Shown here: positions 1-64,000 of the stretch, piece by piece | Layout: every line of letters begins with the position of its first letter | Numbering within the stretch: the stretch's first letter is position 1 | NCBI RefSeq assembly: GCF_012933465.1 | Contig: NZ_JABBND010000003.1 | Location: 124,001 to 188,000 of the forward strand | Reading direction: 5' to 3' | Origin: Actinomycetospora sp. TBRC 11914 | Lineage (GTDB): Bacteria > Actinomycetota > Actinomycetes > Mycobacteriales > Pseudonocardiaceae | Length of the DNA: 64,000 nucleotides | Made by a program: the position numbers and the translations under genes | The notes under the pieces: model-generated | Database searches by the model: none | The model's input: only the letters and a program-made list of their open reading frames with translations | Told to the model about the DNA's origin: nothing

Positions 1-546
1 GTCGGCCCCCAGCTCGGGGTGCTCGGCCCACCAGGTCACGACGGCGCTGACCGACTGCTGCCACACGCGGGCGAGCAGGTCGTGGTCGAGCGGGTCGGTG
101 TTGCCGGCCCGGCGCAGCACGTCGGCCGTGCCCGCGGCGCCCATCGCGGCGAGCTCGCCGCGGTATCCGCGGGCCAGCGCGTGGACCTCGCCGCCGCGCG
201 GGATGGTGGGGTCGTAGAGCACCGACCAGGCGGGGCGGCAGTCGTCGAGCACCGCGAAGATCGCGGCGAGGGTGTCCAGCGCCCGCCGTCCGGCCTGCGG
301 GTCGGTGGGCGCCGCCGCCACGCCGGCGACCAGCAGCTCGCCCGCGCGGCGCACGCACGCCGAGGCGAGACCGTCCCGCGAGCCGAAGTAGCTGTAGATC
401 AGCGGCTTGGAGATGTCGGCCCGGCGGGCGACGTCGGCGACCGAGACGTGGGCGTGGCCGCGCGCCCCGAACTCCGCCATCGCGACGCCGAGGATCTGCT
501 CCTCGCGCTCGGCGCGGGAGACCCCCTTCGTGCCCGCCTTCGCCAC
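1..546 (-). CDS. TetR-family transcriptional regulator (partial, runs off the left edge)
   Basis: A TetR-type repressor of which 182 N-terminal residues are visible. The DNA-binding domain covers about residues 15-60 and carries a typical TetR helix-turn-helix, with ADVARRADISKPLIYSYFGS as its core. The remaining helices would form the ligand pocket and dimer surface; the ligand cannot be told. The GTG start is chosen because a TAGGCT hexamer ends 8 nt upstream and there is no Shine-Dalgarno sequence, as at many genes in this window. The gene is divergent from a VOC-family gene 113 bp away, so local control of that gene is plausible but inferred. The C-terminus lies outside the window. Confidence 0.9.
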   Translation of the reverse strand, partial: MAKAGTKGVSRAEREEQILGVAMAEFGARGHAHVSVADVARRADISKPLIYSYFGSRDGLASACVRRAGELLVAGVAAAPTDPQAGRRALDTLAAIFAVLDDCRPAWSVLYDPTIPRGGEVHALARGYRGELAAMGAAGTADVLRRAGNTDPLDHDLLARVWQQSVSAVVTWWAEHPELGAD

Positions 547-554
547 GACGGGCG

Positions 555-560
555 AGCCTA
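555..560 (-). promoter_or_regulatory. -10 element of a leaderless promoter (TetR gene)
   Basis: TAGGCT read on the minus strand, ending 8 nt before the GTG start. This TANNNT spacing puts the transcription start at or next to the start codon. No convincing -35 is visible, which is usual for actinobacterial promoters. Confidence 0.5.
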
Positions 561-659
561 CGGCGCTGTCCGCCCGACGATGTCCGCACGCGTGTCGAAA
601 CGCGGTGCCGCCGTTCGACGTGTCGGTGTCCGAACCCCCGACCGCACCGGAGCCCCGAG

Positions 660-1088
660 ATGGACTGGACCCTGGAAGTCGTCATCCTCCCCGTCGCCGA
701 CCTCGACCGTGCCGTCGCGTTCTACCGCGACCAGGTCGGCTTCGAGCTCGACCACCGCACGACGAACGAGCACATGGATGTCGCACAGCTGACCCCGGTG
801 GGCTCCGGCTGCTCGATCGTGATCGGCACGCTGCCCGCGCAGCGGGAGATGGCCCCCGGCTCGATGCGCGGCCTGCAGCTCTGCGTCGCCGACGCCACCC
901 GGGCCCGCGCCGAGCTCGCCGGGCGCGGCGTGGAGGTCAGCGAGCTGCAGACGTTCAGCCCCGACGACGGCGGAACGTTCTTCGGGTTCGCGGACCCGGA
1001 CGGCAACACCTGGGCGGTCCAGGAGCTGCGCGTCCGGGCCGAGCGGCCCCTCATTCCGCCGGCGGCGCGCGGCCGCTTCACCGACTGA
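660..1088 (+). CDS. VOC (glyoxalase/dioxygenase fold) family protein
   Basis: A 142-residue single-domain member of the vicinal oxygen chelate superfamily. It opens with the usual strand-helix element (VVILPVADLDRAVAFYRD) and ends with the characteristic FADPDGNTWAVQEL strand pair. The fold contains both glyoxalase-type enzymes and metal-free binding proteins. The first metal position is not the canonical His, so the activity cannot be assigned. A GGAG lies 8 nt before the ATG. It is divergent from the partial TetR gene, a common arrangement for a repressor and its target. Its 3' end meets nrdJ convergently across a strong hairpin. The fold is sure, the function is not. Confidence 0.85.
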   Translation: MDWTLEVVILPVADLDRAVAFYRDQVGFELDHRTTNEHMDVAQLTPVGSGCSIVIGTLPAQREMAPGSMRGLQLCVADATRARAELAGRGVEVSELQTFSPDDGGTFFGFADPDGNTWAVQELRVRAERPLIPPAARGRFTD

Positions 1089-1096
1089 CGGCCGGC

Positions 1097-1124
1097 CGCC
1101 CGGACCCCGCACGGGGCCCGGGCG
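1097..1124. terminator. Bidirectional hairpin between convergent VOC and nrdJ
   Basis: Inverted repeat CGCCCGGaCCCCG / CGGGGcCCGGGCG with a 2-nt loop and one mismatch, lying in the 57-bp gap between two convergent genes. It has no U-tract, as is common in high-GC actinobacteria. Its role in termination is inferred from structure and position. Confidence 0.6.
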
Positions 1125-1145
1125 ACCCGGGGAGCGTCCTCTCCG

Positions 1146-4022
<2,877 letters not shown>

Positions 4023-4026
4023 CCGC

Positions 4027-4647
4027 TCATCCCCTCGTGCTCGCGTGTGCCGGGGACGCTTCCCCACGACCCGGCATCGATGTCCCCGACCGGTCACCGG
4101 CGGCGGCGCCCTCGGCGCCGTCGTCGTCCGGCCGCTCGTCCGTCCCTGCCGTGCTGCTCGCCCCGCCGGACCCGGCGCGGTCCCCCTGCTCGTCCTCCAC
4201 GGACATCCGTCCGCGCAGGTCGGCGATCTCGGCCTCGAAGTCCGCGACGGAGGAGAAGTTGCGGTAGACGCTGGCGAACCGCAGGTAGGCCACCGCGTCC
4301 AGCTCGCGCAGCGGACCCAGGATCGCCATCCCCACCTCGTGACTCGGGACCTCGGCCGTTCCCGAGGCCCGCACCGTCTCCTCCACCTTGTGGGCCAGGA
4401 GCGCGAGCGCGTCCTGGTCCACGGGGCGCCCCTGACAGGCCCGGGCCACACCGCGGACGACCTTGTCGCGGCTGAACGGCTCGGTGACCCCACTGCGCTT
4501 GACCACCGCGAGGACGGCCTCCTCGACGGTGGTGAACCGCTTCCCGCACGCCGTGCAGGAGCGGCGGCGACGGATCGCCTGGCCCTCGTCGGCCTCGCGC
4601 GAGTCGACGACCCGCGAGTCGTCGTTGCGACAGAACGGACAACGCAC
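4027..4647 (-). CDS. nrdR: Transcriptional repressor NrdR
   Basis: Zinc-ribbon and ATP-cone repressor of ribonucleotide reductase genes, which senses ATP/dATP and binds NrdR boxes. The zinc ribbon is at the N-terminus (RCPFC near residue 2, then SCTACGKRF near 34), followed by the ATP-cone to about residue 150. At 206 residues it is about 50 longer than typical NrdR; the extra C-terminal tail is acidic and low in complexity and may be dispensable. The GTG start is the one that gives the conserved (M)RCPFC start, and AGGGGAG lies upstream. It is the first gene of nrdR-nrdJ, with a box pair in its promoter, so autoregulation is likely. Confidence 0.96.
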
Positions 4648-4683
4648 CCTCGGCTCCCCTCCCCTGGCTAGACCCGGAGTCCC

Positions 4684-4838
4684 TGTGGATCGCCGGCCGA
4701 CGGCCGTCGTCCTGGGGACATCCCTGTGGACCGAGCACCTCCGGCCGTGGACCGGGAGGTGCTGCCGGTGGACGGACCACCGACCTCGGTGGAGTTCCCT
4801 GTGGATGGGACTTCCACCTGCATGCACAACCTGTGGAC
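4684..4838. promoter_or_regulatory. Cluster of CCTGTGGA motifs (DnaA-box-like TCCACA cores)
   Basis: Four copies of TGTGGA lie at 4684, 4725, 4800 and 4832, each preceded by CC. Read on the other strand they are TCCACAGG, sharing the TCCACA core of actinobacterial DnaA boxes (TTGTCCACA). All four have the same orientation. They are weak boxes individually, and binding by DnaA is a suggestion only. Confidence 0.35.
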
Positions 4839-4839
4839 T
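4824..4839 (-). promoter_or_regulatory. NrdR box 2 (promoter-proximal)
   Basis: AGTCCACAGGTTGTGC on the minus strand fits about 9 of 16 positions of the NrdR consensus acACwAtATaTwGTgt, including the TTGTG end. Its centre is 32 bp from the second box, the three-turn spacing known for NrdR box pairs. Confidence 0.6.
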
Positions 4840-4855
4840 AACTACATCCATGTAA

Positions 4856-4871
4856 CCACAAGATGTTGGGG
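4856..4871 (-). promoter_or_regulatory. NrdR box 1 (promoter-distal)
   Basis: CCCCAACATCTTGTGG on the minus strand, matching the NrdR consensus at the C..A.AT.T.GTG positions. It pairs with the box 32 bp downstream, and the nrdR promoter probably lies between them. Confidence 0.65.
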
Positions 4872-5027
4872 CGGGACGCTAGCGACACCCCGCGGCGTCG
4901 TGCAACTCCCGATCACCCCTCCGGGGAGGTGGGCGGCGAGCGGTGGGCGCCCGCACGCCGGACGGCCCGCGCCGGGACGGCCGGGACCCCTGGGACCCGT
5001 GGGAGTGACGCGGCGGGCCGGGGGTGT

Positions 5028-5648
5028 TCAGGAACCGGCCGGGACCACCAGCGGACGCCCGGGGGTGACCGCCGACCCGTCGAGATGGTTGTCCGTACGG
5101 ATCCGCGCGACGACGGCGTCGGTCTCGGCCGCGGGGGCGGCCCGGCGCGCCACGTCGGTCAGCGACTCCCCCGGCGCCACGATGACGACCGTGGTCCCCG
5201 CCGGCACCGGGCCCGTCGGCGCCGTGGGCGCCGCGGCCCCGCCCAGGCGCACCACGAGGGCGACCAGACCGACCAGGACCACGGCCAGCACGACGGTCGC
5301 GACGGTCCGTCGCCGGCGCAGCACCTCGGCGCGGGCCCGGGCGCGCTCGCGCGCCGCCGCCGGATTCACCCGGTCGGGCGAAGCGACCGGGCGCACGAGC
5401 GGTGTGACGAGCGCGGCGGGGCGGCCCGCGGGACGGCGGGCGTCGCGCCGGCCGGCGGGCCGCGTCGGCGCCGGGACCCACGGCGCGGGCGCCGGCCCGA
5501 CCGGGCGCACCACCCCGGCCACCCGGACCGCCTCCGCCGCCGCGCCACCCCGGCCGACCTGGGCCGGGACCTCGGCGTCCGGTCCCGCGGCCGGGGCCGG
5601 ACGCCGGTCCGCCGTGGTGGGGGTCCGCATCGTCATCGAGGTCGTCAT
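5028..5648 (-). CDS. LysM-domain membrane protein divergent from lexA (candidate SOS cell-division suppressor)
   Basis: A 206-residue protein with a disordered Pro/Ala/Arg-rich cytoplasmic stretch (1-110), one transmembrane helix (about 115-133) and an external LysM-like peptidoglycan-binding domain (about 153-203, containing VAPGESLTDVARRA). Topology and position, divergent from lexA and next to nrdR, match mycobacterial Rv2719c (ChiZ) and resemble YneA/DivS, SOS-induced proteins that delay division after DNA damage. The same role is inferred here. The ATG at 5648 has GGAAGG 8 nt upstream. A back-to-back pair of LexA sites lies 15-46 bp upstream, so DNA-damage induction is very likely. Confidence 0.88.
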   Translation of the reverse strand: MTTSMTMRTPTTADRRPAPAAGPDAEVPAQVGRGGAAAEAVRVAGVVRPVGPAPAPWVPAPTRPAGRRDARRPAGRPAALVTPLVRPVASPDRVNPAAARERARARAEVLRRRRTVATVVLAVVLVGLVALVVRLGGAAAPTAPTGPVPAGTTVVIVAPGESLTDVARRAAPAAETDAVVARIRTDNHLDGSAVTPGRPLVVPAGS

Positions 5649-5662
5649 CGCTGGCCCTTCCG

Positions 5663-5694
5663 TCGCACACGCGTTCGATCGAACGCGTGTGCGA
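5663..5694. promoter_or_regulatory. Perfect 32-bp palindrome made of two back-to-back SOS boxes
   Basis: The halves TCGCACACGCGTTCGA and TCGAACGCGTGTGCGA abut without a spacer. Each differs from the actinobacterial LexA consensus TCGAAC-N4-GTTCGA by one base (G for T), and each is the exact reverse complement of the other. It lies directly upstream of the LysM gene, so LexA should repress that gene tightly. Confidence 0.8.
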
Positions 5695-5743
5695 TGTCTA
5701 GCATCGACCCCTGACAACGTCGACGGACCGACCGGCGTGTCGT

Positions 5744-5759
5744 TCGAACACGTGTTTGA
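5744..5759. promoter_or_regulatory. SOS box (LexA operator) of lexA
   Basis: TCGAACACGTGTTTGA matches the consensus TCGAAC-N4-GTTCGA except for one T in place of C. It lies 129 bp upstream of the lexA start and 50 bp from the double site of the LysM gene, giving autoregulation of lexA. Confidence 0.85.
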
Positions 5760-5887
5760 TCCTGTCGGCCGTCGGCGCTACCTTCGGGCTCCGAGAGCAC
5801 ACAGCGTCACCGGTGCCCCGGCGGCGCTCGGGCCCGACACCGCTGCCGGCCACGGCACCCGCGGTCGGGCCGGACGGAGGAGGAACC

Positions 5888-6730
5888 ATGGCTGGACGCA
5901 GGCGCGGCACCGGCGCGCCGCCGGGGGGCGGGGACGACGCCGACCCGGCCGGGGTCGAGAACGTCGACGCGACCGTCACCGCCGGACCGGCGGCGGACGC
6001 CGTCCCCGGGGCCGCCGAGGTGGTCACCGCGCAGGTCCACGCGTTCCCCGACCGCGAGCCCGAGCCGTCCGCCTCCGGCGCCCCGAGCCTCACGCCCCGG
6101 CAGCGCAAGGTCCTCGAGGTCATCCGGGACCACGTCGAGCGCGTCGGCTACCCGCCGAGCGTGCGCGAGATCGGGGACGCGGCCGGCCTCACCTCCACCT
6201 CGTCGGTGGCCCACCAGATGAAGGTGCTGGAGAAGAAGGGCTACCTGCGCCGCAACCCGAACCGCCCGCGGGCCCTCGACGTCCGCCTGCCCGAGGAGCT
6301 CGACCCCGAGCTCGGCGCGGCCGCCGACACCGAGTCGCTGCGCGCCGACCGGCCCACGCCCTCCTTCGTGCCCGTGGTCGGCCGGATCGCCGCCGGCGGT
6401 CCGATCCTCGCCGAGCAGGCCGTGGAGGACGTGTTCCCGCTGCCGAAGGAGCTGGTCGGCGAGGGGTCGCTGTTCCTGCTCAAGGTCGTGGGTGACTCGA
6501 TGGTCGAGGCCGCGATCACCGACGGGGACTGGGTGGTCGTCCGGCAGCAGCCGGTCGCGGACAACGGCGAGATCGTCGCGGCGATGCTCGACAACGAGGC
6601 CACGGTCAAGACCTACAAGCGCCGGGACGGCCACGTGTGGCTCCTGCCGGCCAACGCGGCCTACGAGCCCATCCCCGGCGACGAGGCGACGGTGCTCGGC
6701 AAGGTCGTGGCGGTGCTCCGGAAGCTCTGA
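5888..6730 (+). CDS. lexA: LexA repressor of the SOS response
   Basis: Represses DNA-damage genes and cuts itself when bound to RecA filaments. The start at 5888 follows GGAGGA and gives 280 residues: an unusual disordered N-terminal extension of about 65 residues, a winged helix at about 68-130, and the S24 self-cleavage domain. The cleavage bond is Ala169-Gly170 (RIAAGGP) and the catalytic dyad is Ser204 (GDSM) and Lys241 (VKTYK). The 35-residue bond-to-Ser and 37-residue Ser-to-Lys distances equal those in E. coli LexA. An SOS box lies upstream. An earlier in-frame start exists but would begin inside the operator. Confidence 0.97.
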
Positions 6731-6754
6731 CCGCGCCCACCCGCCCCGGACCGG

Positions 6755-7927
6755 TCAGGGCCTGCCGCGGGGTCCCCTCCGCACGGCCCGGGTCCACACC
6801 CGCAGGAGCAGGCCGACCACCACCACCCCGACGAGCATCGCGGCGACCACCAGGCCCACCGGTGGTCCCGTGGCCGCCACGGGCCCGGCCGTGTCGGACG
6901 CCGACGTGTCCGGGGCCGGCGTATCCGGGGCCGACGTGTCCGGGGCCGCCGACGAGGGCTCCGCGCCGGGCGCCGGTGCGAGCCCGACCGCACCCGGCAC
7001 CGCGCGCAGCGAGGCCGTCCCGCCGCCCGCGCGCCCCGACGTCGACTCCCCGGCGGAGAGCAGCGTCCCGTCGGTGGTGAAGGCCACCGCCTCGCCCTGC
7101 GGCTCCCCCGGCAGCGGCACGTCGACGGGCGTGCTCCGCAGCGCGGCGACCACGCCGTCGGCCGTGCCCGCCCCGTCGGCCGTGCCCGCGCCGTCGGCCG
7201 TGCCCGCGCCGCTGCCCGGGACGCGGTAGAGCCAGGCGTCGGTGTAGGTCCGCACCGCGACGACCCGCGCGTCCGCCGAGAGCGCGCCGCCGGTGACCAG
7301 CCCGCGCCCGAACGGCCCGATCGGCCCGCCGTCGGTGCTCGAGAGCGGCACGACCAGCTGGCCCAGGTGTCGCAGCGGTGTGGGCGACGGCCCGGCCGGC
7401 GGCGCGTCCGTGGTGTAGATCCCGCTGCGCCCGCCGAGGTCCTTGGTGACGATCACCGGCCGTCCGTCGGCCGGCAGCAGCAGCGTCTCGGCGTCGTGCG
7501 GGCCGTCGGGGTAGACGAGGCGATGGACCGTGGCCGGGCCCCGCATGGGCAGCCGGATCAGCGCGACGGTCGTCCGCTGCCGGTCGTTGTCACCGATGTC
7601 GGCCAGCCACAGCGTGCCGTCGGCGCCCCGGGCGAGGTCCTCGACGTCGCGGCCGGCCACCCCGACCGACCGGGCCGACGCCACGGAGCAGTCCGGCGCG
7701 AGGGTGTAGACGACGGTCGCGTTGCCGCTGTCGTCGACCACGGCCGGGCCGGCGGGCGTCACCACCATCCCGGACACCTCGTCGAGCCGCGGATCCGCGA
7801 GCACGCACCGGGTGACCGGGGCGGCCGGCGCGGCCGCGGCCACCGTCGCGCCGAGCACGACCAGCACCGCGGCGACGGCGAGCAACGGCACGATCCTCGC
7901 ACCCGAGGCCCGGACGGCGCCGCTCAC
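6755..7927 (-). CDS. Secreted, membrane-anchored beta-propeller-like protein
   Basis: A 390-residue exported protein of unknown function. It has an N-terminal signal peptide (hydrophobic IVPLLAVAAVLVVLG, AAAAPA cleavage region), a strand-rich extracellular body with repeated DG-x-LWLADIGDND-like turns suggestive of a propeller or esterase-like fold, a Ser/Pro/Asp/Thr spacer built on APDT repeats, and a C-terminal transmembrane helix before a basic tail. A GAGTAD hexapeptide is repeated three times in the middle. Its place after lexA matches mycobacterial Rv2721c. The GTG at 7927 is preferred because it starts the signal peptide; an upstream start at 8005 is possible. The first codons lie inside a 49-bp repeat copy. 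Confidence 0.75.
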   Translation of the reverse strand: MSGAVRASGARIVPLLAVAAVLVVLGATVAAAAPAAPVTRCVLADPRLDEVSGMVVTPAGPAVVDDSGNATVVYTLAPDCSVASARSVGVAGRDVEDLARGADGTLWLADIGDNDRQRTTVALIRLPMRGPATVHRLVYPDGPHDAETLLLPADGRPVIVTKDLGGRSGIYTTDAPPAGPSPTPLRHLGQLVVPLSSTDGGPIGPFGRGLVTGGALSADARVVAVRTYTDAWLYRVPGSGAGTADGAGTADGAGTADGVVAALRSTPVDVPLPGEPQGEAVAFTTDGTLLSAGESTSGRAGGGTASLRAVPGAVGLAPAPGAEPSSAAPDTSAPDTPAPDTSASDTAGPVAATGPPVGLVVAAMLVGVVVVGLLLRVWTRAVRRGPRGRP

Positions 7928-7929
7928 CC
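7881..7929. repeat. 49-bp repeat, copy 1
   Basis: Begins AGCAACGGCACG and ends GGCGCCGCTCACCC. It is identical to copy 2 at 43 of 49 positions. It overlaps the start codon and first 15 codons of the secreted protein gene. Confidence 0.7.
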
Positions 7930-7954
7930 GACGGCGGCCCGGCCCCGTCGTGGC

Positions 7955-8003
7955 AGCAACGGCACGTTCCTGGCATCCGACGCCAGGACGGCGCCGGTCA
8001 CCC
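7955..8003. repeat. 49-bp repeat, copy 2
   Basis: Direct copy of the element 74 bp to the left. Its centre holds a small hairpin (TCCTGGC / GCCAGGA). It lies in the 120-bp gap between hflX and the secreted protein gene. Confidence 0.7.
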
Positions 8004-8047
8004 ACCAGCGGACGTCACCGGACACCGGAGCGCCGCGGGACCACCGG

Positions 8048-9592
8048 TCACGACACCGCGACGTCCGCGCCCACCGACGCCCGCTCGACGGCCGCGGCCA
8101 GCTCCGGCCCGACGCGGGCCTGGAGCACGGTGCCCTCGGCGACGTGGCGCTCGGCGAGGACCTCGCCCTCGGCGTGCACCCGCCCGACCAGCGCGCCCTC
8201 GGTGAAGGGCAGCACCACGTCGACCTCGACCTCGGGGCGCGGCAGCGCCTCGGCGACCCGCCGACGCAGCAGCTCGATGCCCTCGCCGGTGCGCGCGGAG
8301 ACGAACACCGCACCGGGCAGCGTCGCCCGCAGCTGGGCCAGGGCGAGCGGGTCGGCGTCGTCGACCTTGTTCACCACCAGGAGCTCCGGGGGCGTGGCCG
8401 CCGACTCGCCGATGTCCGCGATCACCTCGCGCACCGCGGCGATCTGGTCGGTGGCCGAGGGGTCGGACCCGTCGACGACGTGGACGACGAGGTCGGCGTC
8501 GCCGACCTCCTCCAGCGTCGAGCGGAAGGCCTCGACGAGCTGGTGGGGCAGGTGGCGGACGAAGCCGACGGTGTCGGTCAGCGTCGCCTCGCGCCCGTCC
8601 GGGGTCTCCCAGCGGCGCGTGGTCGGGTCGAGGGTCGCGAACAGGGCGTCCTCGACGAGTACCCCGGCGTCGGTGATCGCGTTGAGCAGCGAGGACTTGC
8701 CGGCGTTGGTGTACCCGGCGATCGCGACGGCCGGGACCTCCCGACGACGGCGGCGGTCGCGCTGGGTCTCGCGCACCGTCTTCATGCCCTCGAGCTCGCG
8801 GCGCAGCTTGGCGATCCGCTGGTGGATGCGCCGCCGGTCGGTCTCGAGCTTGGTCTCACCGGGGCCGCGCGTGCCGACCCCGCCGCCGCCCGCGCCGCCA
8901 CCGCCGGCGCCGCCGCCCTGGCGGGACATCGACTCGCCCCAGCCGCGCAGGCGGGGCAGGAAGTAGCGGAGCTGGGCCAGCTCGACCTGGGCCTTGCCCT
9001 CCCGGGAGCGGGCGTGCTGGGCGAAGATGTCGAGGATCAGGGCGGTCCGGTCGACGACCTTGACCTTGAGCTTCTCCTCGAGCTGGCGCAGCTGGCCGGG
9101 CGAGAGCTCGCCGTCGGCGATCACGGTGTCCGCGCCGGTGGCCGACACGGTCTGCCGCAGCTCGGCGACCTTGCCGGAGCCGACGAAGGTGGCCGGGTCC
9201 GGGTGGGAACGGCGCTGGACGAGCCCGTCGAGGACCTCCGAGCCCGCCGTCTCGGCCAGCCGGGCGAGCTCGACCATCGAGGCGTCGGCCATCGCGGCGC
9301 TGCCCTCGGTCCACACGCCGATGAGCACGACGCGCTCGAGGCGCAGCTGCCGGTACTCGACCTCGGTGACGTCGGTGAGCTCGGTGGACGCCCCGGTGAG
9401 GCCCGGGACCCGTCGCAGCGAGGAGCGCTCCTCGAGGTCCAGGGTGCCGCGGGACGGATCGGTCTCCTCGGGCGTGCCCGGGTCGAGCGCCGCCGGGTCG
9501 ATCTCGATGCCCGCGGGGTCGGGACGGCGGCCGCGGCGCGCGGGCGCGCTGGGCTCGGCCGGGACGAAACGATCGCGTGCAGGTTCTGTCAT
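8048..9592 (-). CDS. hflX: Ribosome-associated GTPase HflX
   Basis: Splits and rescues stalled 70S ribosomes using GTP. The 514-residue protein has an N-terminal HflX domain (about 80-250) with a Gly-rich loop (RQGGGAGGGGAGGGGVGTRG) before the RGPGETKLE signature. A linker helix follows, then the TRAFAC GTPase domain with P-loop GYTNAGKSS (293-301), G3 DTVGF (340-344) and G4 NKVDD. A 70-residue low-complexity N-terminal extension is typical for actinobacteria. ATG 9592 is preferred over GTG 9604; neither has a good Shine-Dalgarno. The order hflX-dapF-miaA on one strand matches M. tuberculosis, and 79 bp separates it from dapF. Confidence 0.95.
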   Translation of the reverse strand: MTEPARDRFVPAEPSAPARRGRRPDPAGIEIDPAALDPGTPEETDPSRGTLDLEERSSLRRVPGLTGASTELTDVTEVEYRQLRLERVVLIGVWTEGSAAMADASMVELARLAETAGSEVLDGLVQRRSHPDPATFVGSGKVAELRQTVSATGADTVIADGELSPGQLRQLEEKLKVKVVDRTALILDIFAQHARSREGKAQVELAQLRYFLPRLRGWGESMSRQGGGAGGGGAGGGGVGTRGPGETKLETDRRRIHQRIAKLRRELEGMKTVRETQRDRRRRREVPAVAIAGYTNAGKSSLLNAITDAGVLVEDALFATLDPTTRRWETPDGREATLTDTVGFVRHLPHQLVEAFRSTLEEVGDADLVVHVVDGSDPSATDQIAAVREVIADIGESAATPPELLVVNKVDDADPLALAQLRATLPGAVFVSARTGEGIELLRRRVAEALPRPEVEVDVVLPFTEGALVGRVHAEGEVLAERHVAEGTVLQARVGPELAAAVERASVGADVAVS

Positions 9593-9671
9593 CGTGGCAT
9601 CCACTGTCCCACGAGCGACGCGGCGTCACCACGCCTTTCCCGCCCGCGACCCACCGTGACGATCCGGGGCG

Positions 9672-10574
9672 TCAGACGGCCGCCGTCGTCCGGAGACCGA
9701 CGCGGGCCCGTAGCTCCCCGGGACGCTCGGGGTCGTCCTCGAGCCCCACCTCGCCGCGCGCGACGAGCACCGCCGGCCCGGTCAGCGTCGTCGTCGCCCC
9801 GGGACCAGAGCCCAGGCCCGCGCCGACCTCCACCCGCAGCACCCCGCCCGGCGTCGTCACCGTCACCGTGCCCGCGTCGAGGCCCGCGGCGCGGAGCCCC
9901 GCGACCGCCCCGGCCACGGTCCCGGTGCCGCAGGAACGGGTCTCGCCCGAGCCACGCTCGTGGACGCGGAGCCGGGTGGCCCCGTCGGCGGTCAGCGGCG
10001 TCAGGAACTCGACGTTGACCCCGCCGGGGAAGAGCTCGGTGTCGTGGCCCGGGGCGACCGTGAGGTCGAGGGCGTCGAGGTCGGTGGTGGTAACGCAGGC
10101 CAGGTGCGGGTTCCCGACGTCGACGGCCACCCCCGCGTACGAGGTCACCGAGGCGGTGGGCCCGACGGCCGACGGCAGGATCGCCACCGATTCCTCCCCC
10201 AGCCGGGCCGGGCCCATGTCCACCGTGACCTCGCCGTCGGGATCCCCGCCCAGCGTGACCGTCCGCAGGCCCGCGCGGGTCGAGACCGCGAACGTGCCCG
10301 GGGAGGCCAGGCCGGCCTCGACGAGGTAGCGGGCGAAGACCCGCACGCCGTTGCCGCACATCTCGGCGAGCGACCCGTCGGCGTTGCGGTAGTCCATCGC
10401 GAAGTCGGCGCCGGGCTCCTCGGCGGGGGCCACCCGCAGGACGCCGTCCGCGCCGAGGCCGCGCCGCCGGTGGCAGAGCGCGCGGACGGCGGCCGGGCCG
10501 AGGTCGAGGCGGCCCTCGGGGTCGGGCAGCAGCACGAAGTCGTTCTCCGTGCCGTGGCCGAGGACGAACTCCAT
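9672..10574 (-). CDS. dapF: Diaminopimelate epimerase
   Basis: Converts LL- to meso-diaminopimelate, the last step before lysine and the cross-linking residue of the cell wall. The 300-residue protein has the two-fold epimerase architecture with one catalytic cysteine in each half: Cys73 in MCGNGVR and Cys215 in SCGTGTVAG. Substrate-binding motifs such as DYRNADGS and GNPHLAC are present. Its TAGGCT -10-like hexamer contains the miaA stop codon and ends 6 nt before the ATG, so it can be transcribed as a leaderless message from within the miaA end as well as by read-through. Confidence 0.96.
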   Translation of the reverse strand: MEFVLGHGTENDFVLLPDPEGRLDLGPAAVRALCHRRRGLGADGVLRVAPAEEPGADFAMDYRNADGSLAEMCGNGVRVFARYLVEAGLASPGTFAVSTRAGLRTVTLGGDPDGEVTVDMGPARLGEESVAILPSAVGPTASVTSYAGVAVDVGNPHLACVTTTDLDALDLTVAPGHDTELFPGGVNVEFLTPLTADGATRLRVHERGSGETRSCGTGTVAGAVAGLRAAGLDAGTVTVTTPGGVLRVEVGAGLGSGPGATTTLTGPAVLVARGEVGLEDDPERPGELRARVGLRTTAAV

Positions 10575-10580
10575 GCGCCC

Positions 10581-10586
10581 AGCCTA
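10581..10586 (-). promoter_or_regulatory. -10 element of leaderless dapF promoter inside the miaA stop
   Basis: TAGGCT on the minus strand ends 6 nt before the dapF ATG; its first three bases are the miaA stop codon. Confidence 0.45.
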
Positions 10587-11540
10587 CGAAGGTGGCGCGA
10601 CGTCACGCGCCAGGGTGACGACGTCGTCGACGAGCGTGGGCGACGACGCGTCGAACCACCGCACCCGCGCGTCCCGGCGGAACCACGACCGCTGCCGGCG
10701 CACCAGCCGGCGGGTGGCGACGACGATGCGGCGGCGCGCCTCGGCGAGCGCCTCCGGGTCCGGGTCCGGTCCGGCATCGTCGAGGACCTCGAGCAGCTCG
10801 CGGTAGCCGACGGCGCGGGAGGCGGTCTCGCCGTCGCGCAGCCCGCGGGCGACGAGGGAGCGGACCTCGTCGAGCAGGCCCGCCGCGAGCATGCCGTCCA
10901 CCCGCGCCTCGATGCGGGCATCGAGGGCCGCCGTGTCCCGGTCGATCCCGACGAGCAGCGTGCCGCGCCGCGGTGCCCCCGGCCGCGGCAGGCTCGCCGC
11001 GAACGGCGCCCCGGTGATCTCCACGACCTCGAGCGCGCGCACCACGCGCCGGCCGTTGCTGGGCAGGATGCCCGCGGCCGCGTCGGGGTCGACCCGGGCG
11101 AGGCGCGCGTGCAGCGCGGCCGGGCCGACGTCGGCGAGCTCGGCCTCCAGCCGGGTGCGCACGGCCGGGTCGGTGCCGGGGAAGCGCAGGTCGTCGACGA
11201 GGGCCTGGACGTAGAGCCCCGAGCCGCCGACGGCGACCGGGGTGCCGCCGCGGGCGAGGACGTCGTCGACGGCGGCGCGCGCGTCGCGCTGGTAGGCGGC
11301 GACGGTGGCGGTCTCGGTGACCTCGAGGACGTCGAGCAGGTGGTGCGGCACGCCGCGCCGGGCGTCGACGGGCAGCTTGGCCGTCCCGATGTCCATCCCG
11401 CGGTAGAGCTGCATGGCGTCGGCGTTGACCACCTCGACCCCGTCGAGCCGCGCGGCCAGCTCCAGGGCCAGGTCGGACTTGCCGGTCGCCGTCGGCCCGA
11501 CCAGCGCGATCGGCCGGGGCGGCGCCGCCGTCTCGATCAC
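10584..11540 (-). CDS. miaA: tRNA dimethylallyltransferase
   Basis: Adds the isopentenyl group to A37 of tRNAs that read UNN codons; MiaB, also encoded in this window, then methylthiolates the product. The 318-residue protein has the P-loop GPTATGKS (15-22), the [15 protein letters not shown] region that binds the tRNA and prenyl donor, and the [11 protein letters not shown] motif of the family. The GTG start is supported by TAGCGT ending 6 nt upstream, a leaderless arrangement. It ends 9 nt before dapF and the two are likely co-transcribed. Confidence 0.96.
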
Positions 11541-11546
11541 GGGCCC

Positions 11547-11552
11547 ACGCTA
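11547..11552 (-). promoter_or_regulatory. -10 element of leaderless miaA promoter
   Basis: TAGCGT on the minus strand ends 6 nt before the miaA GTG start, with no Shine-Dalgarno between. Confidence 0.5.
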
Positions 11553-11693
11553 TCCCGGGCCCCGGGGCGTCGTGGGGAGTGGATCGACCCGGCCACGGCG
11601 GGAGAAAACGCGGGTCGTCGCAGGTCGGGGGTGCGACGCTGCCAGGGAAGCTGTTTGAATGCCCGCACGATCGGAGCGGGAGGTGTGCGGCGA

Positions 11694-13664
11694 ATGGCCG
11701 ACGAGCAGGCCACGGGGGTGGCCGGCGCGGTCCCGGGCGCGGTCGAGACGCGGACCGGTACGGCGACGAGCGAGGACGGGCAGGGCGCCGGAGGCACCGT
11801 GGACAGCATGGACAACGTGGGGACCGGGACGACCGAGGACACGCCGGACGGGACCGGCACGCGTCCCGGGAACGGCGCGGGATCGACCACGCCACCCGCG
11901 ACCGACCACGTGCCGGACCCGGAGCCCGACCCACTGCCCGACCCACTGCCCACCCCGGCGGACCTCCCCCCGACGACGCCGCACGCCGCGAGCCCGGCGG
12001 ACCTCGCCCGCGCGACGCCGACGACGGCGGCCGCCGCGGCACCGGGTCCCGAGGACTCGGCCGGCGAGGACCCGACGAGTGGGGATCCGGCCAGCGAGGA
12101 CCCGGCCAGCGAGGTCGAGGTCACCGAGGTCGAGGTCACCGAGGTCGAGGCCACCGAGGACCCGGCCATCGAGGACCCGGCCACCGAAGCTCCGGACACC
12201 GACGTCCCGTCCACCGACGTGCCGTCGTCGACGGAGACGGCCGCCGACGCCCCGACCACCGAGGTGCCGGCGACGGCGACCCCGGCTGCGGACACCCCGG
12301 CCGACCAGGTCCCGGCCGCGGTGCCGACCCCGCCCGACCCGACCCCTCCCGACCCGGGCACCCCCGACCCCGCCGTCGAGCCGACCCCGGCACCGTCGCC
12401 GACCCCGGCCACCCCGGCCGCGGACGTCGCCGAGCTGCCCACCGTCCTGCCCGCGTCCGACGAACCCGCCCGCTGGGGCCGCGTCGACGCCGACGGCACC
12501 GTCTGGACCGTCGCCCCCGAGGGCGACCGCGCCGTCGGCTCCTGGCAGGCCGGCGACGCCGCGGAGGGCCTCGCCCACTACGCCCGCCGCTTCGACGACC
12601 TCCGGACCGAGGCCGACCTCCTCGTCCGCCGCCTGCACTCGGGCCGCGGCGACGCCGCCGGGGTCCTCCGCAGCGCGACCGTGCTGCGCGAGCGCCTCGA
12701 CGTCGCCGCCGTCGTGGGCGACCTCCCGGGCCTGGTCCTGCGCCTCGACGCCGTCATCACGACCGCCGAGCAGGCCGGGCGCGCCGAGAAGTCGGCGAAG
12801 GCGACCGCGCGGGAGCAGGCGGTCGCGCGCAAGGAGGCCCTCATCGGCGAGGCCGAGACCCTCGCCGAGGAGACCACCCGCTGGAAGCACGCCGGCGACC
12901 GCTTCTCGGCGATGCTCGAGGAGTGGAAGACGATCCGCGGGATCGACCGCAAGACCGACGACGCGCTCTGGAAGCGCTTCGCCAAGGCCCGCGAGACGTT
13001 CACCCGCCGTCGGGGGGCCCACTTCGCCGAGCTCGACCGCGCCCGCGCCTCGGCCAAGGCCCGCAAGGAGGAGCTGGTCGTCGAGGCGGAGTCGCTGCAG
13101 GACTCCGACGACTGGGGTCCGACGGCGGGCCGCTACAAGGAGCTCATGACGGAGTGGAAGGCGGCGGGGCGGACGTCCAAGGACGCCGACGACGCCCTCT
13201 GGGCCCGCTTCCGCGGGGCGCAGGACCACTTCTTCTCGCGCCGCTCGGCAACCTTCGACGCCCGGGACGCGGAGTTCGCCGACAACGCCAAGGCCAAGGA
13301 GTCGCTGCTGGCCGAGGCGGGCTCGATCGATCTCTCCGACGTCGACGCCGCCCGCGCCGCGCTGCGCTCCGTGCAGGAGCGCTGGGACCAGATCGGCAAG
13401 GTCCCCCGCGAGCGGGTGCGGGAGTTCGCGGGCCGGCTCAAGGAGGTCGAGGACCGGGTGCGCGCCGCGGTCGACCGCCGCTGGTCGCGCACCGACCCGG
13501 AGCGGGAGGCCCGCGTCGGGCAGTTCCGGGAGCGCGTCGAGCAGTTCGAGGCCCAGGCCGCCAAGGCCCGCGCCGCGGGCGACGAGCGGCGCGCGAGGGA
13601 GGCCGACCAGCAGGCCGCGCAGTGGCGGGAGTGGCTGGCGGCCGCGGAGCGCGCCACCGGCTGA
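11694..13664 (+). CDS. DUF349 coiled-coil protein with long disordered N-terminus
   Basis: A 656-residue protein. Residues 1-250 are low complexity, rich in Thr, Glu, Pro and Asp with repeats such as EVEVTEVE and PATEAPDTD. Residues 255-300 form a small domain (WGRVDADGTVWTVAPEGDRAVGSW). The rest is a series of charged helical DUF349 repeats with spaced Trp residues (WKTIRGIDRKTDDALWKRF and similar). DUF349 proteins are cytoplasmic and mostly uncharacterised. The position upstream of miaB matches Rv2731 of M. tuberculosis. ATG 11694 follows GGGAGG; upstream in-frame codons belong to a non-coding extension. No catalytic motif is seen. Confidence 0.88.
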   Translation: MADEQATGVAGAVPGAVETRTGTATSEDGQGAGGTVDSMDNVGTGTTEDTPDGTGTRPGNGAGSTTPPATDHVPDPEPDPLPDPLPTPADLPPTTPHAASPADLARATPTTAAAAAPGPEDSAGEDPTSGDPASEDPASEVEVTEVEVTEVEATEDPAIEDPATEAPDTDVPSTDVPSSTETAADAPTTEVPATATPAADTPADQVPAAVPTPPDPTPPDPGTPDPAVEPTPAPSPTPATPAADVAELPTVLPASDEPARWGRVDADGTVWTVAPEGDRAVGSWQAGDAAEGLAHYARRFDDLRTEADLLVRRLHSGRGDAAGVLRSATVLRERLDVAAVVGDLPGLVLRLDAVITTAEQAGRAEKSAKATAREQAVARKEALIGEAETLAEETTRWKHAGDRFSAMLEEWKTIRGIDRKTDDALWKRFAKARETFTRRRGAHFAELDRARASAKARKEELVVEAESLQDSDDWGPTAGRYKELMTEWKAAGRTSKDADDALWARFRGAQDHFFSRRSATFDARDAEFADNAKAKESLLAEAGSIDLSDVDAARAALRSVQERWDQIGKVPRERVREFAGRLKEVEDRVRAAVDRRWSRTDPEREARVGQFRERVEQFEAQAAKARAAGDERRAREADQQAAQWREWLAAAERATG

Positions 13665-13689
13665 CCCGGTCCGCCGTCAGCGGCCGCCG

Positions 13690-14112
13690 TCAGGCGGCCA
13701 CGAAGATGCAGAACGGGTGCCCGGAGGGGTCCTTGTAGACGTAGAGCGGCTCCTCCGGGTCGGCGGAGGCGTCGAGCACCAGCTGCGCGCCGAGCTCGAG
13801 CGCGCGACGGTGCTGCCGCTCGAGGTCGTCGGTGGTGGGCACGGTGAGGTCGAGGTGCATCCGCTGCGGCTGCTCGCCGTCGGGCCAGGTCACCGGGGGC
13901 AGCGTCGCGACCGGCTGGAACGCGAGCAGCGGGCGGCCCTGCGCGTCCCGCAGCGCGAGCCACTCGGCCGCCCGCGGGTCGGGCTCGCCGGGGGCCGGCG
14001 GCTCGTCACCAGCCCGGTAGCGCAGGCCCAGCAGGCGGCGGTAGAACTCCGCGAGCCCGCGAGCGTCCACGGCGTCGAACACGGTCTGGCGCAGGATCGG
14101 GTGGTCGACCAC
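13690..14112 (-). CDS. VOC-family protein
   Basis: A 140-residue glyoxalase-fold protein, with N-terminal HPILRQTVFDAVDARGLAEF and a C-terminal YKDPSGHPFCIFV strand pair typical of the single-domain 'Glyoxalase_6' type. Activity is unknown. The start is uncertain: GTG 14112 and TTG 14115 are in frame, neither has a Shine-Dalgarno, and the better-looking ATG 14120 is in another frame. A copy of a 53-bp dispersed repeat lies directly upstream. It is convergent with the DUF349 gene, 25 bp apart. Confidence 0.82.
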   Translation of the reverse strand: MVDHPILRQTVFDAVDARGLAEFYRRLLGLRYRAGDEPPAPGEPDPRAAEWLALRDAQGRPLLAFQPVATLPPVTWPDGEQPQRMHLDLTVPTTDDLERQHRRALELGAQLVLDASADPEEPLYVYKDPSGHPFCIFVAA

Positions 14113-14130
14113 CAAGCCATCGTGCCCGGG

Positions 14131-14183
14131 ATGGGTGTGGCTTTTCGGACGTTCAGCGTCTGCGATGCGACACCGCTGACAGC
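14131..14183 (-). repeat. 53-bp dispersed repeat, copy A
   Basis: On the minus strand it begins GCTGTCAGCGGTGTCGCATC and ends AAAGCCACACCCAT. It is 46 of 53 identical to copy B at 19657. It covers the last codons and stop of pxpC and the gap before the VOC gene, so the C-terminal LSAVSHRRR of PxpC is encoded by the repeat. Confidence 0.8.
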
Positions 14184-15055
14184 CCCACCCGCCGGAACCG
14201 CACCGTCGACCCCGGCCGGGCCTGCCCCGCGCGGTCGGTGTCGGCGTCGAGCACCACACCGATCACGGGGTAGCCCCCGGTCACCGGGTGGTCGGCGAGG
14301 AACACCGTCGGGCGCCCGGACGGCGGGACCTGCACGCTCCCCCGGATCACCCCTTCGCTGGGCAGCTCGGCGCCCTCGCGCTCGGCCGTGCGGGCGAGCT
14401 CGGGGCCGTCGAGCCGGAACCCGACGCGGTTGGCGTCCTCGGTCACCGTCCACGCGGTGCGCAGGAAGGTCGCGAGGGCCGCGTCGGTGAACCAGTCGTC
14501 GCGCGGGCCCGGCACCACCCCGAGCACGACCTCCCCCGCGAGCCCGGCCTCCGGGGCGACGTCGACCGACGGCACCGGCGACGACGGCGGCACCCCCACC
14601 GGCAGCTCCGCACCCGCCCCGAGGACCGGCGGACCGAGGCCGGCCACGGTGTCGGTGGCCCGGCTGCCCAGCACCGGGTCCACCGCGAGCCCGCCGCGCA
14701 CGGCGACGTAGGTCCGCAGGCCGCTCGGCGGTGTCCCCAGCCGTACCTCCGCCCCGGCGGGCACGACGACGGCCCGGTGCAGGTCGCCGGGCCGCTCCCC
14801 GACCGTGACCGGGACCGGCGCGCCCGTCAGCGCCACCACGCTCGTCGTCGTCACCCGGAACCCCAGGCCTCCGAAGGTCACCTCGAGACCCGCCGCGGCC
14901 TCGTCGTTGCCGACGAGCCGGTTGGCCCGCCGCAGCGCCGCGCGGTCGGCCGCCCCGGAGACCCCGACGCCGAGGTCGGCGCGGCCCGGCCGCCCGGTCA
15001 CGTCCTGCACCGTGCACAGCGGGCCGGGCGCGGTGACCGTCAGCCACCCGCTCAT
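14153..15055 (-). CDS. pxpC: 5-oxoprolinase subunit C (biotin-dependent carboxyltransferase fold, KipA-like)
   Basis: With PxpB (and PxpA) it forms the bacterial ATP-dependent 5-oxoprolinase, which opens pyroglutamate to glutamate. The 300-residue protein has the KipA/urea-amidolyase-type domain: LCTVQDVTGRPGRADLGV at the start, the SGAADRAALRRANRLVGN helix and the DHPVTGGYPVIGVV motif near the end. It overlaps pxpB by ATGA, so the two are translationally coupled. The normal C-terminal tail appears to have been replaced by residues read from a dispersed repeat. pxpA is not in this operon or anywhere in the window. Confidence 0.92.
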   Translation of the reverse strand: MSGWLTVTAPGPLCTVQDVTGRPGRADLGVGVSGAADRAALRRANRLVGNDEAAAGLEVTFGGLGFRVTTTSVVALTGAPVPVTVGERPGDLHRAVVVPAGAEVRLGTPPSGLRTYVAVRGGLAVDPVLGSRATDTVAGLGPPVLGAGAELPVGVPPSSPVPSVDVAPEAGLAGEVVLGVVPGPRDDWFTDAALATFLRTAWTVTEDANRVGFRLDGPELARTAEREGAELPSEGVIRGSVQVPPSGRPTVFLADHPVTGGYPVIGVVLDADTDRAGQARPGSTVRFRRVGLSAVSHRRR

Positions 15056-15684
15056 GCGGCGCGGAACCGGATGCGGGCGCCGGGCACGAGGACGGCGGGC
15101 GGGTCGCGGTCGAGGTCCCACAGCACGGCGTCGGTGCGCCCGATGAGCTGCCAGCCCCCGGGCGACTCCCGCGGGTAGATCCCGCTGAACTCCCCCGCCA
15201 GCCCGACCGCCCCGGCCGGGACGCGGGTGCGCGACGACGACCGCCGGGGCACGTGCAGCCGCGCGTCGCCGTCCTCGGGCGCGAGGTAGCCGAAGCCGGG
15301 GGTGAAGCCGGCGAACGCCACCGTCCACACCCGGCCGGTGTGCGCCTCGATCACCTCGTCGCGGGTCAGGCCGGTGTGGGCGGCCACGTCGTCGAGGTCC
15401 TCGCCGTCGTAGGTCACCGCGATCTCGGTGACCTCGCCGCCGGCCTCCCGCACGCTCGACGACGCCGGCTCGCGGTGCCGCACCTCCTCTACGACGGCGG
15501 GCAGGTCGGCGGCCGAGCGGACGCGCAGCAGCACGGTGCGCGCCGCCGGCACGAGGTCGACGACACCGTCGGGCGGGTCCGCGGCCAGCGCGGCGTGCAG
15601 GCCCAGCACGTCGGTGAGGGTCTCCAGCTCGACGAGCAGCCCGGTGTCGCCGCAGGGCCGCAGGGTGCGGGTCACGGCGCCCAT
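15052..15684 (-). CDS. pxpB: 5-oxoprolinase subunit B (KipI-like)
   Basis: A 210-residue allophanate-hydrolase-subunit-1/KipI-type protein, partner of PxpC in 5-oxoproline cleavage. The cyclophilin-like C-terminal half carries the family motif FAGFTPGFGYL (about 124-134) and the PAGAVGLAGEFSGIYP loop. The ATG start has only a weak GGGG; a GTG four codons later is an alternative. Its stop overlaps the pxpC start (ATGA), and it begins 17 bp after the NRAMP gene, so the three form an operon as ycsG and kipI/kipA do in Bacillus subtilis. Confidence 0.92.
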   Translation of the reverse strand: MGAVTRTLRPCGDTGLLVELETLTDVLGLHAALAADPPDGVVDLVPAARTVLLRVRSAADLPAVVEEVRHREPASSSVREAGGEVTEIAVTYDGEDLDDVAAHTGLTRDEVIEAHTGRVWTVAFAGFTPGFGYLAPEDGDARLHVPRRSSSRTRVPAGAVGLAGEFSGIYPRESPGGWQLIGRTDAVLWDLDRDPPAVLVPGARIRFRAA

Positions 15685-15701
15685 CTTGGCCCCGGCCGGG
15701 C

Positions 15702-16997
15702 TCACCGGAAGATCGAGGGGATCGCGGCCACCGACACCACCCCGGCGTAGACGGTGAACGCGAGCGCGGCCACCCCGAGCAGCAGCAGCACCACCGGCTG
15801 GCGGGTCCCGCCGAGCAGGTCGCGGCGCCGCCACGCGATCCAGAGCAGGAGCGCCAGACCGACCGGCAGGATCAGCCCGTTGAACGCCCCGGCGAAGACG
15901 AGCAGGGCCGAGGGTGCCTGGCCCACCGCGAGGAACACGATCGTGCAGATCGTGATGAACACCGAGATCGTCAGGTTGAAGCGGCGGTCGACCACCGGCA
16001 CGAGCGTGCGCAGGAACGACGCGGAGGTGAACGAGGCGCCGATGGTGCTCGTCATGCCGGCTGTCCAGAGCACGACGCCGAACAGGCGCAGCCCGACGGG
16101 CCCGAGCGCGAACGCGAAGGCCGACCCGGCGGGGTCGGCCTTCGAGAGCTGGGCGCCCGCCGCCACCGCGCCGAGGATCCCGAGGAAGAGCAGCACGCGC
16201 AGCACCCCGGTCACGAGGATGCCGTTGACCGAGCCGCGGCTGATGGTGCGCAGGTTCTCGGGCCCCGTGGTGCCGGACTCGATGAGCCGGTGTGCCCCGG
16301 CGTAGGTGATGTAGCCCCCGACGGTGCCGCCGATGAGGGTGAGCACCGGCAGCAGGTCCAGGCCGACCGGCGCGACGGTGCGCAGCGCGGCCTCGTCGAC
16401 CGGCGGCGCCGTGACTACGGCGACGACCGCGATGAGCGCGATCTTGAGGACGCCCAGCACGATCACGGCGCGGTCCACCGTGCCCTCGAGCGCCCGGTAG
16501 TTGAAGACCAGGATCGCGAGCACGGCGCTGATCACTGCACCGAGGCGGAGGTCGAGGCCAGTGGCGTCGTGCAGCCCCAGGCCGGCCGCGCTGATGTTGC
16601 CGATGCCGAAGACCAGCCCGCCGATCACGACGAGGAACGCCAGCACGTGCCCCGACCACGGCAGCACGCGGTTCGCGAGGTCCTGGGCGCGCATCCCGGA
16701 CAGGCCGATGACCCGCCAGACGTTCAGCTGGATCGCGAGGTCGATGAGGACGCTGGCGACGATTGCCGCAGCGAACGACGGGCCGTACTTGGCGGTGAAC
16801 GTGCCGGTCTGCGAGATGAAGCCCGGTCCGGCCGCGGACATGGCCATGAGGAACATCGCGCCGGCGACGGCGACCGAGCGCTTCACCGAGACGACCGGGC
16901 GCCGGGTGTCGGTGTCCGTGTCGGCGTGCGTGTCGGTGTCCGTGCCGGTGCCCGTGTCGGCCTCGGGCGGGGTGGGGTCCTTCGGGGCGTCGGTCAC
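15702..16997 (-). CDS. NRAMP-family transporter (YcsG-like)
   Basis: A 431-residue integral membrane protein with about eleven transmembrane helices and the NRAMP fold, starting in GAMFLMAMSAAGPGFISQTG. The classical metal-binding DPGN motif is absent at the first helix (here AAGPGF), as in the YcsG subgroup found beside 5-oxoprolinase genes. An organic-acid or amino-acid substrate such as 5-oxoproline is therefore more likely than a divalent metal. The cytoplasmic N-terminus has alternating Thr-Asp dipeptides. GTG 16997 follows AGGGAGG; earlier in-frame codons lack a site. First gene of the operon with pxpB and pxpC. Confidence 0.85.
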   Translation of the reverse strand: MTDAPKDPTPPEADTGTGTDTDTHADTDTDTRRPVVSVKRSVAVAGAMFLMAMSAAGPGFISQTGTFTAKYGPSFAAAIVASVLIDLAIQLNVWRVIGLSGMRAQDLANRVLPWSGHVLAFLVVIGGLVFGIGNISAAGLGLHDATGLDLRLGAVISAVLAILVFNYRALEGTVDRAVIVLGVLKIALIAVVAVVTAPPVDEAALRTVAPVGLDLLPVLTLIGGTVGGYITYAGAHRLIESGTTGPENLRTISRGSVNGILVTGVLRVLLFLGILGAVAAGAQLSKADPAGSAFAFALGPVGLRLFGVVLWTAGMTSTIGASFTSASFLRTLVPVVDRRFNLTISVFITICTIVFLAVGQAPSALLVFAGAFNGLILPVGLALLLWIAWRRRDLLGGTRQPVVLLLLGVAALAFTVYAGVVSVAAIPSIFR

Positions 16998-17035
16998 GAC
17001 GGGCCTCCCTGCGCGGCGAAGTTCGTCCAACGTAA

Positions 17036-17052
17036 GGATCGTTCAACGATCC
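17036..17052. promoter_or_regulatory. Palindromic operator before the NRAMP-pxpBC operon
   Basis: Perfect 17-bp palindrome GGATCGTT-C-AACGATCC, 39 bp upstream of the GTG start. On the minus strand CGTTGA occurs twice and CGTTGG once in this stretch. It looks like a repressor site (GntR- or IclR-type); the regulator is not in the neighbourhood. Confidence 0.55.
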
Positions 17053-17094
17053 GTCAACGGTGGACGAGCCTCGCGCGGGGCCGGAGGCCGGACG

Positions 17095-17562
17095 TCAGTC
17101 GCGCGAGAGCGCCCAGGTGGCCCAGCGACCGGCGAGCACGATCATCGCGATCAGCGCCAGGACCAGCCCGAACCCGGGGCCGTGGCCCGGCACCGTGTTC
17201 TGCGACCAGACCGCCCACAGCCCCGTCACCGACGTGACGCAGCACCCGGCCGCCGTCGCGAAGACGACCACCCAGCGCCGGGTGAGCACCGACGCGACCG
17301 AGAAGCCGACGCCGAAGACCAGGGCGAGGATCGAGAACAGCCGCGGCAGCTTGGTGACCCCGGGGATCCCCGAGACGACCTCCCAGCCGGTGGCGCCGTC
17401 GGCGGTCCAGCGGAAGATCACGGCCACCAGCAGCACGAGCACGGCGACCGCGGCGACGAGCACCTTGGGGCCGAAGTCGACCTCGCGGGAGATGGACGGG
17501 CGCTGCGGCTCGGCCGCCTCGACGGGGCCGGCGGGCTCGTCGAACGGGTTCGGGCGGGTCAT
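17095..17562 (-). CDS. Four-helix membrane protein downstream of miaB (Rv2732c-like)
   Basis: A 155-residue protein with a polar N-terminus (1-35) and four predicted transmembrane helices ([18 protein letters not shown] and three more). Function unknown. Its position directly after miaB matches mycobacterial Rv2732c. The ATG overlaps the miaB stop (ATGA), and GGGGAG precedes it, so it is translated together with miaB. Confidence 0.8.
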
Positions 17563-19079
17563 GCGCTCGGGCTCCCCACCCCGCACCCGGTCGACACCGG
17601 GAGCGGCTCCGGACGCCCGAGGGACGGCAGGCCCAGGGTGACGCGCGGCGTCGTCGGGCGCGTCCCGGCCTCGTGCGCGTCGCCGGCCCGGGTGCGGCGG
17701 TGCGCCAGGACGTCGCCGTCGGCGACCACGTGGTGCGGCGCCCCGTAGGTGGCGCGGACGGTGACGACGTCGCCGGGCCGCACCACGCCGTCGAGGGCGG
17801 GGCCGGTCGGCGTGAAGTGGACCAGGCGGCCGTCGCGGGCACGCCCGCTCATGCGGCGGGTCGCGGTGTCCTTGCGGCCCTCGCCGGTGGCGACGAGCAG
17901 TTCGAGCTCCCGGCCGACCTGCTCCCGGTTGCCCGCCAGCGACATCTCCTCCTGCAGCGCCACCAGCCGGTCGTAGCGGTCCTGCACGACGGCCTTGGGC
18001 ACCTGGTCGGGCAGGGAGGCGGCCGGCGTCCCCGGGCGCGGCGAGTACTGGAAGGTGAAGGCCTGCGAGAACCGCGACCTCCCGACGACGTCGAGGGTGC
18101 CCTGGAAGTCCTCCTCGGTCTCGCCGGGGAAGCCGACGATGATGTCGGTGGTCAGCGCCGCGTCGGGCATGGCCCCACGGACCTCGTCGACGATCTCCAG
18201 GTAGCGGCGCGCCCGGTACGACCGCCGCATCGCCTTCAGGACCCGGTCCGACCCGGACTGCAGCGGCATGTGCAGCTGCGGGCAGACGGTGGGGGTCTCG
18301 GTCATGGCGGTGATGACATCGGAGGTGAAGTCACGCGGGTGTGGGCTCGTGAAGCGGACCCGCTCGAGCCCCTCGACGTCGCCGCAGGCGCGCAGCAGGT
18401 CGGCGAACGCGGTGCGGCCGGTGGCCCGGTCGGTGAAGCCGACCCCGTAGGCGTTGACGTTCTGGCCCAGCAGCGTCACCTCGAGCACGCCCTCGGCCAC
18501 CAGCGCCTCGACCTCGCCGAGGATCTCCCCCGGCCGCCGGTCGACCTCCTTGCCGCGCAGCGACGGGACGATGCAGAACGTGCAGGTGTTGTTGCAGCCG
18601 ACCGAGATCGACACCCAGCCCGAGTAGGCGGACTCGCGCCGGGCCGGCAGGTGCGACGGGAACGTCTCGAGCGACTCGAGGATCTCGACCTGCGCCTCGC
18701 CGTTGTGCCGCGCCCGCTCGAGCAGGGCGGGGAGCGACCCGACGTTGTGGGTGCCGAACACGACATCGACCCAGGGAGCCCGCGTCGTGACCGTGTCGCG
18801 GTCCTTCTGGGCGAGGCACCCGCCGACCGCGATCTGCTGGTCGGGCCGGGCCGCCTTGATCGGGGCGAGTCGGCCGAGCTGGCCGTAGAGCTTGTTGTCG
18901 GCGTTCTCGCGGACCGCGCAGGTGTTGAACACCACCAGGTCGGCGTCCTCGGGCGCGGCGCCGGACGGCGCGGGCTCCCACCCGGCCTCGACGAGCACCC
19001 CGGCGAGACGCTCGGAGTCGTGCACGTTCATCTGGCACCCGTGCGTGCGGATCGCGAAGGTGCGCCCTGCTGCGCTCAT
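17559..19079 (-). CDS. miaB: tRNA-2-methylthio-N6-dimethylallyladenosine synthase
   Basis: Radical-SAM methylthiotransferase that converts i6A37 in tRNA to ms2i6A. The 506-residue protein shows the three domains in order: UPF0004 with Cys15, Cys53 and Cys88 for the auxiliary cluster; the radical-SAM core with CNNTCTFC (Cys162, 166, 169); and a C-terminal TRAM domain (about 380-450). A 50-residue Pro/Thr-rich tail follows. The ATG is leaderless by TACCCT ending 8 nt upstream. It works after MiaA, encoded 7 kb away on the same strand. Confidence 0.97.
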
Positions 19080-19087
19080 CGCAGCCC

Positions 19088-19093
19088 AGGGTA
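19088..19093 (-). promoter_or_regulatory. -10 element of leaderless miaB promoter
   Basis: TACCCT on the minus strand, ending 8 nt before the miaB ATG. Confidence 0.5.
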
Positions 19094-19130
19094 GGCGCTC
19101 GACGTGCACCGACCCGGCGGCGGGACTCCG

Positions 19131-19174
19131 TCTGCCGTTCGGCAGAGGTTGTCCGCCCGCGCGCTCCCTAGCGT
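19131..19174 (+). promoter_or_regulatory. Promoter and palindrome of the SnoaL-like gene
   Basis: TCTGCCG-TT-CGGCAGA (19131-19146) is a perfect 7-bp inverted repeat. It lies just before TTGTCC (19149) and a -10-like TAGCGT (19169-19174). The leader is about 30 nt with GGGGGAA before the ATG. The palindrome covers the -35 side and is a candidate operator. Confidence 0.4.
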
Positions 19175-19209
19175 TCCCGACCGGATCGTCCGCACCGAGG
19201 GGGAACACC

Positions 19210-19644
19210 ATGAGCACCACCGTCACCGAGCACCCGAACGTCACCGCGCTCCTCGAGGCCTTCGCCGCCCTCGGCGAGGGCGACGTCGGACCGAGCGAGG
19301 CGCTGATGACCGAGGACTTCGTCGTGGTCAACCACGACAACGGCGCCGGCGACCGGCACCTCGTCGAGGGCCGGGACGCGTTCCTCGGGTTCCTGGCGGG
19401 CTGGGCGGAGTTCTTCGAGGGCACGTGGGCGCAGCGGCCGCTGGGCATCTTCGGCGACGACGACCACCTGGTCATGCTCGTCCACGAGACCGGGCGCCGC
19501 GGCGACGCCGTGTTCGACAACCGGGCCGTCTACGTCATCGAGGTGCGCGACGGCCGCTGGATCCGGATGGACACCTACGACCGCGACCGGGAGGCCAACG
19601 CCGCCTTCTGGGACCAGGTGGGGGTCAGCGGGCCTCCGCGGTGA
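19210..19644 (+). CDS. SnoaL/NTF2-like fold protein
   Basis: A 144-residue protein of the SnoaL-like cone fold: an N-terminal helix ([16 protein letters not shown]), then [17 protein letters not shown], and C-terminal strands ending in [18 protein letters not shown]. Such proteins are small hydrolases, isomerases or ligand binders; no specific function can be given. The ATG has GGGGGAA upstream and the promoter region holds a palindrome. It is convergent with the dynamin-like gene, with copy B of the 53-bp repeat between them. Confidence 0.8.
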
Positions 19645-19656
19645 GGGGACACCGGC

Positions 19657-19709
19657 GCTGTCAGCGGTGTCGCATCGCAGACATCGAGCGTCCGGAAAGC
19701 CACACTCAC
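19657..19709 (+). repeat. 53-bp dispersed repeat, copy B
   Basis: Begins GCTGTCAGCGGTGTCGCATC, followed by GCAGAC, and ends AAAGCCACACTCAC. The first 26 bases are identical to copy A. It sits in the 81-bp gap between two convergent genes and codes for nothing. Confidence 0.8.
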
Positions 19710-19725
19710 GACGACCGGTGCTCGG

Positions 19726-21360
19726 TCAGGACGCGGCGAGCTGCGGCGACTCGCGCCCGGCGCGGCGCCGGAGGTCGTCCAGGTCGGCGAGGTGAGCCTC
19801 GAGCTCGGCGACGCGCTCGTGGTCGGCGGGACTCCCCCCGCCGCCCTCGCCGGCCACCCGCACCGCCTCGGCCGCGGCCCGCAGGCGCTCGTCGTTGATC
19901 GCGGTGAAGTGGTCGCGCAACGTCCGGTGGACGGCGCGAAGCTGGGCCCGCTGGTGGTCGCCGGCCCGGAAGTTGGCCTCGTCGAGGAGCTTCGCGGCCG
20001 TGGCGCGACCCTCCGCCATCCGGCGCTCGCGGATGTTCTTCCGGTCCTCGACGTAGGTGAACACCCCCAGCAGGACGCCGGCGCCCACCGAGTAGACGCT
20101 GATCAGGCTCAGACCCGCGAGGCTGGTCAGCACCCCGACCATCAGGATGCCGCCGTACGAGCCCCGCAGGCTGTTGACGGCGCGGGAGACGACGCCGCCG
20201 CCGGTGCCTGGGACGTCCATGGCGGCGGCCGGCAGCAGCGTCGTCGCGTCGGGGTCGGTGAGGACGATGCGGGGCCGGGTGACCCCGACCGTCGCCCCGT
20301 CGGCGGTCCCGGCGAGCGCCCGGGCGACCGTCTTCGCGAGTGCCGTCGCGCGCTCCCGGACCATCGCGTGATCGCCGCGGACGGCCTCCTCGACCCGCGC
20401 CCGGACCGCGGCGTCGAAGCCCGCCCAGTCCTTGAGCGCGCGGCCGGAGAGGATTTCGGCGTCGGCGAAGGCGAGCACCTCACGCAACCGCTGGCGCAGG
20501 TCGAAGTCGGCCTGGGCGCCCAGCTCGGCCATGCCGTCGGAGAGCGCGATCTGCCAGTTCGCGGACAACTGCTGGCAGCGGTCCAGCTCGGCGATCGCTC
20601 GCCGCTGCCGCTCGGCCGGCGAGGAGGCACCGCGGGGCAGACGGTCGAGCTCGGCGGTGAAGGCGGCCGCGAGCTGGTCGAGCGCGCCGTGCACCTCGGC
20701 GAGCACGGCCGCACGCAGCCGGGGCGCCATCGCCGTGTCGACCCGGTCGCGCAGGACCTCGAGCAGCTGCGGGATCCCCGAGGCGATGAGCGCGGACCGG
20801 TCGTCGTGGCGCCGCCCGCGCTCGCACTGTGCCGCCGACACCGGCAGCAGCGGGATCGGCGGGTCGTCGATCCCGGCCGAGCGCAGCGCCCGGCGATCGG
20901 CCTGCAGCACCAGGGTGAGGTCCTCGCAGGCGTCGTGGTCGGCGAGCACGCCGACCACGGCGACGTCCTGGGCGCGCAGCCGCGTGAGCGCCGCGAGCTC
21001 GCCCGGCCCGTACCCGGCGCGGGCGTCGGTGACGAAGAGGACCACGTCGACTTGCTCGGTCAGCGGCCGACGGTCCTGGCCGTGCCGGCCGGGGACGTCG
21101 CCGAACGACGCCCCCGGCAGCCACGCGGCCGAAACCCCGCGCACCGCCTCGACGAGGGCCCTCGTCCGGGCGGTGCCCTCGGCGTCCGGGCGGCCGCAGA
21201 CCCCGACCCGAAGTGGCCGTCCGGTCATCCACGACCGGGCCAGCGCGAGCCGCTCGACCAGGTCCGTCCGGCCGGCCAGCGCGGCCATCCGGTCGGTCCG
21301 CTCGAGCAGTCCCACCAGCTCGGCGCTCCCGAGGATCGGGGTCCAGGGCAGCACGGACAC
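19726..21360 (-). CDS. Dynamin-like membrane protein with a degenerate GTPase domain (IniC/IniA-like)
   Basis: A 544-residue protein arranged like bacterial dynamin-like proteins: G-domain-like region (about 45-190), long helical stalk (about 200-370), a membrane hairpin (GGILMVGVLTSLAGLSLISV and GVLLGVFTYV, about 395-430), then a returning coiled coil. The P-loop position reads GRPDAEGT and lacks the Lys of GxxxxGK[ST]. The G3 region is VVLFVTDARAG and G4 is ADHD in place of TKxD; the LPVSA motif remains. GTP hydrolysis is therefore doubtful. GGGAGG precedes the GTG. It is 31 bp downstream of a His/Thr-rich gene, recalling iniB-iniA-iniC of mycobacteria, envelope-stress genes. Confidence 0.78.
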   Translation of the reverse strand: MSVLPWTPILGSAELVGLLERTDRMAALAGRTDLVERLALARSWMTGRPLRVGVCGRPDAEGTARTRALVEAVRGVSAAWLPGASFGDVPGRHGQDRRPLTEQVDVVLFVTDARAGYGPGELAALTRLRAQDVAVVGVLADHDACEDLTLVLQADRRALRSAGIDDPPIPLLPVSAAQCERGRRHDDRSALIASGIPQLLEVLRDRVDTAMAPRLRAAVLAEVHGALDQLAAAFTAELDRLPRGASSPAERQRRAIAELDRCQQLSANWQIALSDGMAELGAQADFDLRQRLREVLAFADAEILSGRALKDWAGFDAAVRARVEEAVRGDHAMVRERATALAKTVARALAGTADGATVGVTRPRIVLTDPDATTLLPAAAMDVPGTGGGVVSRAVNSLRGSYGGILMVGVLTSLAGLSLISVYSVGAGVLLGVFTYVEDRKNIRERRMAEGRATAAKLLDEANFRAGDHQRAQLRAVHRTLRDHFTAINDERLRAAAEAVRVAGEGGGGSPADHERVAELEAHLADLDDLRRRAGRESPQLAAS

Positions 21361-21391
21361 GGTGTCCTCCCTCGTACTCGCGTCGCGCCGG

Positions 21392-22957
21392 TCAGTGGCC
21401 GACGAGGTGGGTGTGGTCGGTGGTCGTGTGGTGGGTCGCGTCGGTGGTCGTCACGGCCGTCGTGTCGTGGCTGGTGAGACCGCTCGAGAGGCTGGTGCTC
21501 GTCGAGCTCTCGGTGCCCGTGGTCGCCGTGGTGGTCGCGGCGGGTGCCGTGGTGTGGGTGGTCGGCGTGGCCTGGGCCGTCGCCGTCGTGTGGGCGGTGG
21601 ACGTGGTGGTCGTCGACGCCGCGTGGGTGGCGGACGACGTCGTGGCGGCGGTGTGGTCGGTGGACGTGGTGCCCGTGGCGGTCGTCGTGCCGGCCTGGGT
21701 CGCGGCGGACCCGGTGGCCGAGGTCGCGGTGTGGTCGGTCGAGGCCGTGGCCGTGGTCGTGCCGCCGGTCGTGGTCGTGCCGCCGGTCGTCGGCGTCGCC
21801 GTGTGGGCGGTGGTGCCGGTCGTGCTGCCGGTCGTGGTCGTCGTGGCGGCGGCGCCCGGGGCGGTGGTGGCGGTGCCGGCGGCGGTCGTGGTCGTGGCGG
21901 CGCCGAAGTCGGCCTGGGGGGCGCCGGTCGTGTGGGTCGTGGTGGTGGTGTGGGTGCTGCCGGACGACGCCGTGGTCGCGGTGGTCGCGGCGTGCGTGAC
22001 GGTGTGGGTCAGCGGCTGCGAGGCGGCCGAGTGGGAGCGGGCGTCCACGGGCGTGACCGCGACCGCGGCGGCCGACGAGGCCGCGGCCCCGTTCGCGGCG
22101 GTGTTCTGCACGACGGCGCGCTCACCGGCGCCGGCGGCCGAGGAGAGCGAGGTGGCGGCGGCCGGCGTCGTCGTCGGGCTGGTGGTGAGGGGCGTGGCGC
22201 TGCCCTGTCCGAAGCTCCACTGACCGAGGGAGCCCTGGCCGGCGGAGGTCCCGTCGTGCCGGACGTCGCCGTGGCCCGAGGTGGTGCCGGGTCGCGTCCA
22301 GGAGGAGCCCTGGTGGCCGAGGTCGTGCGTGGTGGAGACGCGCTGGGCGGGGTCGTGGTGTGCGCCGGAGCCGCCGAGGTCGTGCTGCGGCGCCCCCGCC
22401 CACCCGCCGTGCGCGGCGGATGCGTGCGACGAGTCGGTGCGGTGCTGGTCGGTGCGGTGCTGCTCGCCCCGGTGCTGCTTACCCCGGTGCTCGTCGGCCC
22501 GGTGCTGCTCGCCCCGGTGCTGCTCACCCCGGTGCTCGTCGGCCCGGTGCTGCTCGCTCCGGTGCTCGTCGACGCGGGGGCTCCAGGCCGAGTGGCCGTC
22601 GGCCCGCAGGGTGCGGTGCTCGTCCGCCGCATGGCGCACCGTCGTCGGGTGCTGCGGTCCGGACCGGTGCACGGCGCTCGGGACGGGCCCGGCCCATCCG
22701 TGGTGCTCGTCGGCGCGGTGGTGCTCGGTGCGGTGGTGACGGCCGTGGCCGTCGCGCTCGCGGTGCTCCTGCGGCCGCTCGGACGGGCGGCCGTGCTCGT
22801 CCCGGACGTGCTGCTCCGGGCGCTCCGGCCGGGACGGGGGCCGCCCGCCGTCGGGGGCGCCCTGGTCCGGGCGCGGCGTCGCGACCGCGTCGGGGCGCGG
22901 GTCGCGGTCGAGCAGGGCGGTGGCGGGACGTGCTCCGGCGAACGACTCCTGGGACAC
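21392..22957 (-). CDS. Low-complexity His-rich/Thr-rich protein upstream of the dynamin-like gene
   Basis: A 521-residue protein that I do not recognise. The first third is charged and His-rich, with imperfect five-residue units such as HRGEQ, HRADE and HRTDQ. The middle is Ser/Gly-rich. The last 230 residues are dominated by Thr, Ala and His (TTTTTHTT, ASTDHTAT). There is no cysteine, signal peptide or transmembrane helix. The start is GTG 22957, with GAAGGAG 9 nt upstream. The frame has almost only G or C at third positions, so it is truly coding. It shares an operon with the dynamin-like gene, the position held by the equally low-complexity IniB in mycobacteria. Metal binding or a scaffold role are guesses. 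Confidence 0.7.
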   Translation of the reverse strand: MSQESFAGARPATALLDRDPRPDAVATPRPDQGAPDGGRPPSRPERPEQHVRDEHGRPSERPQEHRERDGHGRHHRTEHHRADEHHGWAGPVPSAVHRSGPQHPTTVRHAADEHRTLRADGHSAWSPRVDEHRSEQHRADEHRGEQHRGEQHRADEHRGKQHRGEQHRTDQHRTDSSHASAAHGGWAGAPQHDLGGSGAHHDPAQRVSTTHDLGHQGSSWTRPGTTSGHGDVRHDGTSAGQGSLGQWSFGQGSATPLTTSPTTTPAAATSLSSAAGAGERAVVQNTAANGAAASSAAAVAVTPVDARSHSAASQPLTHTVTHAATTATTASSGSTHTTTTTHTTGAPQADFGAATTTTAAGTATTAPGAAATTTTTGSTTGTTAHTATPTTGGTTTTGGTTTATASTDHTATSATGSAATQAGTTTATGTTSTDHTAATTSSATHAASTTTTSTAHTTATAQATPTTHTTAPAATTTATTGTESSTSTSLSSGLTSHDTTAVTTTDATHHTTTDHTHLVGH

Positions 22958-23308
22958 GGCGGTGGCTCCTTCGGCCTCGTGGGGCCACCGCATCGGCGCG
23001 CGACAGCAGGGACGCGCGACCGGGACCTCGGTGGACCGCCGCTGCGACACCAGCGGCCTCCGCGCATGGCCGTGCTGATCGGCGTGCGCGCCGGGCGGAC
23101 CCGGGCCCGGTACCTGTCCGTCCCGGGCGATGGGGCAACGATGGGCCCACCCGCTGTGCGCCTGCTGTGCCGATCATGAAGGCTGTCGATGACCGAGGGT
23201 CACGCGACGGGGCACCCGACATCCGCCGCTGGGCCGGTCCGGTGAGGCTCCCGGGCACGACGACCGCGGTGCGCGACCTGCCGGGACGGAGCGCCCCGGA
23301 CAGACGCC
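22958..23308. other. 351-bp region without a recognised gene
   Basis: Lies between the His/Thr-rich gene start and the sdhB terminator. It should hold the promoter of the His/Thr-dynamin operon. No clear -10 or operator was found, and no reading frame here looks like a gene. Confidence 0.5.
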
Positions 23309-23342
23309 GGGGGCCACCACGCCTGCTCGCGTGGTGGCCCCC
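23309..23342 (-). terminator. Terminator hairpin of the sdh operon
   Basis: Perfect 14-bp stem GGGGGCCACCACGC / GCGTGGTGGCCCCC with a 6-nt loop, 14 bp downstream of the sdhB stop. No U-tract follows. Confidence 0.75.
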
Positions 23343-23356
23343 GGGGGTCGAGCGGG

Positions 23357-24208
23357 TCAGCTCCCGACGGGGCCGATCGAGTCCGCCGGCAGCGGCGACC
23401 CGTTCTCGGGACCGGCCTCGTCGAGCGAGCGCTTGCCGGTGGCGCCGCGCTGCTCGAGGTCCTCACGCTTGAAGATCTTGCGCCCGAGCCAGACCAGCGG
23501 GTCGTACTTGCGGTCGACCACGCGCTCCTTCATCGGGATGAGGGAGTTGTCGGTGATCTTGATGTGCTCGGGGCAGACCTCGGTGCAGCACTTGGTGATG
23601 TTGCAGTAGCCGAGGCCGTGGTCCTCCTGCGCGTCCTCCTTGCGGTTCCGGACGTCGAGGGGGTGCATGTCGAGCTCCGCGACCCGCATCAGGTAGCGCG
23701 GCCCGGCGAACTCCGCCTTGTTCTCCTCGTGGTCACGCACCACGTGGCAGGTGTTCTGGCACAGGTAGCACTCGATGCACTTGCGGAACTCCTGCGGGCG
23801 CTCCACGTCGACCTGCGACATCCGGTACTCGCCCGGCGCGAGGTCCTCCGGCGGCGCGAACGAGGCGATCTCGCGCGCCTTGACGTAGTTGAAGTCCACG
23901 TCGGTGACGAGGTCCCGGATCACCGGGAACGTGCGCAGCGGCGTCACCGTCACGACCTCGTCCTCGGTGAACGTCGACATCCGCGTCATGCACATCAGCC
24001 GCGGCCGGCCGTTGATCTCGGCACTGCACGACCCGCACTTGCCGGCCTTGCAGTTCCACCGCACCGCCATGTCGCCGGCCTGGGTGGCCTGCAGCCGGTG
24101 GATGATGTCGAGGACGACCTCGCCCTCGTTCACCTCCACCTGGAAGTCCTGGAGGTCGCCGCCGGTGTCGTCGCCGCGCCACACCTTGAAGTGCGCCTGG
24201 TAGCCCAC
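23357..24208 (-). CDS. sdhB: Succinate dehydrogenase iron-sulfur subunit (Sdh1 type)
   Basis: Carries electrons from the flavoprotein to the membrane subunit. The 283-residue protein has all three clusters: [2Fe-2S] with Cys53, Cys58, Cys61 and Cys73; then CIECYLCQNTC (144-154) and CNITKCCTEVC (202-212) for the [4Fe-4S] and [3Fe-4S] sites. It is about 35 residues longer at the C-terminus than the M. tuberculosis homologue. It is the last gene of a C-A-B operon on the minus strand and follows sdhA after 2 bp. The order and sequence style match Rv0247c-Rv0249c (Sdh1). Confidence 0.95.
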   Translation of the reverse strand: MGYQAHFKVWRGDDTGGDLQDFQVEVNEGEVVLDIIHRLQATQAGDMAVRWNCKAGKCGSCSAEINGRPRLMCMTRMSTFTEDEVVTVTPLRTFPVIRDLVTDVDFNYVKAREIASFAPPEDLAPGEYRMSQVDVERPQEFRKCIECYLCQNTCHVVRDHEENKAEFAGPRYLMRVAELDMHPLDVRNRKEDAQEDHGLGYCNITKCCTEVCPEHIKITDNSLIPMKERVVDRKYDPLVWLGRKIFKREDLEQRGATGKRSLDEAGPENGSPLPADSIGPVGS

Positions 24209-24210
24209 GT

Positions 24211-26205
24211 CTAGGTCCCCTGTCCCTGTGCCTGCTGCTCGTCACCGAGGCCGCCCTCGGTCTGGTCGGCGCGCTGGCCGCGGGGCGCGTCCGAGCGGTG
24301 ACCGCCCAGCTCGTCGCCGGTGTAGTACTTCTTCAGTTCGTCGGACTCGAACAGGTCGAACAGGTCAGTGCGCATCGCCGGCTGCCCCTGGTGCTCGAGC
24401 ACCACTTCCTCGTCGCGCAGCGAGAGCACCAGCAGCTGGCGCCGCCACTGCTCGTCCATCGTCGGGAAGTCGTCGCGGGTGTGCCCGCCGCGGCTCTCCT
24501 GGCGCTCGAGCGCGGCCATCGCGATGCACTGGCTGACCAGCAGCATGTTGCGCAGGTCCATGGCCAGGTGCCAGCCCGGGTTGTACGAGCGGCGCCCGTC
24601 CACGGCCACCCGCGGGACCCGGTCCTTGAGCTCGTCGAGCTTCTTGAGGGCCAGCTCCATCTCGTCGGCCTTGCGGATGATGCCGACGAGGTCGTTCATC
24701 GTCTGCTGCAGTTCCTGGTGCACGGTGTAGGCGTTCTCGCCGCCCGAGTTGCGGATCGGCCGCTCGACCTCGTCCCGCGCGGACTCCAGGGCCGCGTCGG
24801 ACACCGACGGCACCGCGCCGAGGGCGTCCAGGTACGCCGCGGCGCCGGCACCCGCCCGGCACCCGAACACCAGCAGGTCCGACAGCGAGTTCCCGCCGAG
24901 CCGGTTGGAGCCGTGCATGCCGCCCGCGACCTCGCCGGCGGCGAACAGGCCCGGCACCGCCGACTCCGCGGTGTCCGGGTCGACCTCCACCCCGCCCATC
25001 ACGTAGTGGCAGGTCGGGCCGACCTCCATCGGGCCGGCCGTGATGTCGACGTCGGCCAGCTCCTTGAACTGGTGGTACATCGACGGCAGCCGCTTGCGGA
25101 TCGTCTCCGCCGGCATCCGGCTGGACACGTCGAGGTACACCCCGCCGGCCGGCGAGCCGCGGCCCTCCTTGACCTCGTTGTTGATCGCGCGGGCGACCTC
25201 GTCGCGGGGCAGCAGTTCCGGCGGGCGCCGGTTGTTGTCGGCGTCGGTGTACCAGCGGTCGCCCTCGTCCTCGCTGGTCGCGTACTGCTCGCGGAAGACC
25301 TCGGGGATGTAGTTGAACATGAAGCGCTCGCCCTCGGAGTTCTTGAGGACGCCGCCGTCGCCGCGGACCGACTCCGTGACGAGGATGCCCTTCACGCTGG
25401 GCGGCCAGACCATGCCCGTCGGGTGGAACTGGACGAACTCCATGTTCAGCAGCTTCGCGCCGGCGCGCAGCGCGAGGGCGTGCCCGTCGCCGGTGTACTC
25501 CCACGAGTTGCTGGTGACCTTGAAGGACTTCCCGACGCCGCCGGTCGCGAGGATCACCGCGGCACTGTGGAAGCACAGCAGCTCGCCCGAGGACCGGTGG
25601 TAGCCGAAGGCGCCGGCGACCCGCTCCCCGTCCTTGATCAGCTCGGTGATCGTGGTCTCGTGGAAGACCTTGAGGTCGGACTCGTAGTCGCCGGTCCGCG
25701 CGTGGTCCTCCTGCTGCAGCGAGACGATCTTCTGCTGCAGCGTGCGGATGAGCTCGAGGCCCGTGCGGTCGCCGACGTGCGCCAGCCGCGGGAACTGGTG
25801 CCCGCCGAAGTTGCGCTGGCTGATCTTGCCGTCGGGGGTCCGGTCGAACAGCGCCCCGTAGGTCTCCAGCTCCCACACCCGCTGCGGCGCCTCCTTGGCG
25901 TGCAGCTCGGCCATGCGCCAGTTGTTGAGGAACTTCCCGCCGCGCATCGTGTCGCGGAAGTGGACCTGCCAGTTGTCGTTGGGGTTCGCGTTGCCCATCG
26001 ACGCGGCGATCCCGCCCTCGGCCATGACGGTGTGCGCCTTGCCGAACAGCGACTTCGAGATGATCGCGACCCGCTTGCCCCGCAGCCGCGCCTCGATGGC
26101 GGCGCGCAGTCCGGCGCCGCCCGCCCCGATGACCAGGACGTCGTAGGTGTGGTGGGTGATCTCGGGCGTCTGACCGGTGTCGGCCGGGCCGTTTCCTTCG
26201 GCCAT
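24211..26205 (-). CDS. sdhA: Succinate dehydrogenase flavoprotein subunit (Sdh1 type)
   Basis: Oxidises succinate to fumarate and passes electrons to SdhB. The 664-residue protein has the dinucleotide-binding GAGGAG (27-32), the His58 in KAHTVMAEGG expected to hold covalent FAD, the QFHPTGMVWPP substrate region and the GSNRLGGNSL active-site stretch. The tail (last 30 residues) is polar and Gln-rich. The start ATG shares its A with the sdhC stop (TGATG), so translation is coupled. Confidence 0.96.
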   Translation of the reverse strand: MAEGNGPADTGQTPEITHHTYDVLVIGAGGAGLRAAIEARLRGKRVAIISKSLFGKAHTVMAEGGIAASMGNANPNDNWQVHFRDTMRGGKFLNNWRMAELHAKEAPQRVWELETYGALFDRTPDGKISQRNFGGHQFPRLAHVGDRTGLELIRTLQQKIVSLQQEDHARTGDYESDLKVFHETTITELIKDGERVAGAFGYHRSSGELLCFHSAAVILATGGVGKSFKVTSNSWEYTGDGHALALRAGAKLLNMEFVQFHPTGMVWPPSVKGILVTESVRGDGGVLKNSEGERFMFNYIPEVFREQYATSEDEGDRWYTDADNNRRPPELLPRDEVARAINNEVKEGRGSPAGGVYLDVSSRMPAETIRKRLPSMYHQFKELADVDITAGPMEVGPTCHYVMGGVEVDPDTAESAVPGLFAAGEVAGGMHGSNRLGGNSLSDLLVFGCRAGAGAAAYLDALGAVPSVSDAALESARDEVERPIRNSGGENAYTVHQELQQTMNDLVGIIRKADEMELALKKLDELKDRVPRVAVDGRRSYNPGWHLAMDLRNMLLVSQCIAMAALERQESRGGHTRDDFPTMDEQWRRQLLVLSLRDEEVVLEHQGQPAMRTDLFDLFESDELKKYYTGDELGGHRSDAPRGQRADQTEGGLGDEQQAQGQGT

Positions 26206-27038
26206 CAGTTCACGATCCTCGGGTCGGGAATGGTGCCGCTCGCGACGAGCATGATGTAGAAGTCGGTGAGGATCAGCGTCCCGATCGTGATCCACGCGAA
26301 GAGCATGTGCCGCGTGTTGAGCTTCGAGAGCGTGGTCCAGATGCGGTAGCGCACCGGGTGCCGCGAGAAGTGCTTGAGCCGCCCGCCGGTGATGTGGCGG
26401 CAGGAGTGGCACGACAGCGTGTAGAGCCAGAGCCCGATCACGTTGATCGTCAGGATGATGTTGCCGAGGCCGAGCCCGAACTGCGCACCGTTCGGCCCGT
26501 CGCTCTGGAACGCCACCACCATGTCGTAGGTGTTGATCACCGAGATCAGGAAGGCGACGTAGAAGAAGTAGCGGTGGGCGTTCTGCAGGATCAGCGGGAA
26601 CCGCGTCTCGCCGGAGTAGGTCGAGTGCGGTTCGGCCACCGCGCACGCGGGCGGCGACGACCAGAACGCCCGGTAGTAGGACTTGCGGTAGTAGTAGCAG
26701 GTCAGGCGGAAGCCGAGCAGGAACGGCAGCGAGACGATCGCCAGCGGGATCCACGGCGGGAACGCGGGCAGGACGGCGCCGAAGTGGCTCGAGCCCGGCA
26801 CGCAGCTCGCGGAGAGGCACGGCGAGTAGAACGGCGACAGGTAGTGGTACTGCGGGACGTAGTACGCCGAGCCCCAGAACGACCGGATCGTCGCGTAGAT
26901 GACGAACGTCGCCAGGCCGAGCGCGTTCGCCAGCGGCGGGAGCCACCAGCGGTCACGCCGCAGGGTGCGTGCCCGGATGTCGGCACGTCCCGCTGCGATC
27001 GGGGGGCTGGCGCCGTGGTCGCGCTCTGTGGTGGTCAC
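26205..27038 (-). CDS. sdhC: Succinate dehydrogenase membrane anchor (fused type, Rv0249c-like)
   Basis: A 277-residue membrane subunit with five or more transmembrane helices that hands electrons to quinone. Candidate haem ligands include the histidines in LSCHSCRHITGG and NAHRYFFYV. It matches the single large anchor of Sdh1 complexes. GTG 27038 is preferred because GAGGA lies 9 nt upstream; GTG 27044 is too close to that site. First gene of sdhC-sdhA-sdhB. The 218 bp upstream separate it from recX and should hold the promoter, but no clear element was found. Confidence 0.9.
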   Translation of the reverse strand: MTTTERDHGASPPIAAGRADIRARTLRRDRWWLPPLANALGLATFVIYATIRSFWGSAYYVPQYHYLSPFYSPCLSASCVPGSSHFGAVLPAFPPWIPLAIVSLPFLLGFRLTCYYYRKSYYRAFWSSPPACAVAEPHSTYSGETRFPLILQNAHRYFFYVAFLISVINTYDMVVAFQSDGPNGAQFGLGLGNIILTINVIGLWLYTLSCHSCRHITGGRLKHFSRHPVRYRIWTTLSKLNTRHMLFAWITIGTLILTDFYIMLVASGTIPDPRIVN

Positions 27039-27256
27039 TCGCACCTGTCCTCGTCGACGGAGCCGGCCGGCACGCGGTGCCCGGCCGCGGCCGGAGCGGT
27101 CGTGGTGGTGACCGCGGACGGCTGTGTGGCCCGCGCGGCGCCGGGCCGCGTGGTGCGAGGCACACTACGACGGTCTGTCGTGGCCTGTCGTCCGGGTCAC
27201 AGGTGATCGGCGTCGTGATCCCCGTCACGGAGGGTCGTCAGGCGCGTCCGCCCTGG

Positions 27257-27919
27257 TCAGGTGTGGGTCTCGGCCACCGGATCGGCGTCCTCGAGGTCGG
27301 GGTCGGCCTCGTCGAGCTCGGCGCCGCGTGCGGCCATCTCGGCGCGCACGACCTCGTAGGACAGCCCAGCGCCGTAGCCCTTCCGGGCGAGCATCCCGAC
27401 GAGACGGCGGGCCGCCGCCGGCGGCTCCACCCGGTCGAGGGACGGCAGCCGGCGCCGGACCAGCTCGCGGGCCTTGTCCCGCTCGGCGTCGGCGTCGAGG
27501 CCGGCGACCGCCTCGTCCGCGGTCTCGGCGTCGACGCCCTTGCGGCGCAGCTCCTGGGACAGCGCGCGACGACCGAGGCCGCGGTGCCGGTGGCGGGAGT
27601 CCACCCACTGCTCGGCGAACGCGGTGTCGTCGAGCAGCCGCACCTCGACCAGCCGGTCGAGCACGGTGGCGGCCACGGCGTCGTCGAACCCGCGCCGCGC
27701 GAGCTCGGCCGACAGCTCGGCGCGGGTCCGTGCCCGGGTGGTGAGCAGGTTCAGGCAGACCGTGCGGGCCGCCGACTGTGGATCTTTCGACTGGGGGTCC
27801 GCGGGCGGGTCCGCCTCCCGGTCCCGGGGGCGGCCGTCGCGGGTGCGGCCGTCGGCGTCCGGTGGTTCGGGCGCGGGACGCCGAGCCCGGCGTCCGAGCC
27901 CTCCTCCGAGCTGCGCCAC
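27257..27919 (-). CDS. recX: Regulatory protein RecX
   Basis: Modulates RecA by binding and capping its filament. The 220-residue protein has a 60-residue Arg/Asp/Pro-rich N-terminus and then the three-helix RecX repeats (CLNLLTTRARTRAELSAEL; LLDDTAFAEQWVDSR; LVGMLARKGYGAGLSYEVV). Its GTG begins 4 nt after the recA stop without a Shine-Dalgarno of its own, so it depends on recA for transcription and probably translation. The M. tuberculosis genes are arranged the same way. Confidence 0.93.
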   Translation of the reverse strand: MAQLGGGLGRRARRPAPEPPDADGRTRDGRPRDREADPPADPQSKDPQSAARTVCLNLLTTRARTRAELSAELARRGFDDAVAATVLDRLVEVRLLDDTAFAEQWVDSRHRHRGLGRRALSQELRRKGVDAETADEAVAGLDADAERDKARELVRRRLPSLDRVEPPAAARRLVGMLARKGYGAGLSYEVVRAEMAARGAELDEADPDLEDADPVAETHT

Positions 27920-27923
27920 CGCG

Positions 27924-28964
27924 TCAGAAGTCGACCGGGGCCGGCGTCGTCTCGTCGGCGTCGAGCTGCGGGCCGACGCCGAGCTTCTCCTTGATCCGCT
28001 TCTCGATCTCGCCGGCGACGTCCGGGTTCTCCTTGAGGAACTTCCGGGCGTTCTCCTTGCCCTGGCCGAGCTGGTCGCCGTCGTAGGTGTACCAGGCACC
28101 GGACTTGCGGACGATGCCCTGCTCGACGCCCACGTCGATGAGCGAGCCCTCCTTGGAGATGCCGTGGCCGTAGAGCATGTCGAACTCGGCCTGCTTGAAC
28201 GGCGGCGCGACCTTGTTCTTCACGACCTTGACGCGCGTGCGGTTCCCGACCGCGTCGGTGCCGTCCTTGAGCGTCTCGATCCGGCGGATGTCCAGGCGCA
28301 CCGAGGAGTAGAACTTCAGCGCGCGCCCACCGGTCGTGGTCTCCGGCGACCCGAACATCACGCCGACCTTCTCGCGCAGCTGGTTGATGAAGATCGCCGT
28401 GGTGCCGGAGTGGTTCAGCGCACCGGTGATCTTGCGCAGCGCCTGGCTCATGAGCCGGGCCTGGAGGCCGACGTGGCTGTCGCCCATGTCGCCCTCGATC
28501 TCGGCGCGCGGCACGAGCGCGGCCACCGAGTCGACCACGATGATGTCCAGGGCGTTCGAGCGGATCAGCATGTCCATGATCTCGAGCGCCTGCTCGCCGG
28601 TGTCCGGCTGGGCGACCAGCAGCGCGTCGGTGTCGACGCCGAGCGCCTTGGCGTACTCCGGGTCGAGCGCGTGCTCGGCGTCGATGAACGCCGCCACCCC
28701 ACCCTGGGCCTGGGCGTTGGCGACCGCGTGCAGCGTCACCGTGGTCTTCCCCGACGACTCCGGGCCGTAGATCTCCACGACCCGGCCCCGGGGCAGGCCG
28801 CCCACGCCGAGGGCGACGTCCAGGGCGATCGAGCCCGTCGGGATGACGCTGACGGGCGCGCGGCCCTCGTCGCCCAGCCGCATGACCGAGCCCTTGCCGA
28901 ACTGCTTGTCGATCTGCGCGAGCGCGAGCTCCAGCGCCTTGTCGCGGTCCGGTGCCTGAGGCAT
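27924..28964 (-). CDS. recA: Recombinase RecA
   Basis: Forms the ATP-dependent filament for homologous recombination and triggers LexA cleavage. The 346-residue protein has P-loop GPESSGKT (67-74), the catalytic-Glu stretch [13 protein letters not shown], the Walker [11 protein letters not shown], the L2 loop motif [13 protein letters not shown] and a short acidic tail ending in DF. No intein is present, unlike M. tuberculosis. A SOS box and a possible LexA-independent promoter lie upstream. It heads recA-recX. Confidence 0.99.
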
Positions 28965-29023
28965 TCGGGGTTCCCCCTCGGGACGGGTGGTGGGTCCGGC
29001 CGTGTGGTCCGGGTTCGGTGCGG

Positions 29024-29046
29024 ACGCTAGGCCGGGGGTCCGACAC
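29024..29046 (-). promoter_or_regulatory. Candidate LexA-independent (PafBC-type) recA promoter
   Basis: GTGTCGGAC, then exactly 8 nt, then TAGCGT on the minus strand. The mycobacterial RecA-NDp motif is TTGTCRGTG-N8-TAnnnT; six of nine bases of the first block agree, and the spacing and -10 fit. Its predicted start is about 55 nt before recA. Confidence 0.5.
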
Positions 29047-29128
29047 CGTGGTGCCGGTGGGTGTTCGGCTGTGGACTGCTCGGGCGGTCGGTGCCGCTGT
29101 GGACGACCGCGTCGGACGTCCAGAGTAG

Positions 29129-29144
29129 ACGAACAGGTGTTCGA
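29129..29144 (-). promoter_or_regulatory. SOS box of recA
   Basis: ACGAACAGGTGTTCGA contains the perfect core CGAAC-N4-GTTCG. On the minus strand it sits directly before a -10-like TACTCT, so LexA binding would block that promoter. Confidence 0.85.
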
Positions 29145-29199
29145 CCCCCCAGGGGGACACGCCGGGGGATCGTGGTCGTGCGGTCAGCGGCGCTCGGGG

Positions 29200-29394
29200 T
29201 CACCGGCGTTCGGCCGGGACCTCGAACTCGGCGCAGACCGCCCGCCAGACCTCCCGCGGCTCCTCGCCGTCCTCGAGCGCCTGCTCGACGGTGCGGCCGT
29301 CGAGCGCGGAGAACACGTGGTCGCGACTGATCGACCCGGCGCGCACCGCGCCGAACTCGTCCGCCATCAGCTGCCGGAAGTGGGTCAGACGCAC
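29200..29394 (-). CDS. DUF3046 small protein
   Basis: A 64-residue protein of the actinobacterial DUF3046 family, found next to recA-recX in M. tuberculosis (Rv2738c). It starts (M)RLTHFRQLMADEFG and continues with a helical body; function unknown. The GTG at 29394 gives the conserved N-terminus, and TACCCT ends 7 nt before it with no Shine-Dalgarno, so the message is probably leaderless. Confidence 0.88.
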   Translation of the reverse strand: MRLTHFRQLMADEFGAVRAGSISRDHVFSALDGRTVEQALEDGEEPREVWRAVCAEFEVPAERR

Positions 29395-29401
29395 CCGTCC
29401 G

Positions 29402-29407
29402 AGGGTA
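29402..29407 (-). promoter_or_regulatory. -10 element of leaderless DUF3046 promoter
   Basis: TACCCT on the minus strand, 7 nt before the GTG start. Confidence 0.5.
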
Positions 29408-29490
29408 GGGACGGGGCCGGGCACGCCACGGGACCGCCCCCGGGGCGGGCATCCCTACCGACGGCGCCACCGATCACGCGCCCGGGTCGG

Positions 29491-29496
29491 TAGCGT
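29491..29496 (+). promoter_or_regulatory. -10 element of leaderless promoter of the small membrane gene
   Basis: TAGCGT, ending 7 nt before GTG 29504. Confidence 0.45.
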
Positions 29497-29503
29497 GGCG
29501 GAG

Positions 29504-29647
29504 GTGGACCCGCTGCTCGCCGTGGTCGCCCAGGTCGACCTGCACTCCACGGGTCCGGCGTGGCTGTGGGACGTCGTGGGCGTGATCGCCCTCGTCGCGG
29601 TCCTCGTCGTCCTGCTGCGGTGGTGGTTCTCCCAGCGCCGCCGGTGA
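29504..29647 (+). CDS. Small single-pass membrane protein
   Basis: A 47-residue protein with one strong transmembrane helix (WDVVGVIALVAVLVVLLRWW) and an Arg-rich C-terminal end (SQRRR). Function unknown. GTG 29504 is chosen because TAGCGT ends 7 nt upstream, the leaderless pattern of this window; GTG 29495 would start inside that hexamer. It lies between DUF3046 and lhr. The hydrophobic pattern and codon use argue that it is real. Confidence 0.6.
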   Translation: MDPLLAVVAQVDLHSTGPAWLWDVVGVIALVAVLVVLLRWWFSQRRR

Positions 29648-29702
29648 GCGGCGCCGCCGCCGGCCACGGGTGACTGTCGGACCCCCGGGGCACCATGGGG
29701 GT

Positions 29703-32700
29703 GTGGACGTCCTCGACCGCTTCTCCCCCGCCACGCGCGACTGGTTCTCCGGCGCGTTCGGGGCGCCTACCGCCGCGCAGGCCGGGGCGTGGGACGCGGT
29801 CGCCGACGGGGAGCACGCCCTCGTCGTCGCGCCCACCGGCTCGGGGAAGACGCTGGCCGCGTTCCTGTGGGCACTCGACCGGCTGGCCGCCGCGCCGGTG
29901 CCCGAGGAGCCGCAGCGCCGCTGCCGCGTCCTCTACGTCTCCCCGATGAAGGCGCTCACCGTCGACGTGCAGCGCAACCTGCGCTCGCCGCTGGCCGGGC
30001 TGCGCCAGGCCACCCACCGCCTCGGGCTGCCCGAGCCGGACATCCGCGTCGCCTCCCGCACCGGCGACACCCCGGCCGACGAGCGCCGCAGCTTCGCGCG
30101 CACGCCGCCCGACGTGCTCGTCACCACCCCGGAGTCGCTGTTCCTGCTGCTCACCTCGGCGGCGCGGGAGTCGTTGCGCGGGGTGGAGACGGTGATCGTC
30201 GACGAGGTGCACGCCGTGCTGGCCTCGAAGCGCGGCGCGCACCTCGCGCTCTCCCTCGAGCGCCTGGACGCGCTGCTCGACGCGCCCGCGCAGCGCATCG
30301 GCCTCTCGGCGACCGTCCGCCCGGTGGACGAGGTCTCGACGTTCCTCGCCGGGGGGCGCCCGGTCCGCGTGGTGCAGCCGGACTCGACGAAGACGGTGCA
30401 GGTCAGCGTCGTCGTCCCCGTCGAGGACATGAGCGCCCTCGACGCCGGCGACAACTCCTCCGGGCCCGGCGTCGAGGAGGAGGTCGAGGGCTCGGCGGCG
30501 GGCGCCGCCCAGCGGGCCTCGATCTGGCCCGCGGTGCAGGAGAAGGTCCTCGACCTCGTCGAGTCCCATCGCTCGACGATCGTCTTCGCCAACTCCCGGC
30601 GTCTCGCCGAGCGGCTCACCGCGCGAATCAACGAGCTCGCCACCGAGCGGGCCGCGCAGCAGGCGGCCGAGCGCGCTCCGGTCGACCTCGACGGCGGCGG
30701 GGACGACCCCGACGACGACACCGACGGAGGCCCCCACGACGACGGGTCCGGCCGGGACGACGAGGCCGACGAGCTCGCCCCGGTGATCGGGCGGGTGGGG
30801 CCGTTCCCGGCGGAGGCGGTCGGCCAGTCCGGGGTGGCCGAGCCGGCCGAGGTGATCGTCGCCCGGGCCCACCACGGGTCGATGAGCCGCACCCAGCGCA
30901 CCCTCGTCGAGGAGGCGCTGAAGTCCGGGCAGCTCCCCTGCGTCGTGGCCACCTCCAGTCTCGAGCTCGGCATCGACATGGGCGCGGTCGACCTCGTGGT
31001 GCAGGTCGAGGCGCCGCCGTCGGTGGCCAGCGGGCTGCAGCGCGTCGGGCGCGCGGGTCATCAGGTGGGCGCGGTGTCCGAGGGCGTGGTGTTCCCGAAG
31101 TACCGGGGCGACCTGGTCTCGTGCGCCGTCGTCGCCGAGCGCATGGCCGGCGGCCGCATCGAGGCGATGCGGTACCCGCGCAACCCGCTCGACGTCCTCG
31201 CCCAGCACGTGGTGGCCATGACGGCGATGGAGAACTGGTCGCTGGCCGACCTCACCGCGCTCGTCCGCCGCGCGGCCCCGTTCTCCGGCCTGCCGGACTC
31301 GGCGATGACCTCGGTGCTCGACATGCTGGCCGGCCGCTACCCCAGCGAGGACTTCGGCGAGCTCCGGCCCCGCATCACCTGGGACCGCGTCACCGACGAG
31401 CTCGCCGGCCGCCCCGGGGCCCAGCGCCTGGCCGTCACCTCCGGCGGCACCATCCCCGACCGCGGGCTCTACACCGTCGTGACGCCGGGGTCCGGCGAGA
31501 ACGGGACGGGCGGTTCGCGGGTCGGCGAGCTCGACGAGGAGATGGTCTACGAGTCCCGCGCGGGCGACACGTTCCTGCTGGGCTCGACGTCGTGGCGGGT
31601 CCTCGACATCACCCGCGACCGGGTCATCGCCGAGCCCGCGCCCGGGGTCCCCGCCCGGATGCCGTTCTGGAAGGGCGACGCCCCGGGGCGTCCGCTCGAG
31701 CTGGGCCGGGCGCTCGGCGCGTTCGTCCGGGAGGTCGCCGCGGCCGACGAGCCCGAGGCGCGCGCCCGGGCCGAGGCGGCGGGGCTCGACGCGTGGGCCG
31801 TCGACAACCTCGTCTCCTACCTCGGCGAGCAGCGCGAGGCGACCCGGCACGTCCCCAGCGACCGCACGATCGTCGTCGAGCGCTTCCGCGACGAGCTGGG
31901 CGACTGGCGGATCGTGGTGCACTCGCCCTTCGGCGCGCAGGTGAACGCGCCGTGGGCGCTGGCCATCGCGGCGCGGTTCCGCGAGCAGCGGGGGCTGGAG
32001 GTCTCCGCCGCGTCGGCCGACGACGGCATCGTGCTGCGCCTGCCCGACACCCTCGACGAGGCCGGGGCGGAGATCCTGCCCGGCGCGGAGGACGTCCTGC
32101 TGGACCCCGACGAGGTGGATCAGCTGGTGACCGCCGAGGTGAGCGGCTCGGCGCTCTTCGCCGCCCGGTTCCGGGAGTGCGCCGCGCGGTCGCTGCTGCT
32201 CCCCCGCCGCGACCCGACACGGCGGACCCCGCTGTGGCAGCAGCGCCAGCGGGCCTCGCAGCTGCTCTCGGTGGCCGCGAAGTACGAGCAGTTCCCCGTG
32301 GTGCTGGAGACGTTCCGGGAGTGTCTGCAGGACGTCTACGACGTGCCCGGGCTGGTCGAGCTCATGCGCGACGTGCGGTCGCGCGCCGTGCAGGTGGTGG
32401 ACGTGGCCACGCCCGCGGCCTCGCCGTTCGCGCGGACGCTGATGTTCGGCTACGTCGGGATGTTCCTCTACGAGATGGACGCCCCGCTGGCCGAGCGGCG
32501 GGCGGCGGCGCTCTCGCTGGACTCCACGATGCTCGCGGAGCTGCTCGGCTCGGAGGCGATCCGGGAGCTGCTCGACCCGGGGATCGTCGGCGAGGTCGAG
32601 GCCGGGCTGCAGCGCACCGACCCCGAGCGGCACGTGCGCGACGCCGAGGGCACCGCCGACCTGCTGCGCTTCGTCGGCGACCTCACCACCGGGGAGGCCG

Positions 32701-34499
32701 CGGCGCGGGGCGCACGCGAGGAGTGGCTCGCCGAGCTGGAGTCGGCCCGCCGGGCGATCCGGGTGAAGATCGCCGGCGAGGCGCGGTGGGTGGCCATCGA
32801 GGACGCCGGCCGGCTGCGCGACGCCCTCGGTGCGGGCCTGCCCGTGGGTGTCCCCGAGGCGTTCACCGAGCCGGTCGCCGACCCCCTGGGTGACCTGCTC
32901 GCCCGCTACGCCCGCACCCGCGGCCCGTTCCCGGCCGCGGCGGCGGCCCGCCGCTTCGGGTTGGGGGTCGCGGTGGTGACCGCGGTCCTCGAGCGGATGG
33001 CCGGCGCGGGCCGCCTGGTCCGGGGTGAGCTGCGCCCGGCCGACGCGCCCCCGCTGCCCGGCGACCACGGCGCCCCCGAGGCTCCCGGCGGCGTCGACTT
33101 CTGCGACGCCGAGGTGCTGCGGCGCATCCGGCGGGGCTCGCTCGCGCGGCTGCGCGCCGAGGTCGAGCCCGTCGAGCCGGCGGCCCTGGGGCGGTTCCTG
33201 CCGACGTGGCACGGCATCGGCGGACGGCGCCGGCGCAGCCCGGGGCCCGACGACGTCCTCGGGGTCGTCGAACAGCTCGCGGGGGCGCCCATCCCGGCGA
33301 GCGCGTGGGAGTCACTGGTGCTGCCGGCCCGGCTGCCCGGGTACCAACCGGCGCTGCTGGACGAGCTGACCAGCGCCGGCGAGGTGACCTGGACCGGCTG
33401 CGGCACGCTCTCCGGCGGTGACGGCTGGCTCGCCGTGGCGCCGTCGGACGTGGCGGACCTGATGCTGCCCGACCCCGAGGACGAGCTCGCGGACTCGCCG
33501 CTGCACCGGGCGCTGCTCGAGGCGCTCGGGCCGGTCGAGGGCGGCGGGGCGCTGTTCTTCCGCCAGCTCGCCGACCGCGCCGGACAGCTCCTCCGCGAGG
33601 CGGGCGAGTCGCTCCCCGACGACCCCACCACCGTCGAGGCGCTCTGGGACCTGGTGTGGGCCGGGCACGCCACCAACGACACCCTCGCGCCGCTGCGCTC
33701 GCTGGTGTCCGGCGGCGGCGGGCGCTCGAAGGCCGCCCACCAGCGGCGCCGATCGCCGTCACGCGGCCGGTACGCCCGGGTCGGCCGCCCGCAGATGCCG
33801 TCGCGGACCGGCCCGCCCACGGCCGCCGGGCGCTGGTCGCGCGTGCCGCCGCGGGAGACCGACCCGACCCGGCGGGCGCAGGCCCGCACCGAGTCGTTCC
33901 TCGAACGGCACGGCGTCCTCACCCGCGGCGCGCTGGAGACCGAGCGCGTCACCGGCGGGTTCGCCGGCATCTACCCGGTGCTGCGGGCCATGGAGGAGTC
34001 CGGGCGCTGCCGCCGCGGCTACGTCGTCGAGGGTCTGGGCGCGGCGCAGTTCGCGGTGCCCGGCGCGATCGACCGGCTGCGCGCGACCTCCCGTGACGAC
34101 GACGCCTCCGCCCGGGGACAGGGCGCGCTGGTGCTCGCGGCGACCGACCCGGCCCAGCCGTGGGGCGCCGCGCTCGACTGGCCGGCCACCCGCGCGGCGC
34201 AGGACGGCACGACCGGCCACCGCCCGGGTCGCAAGGCGGGGGCGCTGGTGGTGCTGACCGACGGCGTCCCGACCATCTACGTCGAGCGCGGCGGGCGGTC
34301 GCTGCTCTCCTTCACCGACGATCCCGAAACGCTCGGCGAGGCGGCGGGGGCCCTTTCGGCGGCCGTGCGCGAGGGCTGGTTGGGTGGGCTCTCGGTGGAG
34401 CGGACCGACGGGTCGGGGGCGCTCGACGGGGTGCTGGCCGAGGCGCTGGCCGAGGCCGGGTTCCGCAACAGCCCGAAGGGCCTGCGGTTGCGCGCCTGA
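29703..34499 (+). CDS. lhr: Large ATP-dependent DNA helicase Lhr
   Basis: A 1598-residue superfamily-2 helicase, 3'-to-5' and linked to repair of mitomycin-type damage. RecA-like domain 1 has APTGSGKT (43-50) and Walker B DEVH (167-170); domain 2 includes SSLELGIDMG and the Arg-finger QRVGRAGH. A winged helix and the long Lhr C-terminal extension follow. Between the two RecA domains is an acidic, disordered insert (about 325-370). The length is close to mycobacterial Lhr (about 1500). The start is GTG 29703, the first plausible start before the helicase domain; a CACCAT hexamer lies 6 nt upstream. It is followed by an unknown zinc-ribbon gene. Confidence 0.96.
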   Translation: MDVLDRFSPATRDWFSGAFGAPTAAQAGAWDAVADGEHALVVAPTGSGKTLAAFLWALDRLAAAPVPEEPQRRCRVLYVSPMKALTVDVQRNLRSPLAGLRQATHRLGLPEPDIRVASRTGDTPADERRSFARTPPDVLVTTPESLFLLLTSAARESLRGVETVIVDEVHAVLASKRGAHLALSLERLDALLDAPAQRIGLSATVRPVDEVSTFLAGGRPVRVVQPDSTKTVQVSVVVPVEDMSALDAGDNSSGPGVEEEVEGSAAGAAQRASIWPAVQEKVLDLVESHRSTIVFANSRRLAERLTARINELATERAAQQAAERAPVDLDGGGDDPDDDTDGGPHDDGSGRDDEADELAPVIGRVGPFPAEAVGQSGVAEPAEVIVARAHHGSMSRTQRTLVEEALKSGQLPCVVATSSLELGIDMGAVDLVVQVEAPPSVASGLQRVGRAGHQVGAVSEGVVFPKYRGDLVSCAVVAERMAGGRIEAMRYPRNPLDVLAQHVVAMTAMENWSLADLTALVRRAAPFSGLPDSAMTSVLDMLAGRYPSEDFGELRPRITWDRVTDELAGRPGAQRLAVTSGGTIPDRGLYTVVTPGSGENGTGGSRVGELDEEMVYESRAGDTFLLGSTSWRVLDITRDRVIAEPAPGVPARMPFWKGDAPGRPLELGRALGAFVREVAAADEPEARARAEAAGLDAWAVDNLVSYLGEQREATRHVPSDRTIVVERFRDELGDWRIVVHSPFGAQVNAPWALAIAARFREQRGLEVSAASADDGIVLRLPDTLDEAGAEILPGAEDVLLDPDEVDQLVTAEVSGSALFAARFRECAARSLLLPRRDPTRRTPLWQQRQRASQLLSVAAKYEQFPVVLETFRECLQDVYDVPGLVELMRDVRSRAVQVVDVATPAASPFARTLMFGYVGMFLYEMDAPLAERRAAALSLDSTMLAELLGSEAIRELLDPGIVGEVEAGLQRTDPERHVRDAEGTADLLRFVGDLTTGEAAARGAREEWLAELESARRAIRVKIAGEARWVAIEDAGRLRDALGAGLPVGVPEAFTEPVADPLGDLLARYARTRGPFPAAAAARRFGLGVAVVTAVLERMAGAGRLVRGELRPADAPPLPGDHGAPEAPGGVDFCDAEVLRRIRRGSLARLRAEVEPVEPAALGRFLPTWHGIGGRRRRSPGPDDVLGVVEQLAGAPIPASAWESLVLPARLPGYQPALLDELTSAGEVTWTGCGTLSGGDGWLAVAPSDVADLMLPDPEDELADSPLHRALLEALGPVEGGGALFFRQLADRAGQLLREAGESLPDDPTTVEALWDLVWAGHATNDTLAPLRSLVSGGGGRSKAAHQRRRSPSRGRYARVGRPQMPSRTGPPTAAGRWSRVPPRETDPTRRAQARTESFLERHGVLTRGALETERVTGGFAGIYPVLRAMEESGRCRRGYVVEGLGAAQFAVPGAIDRLRATSRDDDASARGQGALVLAATDPAQPWGAALDWPATRAAQDGTTGHRPGRKAGALVVLTDGVPTIYVERGGRSLLSFTDDPETLGEAAGALSAAVREGWLGGLSVERTDGSGALDGVLAEALAEAGFRNSPKGLRLRA

Positions 34500-34532
34500 G
34501 TGCGGGGCAGCCGCCGCGACGGGAGGAGAGCG

Positions 34533-35492
34533 ATGGCGCTGGCGTGTCCGAGCTGCGAAGAGGCCGCGGCGGAGTACGTCGGGATGGCCGATGACGGGCG
34601 CAACGAGATGCGCTGCACCGCGTGCGGGCACCACTGGCTCCTGGGCGCCAAGCCGGTCTCGCCGCGCGCGGTCGCGGCGAAGCCGGCGCGCGCCTCGACG
34701 GCGCGGTCGCCCCGCTCGTCCGGCGCGCGGACCACGAGCGCTCCCCGCTCGCCGGGCGGCACCACCCGTCCCCCGGCCGCGGCGCCCGGGCCCCCGCCCG
34801 TCGTCGTCCGGTTCCCGACCCTCGACGACGTCCCCGCCGAGCACCTGCAGCGCCTCGCCGCGCTCAAGGCGGCCTGGCCGCGGCAGCGTCCGCGGCCCGA
34901 TCCCTACGCGGCGGACTTCCGCCGGCTCCACGAGCTGATGTTCAGCCGCGCCGGCCTGCCCCACACCGAGCCGGGCCAGCTCAAGGACTTCGTCACCAGC
35001 GACGTGCTCGCGCTCTCCGGCAACACCACCTCGTTCGCGCGGGAGTGGCGCCGACTCGGGGACCGCGACGCCTCGCAGCGATTCCGCGGCGTCGTGGAGT
35101 ACCTGCTGCGCGGCGAGAGCGGTGAGGACGAGGACGGTGCCGGTCGCGACGACCCACCGCTGGAGGACCGCTTCACCGAGCTGGCCGAGCAGCGCTCGCC
35201 GTACGCGATGGGCGGGGTACGCGAGACCGTCCTCATGCACGTCCTCGCGGTCGCCCGGCCCGAGCGGTTCCTCCCGCTGCTCAGCGTGGACAGCGGCTCG
35301 GGCGGGGAGGGCAAGCGCGACATCGCCCGCACCGTGCTCGGCGTCGAGATCCCGGCGGTGGACCGCACCCGGCACACCGTCGGGCGGGTCGCCTGCGGCT
35401 CGAACGACCTGCTCGTCGACGCGCTCGGCGCCGGCTTCACCGACCTCGACGACGCCGCGGCGTTCCTGCTCTGGGCCCACGCGCAGGGCTGA
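34533..35492 (+). CDS. Zinc-ribbon protein of unknown function
   Basis: A 319-residue protein I cannot name. It has an N-terminal zinc ribbon (CPSC at 5-8, CTAC at 28-31), a disordered Ala/Pro/Arg stretch (40-95) and a C-terminal globular domain of about 220 residues, with the helical segments QLKDFVTSDVLALSGNTTSF and RFTELAEQRSPYAMGG and a later PERFLPLLSVDSGSGGEGKR. GGGAGGAG precedes the ATG. It follows lhr by 33 bp and is probably co-transcribed with it, which suggests a link to DNA or RNA metabolism. It is convergent with the deaminase gene. Confidence 0.75.
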   Translation: MALACPSCEEAAAEYVGMADDGRNEMRCTACGHHWLLGAKPVSPRAVAAKPARASTARSPRSSGARTTSAPRSPGGTTRPPAAAPGPPPVVVRFPTLDDVPAEHLQRLAALKAAWPRQRPRPDPYAADFRRLHELMFSRAGLPHTEPGQLKDFVTSDVLALSGNTTSFAREWRRLGDRDASQRFRGVVEYLLRGESGEDEDGAGRDDPPLEDRFTELAEQRSPYAMGGVRETVLMHVLAVARPERFLPLLSVDSGSGGEGKRDIARTVLGVEIPAVDRTRHTVGRVACGSNDLLVDALGAGFTDLDDAAAFLLWAHAQG

Positions 35493-35511
35493 GGCACCCC
35501 GCCCGATCCGG

Positions 35512-36525
35512 TCAGGACGTGGGCGCCGACTCCTGCGCCGCCGCCCACGTCGCCACCTCGGCCCGCAGCTCCGCCCGGCGGGTGTCGTCGACGAACGCGG
35601 CCTCGACGGCGTTGTCGGCCAGGGTCCGGACCTGCGCGAGGGAGAGGCCGAGGACGTCGGCGACCGCGCGGTGGTTGTCGTCGACGTAGCCGCCGAAGTA
35701 GGCCGGGTCGTCGGAGTGGACGCTCACCGCGAGTCCGGCGTCGAGCATGGCCACGAGCGGGTGGTCGGCGAGCGTGTCGACGGCGCGCAGCCGCACGTTG
35801 GACAGCGGGCACACCGTGAGCGGCACCGCCGCCTCGGCGAGGCGGCGCACGAGCGCCGGGTCCTCGAGGCTGCGGATGCCGTGGTCGACCCGCTCGACGC
35901 CGAGGACGTCGAGGGCCTCGGTGACGTAGGCCGCCGGGCCCTCCTCCCCGGCGTGCGCGACCAGGTGCAGGCCCTCGGCGCGGGCCCGCGCGTACACCTC
36001 GGCGAAGTCGGCGGGCGGGTGCCCGACCTCCGCGGAGTCGAGCCCGATCCCGAGCAGCGGGACGTCCGCGCGCACCAGCGCGTCGAGCACCTCGAGCGCC
36101 TCGGCGGCGGGGCGGTCGCGCAGGAAGCAGGGGACCAGGCCCGTCGTCATGCCGGCCGGGGCCGCGGCCAGCGCGCCCGAGACGCCCTCGAGCACCGCCG
36201 CGAGCGGCACGCCCCGGGCGAGGTGGGCCTGGGGGTCGACGAACAGCTCGACGTGCCGGACCCCGCCGGCGGCCGCCCGGTCGAGGTAGGCCGTCGTCAT
36301 GGCCGCGAAGTCCTCCGCGGTGCGCAGCACGGCCATGTTCGCGTAGTAGAGCTCGAGGAAGTGGCCGAGGTCGGTGAAGGCGTAGCGGGCCCGCAGGTCG
36401 TCCAGGTCGACGTAGGGCAACGCGACTCCGCCGCGGTCGGCCAGCTCGAGGATCAGCTCGGGCTCGAGGGTGCCCTCGACGTGGACGTGCAGCTCGACGG
36501 CCGGCGGGGTGTCCTGCGCGCTCAT
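35512..36525 (-). CDS. Adenosine/adenine deaminase family enzyme (adenine-deaminase-like)
   Basis: A 337-residue metallo-dependent hydrolase that deaminates a 6-aminopurine. The zinc site is visible: HVH (13-15), the HAGEEG Glu/His motif and SVHSDDPAYFGGY near the C-terminus. The EGTLEPELI and SDDPAYFGGY signatures are those of the adenine deaminase branch (Aah1-like), not classical adenosine deaminases, so adenine-to-hypoxanthine salvage is the best guess. The ATG overlaps the stop of the upstream gene (ATGA). Confidence 0.88.
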   Translation of the reverse strand: MSAQDTPPAVELHVHVEGTLEPELILELADRGGVALPYVDLDDLRARYAFTDLGHFLELYYANMAVLRTAEDFAAMTTAYLDRAAAGGVRHVELFVDPQAHLARGVPLAAVLEGVSGALAAAPAGMTTGLVPCFLRDRPAAEALEVLDALVRADVPLLGIGLDSAEVGHPPADFAEVYARARAEGLHLVAHAGEEGPAAYVTEALDVLGVERVDHGIRSLEDPALVRRLAEAAVPLTVCPLSNVRLRAVDTLADHPLVAMLDAGLAVSVHSDDPAYFGGYVDDNHRAVADVLGLSLAQVRTLADNAVEAAFVDDTRRAELRAEVATWAAAQESAPTS

Positions 36526-37214
36526 GGCCACGGATCCTGGCCCACCCCGCCCCCGGCGTCCGCGAGCACCGGGGCGAACCGGGCCGCGCCGGGACTCGCC
36601 GGGTCGCACCCCACGCGGTGCAGCCGCTGCAGCACGCCGCCGGTGGTGCGTTCGAAGCGCGCCGCGAGCCCGCGCATCAGCTCCGCGCGGTCGGCCGCCG
36701 GGTCCGCCTCCAGCCAGGCCGCCCGCAGCGCGGCGTCGTCCTCGGCCGGCCACGGCAGGCCCGAGCGGGGCGCCCGCTCCCGGGTGCGCCAGGCCGCCGG
36801 CCCCCACGACGACGACGGCCCCCAGGCTCCCTGCCGCGGGAACGGCACCAGGTCACCCTCGGCGCGCAGCGCCGCCCCCGAGCCGTCGAGCCCGTCGTCG
36901 TCGGGCCAGTCGTCGCGCCACCCGAACCGCAGCCGTTCCTCCCGGAAGGGGTCCTCGTCCGGCTCCGGACCGTCGGGGGGCTCGTCGACGGGCCCCAGCG
37001 GCGGGTCGAGCGGGCCCAGCGCCCCGTACTGGTCGTCCGCCCAGGCGGCCCTGACCAGGGCGTGCAGCCGGCGGGCGGGCAACGACACCGCCCGCGACCA
37101 GACGTCCGCGTCCTCCGACCCGTCGGCCGCGACGATCGCGACGTAGGCCCGCCCGTCGAGCACCTGCACCCGGAGCTCGTGGCCCGCCTCGCGGACCGTG
37201 ATCATCTCGCGCAT
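36522..37214 (-). CDS. Unknown protein coupled to the deaminase gene
   Basis: A 230-residue protein with no recognised domain. The first 70 residues are strand-rich (MITVREAGHELRVQVLDGR, YVAIVAADGSEDADVW). The middle is rich in Asp, Glu, Pro and Gly, and the C-terminal 80 residues look helical (AAWLEADPAADRAELMRGLA) and include WP and WR motifs. It overlaps the deaminase start by ATGA and is therefore coupled to it. ATG 37214 is used; ATG 37205 is an alternative. Neither has a strong Shine-Dalgarno. Confidence 0.65.
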   Translation of the reverse strand: MREMITVREAGHELRVQVLDGRAYVAIVAADGSEDADVWSRAVSLPARRLHALVRAAWADDQYGALGPLDPPLGPVDEPPDGPEPDEDPFREERLRFGWRDDWPDDDGLDGSGAALRAEGDLVPFPRQGAWGPSSSWGPAAWRTRERAPRSGLPWPAEDDAALRAAWLEADPAADRAELMRGLAARFERTTGGVLQRLHRVGCDPASPGAARFAPVLADAGGGVGQDPWP

Positions 37215-37265
37215 GGCGTCCACGCTCGGGGCAGCGCGACGCCGGACACAACCACGACCGGACCG

Positions 37266-37295
37266 CCCTGTGGACAACCCCGCCCGTCCACAGGG
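37266..37295. repeat. Inverted repeat CCCTGTGGAC / GTCCACAGGG with a DnaA-box core
   Basis: Two perfect 10-bp arms around a 10-nt spacer. The left arm continues into TGTGGACAA, the exact reverse complement of the actinobacterial DnaA box TTGTCCACA. It lies 52 bp upstream of the gene pair that starts at 37214. Confidence 0.55.
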
Positions 37296-37450
37296 GGCGC
37301 TGCTCCGGATGGCCGGATCGCCCCGGAAGGCCGCCCACGGTGTCGGTGCCCGGGTGCACAGTGCCGATCATGAGTACCGAGGGCCATCCGGCGGCGGCCG
37401 TGGCGCGCTTCCCGGCACGGCACCGCCTGCCGGCGGCAGCGGGCGCGGGG

Positions 37451-39889
37451 TCAGCGCTCGACCACGCGCGCCCCGACGCGGCGGTCGAAGTACTCCACGG
37501 TCAGCTCGGTGCCCTCGACGGCGAGCCGGGGAGGCACCACGGCGAGCGCGAGCGAGACGTCCTCGGCGTGCGCGACCTCCGACGCCGCCACCCGGCCGAC
37601 GCACTCCTCGCCGTCGCGGACCGGTTCGCCGCCCAGGACGACCTCGCCCGGCTCGTCGAGCACCAGGCTCACCAGGCGACGCCGCGGCCCGAGGAGCGCC
37701 GGCTCGCGCCCGAGGAACAGGCCCTTGCCCGGGTCGACGAGGTGGTCGAGGCCGGCCTCGGCCGGGGTGAGCTCGGCGTCGATCCCGGTCCCGAGGGTCC
37801 GGTGGCCCGACTCGACGAGCAGGCTCGTCACCGCCCGCGCACCGGCGGCGACGATGCCGAGGGTGGCGCCCGCGTCCCAGAGGACGTCCCACAGGGCGGC
37901 CCCCAGGTCGGCGCGGGCGCGCAGCTCGACCCCGTCGACGCCCGCCGGGGTGCCGCGCAGCGCGAGCACCGGCACCGGACCAACGTGGGTCTCGACGGCG
38001 TCGGCGGTGCGGGCCCGCCCCGAGGGGTCGGTGAGCCGGGAGAGCAGCACCCCGGCCGCCGGACCCCAGACCCCGAGCGCGCAGGTCCCCGACGAGAGGT
38101 CGCGGACCTCCACGCGGCCCAGGACGTGCTCGGCGAGCCACCGGGACTCGAGCCGGGTGGCGACGCCGACCGCGAACCGGTCGCGGTCGAGGCGCGCCAC
38201 GTCGAGGTCGGCCCGGATCCGGCCGGCGCGGTCGAGCGCGAGCGCCCGGGTGCGGGCACCGACCGGCCGGTCGACGTCGACGGTCGTCAGCTGCTGGAGC
38301 AGCCCGAGGGCGTTCGGGCCGACCACCTCGAGGCGGTGGCGGCTGGTGAGGTCCACGAGCGCCACGGCCCGGCGCACCACCAGCGCCTCGGCCCCGGCGA
38401 TCGGCGACCAGTGCCGTCCCGCCCAGGCTCGCCGGGGCCGGACCTCGCAGACCTCGGGGAGGTCGGCGTTGTCGCCGAACCACGCCGGCACCGCCCAGCC
38501 GTCCGTCTCCGCCACCACCGCCCCGAGCTCGCGGTGGCGCGCGTCGAACGGCCCGGTGCGCAGGGGCCGCGTCGTCGGCGAGAGCCGCTGGGGGTGGACC
38601 ACGTCGTAGACCTCGTCGTAGGCGTGGCACGCCCGGCTGCGCACCGTGGCGGGGGCGAGCAGCGCCGGGTCGAAGCGGTCGTGGTGGGCGGCCGAGACGT
38701 CGAGCGGCGCGCCCGGCTCCCGCGGGTCCGCGCCGGGCTCGGGGAGCGTGGGCACCCCGTCGACCACCCACGCGGCGAGGGCCTGCCCGACGCCGGCGGC
38801 GTGGGCGGTCCACACGGCCTCGGCCAGCCACAGGCCGCGCACCGCGGTCTCCCCGAGCAGGGGCATCCCGTCCGGGGTGAACGCGACGAGCCCGTTGACG
38901 CCGCGCTCCACCTTCGCGTCGGCGAGGGCGGGCAGCAGGGCCTGGGCGGCGTGCCAGCTGGGCTCGAAGTCGAGGTCGGTGAAGGCACGTTCGGCGGGGA
39001 CGGCGCCGCGGTCGGGGCCCGGTCGGTCGAGCCCGGCGGGGTCGGCCGGCATCGCGCGGTGGGCGTACGCCCCGACGCCGAGGCGGTCGCCGTGCTCGCG
39101 CACGTAGAGGTCGGCGTCCGCGTGCCGCAGGACCGGGAACGCCGCGCCCCCGGGGTCCACCAGGCCGCGCAGTTTCTGGAGGACGTCGAGCTCGCGCAGC
39201 GGGGTGGTCCACGCGTACTGGTGCGCCATGGGTGACAGCGGCACCGTCACCTCCGCCATCGCCCCGACCAGCGGGCCCCAGATGCCGGCCGCACAGACCA
39301 CCACCTCGGCGGCGAGCGGACCGTGGTCGGTCTGGACGCCCCGGACCCGTCCGGCGGCGGTGTCGATGCCGGTGACCCGCACGCCGTGCCGGACGACCGC
39401 GCCGCGCCCGACGGCCGCCCGCGCCTGGGCCCGCGCCGCCGCGAGCGGGAGCGCGACCCCGTCCGAGGGCACGTGCAGGCCGCCGAGGAGGACCTCGCGG
39501 TCGAGCAGCGGATGCAGGGCGGCGCACTCGGCCGGGTCGAGCAGGTGGCTCTCGATCCCCGCCGCGGTCGCCGAGCCGTGCCGGCGCCGCAGCTCGGCCA
39601 GGCGCTCCCGGGTCGCGGCCACCTCGAGCCCGCCGACCGCGCGGAAGCAGGGCCGACCCCCGGCGCGGAGCTCCCCGTACCGGGCCGCCGAGGCCCGGGC
39701 GACGCGGGCCAGCATGCGGCTCCCGCTGGTCTGGAACACCACCCCGGGGGCGTGCGAGGTGGACCCGCCGGGGCGTTCCGCGGCGCCCTGGTCGAGCACC
39801 GTCACCCGGGTCCAGCCCCGGGCGGTGAGCTCGTCGGCGAGGGCGCAGCCGACGAGGCCGGCCCCGACGATGACGACGCGGGGTCCCAT
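37451..39889 (-). CDS. Dimethylglycine oxidase/sarcosine dehydrogenase-like FAD and folate enzyme
   Basis: An 812-residue two-part enzyme that oxidatively demethylates an N-methylated glycine and passes the one-carbon unit to tetrahydrofolate. The N-terminal half is a DAO-type FAD domain with GAGLVG (9-14) and STSHAPG (43-49), whose His46 is in the place of the FAD-linked His of dimethylglycine oxidase. The C-terminal half is a GcvT-like folate-binding domain with the FAO/GCV_T_C region near the end (GLFLGREPALL, REPALLGPRRRLVSLVL). Length and order match bacterial dimethylglycine oxidase. An IclR-type gene lies upstream on the same strand, with a perfect palindrome in the gap. Confidence 0.88.
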   Translation of the reverse strand: MGPRVVIVGAGLVGCALADELTARGWTRVTVLDQGAAERPGGSTSHAPGVVFQTSGSRMLARVARASAARYGELRAGGRPCFRAVGGLEVAATRERLAELRRRHGSATAAGIESHLLDPAECAALHPLLDREVLLGGLHVPSDGVALPLAAARAQARAAVGRGAVVRHGVRVTGIDTAAGRVRGVQTDHGPLAAEVVVCAAGIWGPLVGAMAEVTVPLSPMAHQYAWTTPLRELDVLQKLRGLVDPGGAAFPVLRHADADLYVREHGDRLGVGAYAHRAMPADPAGLDRPGPDRGAVPAERAFTDLDFEPSWHAAQALLPALADAKVERGVNGLVAFTPDGMPLLGETAVRGLWLAEAVWTAHAAGVGQALAAWVVDGVPTLPEPGADPREPGAPLDVSAAHHDRFDPALLAPATVRSRACHAYDEVYDVVHPQRLSPTTRPLRTGPFDARHRELGAVVAETDGWAVPAWFGDNADLPEVCEVRPRRAWAGRHWSPIAGAEALVVRRAVALVDLTSRHRLEVVGPNALGLLQQLTTVDVDRPVGARTRALALDRAGRIRADLDVARLDRDRFAVGVATRLESRWLAEHVLGRVEVRDLSSGTCALGVWGPAAGVLLSRLTDPSGRARTADAVETHVGPVPVLALRGTPAGVDGVELRARADLGAALWDVLWDAGATLGIVAAGARAVTSLLVESGHRTLGTGIDAELTPAEAGLDHLVDPGKGLFLGREPALLGPRRRLVSLVLDEPGEVVLGGEPVRDGEECVGRVAASEVAHAEDVSLALAVVPPRLAVEGTELTVEYFDRRVGARVVER

Positions 39890-39923
39890 GGGCGTCTCCG
39901 CTCGGGCGAGTCACCGGTCCGTA

Positions 39924-39940
39924 GTTGCGCATCGCGCAAC
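39924..39940. promoter_or_regulatory. Palindromic operator before the dimethylglycine-oxidase-like gene
   Basis: GTTGCGC-ATC-GCGCAAC, a perfect 17-bp palindrome 35 bp upstream of the start codon. GTTGCGCATC recurs upstream of the iclR gene, so the IclR protein is the likely binder. Confidence 0.65.
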
Positions 39941-40079
39941 CCGTTCTCCCTACAGCAACACGGTGGGAGCCCGGGGCGGGCGCTGTCAAGAGCCGGGCCG
40001 ATCGTCCCGGCACCCCGCGGACGGGTGCCGCCGGACGGCCGAGGACGGCCCGCCGACGACGGACGAGGCACTGCGCCGG

Positions 40080-40886
40080 TCAGCGCAGCGAGCCACCGCC
40101 GCTGGGCTCCACCCAGCCGAGCTTCGCCGACAGCTCGCGCGCGGCCTCGCGCATGTCCGCGACGACGGCCCGCGCCCGGCGCCGCGGCAGCCGGTAGGAC
40201 GGCCCGGACGCCGAGAGGGCGGCCACCACGTTCCCGTCGTGCGCCCACACCGGCACCGCCACCGCGTGCATGCCGACCTCGAGCTCCTCGAAGGAGCGGG
40301 CGTAGCCCTCGTCGACCACCCGGGCGAGCTCGGTCCGCAGCGCGGCGGGCTCGGTGATGGTGGCCTCGGTGTAGCGGGGCAGACGGCGCCGCAGGAGGGT
40401 CCGCCGCTCACCCTCGTCCATGTGCGCGAGCAGGACCTTGCCGGCCGAGGTGGCGTGCAGCGGCGTCCGGCGCCCGACCCAGTTCTGGGAGCTCACCGAC
40501 GAGTTGCCGAACTCCTGCGCGACGTTGATCGCCGCCTCGCCGTCCGAGACCGCCAGGTTCACGGTCTCGCCGATGATCTCGGCGAGCGCCTGGCAGGTCG
40601 GCTGGCCGAGCCGGGCGAGGTCCATCCGCCCGGTGGTGGCGGCGGCGAGACGGACGATCCCGAAGCTCAGGGCGTACTTGCCGCGGTCGCCCAGCTGCTC
40701 GAGCAGCCCTCGGCGTTGCAGGGCCGAGACCAGTCGCGAGGCCGTCGACTTGTGGACGCCGATCTCCTCGGCGATCTCGGTGATGCCGGCCTCACCGCGG
40801 GCCGCGAGGATCTCGAGGATCGTGACGGCCCGGTCGACGGACTGGACCGAGGAGCGGTCTCCGCGCTCGCCGTCGGCCCTCGACAT
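40080..40886 (-). CDS. IclR-family transcriptional regulator
   Basis: A 268-residue regulator with an N-terminal winged helix (about 14-75, with ITEIAEEIGVHKSTASRLVS) and a C-terminal IclR effector domain (GRRTPLHATSAGKVLLAHM, ARSFEELEVGMHAVAVPV). IclR proteins sense small acids. The target is inferred to be the downstream dimethylglycine-oxidase-like gene and itself, from the shared GTTGCGCATC motif at both. The start is ATG 40886, with TATACT ending 7 nt upstream and no Shine-Dalgarno: a clear leaderless promoter. Confidence 0.94.
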   Translation of the reverse strand: MSRADGERGDRSSVQSVDRAVTILEILAARGEAGITEIAEEIGVHKSTASRLVSALQRRGLLEQLGDRGKYALSFGIVRLAAATTGRMDLARLGQPTCQALAEIIGETVNLAVSDGEAAINVAQEFGNSSVSSQNWVGRRTPLHATSAGKVLLAHMDEGERRTLLRRRLPRYTEATITEPAALRTELARVVDEGYARSFEELEVGMHAVAVPVWAHDGNVVAALSASGPSYRLPRRRARAVVADMREAARELSAKLGWVEPSGGGSLR

Positions 40887-40893
40887 ACGCAAA

Positions 40894-40899
40894 AGTATA
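40894..40899 (-). promoter_or_regulatory. -10 element of leaderless iclR promoter
   Basis: TATACT on the minus strand, 7 nt before the ATG; the clearest -10 in the window. Confidence 0.65.
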
Positions 40900-40971
40900 G
40901 CCACCGGGCGCACCGCCGAGGTCACCCCCGGCCCACGATTTCCGACGTCGCCACCGAATCGGCAGGTCGTC

Positions 40972-41007
40972 GTTGCGCATCACGACCCCGGTTCCCGAAG
41001 GCGCAAC
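40972..41007. promoter_or_regulatory. Second GTTGCGC site upstream of iclR
   Basis: GTTGCGCATCACGAC (40972-40986) shares ten bases with the perfect operator at 39924. The complementary half GCGCAAC appears at 41001-41007. Possible autoregulatory site. Confidence 0.4.
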
Positions 41008-41174
41008 GCAGGGAGCCGATCACCCCGGACTGTCCACGAAACGCACGTCCGCGGCGACCGCTTCGCCGGGAGCGCACGGCCCGCACCTCGCGGCACCACA
41101 CGGCACCCACCGTGTGGTCGACAGCTCGACGACCACGTCGCTGCGCCGAACGGGTGTGGTCCAGGATGGGGGAC

Positions 41175-43067
<1,893 letters not shown>

Positions 43068-43193
43068 GACGTGTCACCCGCGGCCGAGGGTGGGTATGAC
43101 CTCGGCGACACCTCTCCGGACCCCTCACGGGTCGCTCACGAGTGGCCCTGGCACGGTGGAGGGTCGAGAAGCGCCCCCGACCCGCAAGGTGAC

Positions 43194-43961
43194 ATGACCG
43201 CTCCCACCGCCCCGGCACCCGCGCCCACGCCCGCGACCTCGTCCGCCGCCCGGAACGGACCCCGCCGCGTGCCCGCCGTCGTCGTGCTCTCGGTGGTCGC
43301 CCTCGTCGTGGCCGCGGGTCTCGTGGCGTGGAACAACCTGCTGGTCCCGGTGCTGCCGGCGGACCCGGTCGTGCGGATGATCGCCAACGTCGCCGGGGTG
43401 CTCGTGCTCGTCCTGGCCGCCCGCGCCGGCGGGTTGTCGTGGCGCGACCTGGGCCTCTGCCCGACGACGTGGCTGTCCGGGCTCCGGTGGGGCGGCGCGG
43501 CGGTCGGGATCGTGGCGCTAGGCTACGCGGTGGCGTTCCTGCTGCCGGCCACCCGCCCGCTGCTGGAGAACCCGGGCGTGGCCGCCAGCCCGACGTCGGC
43601 GGTGGTGCTGCGGGCACTGCTGCTCATCCCGGTCGGCACGGTGCTCTGCGAGGAGCTCGCCTTCCGCGGGGTCCTGCACGGGCTGACCGAGCGGGCGTGG
43701 GCCGGGCGCTGGTGGGCCGGCCGGGGCGCCGTCGTCGCGGTCGCCTCCGCGTTCGCGGTCTGGCACCTCGCCGGGGCGGTGGCCGCGCCGGTCGGCGGCA
43801 TCCCGGTGGTCGGGGTGCTGGCGGTGCTGGTCGTGACCGCCACCGGCGGGGTGGTCATGTCGGTGGTGCGTCGCCGGACCGGCAGCATCTTCGCCTCGAT
43901 CGGGATCCACCTGGGCACGAACGTCGTCGGGCTCGTCGCCGTCATCCTCGCCACCCGCTAG
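43194..43961 (+). CDS. CPBP intramembrane metalloprotease family protein
   Basis: A 255-residue membrane protein with about seven helices and the complete CPBP/ABI motif set: EELAFRG (Glu153, Glu154, Arg158), FAVWHL with His191, and HLGTN with His239 and Asn243. Prokaryotic members act in prenyl-protein-type processing, bacteriocin immunity or membrane stress; the substrate here is unknown. AAGGTG precedes the ATG at 43194. A strong hairpin begins at its stop codon. Confidence 0.92.
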   Translation: MTAPTAPAPAPTPATSSAARNGPRRVPAVVVLSVVALVVAAGLVAWNNLLVPVLPADPVVRMIANVAGVLVLVLAARAGGLSWRDLGLCPTTWLSGLRWGGAAVGIVALGYAVAFLLPATRPLLENPGVAASPTSAVVLRALLLIPVGTVLCEELAFRGVLHGLTERAWAGRWWAGRGAVVAVASAFAVWHLAGAVAAPVGGIPVVGVLAVLVVTATGGVVMSVVRRRTGSIFASIGIHLGTNVVGLVAVILATR

Positions 43962-43985
43962 GGCGCCCCACCCGCTGGGGCGCCC
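43961..43985 (+). terminator. Hairpin after the CPBP gene
   Basis: Perfect 9-bp stem GGGCGCCCC / GGGGCGCCC with a 7-nt loop, starting at the last base of the stop codon. No U-tract. Confidence 0.6.
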
Positions 43986-44093
43986 CGCCGGAAGCAATGT
44001 GAGCCACCGGACGTTCTCCTCCGAGTGGTGAACCCGCGCCCTACCGTGACGTCCGAGTTGCTGAGTGCACGAAACGGACGACCCGGAGGCCCG

Positions 44094-45824
44094 GTGACGA
44101 CGGTGCAGGACGGCACCCCGGACGCGCGTGGGCCGGCGAGCCCCGCCCTCGTCGTCGCGGTCCTCTCCTCGGTCGGGCTCATCGCCTCGCTGTGCATGAC
44201 GCTGGTCGTGCCCGTGGTGCCCGAGCTCCCCGCCCTGCTGCACACGACCACCGCCGACGCCTCCTGGGTGATCACCGCGACCCTGCTCGGCGGCGCCGTC
44301 GCCACCCCGATCGCCGGGCGGCTGGGCGACATGGTCGGGAAGCGGACGGTGCTCCTCGCGACGCTGGGCCTCCTCGTCGCCGGTGCCCTGATCTGCGCGC
44401 TGACGTCGTCGCTGGTGCCGGTCATCGTCGGGCGCTCGCTGCAGGGCGTCGCGGTGAGCGCGGTCCCGCTGGGCATCAGCCTGATGCGCGACGCGCTGCC
44501 CCCGGAACGGCTCGGGTCGGGCATCGCCCTGATGAGCGCGACGCTCGGGATCGGCGGCGGGCTCGGGCTGCCGCTGTCGGCGCTGATCGTCGAGGTGGCC
44601 GACTGGCACGCGCTCTTCTGGGTCGCCGGCGCGCTCGGGGCGGCCGGCGTCGTGCTCATCCTCGCCGTGATCCCGGAGTCGCCCCAGCGCTCCGGCGGGC
44701 GGTTCGACGTCGTCGGCGCGCTCGGCCTGACCGTGGGCCTGGTGCTCGGCCTGCTCGCGATCTCCAAGGGCGGGCAGTGGGGCTGGGGCAGCGCGGCCAC
44801 CCTCGGGTCGGCGGCGGGCGCCGTCGTCGTGCTGCTGGCCTGGGGGGTCTGGGAGCTGCGCACGCACGACCCGGTCGTCGACCTGCGCGTCTCCGCGCGC
44901 CGGGCGGTCCTCGTGCCCAACCTGGTGTCGGTCCCGGTGGGCGTCGCGATGTTCACCGGCATGGTGACCTTCCCGCAGCTGCTGGCGGCGCCGACGTCGT
45001 CGGGCTACGGCCTGGGGCTCTCGCTCCTCCTCGCCGGCCTGGTGCTGGCACCGATGGGCGTCGTGATGATGCTGCTGTCGCCGGTCACCGCGCGGGTCTC
45101 GGCGCGTTTCGGGCCTCGGACCTCGCTGCAAGCCGGGCTGGTGATCATCGTCGTCGCCTACGCCCTGGGGACGGTGCTGCTCGCCCAGGCGTGGCAGGTG
45201 GCCCTGGTCATCTCCCTGGTCGGTGCCGGCGTCGCGCTGGCGTACGGCTCCCTGCCCGACCTGATCATGCGCGCCGTCCCCACCGACCGGACGGCGGCCG
45301 CCAACGGGCTCAACACGCTGATGCGCTCCGTGGGCACCTCCACGGCCTCCGCCCTGGCCGCCGTCGTGCTCTCCGCGATGACCGTCCGCGTCGGCGACGC
45401 CGTCCTGCCCTCGCTGGCCGGGCTGCGCACGACGCTGCTCATCGCGGCCGGGGCGGGGCTGGTGGCGCTGGTCGCGACCGTCGCGATCCCGGTCCTCCCC
45501 CGCTCGCGCTCCGTGGACGAGGTCGTGGTCGACACCGGCGTGACCGTCGACGACACGCCCGCCGTCGCGTCCCGCCAGGCCGTCCACGGCCGGGTGCGCC
45601 TGGCGCACGGCGAGCCCGCGCCCGACGCGCGGGTGACGCTCGTGGACCTGTCCGGGCGCCAGCTCGCCGTCGTCCCGGTACGCCCCGACGGCACCTTCTG
45701 CGCGCCGGTGGACGACCCGGGGACGGTGCTCGTCATCGCCAGCGGCCCGGGCGGGCGGCCGACGGCCGAGCACGTCTCGCTCGCGCAGCGCTCCTCGCCC
45801 CGGGACCTCGTGCTGGTGAGCTGA
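44094..45824 (+). CDS. MFS transporter (DHA2, 14-helix type) with C-terminal carboxypeptidase-regulatory-like domain
   Basis: A 576-residue drug-type transporter. Fourteen helices run from about 15 to 475, with the GRLGDMVGKR loop motif A between helices 2 and 3. DHA2 members export drugs or dyes with proton antiport. After helix 14 there is an unusual 80-residue extramembrane domain (AVHGRVRLAHGEPAPDARVT, PVRPDGTFCAPVDDPG) that looks like a carboxypeptidase-regulatory or SpaA-like beta sandwich. GTG 44094 follows GGAGG. A -10-like TACCGT lies about 50 nt upstream. Confidence 0.9.
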   Translation: MTTVQDGTPDARGPASPALVVAVLSSVGLIASLCMTLVVPVVPELPALLHTTTADASWVITATLLGGAVATPIAGRLGDMVGKRTVLLATLGLLVAGALICALTSSLVPVIVGRSLQGVAVSAVPLGISLMRDALPPERLGSGIALMSATLGIGGGLGLPLSALIVEVADWHALFWVAGALGAAGVVLILAVIPESPQRSGGRFDVVGALGLTVGLVLGLLAISKGGQWGWGSAATLGSAAGAVVVLLAWGVWELRTHDPVVDLRVSARRAVLVPNLVSVPVGVAMFTGMVTFPQLLAAPTSSGYGLGLSLLLAGLVLAPMGVVMMLLSPVTARVSARFGPRTSLQAGLVIIVVAYALGTVLLAQAWQVALVISLVGAGVALAYGSLPDLIMRAVPTDRTAAANGLNTLMRSVGTSTASALAAVVLSAMTVRVGDAVLPSLAGLRTTLLIAAGAGLVALVATVAIPVLPRSRSVDEVVVDTGVTVDDTPAVASRQAVHGRVRLAHGEPAPDARVTLVDLSGRQLAVVPVRPDGTFCAPVDDPGTVLVIASGPGGRPTAEHVSLAQRSSPRDLVLVS

Positions 45825-45852
45825 GTCCGGCCCGGGCGGGCATCATCGGGGG

Positions 45853-46743
45853 GTGCCCGAGGGTGACACCGTGTTCCTCGCCGGCCGGCGCCTCGACGAC
45901 GCGCTGGCCGGGAAGGAGCTGACCCGCGGCGAGCTGCGCCACCCCCGGCTGATCGAGCACGACCTCGCGGGGCGGACGGTGCTCGGCGTGGCCTCGGTCG
46001 GCAAGCACCTGTTCACGCGCTTCGACGACGCCACGAGCCTGCACAGCCACTTCCGCATGGACGGCTCGTGGCACCTCTACCGGCCGGGCCGGCCCTGGCG
46101 CGGGCGGGAGCACGACATCCGGGCAATCCTCGAGGTGCCCGACCGGGTCGCCGTCGGGTTCCGCCTGCACGACCTCGACCTGCTGCCGACCGCCGACGAG
46201 TCCCGCTGGGTCGGTCACCTCGGGCCGGACCTGCTCGGCCCGGCGTGGGACGACGACCCGGAGGGCTGCGCGGCGGAGGTGGCGCGGCGGCTGCGGGCCG
46301 ACCCCGGGCGCGAGCTCGGCGCGGCGCTGCTCGACCAGCGGGTGGCCTGCGGGGTCGGGAACCTCTACAAGGCCGAGATCTGCTTCCTGATGCGGGTGTC
46401 CCCCTGGACGACCGTCGGCGACCTCACCGACGCCCAGGTCCGCGACGCCGTCGCCTGGTCGCGCAAGCTGCTGCTGCGCAACGCCTGGCGCCCGGAGCAG
46501 TCGACGACGGGCGATCTCGGCGAGGGTGCCCAGCACTGGGTGTTCGAGCGCGGCGGGCGCGGGTGCCGGCGGTGCCGCGACGTGGTGGCGGTGGCCCGCC
46601 AGGACGATGGCACGCCAGACGCCGAGGACCGCGTCGCCTACTTCTGCCCCACCTGCCAGCCCGGGCCGCACCCGGAGCTGCCGCCGCGGGGGCGGGGTCG
46701 GCGGCCCCAGCAGCAGTCGGGGCGGCGCTCCCGGTACGGCTGA
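45853..46743 (+). CDS. nei: Endonuclease VIII-type DNA glycosylase (Nei/Fpg family)
   Basis: Removes oxidised bases and nicks the abasic site. The 296-residue protein starts (M)PEGDTV, with the catalytic Pro2 and Glu3. It has the H2TH domain (QRVACGVGNLYKAEICF) and a C-terminal zinc finger (CRRCRD ... CPTC). The PEGDTV start marks the Nei branch (Nei2 in mycobacteria) over Fpg. The GTG start gives the required N-terminal proline. It has no Shine-Dalgarno, and a CATCAT lies 6 nt upstream. A 25-residue basic tail follows the zinc finger. Confidence 0.95.
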   Translation: MPEGDTVFLAGRRLDDALAGKELTRGELRHPRLIEHDLAGRTVLGVASVGKHLFTRFDDATSLHSHFRMDGSWHLYRPGRPWRGREHDIRAILEVPDRVAVGFRLHDLDLLPTADESRWVGHLGPDLLGPAWDDDPEGCAAEVARRLRADPGRELGAALLDQRVACGVGNLYKAEICFLMRVSPWTTVGDLTDAQVRDAVAWSRKLLLRNAWRPEQSTTGDLGEGAQHWVFERGGRGCRRCRDVVAVARQDDGTPDAEDRVAYFCPTCQPGPHPELPPRGRGRRPQQQSGRRSRYG

Positions 46744-46768
46744 GCGCGCCCCACGGCTGGCCGCGCCA

Positions 46769-46897
46769 CCGAGCGAGGGGCACCTTCGCTCGGGTAGAGG
46801 GGTGGTGGGCGCCCCTCGCTGGAACGACGGCTCCCACCCCGGAACGAGCGAAGGGCCCCGTCGCTCGATCTACTCGCGCGAGGGGGCCCTTCGCTCG
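46769..46897. repeat. Cluster of related hairpins between nei and pspA
   Basis: Two structures with the same GAGCGAAGGG-like motif. CCGAGCGA / TCGCTCGG (46769-46793) has a 9-nt loop. CGAGCGAAGGGCCCC / GGGGCCCTTCGCTCG (46845-46859 and 46883-46897) has perfect 15-bp arms and a 23-nt spacer. They fill the gap between two convergent genes, so termination is one likely role. Confidence 0.7.
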
Positions 46898-46928
46898 GAA
46901 CGGGAGCCGCGGTACCGGACCGACCGGC

Positions 46929-47771
46929 TCAGTTCTGCTGCGGCGGCGCGTACTGCTGGGTCGGCGCCTGCGCGGGGGCGGGCTGGGGCGCCTGGGTCTG
47001 GGCCGGCTGGGTCTGCCCCGCGGCCGGCTGACCCTGGGTGACCTGGCCGGGGCCGTTCATCGACGCCCGGATCTGCTCCAGGCGGCTCTGGCCGGCGAAG
47101 TCGGTGGTCGCCTGCTGCACCTCGAGCATCCGGCCCTGGACGCTGTTCTGCGCCAGCTCGGCCTGCCCGAGGGCGGTGGTGTACCGCTTCTCGATCTTGT
47201 CGCGGACCTCGTCCAGCGAGGGCGTGTTGCCCGGCGCCGCGACCTCGCTCATGGAGCGCAGCGACGCGGAGACCTGCTCCTGCATCTTCGCCTGCTCGAG
47301 CTGGCTGAGCAGCTTGGTGCGCTCGGCGAGCTTCTGCTGCAGCACCTGGGCGTTGCGCTCCACGGCCTGCTTGGCCTGCTGGGCCGCGCCGATCGACTGG
47401 TCGTGCAGCGTCTTGAGGTCCTCGACGTTCTGCTCGGCCGTGACGAGCTGCGTCGCGAACGCCTGGGCAGACTGCTCGTACTGCTGCGCAGCGGCCTCGT
47501 CCCCCTTGGCGCGGGCCTGGTCGGCCATCGTCAGCGCCTGGCGGGCCGAGGACTGCAGCTTCTCGATGTCCCCGAGCTGCCGGTTCAGCTTCATCTCCAG
47601 CTGACGCTGGTTGCCGATCACCGAGGCCGCCTGCTGCGAGAGCGCCTGGTGCTGGCGCTGGGCGTCCTCGATCGCCTGCTGGATCTGGACCTTCGGGTCC
47701 GCGTGCTCATCGATCTTCGAGGAGAACGCCGCCAGGAAGTACTTCCAGGCCTTCACGAAGGGGTTGGCCAT
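46929..47771 (-). CDS. pspA: Phage-shock protein A family (PspA/IM30)
   Basis: A 280-residue ESCRT-III-like coiled-coil protein that coats and stabilises the stressed inner membrane. Residues 1-225 are the PspA core ([20 protein letters not shown] at the start, then long heptad helices). The last 50 residues are a Gln/Pro/Ala-rich tail typical of actinobacterial members. Its neighbour clgR is the known activator of the mycobacterial pspA (Rv2744c) operon, and the order is the same here, 173 bp apart on one strand. Confidence 0.93.
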
Positions 47772-47944
47772 CTGCTCCCGCCCAACTCGTCATCGTCCGC
47801 ACAGGCCGAACACCCTGACCTGGACTCCGGCCCCATCGTGTCAGCTCCCGCCGCTGCGTTCCACCGAGGCCGGGTCCCGGACGTCCGGATCGGTGATCGC
47901 ACGCGACGAGCGGTCGGCCCCGGGAGTGGTTCCCGACGCCCGCC

Positions 47945-48493
47945 TCACGCGGCCGAGCGGACCGCCGCGGCCGGCTCCCGCCCGACGGTCACCAGCTCGA
48001 CCACGCGCAGCTCCTCGGCGTCGCCGGCCGGGACCGGGGCGTCGTCGCCGGCCAGGTCCACGACCTCCGCCGACGCGCCGGCGTGGGCGGCCGGCTCGGC
48101 CGGGGCCGCGGGCTCGCCCTCGGCCGTCGTCGCCGCGGCGGCGTCGTCGCCCGCGCCCTCGAAGGCCTCCTCGACCGCCGAGCGCAGCGCCGGGTCGACC
48201 CCGACGAGGCGCCGCCCACCCAGGTGGGCGGGCGCGCGGCGCGTCTCGGGCCGCAGCGAGTCGGGCCGCAGCGAATTGGCCACGTCGTCCAGCAGCTCCG
48301 GCAGCGTCAGCGCCAGGGCGTCGCAGATCGCCGCGAGCAGCTCGCTCGAGGGCTCCTTGCGCCCGCGCTCGATCTCCGAGAGGTACCCCAGGCTGACCCG
48401 CGCGTCCCGCGAGACGTCGCGCAGGGTCCGCCGGCGCTCGGTACGCGCACGGCGGATCGTCCCGCCGATCGCCTCCCGCAACAACAGCGCCAT
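47945..48493 (-). CDS. clgR: ClgR-type helix-turn-helix regulator
   Basis: A 182-residue activator with an XRE-type helix-turn-helix (about 14-68: RTLRDVSRDARVSLGYLSEI, ERGRKEPSSELLAAICDALA). The disordered C-terminus ends in AVRSAA, the kind of hydrophobic Ala end that ClpP1P2 uses for degrading ClgR. ClgR controls clp proteases, pspA and itself. GGAGG precedes the ATG. A matching palindrome lies about 140 bp upstream. Confidence 0.9.
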   Translation of the reverse strand: MALLLREAIGGTIRRARTERRRTLRDVSRDARVSLGYLSEIERGRKEPSSELLAAICDALALTLPELLDDVANSLRPDSLRPETRRAPAHLGGRRLVGVDPALRSAVEEAFEGAGDDAAAATTAEGEPAAPAEPAAHAGASAEVVDLAGDDAPVPAGDAEELRVVELVTVGREPAAAVRSAA

Positions 48494-48632
48494 CTCGCAC
48501 CTCCGCCCTCACCGCACCCCGGACGCGGGGACCAGCAGTGGCCCCGCGGGGAGCCCGGCGTCGATGACCGTTCCGACCACGGTACCGACTCCCGCACCCC
48601 CGCGTCGGTCCCGCGGACCCCCGACGGGGACG

Positions 48633-48649
48633 GTTCGCCGACGGCGAAC
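48633..48649. promoter_or_regulatory. ClgR box upstream of clgR
   Basis: GTTCGCC-GAC-GGCGAAC, a perfect palindrome, fits the core of the published actinobacterial ClgR motif, WCGCYNANRGCGWWS. Position supports autoactivation of clgR. Confidence 0.65.
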
Positions 48650-48657
48650 ACCGGTGC

Positions 48658-49296
48658 TCAGGTGGTCGCGGCCCGCCGGAGGCGTACGGCCTGCGCCACG
48701 TAGTCCAGGCCCGACACCACCGTGACCACCACCGCGAGCAGGAAGAGCGTCGCCACGACGGGCTGGGCCACCGCGGGCAGCGGCATGATCGCGAGCCCGA
48801 GCGCCAGCGTCTGGAGCACCGTCTTGAGCTTGCCGCCGCGGCTGGCGGGGATCACACCGTGGCGCAGCACCCAGAACCGCATGGCGGTGATCCCCAGCTC
48901 GCGGACGGCGATGACGATCGTGACCCACCACGCGAGCTGGCCGAGGACCGACAGGCCCACCAGCGCGGCACCGACGAGGGCCTTGTCGGCGATGGGGTCG
49001 GCGATCTTGCCGAAGTCGGTGACGAGGCCCCAGCGGCGGGCGAACTCGCCGTCGAAGCTGTCGGTCAGCGACGCGACCGCGAACACCACGAACGCGACCC
49101 ACCGCCAGTACGGGACGTGCCCGCCGTCGACGAAGAGCACGCCGAGGAACACCGGCACGAGCACCAGCCGCGCCACGGTGAGCGCGTTGGCGATGTTGAC
49201 CAGCGGCACCGGCGGCCGGGCCGCCACCGCGCCGGCGTCCGGGGCCGCGCTGCCGTCCGCGGACGACGGGGCGGGCGACCCCGGCGGCTGCGTCAT
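48658..49296 (-). CDS. pgsA: CDP-alcohol phosphatidyltransferase (PgsA-type)
   Basis: Joins a CDP-diacylglycerol phosphatidyl group to an alcohol, probably glycerol-3-phosphate, at the inner membrane. The 212-residue protein has about six helices and the full CDP-OH signature D-x2-DG-x2-AR-x8-G-x3-D-x3-D in [20 protein letters not shown] followed by ADPIAD. It corresponds by position to pgsA3 (Rv2746c) of M. tuberculosis. It overlaps the rimO stop by ATGA. Confidence 0.93.
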
Positions 49297-51008
49297 CGCG
49301 CGCCGGCCACGGCGGGCTCGGCGGGCGAGCCGGTGGGCGTGCCGGGGTGGAGGACCTCGAGGGCCTCGACGACGAGGTCGACGCCGTCCGAGCCGGTGAC
49401 GCGGGCCCGGACCAGCGCGCCCCGGTGCAGCCCGGCCAGCAGCTCGTCGTCCCCGGTGAGCAGGCACTCGCCGTCGACGTCGGGGCCCTGGTGGGCGGCC
49501 CGCCCGATCCAGACGAGGTCGCCGGGCTCGGTGTCGTCGACCTCGACGGCCTCGTCGTCGGAACCGTCGGAACCGTCGGAACCGTCGGAACCGTCGTCCA
49601 GATCGGTCATCTCCGGGACGTCGTCCTCGGTCAGGCCGAGCTCGGCGAGGTCGAGGTCGTCGACCTCCTCGAGGTCCGGGTACTCCCGCGCCGCCGTCTC
49701 CGAGAGCTCCTGGCGCTCGAGCAGCACCTCCACCTCGGTCCCGACCCGCCGGGCCGCCCGGTCCGCCGTCAGCACCTCCACCAGCGAGGTGATCCGCTCG
49801 ACGCGGGCCGCGACCTCGGCCGGGTCGATCTTGTCCGCCAGGTCGGCGGCCTCCGTGCCGTCCTCGTCGGAGTAACCGAACACCCCGACGGCGTCGAGCT
49901 CCGCCTCGGCGAGGAAGGCCTCGAGCTCGGCGAGGTCGTCCTCGGTCTCCCCGGGGAACCCGGCGATGACGTTGGACCGGATCCCGGCCTCGGGCGCCAG
50001 CGCGCGGATCTCGGCGCACAGCGACAGGAAGCTCTCCCGCGAGCCGAACCGGCGCATCCGCCGCAGCAGCGGGCCGGAGGCGTGCTGGAAGGACAGGTCG
50101 AAGTAGTCGGCGACGCCGGGCGTGCGCGCGATCGCGGCCAGCAGCGGCGGCCGGACCTCGGCCGGCTGCAGGTAGGACACCCGCACCCGCCGCAGCCCCG
50201 GCACCGTCGTCAACGACCCGAGGAGGCGCTCCAGGGCGCCGCCGGCGGCGCCGCGCGGGTCGATGTCCTTGCCGTAGGACGTGGAGTTCTCGCTGACGAG
50301 GGTGACCTCGGCGACGCCGTGGTCGGCGAGCCAGGCCGCCTCGGCGACGACGTCCTCCGGCGCGCGCGAGACGAAGGCGCCGCGGAAGGACGGGATCGCG
50401 CAGAACGCGCACCGGCGGTCGCAGCCCGAGGCGAGCTTGAGGGGCGCGACCGGGGCGTCGTCGAGCCGCTGCCGCGGGACGTCGGGCAGCCAGGCGTGCC
50501 CCGGGATCGAGCCGTCGCGGACGGCCTCGGGGCGCTTGACCGGGCTCAGCGGCAGGAGGGTGCGGCGGTCGGCGGGCTCGTGGGAGGCGAGGGGGCGGCC
50601 CGCGAGGACGTCGTCGAGACGCTCGGAGATCGACCCGTACTCGTCGAACCCGAGCACCGCGGACGCCTCGGGCAGGGCCTCGGCGAGCTCGGCGCCGTAG
50701 CGCTCGGCCATGCAGCCCACCGCGACGACCTTGGAGTCGGGCCCCCCGGCGGCCAGCACGGCGTCGACCGAGTCCTTCTTCGCCTGCTCGACGAAGGTGC
50801 AGGTGTTGACGAGCACGACGTCGGCGCTGCCGTCGTCGCCGCCCGCGACCTCCCAGCCGTCAGCGGCGAGCCGCCCGGCCAGTTCCTCGGAGTCGACGTC
50901 GTTGCGGGCACAGCCGAGCGTCACGAGCGCCACGCGGCGGTGGTCGCGCGGCGTGGTGGTCGACGTCCCGGACGAGCCCGCGCGGGAGTCCTCTTCGCGC
51001 TGCGGCAC
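49293..51008 (-). CDS. rimO: Ribosomal protein uS12 methylthiotransferase
   Basis: Radical-SAM enzyme that methylthiolates an aspartate of ribosomal protein S12. The 571-residue protein has the auxiliary-cluster cysteines Cys33, Cys70 and Cys99, the radical-SAM CDRRCAFC (196-203) and the [20 protein letters not shown] motif. The C-terminal TRAM region is interrupted by an acidic insert (about 440-495) made of Asp/Glu and four DGS units. That is about 60-100 residues more than typical RimO. GTG 51008 is leaderless: TACCCT ends 6 nt upstream. rimO and pgsA overlap. Confidence 0.95.
49557..49594 (+). repeat. 9-bp tandem repeat in rimO
   Basis: About four copies of TCGGAACCG, encoding the DGS repeats on the minus strand. 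The frame is kept whatever the copy number. Confidence 0.8.
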
Positions 51009-51014
51009 CCGTCC

Positions 51015-51020
51015 AGGGTA
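51015..51020 (-). promoter_or_regulatory. -10 element of leaderless rimO promoter
   Basis: TACCCT on the minus strand, 6 nt before the GTG. Confidence 0.5.
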
Positions 51021-51089
51021 GACGCCGGGCGGGCCGCCGTCCGGACGCCGGGTGGGCGCCGCCGGGCCGCCCGCGCCGCCGCGCCCGCC

Positions 51090-51095
51090 TAGGCT
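51090..51095 (+). promoter_or_regulatory. -10 element of leaderless acetyltransferase promoter
   Basis: TAGGCT ending 8 nt before ATG 51104; divergent from the rimO promoter 75 bp away. Confidence 0.5.
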
Positions 51096-51103
51096 CGGCA
51101 CCC

Positions 51104-51667
51104 ATGTCCCCGGAGCCCGAGCCGCACGGAAGCGCCCCCCTCACCGCCGGCCCCCGGAGCACCCCCTCCGCCCCGATCCTGCTGCGCCGCGCCCGCACCG
51201 CCGACGTCCGCGGGATCAAGGCACTGGTCGACGGGTTCGCCTCGGACAACATCCTGCTGCGCAAGCCGCTGGTGACCCTCTACGAGACGGTGCAGGAGTT
51301 CCGGGTGGCGGTCCGGGGCCACGAGGTCGTGGGGTGCGGCGCGCTGCACGTGCTGTGGGAGAACCTCGGCGAGGTCCGCACGATCGCGGTGCACCCGTCG
51401 GTCCAGGGTGGTGGCGTCGGACACACCCTGGTCGACGAGCTGGTCGCGCAGGCCCGGGCACTCGGGCTCGCGAGCCTGTTCGTGCTGACCTTCGAGGTCG
51501 AGTTCTTCGTCCGGCACGGCTTCCGGGAGATCGAGGGCTCACCGGTCAGCGAGGACGTCTACCTCGAGATGATGCAGTCGGCCGACGAGGGCGTCGCGGA
51601 GTTCCTCGACCTCGCCTACGTCAAGCCGAACACCCTCGGCAACACCCGGATGCTGCTGGATCTGTAG
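51104..51667 (+). CDS. GNAT N-acetyltransferase (amino-acid N-acetyltransferase, Rv2747 ArgA-like)
   Basis: A 187-residue acetyl-CoA-dependent acyltransferase. After a 25-residue polar N-terminus comes the GNAT fold: [20 protein letters not shown], the [20 protein letters not shown] strand pair, the acetyl-CoA loop [11 protein letters not shown], and [19 protein letters not shown]. This matches the short N-acetylglutamate synthase ArgA of M. tuberculosis (Rv2747), found at the same place between rimO/pgsA and ftsK. Arginine synthesis is the likely role. Its stop codon lies inside the left arm of a long palindrome. Confidence 0.88.
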
Positions 51668-51741
51668 GTGCGCTCCGCGCCCGTGAGCACAAAGCGTCGC
51701 TATACCGGCACTTTCTGCTCACGAGCGCGGAGCGCACCTAC
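51664..51741. repeat. Long palindrome spanning the stops of two convergent genes
   Basis: Arms of 25 bp with one mismatch (51664-51688 and 51717-51741), starting GTAGGTGCGCTCCGCGC, around a 28-nt spacer with CTATACCGGCAC. The TAG of the acetyltransferase is in the left arm and the TAG of the opposite gene in the right arm. Bidirectional termination is likely; the conserved-looking spacer suggests a mobile or dispersed element. Confidence 0.8.
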
Positions 51742-53165
51742 GCGGCCGCCGCCGGCCCCGGGGTCCCGGGCACCGGGGGCGCGGTGGCGGCCGTCGGGGC
51801 GGGGAGCGTCCCGTCGAGGGGGAGCACGACACGGACCGAGATCGCCTCGCGGCAGGAGGTGACCTCGACGGTGCCGCCGAGCAGGGCCGCCCGCTCGGCC
51901 AGCGCGGCCGGTACCCGGCCCGGCCGGGCGCCGGGCACCCGGCTGCGCCCGCAGGCGACCTCGAGCGCCACGGCGTCGACGCGGTGCTCGACGCTCACAC
52001 AGGCGGCCACCGGCCCCGGTCGCGAGGCGATCTCGGCGACGAGCTCGGCGAGCAGGCGCGCGGCGAGCAGCCCCACCTCCGGATGGCCGGAGGCGGGCAC
52101 GCCCCGCACCACCACCGACGGAGGGCGCCCGCCCTGCCGCGCCACGGGTGCGCTCCCCAGTTGCGCGGCGTGGCGGGCGCCGGCGACGAGCACGGCGACG
52201 CGGCCCTCGTCGAGCACGGCGTCCAGCTCGGGCACGCCCCGGCCCGGTTCGACGTCCACCGCGGCCAGCGTCGGCAGCACCGCGGCCACCCGGTGCCGGG
52301 CGATCCGGCGCCGGCGGGGCTCCCCGCCGTCGCGCCCGGCGAGGACCCGCAGCTCGGTGGTCAGCGTGCGGTGCAGCGGCTCGGGGAGCCCGAGGCGGCC
52401 GTCGGCGTCGCCGCGGGCCTCGCCGTCGAGCACGTGCAGCAGGGTGCGGCGCCCGGTGGCGATCGCCCGGCGGCGCCGGTGCAGCCCGAGCGCGCACGCC
52501 GCGGCGAGCACCACCCCCAGCAGCAGGCACTCCCCCGGCTCCGGGGCCGCCTCGACCGGCAGGTCGATGCTGCCGGCGACGGCCCCGGTGGTCGGCGCGG
52601 TGGTGAGGGCGAAGGGGGCCGCGAGGGCCAGCACGCCGAGCACGGCGGCGAGCACGACCGCGGACGCGGCCGGCGGCGCGTGGCGCCCGGTCAGCCCGAC
52701 CACCACGGCGAGCGCCACGACGAGCAGCGGGCCGGCGGCCACGCTCCCGGGGAGCAGCACGACGACGAGGGCGGTCAGCGAGACCGCCGCCGCGCCCAGG
52801 AGGGTCCCGACGACGAGGCCTGCCGGGCGCAGCCCGTGCCCGCGGACCGGCCGCGGCGACCCGGCCGGGACCGGCAGCCCGCCGAGGGCCGCGGCGCGGT
52901 GCACGGCGTCGAGCGCGGTCCGGGCGTGGCCCGTGACGGCCTCGCGGTCCTCGGGCTCGGCCGGGGTCTCGAGCAGCCGGTGGAGGGCGTCGACGACGAC
53001 GGCCCGCAGGTCGGTGGCGATCCGCCCGCGCTCCCGCCCGACCGCCTCGGCGGCGACGGGGTCGGCGGGCTCGGTGGGCTCGGCGATCCCGGGCTCCCGC
53101 CCGTCGACCTGGTCGGGGGTGTCGTCCGTCGTGGCGACCGCTGCCCGGACCTCGTGCTCGGCCAT
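51738..53165 (-). CDS. Membrane protein resembling a degenerate histidine kinase
   Basis: A 475-residue protein. Residues 45-57 read ERGRIATDLRAVV, the dimerisation-box pattern ER-x-RIARDLHD-x-V of NarL-partner kinases with the phospho-accepting His replaced by Arg. Five or so transmembrane helices follow (about 112-245). The C-terminal 200 residues end like a kinase ATPase domain (ALLGGTVEVTSCREAISVRV) but lack clear N, G1 and G2 boxes. It is thus probably a pseudokinase, with the dimerisation part before the membrane domain, an odd order. GGGGGAG precedes the ATG. No response regulator lies beside it; ftsK is 82 bp upstream on the same strand. Confidence 0.6.
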   Translation of the reverse strand: MAEHEVRAAVATTDDTPDQVDGREPGIAEPTEPADPVAAEAVGRERGRIATDLRAVVVDALHRLLETPAEPEDREAVTGHARTALDAVHRAAALGGLPVPAGSPRPVRGHGLRPAGLVVGTLLGAAAVSLTALVVVLLPGSVAAGPLLVVALAVVVGLTGRHAPPAASAVVLAAVLGVLALAAPFALTTAPTTGAVAGSIDLPVEAAPEPGECLLLGVVLAAACALGLHRRRRAIATGRRTLLHVLDGEARGDADGRLGLPEPLHRTLTTELRVLAGRDGGEPRRRRIARHRVAAVLPTLAAVDVEPGRGVPELDAVLDEGRVAVLVAGARHAAQLGSAPVARQGGRPPSVVVRGVPASGHPEVGLLAARLLAELVAEIASRPGPVAACVSVEHRVDAVALEVACGRSRVPGARPGRVPAALAERAALLGGTVEVTSCREAISVRVVLPLDGTLPAPTAATAPPVPGTPGPAAAA

Positions 53166-53246
53166 GTCCGCTCCCCCCGACCCGTGGGATGTGCGGCGCA
53201 GCCTCTCAGACGCCCCGGCGCACGCCGCAGGGACACGCTGACCCGA

Positions 53247-55976
53247 TCAGGCGGGTTCCTCCGGGGTCGCACCACCGGTCTCGCCGGCTCCCTCCGCGCC
53301 GCCCCCGGCGTCCCCGGCCCGGCTCGACGGCGCGGGCTCGCCCCGGATCGAGGCCATGAGGTCGGGCAGCTCCTCGGGCTTGAAGAGCACGTCGCGGGCC
53401 TTGGAGCCCTCGCTCGGGCCGACGACACCGCGGGTCTCGAGCAGGTCCATGAGCCGGCCGGCCTTCGCGAACCCGACCCGCAGCTTGCGCTGCAGCATCG
53501 AGGTGGAACCGAACTGGCTCGTCACCACCAGCTCCGCGGCCGCCAGCAGCACCTCGAGGTCGTCCCCGATGTCGGGGTCGATCTCCTTCTTCTCGGCGGC
53601 CGCCTCGGTGGTGACGCTGTCGTCGTACTCGGGCTCGGCCTGCTCCTTGCAGAACTCGACCATCCCGGAGATCTCGTCGTCGCCGACGAAGGCGCCCTGC
53701 AGCCGGTGGGTCTTGCCCGCGCCCATGGGGAGGAACAGCGCGTCGCCCATGCCGATGAGCTTCTCGGCGCCCGGCTGGTCGAGGATGACCCGCGAGTCGG
53801 TGACCGAGGACGTGGCGAACGCCAGCCGCGACGGCACGTTCGTCTTGATCAGGCCGGTGACGACGTCGACCGACGGGCGCTGGGTGGCCAGGACCAGGTG
53901 GATGCCGGCCGCCCGGGCCTTCTGCGTGATCCGGACGATGGCGTCCTCGACGTCGCGCGGCGCGGTCATCATGAGGTCGGCCAGCTCGTCGACGATCGCG
54001 AGGATGTAGGGGTACGGCCGGTAGACCCGCTCGGAGCCCAGCGGCGCGGTGATCTCCCCGTTCCGCACCTTCTCGTTGAAGACGTCGATGTGGCGCACCC
54101 GGTTGGCCTGCATGTCCGTGTAGCGCTGCTCCATCTCCTCGACCAGCCACTGCAGGGCGGTGGCGGCCTTCTTGGGCGAGGTGATGATCGGCGTGATCAG
54201 GTGCGGGATGCCCTCGTAGGGCGTCAGCTCGACCATCTTGGGGTCGATGAGGATCATCCGGACCTCGTCCGGCGTCGCCCGCGCGAGCAGCGAGACCAGC
54301 ATCGAGTTGACGAAGCTCGACTTGCCGGAGCCGGTGGAGCCCGCGACGAGCAGGTGCGGCATCTTCGCGAGGTTGGCCGTCACCATCTGGCCCTCGATGT
54401 CCTTGCCCAGCCCGATGACCATGGGGTGGGTCTCGCGGCGCGCGGTCCCGCTGGTGAGGACGTCGGCGAGCCGGACCATCTCGCGGTCGGTGTTGGGCAC
54501 CTCGATGCCGACCGCCGACTTGCCCGGGATCGGGGCGAGCAGCCGCACGTTCTCGGTGGCCGCGGCGTAGGCCAGGTTGCGGTGCAGCTGGGTGATCTTC
54601 TCGACCTTCACCCCGTGGCCGAGCTCGACCTCGTAGCGGGTGACCGTCGGGCCGCGGGTGAAGCCGGTGACCTGGGCGTCGATCTTGAACTGCTCGAGCA
54701 CGCCGGTGATCGCGTCGATCATGGCGTCGTTGGCCGCGCTGCGGGCCTTCGGCGGCTCGCCGGCCGTGAGCAGGTCCGGCGGGGGCAGGTGGTAGGCGGC
54801 GTCGGCGTCGGCGACCTCGCGGTGCGAGCTGAAGCTCGTCGCGGCCTGCGGGTCGGTCTCGGAGTCCTCGACCGGCGCGGCCGGCGGGGTCTCCGGGACC
54901 TCGGCGGCCGGGACCTTCTTCGCGCGCTTCTTCGGCGCGGGCGGGGGCGCCGGGACGTCCTCGGGCTCGGCGGGCGCGGCGTCCTCGGCCGCCGCGGCCG
55001 CGGCGTCGCGGTGGCGCGCCGGGTGCGCGGCGGCGTCGCCGGGCTCGATCTCGCCCGTCGCCGCGTCCGCCTCGTCGGCTCCGCGCCGGCGGCGGGGACG
55101 GCGCAGCGCGGTGGTCTCGGCGTCGGGGTCGGCCGCGTCGGGGTCGACGTCGTCGACCCCGCCCCACTCGTCGTCGTACTCGTCCTCGTCGAACGGCTCG
55201 CCGGTGATCAGGCAGCGCACGCGGCGCGGGACGTCGCGGACCGGGGTGCCGGTGAGCACGAGCAGGCCGAAGGCCGCGACGAGCACGAGCACCGGCATCG
55301 CCAGCCAGACCGTGACGCCGGCGGTGAGCGGGTCGGCGACCACGGCGCCGACGACGCCGCCGCCGGCCTGGCGGCCGGCCAGCGTCACGGGGGCCCCGAC
55401 GGCGAGGTGCCACACCCCGAGCACGCCGAGCGAGAGCAGCAGGGCCCCGACGACGGAGCGGGGGCGGGTCTCCGGGTCCGGGTCGGTGCGCAGCAGCAGG
55501 ACGGCGACCCCGAGCAGGATCACCGGCAGCGCGAGCGCCACGGAGCCGAGCACGGTGCGGAACGCGACCTCGATGCCCGAGCCCACCGGTCCCCCGGCGT
55601 GCACCCACAGGCCGGCCGCGGTGACGAGCGCGACGATCACCAGCGCGAGGGCGATGCCGTCGCGGCGGTGGGCGGCGTCGATGTCCCGGCCGCGCCCTAC
55701 GGTCCGCGCGAGCGAACCCAGGCCGCGGGCGGTCAGCGTCCAGGCACCCTGCAGCCCGCGGACGATCGGGCCGGGACCGCGGCGCGCGGCGGGCCGGCGG
55801 GCGGGGGTGCGACGCCCCTTCGCCGGAGCCCGCCGTCCGGCCGACCCCTTCCCGGTGCCCGCTCGGGACCGGGGTGCCGGCTGGGCCGACTCCACGGTGC
55901 GCTCCGGCGTGCGACCCCGGGTGAGGGGGCGGCTGCGCGCGGACCGCGGAGGGGACGTCTCGGTACGGCCGGGCAT
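53247..55976 (-). CDS. ftsK: DNA translocase FtsK
   Basis: Pumps chromosome termini through the division septum. The 909-residue protein has an Arg/Pro-rich cytoplasmic start (1-105), four transmembrane helices (about 107-245), an acidic Ala/Pro linker (250-400), the RecA-like motor with P-loop GSTGSGKSS (546-554) and Walker [15 protein letters not shown]. The C-terminal gamma domain ([20 protein letters not shown]) binds KOPS-like sites. The ATG is leaderless, with TACGGT ending 7 nt upstream. Confidence 0.97.
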
Positions 55977-55983
55977 GCCGGAC

Positions 55984-55989
55984 ACCGTA
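55984..55989 (-). promoter_or_regulatory. -10 element of leaderless ftsK promoter
   Basis: TACGGT on the minus strand, 7 nt before the ATG. Confidence 0.5.
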
Positions 55990-56109
55990 GCCGCGCCGCC
56001 CCACCCGCCCCGGGAGCCACACGCGGAGGAGACCTCCGACCCACGCCGGCGAGCGACGAGTGGACCCGCACGGTGGCTCCGGCGGCCGTGGGAGCCCACT
56101 CGGCGGGTC

Positions 56110-56880
56110 TCAGGAGCGCGTCTCGACCCGCGCCACGGCGAAGATCCGGCGGAACGGGAACCAGGTCGACCCGTCGGCGGCCTGCGGGTAGGCCTCGCGG
56201 AGCCGGGGCGCGAGGTCCGTGGTGAAGGTCGCGTACGCCTCGTCGGACAGCGCGTCCCGCACCGGACGCAAGGCGGTCCCCGAGATCCAGTGCAGCACCG
56301 GGTCCTCGCCGGTGAGCCGCTGCAGGTAGGTCGTCTCCCAGACGTCGACGGCGGCCGCGCCCGCGGCGGTGAGGTCGTCGGCGTAGTCGGCGGGCTCGGC
56401 CACCGTCGCGGCGTCGCGCAGCGGGACGCCGAACCGGTCCGCCGCGTCCCGGGCCAGCTCGTGCGAGGGGGCGGTGAAGTTGCCGGGGACCTGCATCGCG
56501 ATCCAGCCGCCGTCCGGCAGCGCCTCCACCCAGCGGCGCAGCAGGTCGCGGTGGCCCGGCACCCACTGCAGGACCGCGTTGGTGACGATCACGTCGACGT
56601 CGTCGTCCGGCACCCACGTCTCGACGTCGGCCGTGGCGGCCTCGATCCCCCGCTCCCGCGCCGCGGCGACCATCGCCGGCGAGGAGTCGAACGCGCTCAC
56701 CCGCGCCCCCGGCCAGCGCGACGACAGCAGCGTCGTGAGGTGCCCCGGGCCGCACCCGGCGTCGACCACGTGCCGCGGGTCGCGCGCCCCGACCCGGGCG
56801 AGCAGGTCGGCGAACGGGCGGGAGCGCAGGTCGTCGAAGTCGAGGTAGAGGGCGGGGTCCCACGTGGTCGTGCTCGTCAC
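56110..56880 (-). CDS. tam: Trans-aconitate 2-methyltransferase-like SAM methyltransferase
   Basis: A 256-residue class I methyltransferase. Motif I is [15 protein letters not shown] (about 40-55), motif II is [20 protein letters not shown], and [16 protein letters not shown] plus [12 protein letters not shown] match Tam, which methylates trans-aconitate to relieve aconitase inhibition. The N-terminal [20 protein letters not shown] is typical of Tam. The GTG overlaps the stop of the PAP2-like gene (GTGA) but also has its own TAGCGT 7 nt upstream, so it can be made as a leaderless message. Confidence 0.88.
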
Positions 56881-57458
56881 GGCAGGGACGCTACGCCCGC
56901 GATCACCAGCACCGCGCCGCTCACGAGGGCGCCGAGGACGCACCCGACGACGACCTGGGCGAGGTCGTGCGCGGTCAGCCGCAGCCGCGCCCAGCCCACC
57001 ACCGGCACCGCGAGCCAGGAGAGCGCCCACCACCCGCCGCCCAGCAGCGTCAGCACGCACGCCGCCGCGCCCACCACCGCGACGTGCAGGCTCACCTTCC
57101 ACACCAGCGTCACCGCGGTGACCACGAGCACCGTCACCAGCACGGCCACCTGCAGCGCGACGATCGCCCGCGGGGCGCCGGCGAGGGCCAGCACGGCCAG
57201 CCCGACGAGCACCGACGTCGCGGCGAGCCCCAGCGGCACCGCCCGCTGCTCGCGGCGTGAGAGGTGGTGGTCGGTGTAGCGGCCGCGCCGCACCCCGACG
57301 TCGACGATCGCCGCCGGGATCGCCACGGTGAACACCATCCCCACCAGCGACCACGCGACCCCGACCCACCCCACGGCGAGCGCCCCGACCACCGAGTAGA
57401 GCACCGCGAGCAGCAGCGTCGGGGTGAACACCCGGGAGATCAGGGTCGCGGCGCGCAC
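56877..57458 (-). CDS. PAP2-like membrane protein
   Basis: A 193-residue membrane protein with about six helices. It shows traces of PAP2 phosphatase motifs: the KVSLHVAV stretch in the place of PSGH, and RLTAHDLAQVVVGCVLG in the place of R-x5-H-x3-D with Gln for Asp. It may be a lipid phosphatase that is degenerate or divergent; substrate unknown. The GTG is leaderless, with GATACT ending 6 nt upstream. The stop overlaps the methyltransferase start. Confidence 0.72.
   Translation of the reverse strand: MRAATLISRVFTPTLLLAVLYSVVGALAVGWVGVAWSLVGMVFTVAIPAAIVDVGVRRGRYTDHHLSRREQRAVPLGLAATSVLVGLAVLALAGAPRAIVALQVAVLVTVLVVTAVTLVWKVSLHVAVVGAAACVLTLLGGGWWALSWLAVPVVGWARLRLTAHDLAQVVVGCVLGALVSGAVLVIAGVASLP
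56888..56893 (-). promoter_or_regulatory. -10 element of internal leaderless tam promoter
   Basis: TAGCGT on the minus strand, 7 nt before the GTG, inside the 3' end of the PAP2-like gene. Confidence 0.45.
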
Positions 57459-57464
57459 CGGCCC

Positions 57465-57470
57465 AGTATC
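57465..57470 (-). promoter_or_regulatory. -10 element of leaderless PAP2-like gene promoter
   Basis: GATACT on the minus strand, 6 nt before the GTG. Confidence 0.45.
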
Positions 57471-57519
57471 GCCGGTGTCGCCGGTGCCGCCGCTGTCGCC
57501 GGTGGCGCCGCCCCGCTGC

Positions 57520-57969
57520 TCACGCGGCGAGCAGACCCACCGTCACCAGCGCGAACGCCGCGACGAGCAGGGCGACCCGGCCGAGGTGCAGCCGGTCCCA
57601 CCGGCCCACCTGCGCGCGCCAGTCGGCCGGGGCGTTGCCCGCGGTCCACGTCCTCACCCGGTCGTTGATCGGCACGAGCAGCGCGATCGAGGCGACGATG
57701 GCCGCCACCAGCAGCACGGCCGCCACCACCACCGGCACGGCGGGCGCGCCGCCCCACGCCAGCACGCCCCAGACGGCGGCCAGCACGATCGCGCCCGAGT
57801 ACCAGAACGGCATCAGCCGGCCCAGCACCCGTGCCCCGTCGCTGCGGGCCGCGAGCCCGGCGTCGCCCGGCAGTCGGTCGAAGATCGGGTTGAGGAACGC
57901 GGCCACCGCGAGCTCGACCCCGACCAGCAGCCCGATCACCACGACCGTCACCACACCCAGCACACCCAT
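57520..57969 (-). CDS. DUF1772 (anthrone-oxygenase-like) membrane protein
   Basis: A 149-residue protein with four transmembrane helices. FLNPIFDRLPGD near residue 25 and the LLVPINDRVRTW and DRLHLGRVALL motifs fit the DUF1772 family, some of which oxygenate anthrones or act in redox resistance. The ATG at 57969 follows GGGAGG. It is divergent from a TetR gene; two identical-type CTAGC palindromes fill the gap, so TetR control is very likely. Confidence 0.85.
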   Translation of the reverse strand: MGVLGVVTVVVIGLLVGVELAVAAFLNPIFDRLPGDAGLAARSDGARVLGRLMPFWYSGAIVLAAVWGVLAWGGAPAVPVVVAAVLLVAAIVASIALLVPINDRVRTWTAGNAPADWRAQVGRWDRLHLGRVALLVAAFALVTVGLLAA

Positions 57970-57985
57970 CGCGCACCTCCCGTTT

Positions 57986-57998
57986 CTAGCAACGCTAG
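57986..57998. promoter_or_regulatory. TetR operator 1 (CTAGC-AAC-GCTAG)
   Basis: Perfect 13-bp palindrome, 17 bp upstream of the DUF1772 start. Confidence 0.75.
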
Positions 57999-58036
57999 TT
58001 CGAGTGCCGACGCTAGTCCGGGAGGCGCTCGCTTGT

Positions 58037-58049
58037 CTAGCACTGCTAG
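58037..58049. promoter_or_regulatory. TetR operator 2 (CTAGC-ACT-GCTAG) overlapping the tetR -10
   Basis: Perfect 13-bp palindrome with the same arms as operator 1, centred 51 bp away. Its last bases form part of the TAGGAT -10 (58047-58052), which ends 7 nt before the tetR ATG. A half site GCTAG lies between at about 58012. Confidence 0.75.
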
Positions 58050-58059
58050 GATCGGGGTC

Positions 58060-58659
58060 ATGGCCGTGAAGGAACGCCGCGAGCGGGAACGCGCCGACCG
58101 GCACCGCCGGATCGTCGCGGTGGCCCGGGAGCTCGCCGAGGACCAGGGCTGGGACGCGGTGACCACGCGCCGGCTCGCCGACCGGATCGAGTACAGCCAA
58201 CCGGTCCTCTACGGCCACTTCCCCGGCGGGAAGGACGAGATCGTCGGCGCCGTCGCGCTCGAGGGGTTCGCGGAGCTGGCGGCGGCGCTGCGGACGGCGG
58301 TGGACGCGGCGGGTCCCGACGATGCGGTGGGTGCCCTGGCCTCGGCCTACCTGGCCTTCGCGGCGGAGCACCCGGAGGTCTACCGGGCGATGTTCGACCT
58401 CGCCGCGCTGCCCTTCGGCCGGGACGACACCCCGGCGCCGCTGCGCGAGGGCTTCACCGTCGTGCGCGACGTGCTCGCCCCGGCCGCGCCCGGCGACCCC
58501 GGGCACTACGCCGAGGTCGGCTGGGCCACCCTGCACGGCCTCGCGACGCTCGCCCGCGCCGGCCGCCTGCCGCCCGAGGGCGCGGCCGAACGGCTCGCCC
58601 TCGCGGTCGGCCTGCTCGGGCAGGACACCGCGACGGTCCGTGATAGGCAGACGCCGTGA
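58060..58659 (+). CDS. TetR-family regulator of the DUF1772 and Nudix genes
   Basis: A 199-residue repressor. The helix-turn-helix at about 20-65 contains VTTRRLADRIEYSQPVLYGH. The C-terminal domain resembles the TetR_C_33/WHG type (EVYRAMFDLAALPFG; WATLHGLATLARAGRLP). The leaderless ATG start follows TAGGAT by 7 nt; the -10 overlaps an operator palindrome, so it represses itself and the divergent DUF1772 gene. It overlaps the Nudix start (GTGA). Confidence 0.92.
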   Translation: MAVKERRERERADRHRRIVAVARELAEDQGWDAVTTRRLADRIEYSQPVLYGHFPGGKDEIVGAVALEGFAELAAALRTAVDAAGPDDAVGALASAYLAFAAEHPEVYRAMFDLAALPFGRDDTPAPLREGFTVVRDVLAPAAPGDPGHYAEVGWATLHGLATLARAGRLPPEGAAERLALAVGLLGQDTATVRDRQTP

Positions 58660-59039
58660 GCCGGGAGAACCACCTCGTCCTGGCGGTCGTCACCGCCCCG
58701 CCCGGCGTGCTGCTCCTGCACCGCCCCGGGGAGACCCCACCCGCGGTGCTGCCGGGTGGGCGCCCGGAGCCCCGGGAGTCCCCCGGCGCGACCGCGGAGC
58801 GCGGCTGCCTGGAGGAGACCCGGGTGCGCATCCGGGCCGGGCGCCAGCTCGGGCGCTCGGTGGTCGACGGGATCGCGACGACCTACGTGGCCGCCCGCCC
58901 GGTGAGCGAGCCGTCGCCCGACGAGGTGGCGGTCAGCCTGCAGGTGGCGTGGTACCGCCTCGAGCAGGTCGACCTCGTCCTCCCGGAGCTCTGGGCCCCG
59001 GTCCGCGAGCACCTGGAGAAGGCGCTCCGCGCCATGTGA
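58656..59039 (+). CDS. Nudix hydrolase with an atypical Nudix box
   Basis: A 127-residue Nudix-fold protein. The box begins normally (G35, E41, R49) and keeps Glu53 and Glu54. The first Glu of REUxEE is Gly50, and the Gly of the last position is Arg56. Metal binding may thus be weakened, and the substrate is unknown. The GTG overlaps the TetR stop (GTGA), so the two are coupled. Its stop codon lies in the left arm of a long palindrome. Confidence 0.8.
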   Translation: MSRENHLVLAVVTAPPGVLLLHRPGETPPAVLPGGRPEPRESPGATAERGCLEETRVRIRAGRQLGRSVVDGIATTYVAARPVSEPSPDEVAVSLQVAWYRLEQVDLVLPELWAPVREHLEKALRAM

Positions 59040-59075
59040 ACGGATGTGGTCGTCAGGACGACCACATCCGTTCAC
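59036..59075. terminator. 19-bp perfect palindrome between convergent Nudix gene and rnj
   Basis: GTGAACGGATGTGGTCGTC, a 2-nt loop, then the exact reverse complement. It includes the Nudix stop and ends 3 bp before the rnj stop. Very stable in both directions, without a U-tract. Confidence 0.75.
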
Positions 59076-59078
59076 CTG

Positions 59079-60914
59079 TCACACCGGCAGGACCGTCGGG
59101 ACGATCATCGGGCGGCGCCGGTAGGTCTCGCCGACCCACTTGCCCACGACCCGCCGCACCGACTGCGCGATGCGGTGGGTGTCGGTGATCCCCTCGGCCT
59201 CGGTGCGCGAGAGCTCCATCTCCACGAGGGAGACGACGTCCTCGAGCGCCTTCGGGTCGTCGGAGAACCCGCGGCCGGAGATCCGCGGCGGCGAGACCGC
59301 GCGCCCGGTGGCCGCCTCGACGGCCACGGTGATCGCGATGAAGCCGCCTTCGCCCAGGACCTGGCGGTCCGAGATGGTCGACTCGCCGACGTCGCCGACC
59401 TGGTTGCCGTCGACGTACACGTGCCCGACCTCGACGCGCCCGGCGATCGCGGCCTTCCTCTCGGTCACGTCGACGACGACGCCGTCCTCGGCGATGACGA
59501 TGCGCTCGCGGTCCACGCCGGTCTTCGCGGCGATCTCGGCGTTGGCGCGCAGGTGGCGCCACTCGCCGTGCACCGGCATGACGTTGCGGGGCCGCAGCGC
59601 GTTGTAGAGGAACAGCAGCTCCCCCGCGCTCGCGTGCCCGGACACGTGCACCTTGGCGACGCCGGAGTGGATCACCTCGGCGCCGAGCCGCGTCAGGCCG
59701 TTGATGACGGCGAACACCGCGGTCTCGTTGCCGGGGATGAGGCTGGAGAGCAGCACGACGGTGTCGCCCGGGGTGATCGTGATCTGCCGGTGGTCGCCGC
59801 GGGCCATGCGCCCCAGGGCCGAGAGCGGCTCCCCCTGCGAGCCCGTGGAGACGAGCACGACGTCGCGCTCGGGCATCGCCAGCGCCTCGTCGAGGTCGAC
59901 GAGCAGGCCCTCCGGGATGTCGAGCAGGCCGAGGTCGGCCGCGATCCCCATGTTGCGCACCATCGAGCGTCCGGTGAAGCACACCTTGCGCCGGTGCCTC
60001 GCGGCCGCGGTCAGCACCTGCTGCACGCGGTGCACGTGGCTCGCGAAGCAGGCGACGATCAGCCGGCTCGGCGCGTTGCGGAAGACGTCGTCGATCACCG
60101 GCGCGATCTCGCGCTCGGGGGTGACGAAGCCCGGGACCTCGGCGTTCGTCGAGTCGACCAGCAGCAGGTCGACGCCCTCGTCGCCGAGCCGCGAGAACCC
60201 GGCGAGGTCGGTCAACCGCCCGTCGAGGGGCAGCTGGTCGAGCTTGATGTCGCCGGTGTGCAGCACGGTGCCGCCCGGGGTCCGGACGGCGACGGCGAGC
60301 GCGTCGGGGATCGAGTGGTTGACCGCGAAGAACTCGCAGTCGAACGTCCCGAAGTGGTTGCGCTCCCCCTCGCGGACCTCGAGCAGGTGCGGGGTGAGCC
60401 GGTGCTCGCGGCACTTGGCCTCGACCAGCGCGAGCGTGAAGCGGGATCCGACGACGAGCAGGTCCGGCTTCTGGCGCAGCAGGAACGGCACGGCGCCGAT
60501 GTGGTCCTCGTGCCCGTGGGTGAGCACCAGGGCGTCGACGTCGTCGAGCCGGTCCTCGATGGCGCGGAAGTCGGGGAGGATGAGGTCGACGCCGGGCGAC
60601 TCCTCCGAGGGGAAGAGCACGCCGCAGTCGACGATGAGCAGCTGGCCGCCGTACTCGAGCACGGTCATGTTGCGGCCGACCTCGCCGACTCCGCCGAGCG
60701 CCACCACCCGCAGCGCGCCCGAGGCGAGCGGCTTCGGGGGCGAGTCGGCGACGGCCCCCGAGCTCCGGGGCACCGACTGCGTCGGCACGCCCGTGCCCTG
60801 CCCGCAGTCGTGGTCGGCGTGCCCGGTGTCCCGCGCCTTCTGCTCGGGGGCCTTCTGGTCGTGCTGGGGCCCGCCGCCGTTGCCCCGGCGGCGCTGTGCG
60901 GTCGATCGACTCAC
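59079..60914 (-). CDS. rnj: Ribonuclease J
   Basis: 5'-3' exo- and endoribonuclease of the metallo-beta-lactamase/beta-CASP type for mRNA turnover and rRNA maturation. The 611-residue protein (start used here) has a basic disordered N-terminus (1-65), the metal site HGHEDHIG (133-140), the beta-CASP part with HVSGHASAGEL and PVHGEWRHL, and the C-terminal RNase J domain. GTG 60914 follows GGGGTG. The reading frame stays open to 61142, and TACGGT ends 8 nt before an in-frame ATG at 61136. A longer N-terminus from a leaderless message is therefore possible. dapA, usually next to rnj in mycobacteria, is absent. Confidence 0.93.
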   Translation of the reverse strand: MSRSTAQRRRGNGGGPQHDQKAPEQKARDTGHADHDCGQGTGVPTQSVPRSSGAVADSPPKPLASGALRVVALGGVGEVGRNMTVLEYGGQLLIVDCGVLFPSEESPGVDLILPDFRAIEDRLDDVDALVLTHGHEDHIGAVPFLLRQKPDLLVVGSRFTLALVEAKCREHRLTPHLLEVREGERNHFGTFDCEFFAVNHSIPDALAVAVRTPGGTVLHTGDIKLDQLPLDGRLTDLAGFSRLGDEGVDLLLVDSTNAEVPGFVTPEREIAPVIDDVFRNAPSRLIVACFASHVHRVQQVLTAAARHRRKVCFTGRSMVRNMGIAADLGLLDIPEGLLVDLDEALAMPERDVVLVSTGSQGEPLSALGRMARGDHRQITITPGDTVVLLSSLIPGNETAVFAVINGLTRLGAEVIHSGVAKVHVSGHASAGELLFLYNALRPRNVMPVHGEWRHLRANAEIAAKTGVDRERIVIAEDGVVVDVTERKAAIAGRVEVGHVYVDGNQVGDVGESTISDRQVLGEGGFIAITVAVEAATGRAVSPPRISGRGFSDDPKALEDVVSLVEMELSRTEAEGITDTHRIAQSVRRVVGKWVGETYRRRPMIVPTVLPV

Positions 60915-61211
60915 CGGGTCACCCCGGTGGGGTTGTCGTTGTGGATGTCGGTTCCTCCTGATCAGGCGGCGTCGCCCGGCTCGCGTCGCGGAGCGCCGGG
61001 TCGCAGGGCGTTCACCTGCTGGTGCGACCCCTCGCGGGTCGCGGGATGTCTCGGGGTGGCAGAGCGCGCTCCGGCGCGGGTCGGCCTCCGGGCCGCACGG
61101 GGCGGGCGGGGCGATCGGCGGGCGTAACTCATGCATGGTCACCGTACCGCCCCGGGGGCGAGGGGGTGGCGTGCGAGGGGGTGGACGCCGTCGGAGGACC
61201 TGACGGTGGAC
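60915..61211. other. 297-bp region upstream of rnj
   Basis: Holds either a long rnj leader or an N-terminal extension of RNase J. On the minus strand, TACGGT at 61145-61150 is a -10 candidate. No separate gene or riboswitch is recognised. Confidence 0.4.
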
Positions 61212-61856
61212 CTAGAGGCCGCGGTCGAGGGCCTTCACGCTCGCGACGTCGGCCGGCTCGCCCTCGAACGACACGACGGCCTGGTCACGGCCGCTGGAGA
61301 ACACGACCAGCTCGCCCGGCTCCCCCACGATCGTCACCGTCCGCGGACCGCTCTTCACCGCGTGCGTCCGCCCGTCGGGGGCCCGCAGCGTCACCCCGAC
61401 AGGGCTGGACCGGTAGGACAGCCGCCCCAGCAGCCCGGCCTGCTTCCACAGCAGCTCGTCGCGCGCCGGGTCGGCGGGCCGCGGCGCCCAGCCCTCGACG
61501 GCGCGCCGCACGTCCTCGTGGTGGATGAAGTACTCCTGGACGTCCACCCCGGCGAGGAACGGCAGCGCCATCGGGCTCCACGACGGCGGGCCGCTGCGGA
61601 TCAGCGCGACGTTGGCGCCGAAGTCGCGCTGCGCCGCCTGCGCCTGCACGCGCTCCGTCCAGAACGACAGCGGCGGAATGAGGATCCCCGGCGCGGCGTC
61701 CGGACGGCGCTCGCGGACGACGAGGTGGGCGAGCAGGTCGTTCGTCGTCCAGTCCCCGCACAGGGTCGGCTCGTCGGGCCCGCGCTCGAGGAGGAGGTCA
61801 GCGAGGGCGTTGCGCTCGGCGGCGGCCACGGCGCCGGCGGACCGGGGGGCACTCAT
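61212..61856 (-). CDS. TIGR03085-family protein (mycothiol-dependent maleylpyruvate isomerase fold)
   Basis: A 214-residue DinB/MDMPI-like protein. The N-terminal four-helix bundle begins AAERNALADLLLERGPDEPT, then LCGDWTTNDLLAHLVVRERR. The metal-binding HHED (about 115-118) follows in VQEYFIHHEDVRRAVEGW. The C-terminal strands end in FEGEPADVASVKALDRGL. It is a family restricted to mycothiol-producing actinobacteria; the substrate is unknown. It is 60 bp downstream of thyX on the same strand. Confidence 0.88.
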   Translation of the reverse strand: MSAPRSAGAVAAAERNALADLLLERGPDEPTLCGDWTTNDLLAHLVVRERRPDAAPGILIPPLSFWTERVQAQAAQRDFGANVALIRSGPPSWSPMALPFLAGVDVQEYFIHHEDVRRAVEGWAPRPADPARDELLWKQAGLLGRLSYRSSPVGVTLRAPDGRTHAVKSGPRTVTIVGEPGELVVFSSGRDQAVVSFEGEPADVASVKALDRGL

Positions 61857-61916
61857 GATCGGTGACCTACCCGGTGGGCGACGCGGTGAAGCAGCGCCCG
61901 ACCCATCGGCCGCGAC

Positions 61917-62666
61917 TCATCCTTCGGCGACGTACGGGCTGGACGCGACCCGCGATCCCCCGGGCAGCTCGCTGATGACGAAGTCGGCGAACACGTTGGG
62001 CACCTCGGCCTGCAGGACCTCGAGGCAGGCCACCGCGAGATCACGGATCTCGACGTCGGCGTGCTCGGTGGCCCGCATCGCGATGAAGTGCCGCCACGCC
62101 CGGTAGTTCCCGGTGACGACGATGCGGGTCTCGGTCGCGTTCGGGAGCACGGCCCGGGCGGCCTGACGGGCCTGCTTGCGCCGCAACGTGCGGTTCGGCT
62201 CGTCGGCGAACCGCTCCTCGAGCCCGGCCAGGAGCTTCTCGTAGGAGGCGAGGGCGGCGGCGCTGGCCTCGGCGAAGAGCTCGTGCAGCTCGGGGTCGTC
62301 CGCGATCACCTCGGGCTCGACCATGGCCGCGTCGCGCTCGGGCACGTAGCGCTGGGAGAGCTGCGAGTAGGAGAAGTGCCGGTGGCGGATGAGCTCGTGG
62401 GTGAGGCTGCGCGACATGCCGGTGAGGTAGAAGGTCACCGTGCCGTGCTCGAGCACCGAGAGGTGGCCGACCTCGAGGATGTGGCGCAGGTAGCCGGCGT
62501 TGCTGGCCGTCGCGGGGTTGGGCTTGGTCCACGACTGGTAGCAGGCCCGGCCCGCGAACTCGGCGAGCGCCTGACCCCCGTCCGCGTCGGTCTCCCACGG
62601 CACCCCGGCGGGCGGGAGGAACTCCGTCTTCGCGATCAGCGTCACCTGCGGCGTCACGGTCCGCAT
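61917..62666 (-). CDS. thyX: Flavin-dependent thymidylate synthase
   Basis: Makes dTMP from dUMP with FAD, NADPH and methylene-tetrahydrofolate. The 249-residue protein has the ThyX signature [13 protein letters not shown] (94-106) and the second half motif [18 protein letters not shown] for FAD and dUMP. The ATG has GGAG upstream; the in-frame stretch before it is non-coding. With NrdJ it completes the deoxynucleotide genes of the window. Mycobacteria have thyX at the same end of this gene cluster. Confidence 0.96.
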
Positions 62667-62754
62667 GGTCGAGCTCCGCTCGGCTACGTCTCCGGTCTCC
62701 GGCACGCGCCCACCGTAACCACACCCCCTGACAACGAGTCCGTGATGTCGCGGC

Positions 62755-62824
62755 GACACCACCGCGGTGTTCACCGAGCGCGGAGACGACACCACGTCGC
62801 TTGCCATGGTGTCGATGTGGTGTC
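62755..62824. promoter_or_regulatory. Three GACACCAC sites upstream of the ribbon-helix-helix gene
   Basis: GACACCAC at 62755 and 62788 and its inverse GTGGTGTC at 62817, all within 80 bp of the ATG at 62836. Repeats of this size fit ribbon-helix-helix proteins, so autoregulation is likely. Confidence 0.5.
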
Positions 62825-62835
62825 ACTGTGGTGGC

Positions 62836-63540
62836 ATGGACCTCACGCCCTATGTCTCCGCCCTGCGCGACGACCTCGCCGCCGCGGCGTCGGTGGGCGA
62901 CGAGCAGACCGCCAAGGCCGGTACCGCGCTGGCCGCGGCCCTCGAGCCCGCCGTCCGCCTCGCCCTCATGAACGCCCTCTCCGACCTCGCCTCCGAGGTC
63001 TCCGACTCCCTCGACGACCACTCCGTCTCGCTGCGCCTGCGCGGCCGCGAGGTCGACGTCGTCGTCGACCGCACCGCCCCGGACGGGGAGTCCGGCGGCT
63101 TCTACGCCGGGCCCACGTCGAGCCCGTTCGCCGGCGCCGGCGCCTCCCGACCCGGCTTCGTCACCCCGCCCGGCCCCCCCGGCCCCGGCGCCGGGCCCGC
63201 CGACATGGGCGACATCTCCCGCATGACGCTGCGCCTGGTCGACCAGATCAAGGGGCAGGCCGAGCAGGCCGCCGCCGCCCAGGGCATGTCGCTCAACTCC
63301 TGGATCTCGCAGGCCGTGCAGGGCGCGCTGCGTGACTCGTGGGGCCACGGCAAGTTCCGCGGCCACGACTGGAGCCGCGGTCAGCACTGGGGCCGCGGCT
63401 GGGACGAGGGCCCGGACGCCGGGTCCGACGACTCGCCCGGGTCGGGCGACCGGCCGTCGGGCGACCGGCCGTCGGACGAACGGCCGTCGGGTGACGACGG
63501 CGAGGGCGGTTCCGGCGTCTCGGGATGGGTGCGGGGATGA
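62836..63540 (+). CDS. Ribbon-helix-helix (HicB/Arc-like) protein
   Basis: A 234-residue protein. Residues 1-85 form a helical and strand domain (DLTPYVSALRDDLAAAAS). A Pro/Gly linker leads to a ribbon-helix-helix at about 127-168 (MTLRLVDQIKGQAEQAAAAQ, then MSLNSWISQAV). A His/Arg/Gly-rich stretch and GDRPS-type repeats follow. It is probably a DNA-binding protein, related to HicB-type C-termini, but no toxin lies next to it. It overlaps the next gene by ATGA. The ATG at 62836 is chosen from the start of the conserved domain. Confidence 0.75.
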   Translation: MDLTPYVSALRDDLAAAASVGDEQTAKAGTALAAALEPAVRLALMNALSDLASEVSDSLDDHSVSLRLRGREVDVVVDRTAPDGESGGFYAGPTSSPFAGAGASRPGFVTPPGPPGPGAGPADMGDISRMTLRLVDQIKGQAEQAAAAQGMSLNSWISQAVQGALRDSWGHGKFRGHDWSRGQHWGRGWDEGPDAGSDDSPGSGDRPSGDRPSDERPSGDDGEGGSGVSGWVRG

Positions 63541-64000
63541 GCGCGACGAGCCGGGAGGAGCGCTTCGACGTGGCCGGTCCCGTCGAGGCCGTGATCGAGA
63601 TCGACGCCGGCCGCATCGACGTCCGGCTGGCCACCCCGCCCGCCGGGGACGGCACCGAACAGGAACCCGCGCCCGGCGTCGGGACCCCGGAGGTGCGGGT
63701 CGAGGTGACCGCCGACCTCGAGGGCGCCCCCGGCTGGGTGCGCGGGCTCGCGGGGCTCGTGGACGCGGCCGGGGGGCTCGAGCGGCGCTTCGGCGTCGAC
63801 CTCGGCTCCGTGGTGTCGGGCCTGGGCGCCCGCCCCGGGGAGGACCCCGAGGAGCGGGCCGCCCGCGCGGTGGCCGCGGTGGAGATCGGGGTCGCCGACG
63901 GCCGGCTGACCGTGCACGGCCCCCGCGAGGTCGTCCTGCGCACCGTCCCGCTGCACGTCACGGTGCACGCCCCGGCCGACAGCGGGCTGCGGGTGCGGGC
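63537..64000 (+). CDS. DUF4097-like protein (partial, runs off the right edge)
   Basis: 154 residues visible. It starts MSATSREERFDVAGPVEAVI and continues with the repeated strand pattern IDAGRIDVRL ... VGVADGRLTVHG-like seen in DUF4097 beta-solenoid proteins. The ATG overlaps the stop of the ribbon-helix-helix gene (ATGA), so the pair is coupled. In other actinobacteria such pairs occur as regulator and adhesin-like partner; the function is unknown. Confidence 0.75.
   Translation, partial: MSATSREERFDVAGPVEAVIEIDAGRIDVRLATPPAGDGTEQEPAPGVGTPEVRVEVTADLEGAPGWVRGLAGLVDAAGGLERRFGVDLGSVVSGLGARPGEDPEERAARAVAAVEIGVADGRLTVHGPREVVLRTVPLHVTVHAPADSGLRVR

What the first reader, a model, noticed from the sequence alone, without database searches (positions are those of the whole stretch)
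19726..22957. Two-gene cassette: degenerate dynamin-like membrane protein and a His/Thr-rich low-complexity partner
The dynamin-like protein keeps the stalk and membrane hairpin but its P-loop lacks the Lys (GRPDAEGT) and its G4 is ADHD. Directly upstream is a 521-residue protein with no Cys, built of HRGEQ/HRADE-type units and then a Thr/Ala/His tract. The pairing recalls iniB-iniA-iniC, yet here there is one dynamin, apparently without GTPase chemistry, and a histidine-rich partner that could bind metal or condense. This is the best candidate for an undescribed system in the window.
Basis: partly seen in the sequence, partly recalled or inferred. Interest (0 to 1): 0.72.

Follow-up and report, generated by a model that had tools for sequence, protein, structure and literature searches.

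The report
Bacterial dynamin that lost GTPase site
This gene pair encodes a relative of the membrane-cutting protein IniA whose energy-using (GTP) site has been lost, plus a disordered partner protein; related soil bacteria keep the same pair, so a GTP-free membrane scaffold appears to have been selected for rather than simply broken.

Summary
The window protein (19726-21360, -) is an IniA homologue by sequence (profile E 2.8e-155) and predicted fold. It has lost the P-loop Lys, the switch-I strand and loop, and the G4 Lys. It belongs to a K-less clade of IniA-type dynamins, split from the sampled GKS/T-type IniAs with 100/100 support. The clade occurs in Nocardia, Rhodococcus, Pseudonocardia, unnamed Pseudonocardiales and this genome (two copies). 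Most sampled rows have Met for the P-loop Lys (GMS); all lack lipid-loop Lys489 and 104 of 105 lack switch-I Thr70.

A low-complexity partner gene lies directly upstream in 83 of 86 scorable loci. Partners share a motif (TPx...SQPLxxxV) not found in 27 frames upstream of GKS/T-type iniA. The ten partners scanned lack the IniB N-terminal domain. An intact iniC follows in 14 of 89 loci; here it does not.

Best reading: a pseudo-GTPase IniA acting as a GTP-independent membrane scaffold or tether organised by its disordered partner. The mechanism is inferred. The histidine/metal idea is weak, because His content is not conserved. The GMS/GKS pattern recalls vertebrate IRG proteins. Six literature searches found no description of such a bacterial clade.

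The parts
19726..21360 (-). Pseudo-GTPase IniA-type dynamin-like protein, 544 aa, GTG start
21172..21195 (-). G1/P-loop remnant GRPDAEGT (residues 56-63; IniA K46 -> D, K49 -> G, S50 -> T)
21100..21171 (-). Shortened stretch between G1 and G3: beta2 and switch I (IniA R63, T70 region) missing
   Evidence: 18 residues against 78-101 in 39 GKS/T-type rows; model goes beta1 51-55, alpha1 60-80, next strand 85-88
21088..21099 (-). G3 DVPG kept (residues 88-91)
20932..20943 (-). G4 remnant ADHD (residues 140-143); K200 equivalent is D
   Evidence: the 103 clade rows other than this genome's two copies keep K200 and D202
20149..20166 (-). RGSYGG motif (residues 399-404) opening the hydrophobic hairpin, shared with IniA
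   Evidence: alignment; invariant or nearly so in the 39 rows of A2
20044..20079 (-). Lipid-interacting loop equivalent GVLLGVFTYVED (residues 428-439); IniA R488/K489 replaced by V/F
   Evidence: role of R488/K489 from PMC6715688 passages
21365..21373 (-). Shine-Dalgarno-like GAGGGAGGA before the dynamin start
21392..22957 (-). Low-complexity, Cys-free partner protein, 521 aa
   Evidence: GC by codon position 0.67/0.71/0.97; no Pfam or NCBIfam match; motifs shared with other partners in the same frame
22966..22972 (-). Shine-Dalgarno-like GAAGGAG before the partner start
   Evidence: read
22430..22564 (-). HRxxx pentad repeats (residues 132-176)
21998..22054 (-). Conserved partner motif TPVDARSHSAASQPLTHTV (residues 302-320), candidate docking motif
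   Evidence: 14.3 bits with a Nocardia/Rhodococcus-trained HMM; best of 420 shuffled Pseudonocardiaceae partners 8.2 bits
21902..21922 (-). Second partner motif APQADFG (residues 346-352)
   Evidence: pattern APxADxG in 13 of 14 Pseudonocardiaceae, 4 of 4 Rhodococcus-type and 3 of 68 Nocardia partners, 0 of 27 frames upstream of GKS/T-type iniA

Best explanation
The dynamin-like protein is a pseudo-GTPase descended from IniA. Shown: it keeps the IniA stalk, the hydrophobic hairpin and a folded G-domain core (model), but lacks several residues that in IniA hold GTP, and it belongs to a maintained clade with a low-complexity partner encoded just upstream. Inferred: it works as a GTP-independent membrane scaffold or tether. 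In IniA, lipid binding, tethering and membrane deformation do not need GTP; GTP weakens tethering, and only continuous cutting needs hydrolysis. A protein that cannot use GTP would therefore stay in the tethering/deforming state. Inferred: the partner, through its conserved TPx...SQPLxxxV and APxADxG motifs, docks on the dynamin and sets where and how it assembles, taking over the control that GTP gives IniA. In Rhodococcus, Pseudonocardia and a few Nocardia an intact IniC GTPase from the same operon would supply the nucleotide step; in this genome's two cassettes that gene is absent, so the pair would act alone or feed into one of the three GKS/T-type IniA/IniC pairs encoded elsewhere in the genome.
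For: IniA identity: E 8e-43, 2.8e-155; model matches 6j72/6j73 over 456/436 residues. Site loss, 105 clade rows with duplicates: K49 absent in all (the sorting criterion), T70 absent in 104, LI-loop K489 absent in 105; in 39 GKS/T rows T70 is present in 38 and K489 in 33. One clade: 22 v 36 rows, 100/100; stalk-only 88 v 39 rows, SH-aLRT 100; derived within IniA when rooted on IniC. Maintained: dN/dS 0.05-0.42 in the G domain and 0.04-0.34 in the stalk, 7 pairs of relatives. Partner upstream in 83 of 86 scorable loci. Partner motif: 13 of 14 Pseudonocardiaceae partners above the best of 420 shuffles with a model trained on other genera, 0 of 27 control frames. iniC next door in 14 of 89, its P-loop GKS in 14 of 14. 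GKS/T-type iniA and iniC elsewhere in this genome: L033-L035. Nucleotide-independent steps of IniA: PMC6715688, passages.
Against: No experiment. In IniA, mutating K49 alone only marginally affected GTPase activity (PMC6715688, section 7), so the GMS members, which keep S50, G3 and G4 and often K46, may still bind or slowly turn over nucleotide. The basic lipid-loop residues needed for IniA lipid binding are also lost, so membrane attachment by IniA's mode is doubtful; the replacement is less charged, but insertion is a guess. Partner binding is not shown. With the Pseudonocardiaceae-trained motif model only 8 of 62 Nocardia/Rhodococcus partners (7 distinct) beat the best of 620 shuffles; one of the 13 hits of the other model (L064) covers only part of the motif, and L031 scored below the best shuffle. 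Four Nocardia genomes show no GKS/T-type IniA at E<=1e-70, so pairing with one is not obligatory.
Confidence: 0.55

Rival explanations
1. The clade is a modified nucleotide switch rather than a pseudo-GTPase: nucleotide (probably GDP) is still bound through G3/G4 with Met in the P-loop, and the protein is a slow or regulatory GTPase. Only the two copies in the window's genome have gone further and lost G4.
For: G3 and G4 are kept in nearly all rows (D141 98 of 105, K200 103 of 105, D202 104 of 105); K49 mutants of IniA are nearly as active; vertebrate IRG GMS proteins interact with GKS proteins in a GDP-dependent way (PMC3042988 passages); G-domain dN/dS 0.05-0.09 in three Nocardia pairs.
Against: T70 is missing in 104 of 105 rows and the switch-I segment is shortened or deleted in the Pseudonocardiaceae rows and the Rhodococcus row measured (18-70 residues against 78-101), though not in the Nocardia rows (79). 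R63, drastic when mutated in IniA, is Ala in 78 of 105, but it is not conserved in other IniAs either (Arg in 6 of 39).
Confidence: 0.3
2. Decaying duplicate or pseudogene without function.
For: The two copies in the window's genome are the most degenerate of the clade; 17 other genomes of the genus gave no match at E<=1e-50 (three of them under 90% complete); the locus sits in a variable slot between frdB and miaB.
Against: Intact ORFs in both copies; purifying dN/dS in relatives, although the window copy has no close relative to test; partner next door across genera.
Confidence: 0.07
3. The partner is the effector: a histidine-rich metal-binding or condensing protein, with the dynamin as an accessory.
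For: 9.6% His and HRxxx repeats in the window protein; 5.6-10.9% His in 12 Pseudonocardiaceae partners.
Against: His median 2.8% in the other 71 partners; the repeats differ between genera, and no conserved His cluster is seen in the shared motifs.
Confidence: 0.08

Closest known systems
IniA of Mycobacterium (6j72/6j73; PMC6715688)
   Same: Whole-length homology, GTPase-neck-trunk layout, RGSYGG and hydrophobic hairpin, G3
   Different: K49, T70 with switch-I/beta2, K200 (G4), and lipid-loop R488/K489 lost; partner lacks the IniB domain
iniBAC operon (IniB-IniA-IniC)
   Same: Low-complexity gene directly upstream of an IniA homologue; iniC downstream in 14 of 89 clade loci. IniB size also varies greatly between species (PMC5760070 passages)
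   Different: Partners scanned lack the IniB N-terminal domain NF038175; no iniC in this genome's two cassettes; IniA is K-less
Paired bacterial dynamins such as Cj-DLP1/Cj-DLP2 (PMC6104087, passages)
   Same: Idea of unequal dynamin subunits working together, where iniC is present
   Different: Both Campylobacter subunits need their P-loop Lys for turnover; here one subunit naturally lacks it
Vertebrate IRG GTPases, GMS versus GKS subfamilies (PMC3042988, PMC1297648, passages)
   Same: Natural Lys-to-Met change in the P-loop of one subfamily beside intact GKS relatives
   Different: Another GTPase family; regulatory interaction not tested here; the window protein itself is beyond GMS (GRPDAEGT)

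Membership tests
IniA-type bacterial dynamin (by descent) | Full-length homology and fold (GTPase, neck, trunk) | tested here: met
IniA-type bacterial dynamin (as GTPase) | G1 Lys49 and Ser50 | tested here: not met
   GRPDAEGT: Lys -> Gly; Ser50 position is Thr
IniA-type bacterial dynamin (as GTPase) | G2/switch I with Thr70 | tested here: not met
   Segment deleted in sequence and model
IniA-type bacterial dynamin (as GTPase) | G3 DxPG | tested here: met
   DVPG
IniA-type bacterial dynamin (as GTPase) | G4 [TN]KxD | tested here: not met
   ADHD
IniA-type bacterial dynamin (as GTPase) | GTP binding and hydrolysis | not testable with these tools
   needs biochemistry
IniA-type bacterial dynamin (lipid loop) | Basic residues R488/K489 of the lipid-interacting loop | tested here: not met
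   V/F in the window; K489 absent in 105 of 105 clade rows, present in 33 of 39 others
iniBAC operon | Upstream IniB with the IniB N-terminal domain (NF038175) | tested here: not met
   No NCBIfam match in the window partner; found in 3 of 3 IniB-like proteins upstream of GKS/T-type iniA scanned as controls
iniBAC operon | iniC directly downstream | tested here: not met
   None in the window; present in 14 of 89 clade loci and 14 of 14 control GKS/T-type loci
IRG GMS-like regulator | Lys-to-Met in the P-loop beside GKS partners | tested here: inconclusive
   Met in 77 of 105 clade rows but GRPDAEGT in the window; regulation of GKS proteins not tested

The most novel reading that the evidence does not exclude
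Bacteria evolved, independently of vertebrate IRG immunity proteins, a GMS/GKS division of labour in a dynamin family. Lys-to-Met IniA proteins act as catalytically silent partners or restraints of the intact GTPase IniC (or IniA), tuned by a disordered docking protein. In this genome the silent subunit has been freed from both nucleotide and IniC, leaving a GTP-free membrane scaffold run by its disordered partner.
Probability: 0.22. Interest if true: 0.85.

Novelty: new variant of a known kind. Interest (0 to 1): 0.7.

Why it matters
Dynamins are defined by coupling GTP hydrolysis to membrane remodelling. A bacterial clade that dropped key parts of the GTP site while keeping the membrane machine and a conserved low-complexity partner gives a natural test of which parts of dynamin action need GTP. 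It also bears on what the enigmatic low-complexity IniB-type proteins do: here the N-terminal domain is gone and a short conserved motif remains as a concrete docking candidate. The Lys-to-Met parallel with IRG proteins makes a general rule (silent subunits restraining active dynamins) testable in bacteria.

Tried and rejected
Sequence error or frameshift as cause of the lost Lys: rejected, because the nearest relatives lack it too. Chance low-complexity frame for the partner: rejected on codon-position GC (suggestive only for such a repetitive sequence) and on motifs shared in the same frame. Metal binding as the conserved function: rejected as the main reading (His not conserved). A C-terminal GLSSGL-type motif that I thought conserved was found by pattern in only 3 of 14, 0 of 4 and 6 of 68 partners, not in the window, and in 1 of 27 control frames; not used. 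Sigma-70-type promoters and terminators: 0 found, uninformative here. PADLOC: LeoBC, a dynamin model, matched the window dynamin (E 2.1e-7) and a Nocardia member (E 6.9e-14) and nothing matched the partner; I read this as general dynamin likeness and did not test a defence role. Pfam and NCBIfam gave nothing above cut-off for either window protein, although a Nocardia and a Rhodococcus member reach the Pfam Dynamin_N cut-off. Partner detection: a first detector missed 19 loci; it was replaced, which chose frames of at least 150 codons by low Arg and Cys content near an estimated start, and whose three misses (L031, L064, L132) have a partner by eye. For the window both detectors counted the whole open frame (593 codons). 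Rows dropped: the tree left out five GKS rows (L019, L022-L025); twelve further loci that never entered a tree are GKS/T. One search kept the best 80 of 301 relatives, so 221 were not seen, and matches that were not fetched as loci were not read; a GKS member inside the clade cannot be excluded there. Structure alignment A2 held 39 of 81 possible rows: a regular expression failed on 25 loci and 17 more were left out. The Foldseek 'pdb' job and the second structure job (Nocardia member) were never accepted.
Full report
What is there. On the minus strand, a 521-codon gene (22957 to 21392) is followed after 31 nt by a 544-codon gene (21360 to 19726); Shine-Dalgarno-like sequence precedes both GTG starts. 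The upstream product is low-complexity: 21.9% Thr, 16.1% Ala, 10.0% Gly, 9.6% His, no Cys, HRxxx pentads mainly at residues 132-176 and then a Thr/Ala/His tract. GC by codon position is 0.67/0.71/0.97 for the partner and 0.80/0.53/0.96 for the dynamin. Neither product reaches a Pfam or NCBIfam cut-off.

What is missing. Using IniA numbering (K46, K49, S50, R63, T70, D141, K200, D202 from PMC6715688, section 7, read), the window has K46D, K49G, S50T, no T70, D141 kept, K200D and D202 kept. Only 18 residues lie between G1 and G3, where 39 GKS/T-type rows have 78-101; beta2 and switch I are absent. The lipid-loop pair R488/K489, needed for IniA lipid binding (PMC6715688 passages), is V/F.

It is a clade, not an accident. 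In 390 family genomes at E<=1e-50, 11 genomes matched at 15 places, and all 15 lack the Lys. In 397 order genomes, 73 matched at E<=1e-55; of the 29 other loci fetched, 10 (Nocardia and Rhodococcus) are K-less and 19 GKS. In a first tree 25 K-less rows and 43 GKS/T rows (39 distinct) lie on two sides of one branch, SH-aLRT 100; five GKS rows were left out of it. With bootstrap on a thinned set, 22 against 36, the split has 100/100 and occurs in 100% of 200 bootstrap trees. A tree of the stalk alone, G domain removed, gives the same split for 88 against 39 distinct rows. Rooted on 11 IniC sequences, the K-less clade lies inside IniA, next to GKS/T-type IniAs (support 93 for that pairing), so the loss is derived.

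Who carries it. Named loci (the best 80 of 301 relatives, all 80 K-less) are 63 Nocardia, 4 Rhodococcus/Rhodococcoides and 13 Pseudonocardia or unnamed Pseudonocardiales/Actinobacteria loci. Seventeen other genomes of its genus gave no match at E<=1e-50. A search of 394 class genomes at E<=1e-70 matched 38; of 30 loci fetched, 3 (the genus identified as Nocardia) were K-less and 27 GKS.

Graded loss. Across 105 clade rows (duplicates included): position 49 is M 77, A 13, V 6, L 4, I 2, G 1, T 1, gap 1; T70 is present in 1; K489 in 0. G3 Asp is kept in 98, K200 in 103 and D202 in 104. So most rows are GMS proteins with G3 and G4 intact; the Pseudonocardiaceae rows and the Rhodococcus row measured also shorten switch I, the Nocardia rows do not; only the two copies in the window's genome lose K200. 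dN/dS (NG86) for seven close pairs of relatives is 0.05-0.42 in the G domain and 0.04-0.34 in the stalk: the genes are maintained there. The window copy has no close relative to compare.

A caution that cuts against the simple story: in IniA a K49 mutation only marginally affected GTPase activity, while S50A and R63A were drastic. Loss of K49 alone is therefore not proof of inactivity; the argument rests on the combined loss with T70/switch I, and, for the window, K46 and G4.

The partner. Of 89 distinct clade loci, 86 have at least 700 nt upstream on the contig; 83 of these have a low-complexity open frame ending within 129 nt of the estimated dynamin start or, in 19, overlapping it by 4 nt. 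The three misses (L031, L064, L132) show one by eye at larger gap or Arg content. The sequences share little repeat content, but a motif trained on four Nocardia/Rhodococcus partners scores above the best of 420 shuffles (8.2 bits) in 13 of 14 Pseudonocardiaceae partners (window 14.3; L064 only in part; L031 below at 6.8) and in 0 of 27 frames upstream of GKS/T-type iniA. The reverse model gives 8 of 62 (7 distinct: four Rhodococcus-type, three Nocardia) above the best of 620 shuffles, typical Nocardia partners showing a TPLQTTIQPDAA..PIANV variant at lower score. By pattern, TPx..QPL occurs in 13 of 14, 2 of 4 and 40 of 68, and APxADxG in 13 of 14, 4 of 4 and 3 of 68 partners of Pseudonocardiaceae, Rhodococcus-type and Nocardia, both in 0 of 27 controls (these patterns were written after seeing the sequences). 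The IniB N-terminal domain NF038175 was found in 3 of 3 IniB-like controls and in none of 10 clade partners scanned, of which three lacked the N terminus.

Operon forms. iniC lies directly downstream in 14 of 89 distinct clade loci (seven of seven of the Met/Leu P-loop Pseudonocardia-type group, four Rhodococcus-type, three Nocardia), and its P-loop is GKS in 14 of 14; in 14 of 14 control GKS/T-type loci iniC is present. Four iniC genes of K-less operons also form their own group, SH-aLRT 100. In the window's group of eight and in the other Nocardia no iniC was detected. Of 21 clade genomes, 16 also have an IniA-like protein at E<=1e-70 whose P-loop reads GKS/T; four Nocardia show only the K-less protein at that threshold, and one 87%-complete genome none. 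The window's genome has three GKS/T-type iniA genes, each followed by iniC.

Mechanism. Shown: descent, residue loss, clade, adjacency, maintenance in relatives, partner motifs. From the literature: IniA binds lipids, tethers and deforms membranes without nucleotide, GTP reduces tethering, and only continuous cutting needs hydrolysis; the S50A/R63A mutant still binds liposomes, tethers and forms puncta (PMC6715688, passages). Inferred: a GTP-blind IniA is a constitutive tether or curvature scaffold, steered by the disordered partner. The loss of the basic lipid loop is a real difficulty; the new loop may insert, or the partner may bring the protein to the membrane. That the partner is disordered is itself inferred from composition (median 62% of residues from five amino acids), not predicted by a disorder program.

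Relation to known systems. It is an IniA by descent but not an IniA-type GTPase by its motifs. The unit resembles iniBAC without IniB's domain and, here, without iniC; the role of IniB is called unclear and its size varies between species (PMC5760070 passages). Within the IRG family the Lys-to-Met change is described as unique to three proteins, which negatively regulate GKS relatives in a GDP-dependent way (PMC3042988 passages; PMC1297648 passages). Paired unequal dynamins are known, but in the Campylobacter pair both P-loops are needed for turnover (PMC6104087 passages).

Literature. Searches of the held open-access library listed no paper on K-less IniA proteins, a bacterial GMS dynamin or this partner family (judged from listings, and from passages or a section of the papers cited here; no paper was read whole); two searches looked up the IRG and Campylobacter parallels. 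Subscription papers are mostly not held. Surroundings: the pair sits between frdB and miaB, an interval that carries other genes in four same-genus genomes looked at (gene names are my reading of the sequences).

Noticed in passing
window 19654-19708 (+) and 14132-14186 (-): A dispersed intergenic-type repeat of about 50 bp: 42 matches in the window's genome at E<=1e-3, itself included; its 21-base core occurs twice in the window, 0 expected in shuffles. REP/MITE-like.
   Followed up: partly
window 19645-23356: The frdB-miaB interval is a variable slot: three same-genus genomes carry what read as ABC transporter plus two-component genes there, one a DHFR-like gene (names from reading the sequences).
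   Followed up: partly
L098, L062-L066 and similar: Three-gene operons partner / K-less IniA / intact IniC, where one dynamin subunit is degenerate and the other keeps its P-loop.
   Followed up: yes
Nocardia loci such as L100, L190: The K-less iniA has lepA upstream in 24 of 37 Nocardia loci with at least 3.5 kb upstream, which would fit old vertical inheritance.
   Followed up: partly
L134 upstream partner: This Nocardia partner contains collagen-like glycine-rich repeats (NCBIfam SclA/SclB matches below cut-off).
   Followed up: no
window 19726-21360: The dynamin matches the PADLOC LeoBC model (E 2.1e-7; a Nocardia member E 6.9e-14); a defence role was not tested.
   Followed up: no
window 19206-19644 (+): A SnoaL-like ORF (my naming from the sequence; no family search run) convergent to the dynamin gene.
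   Followed up: no
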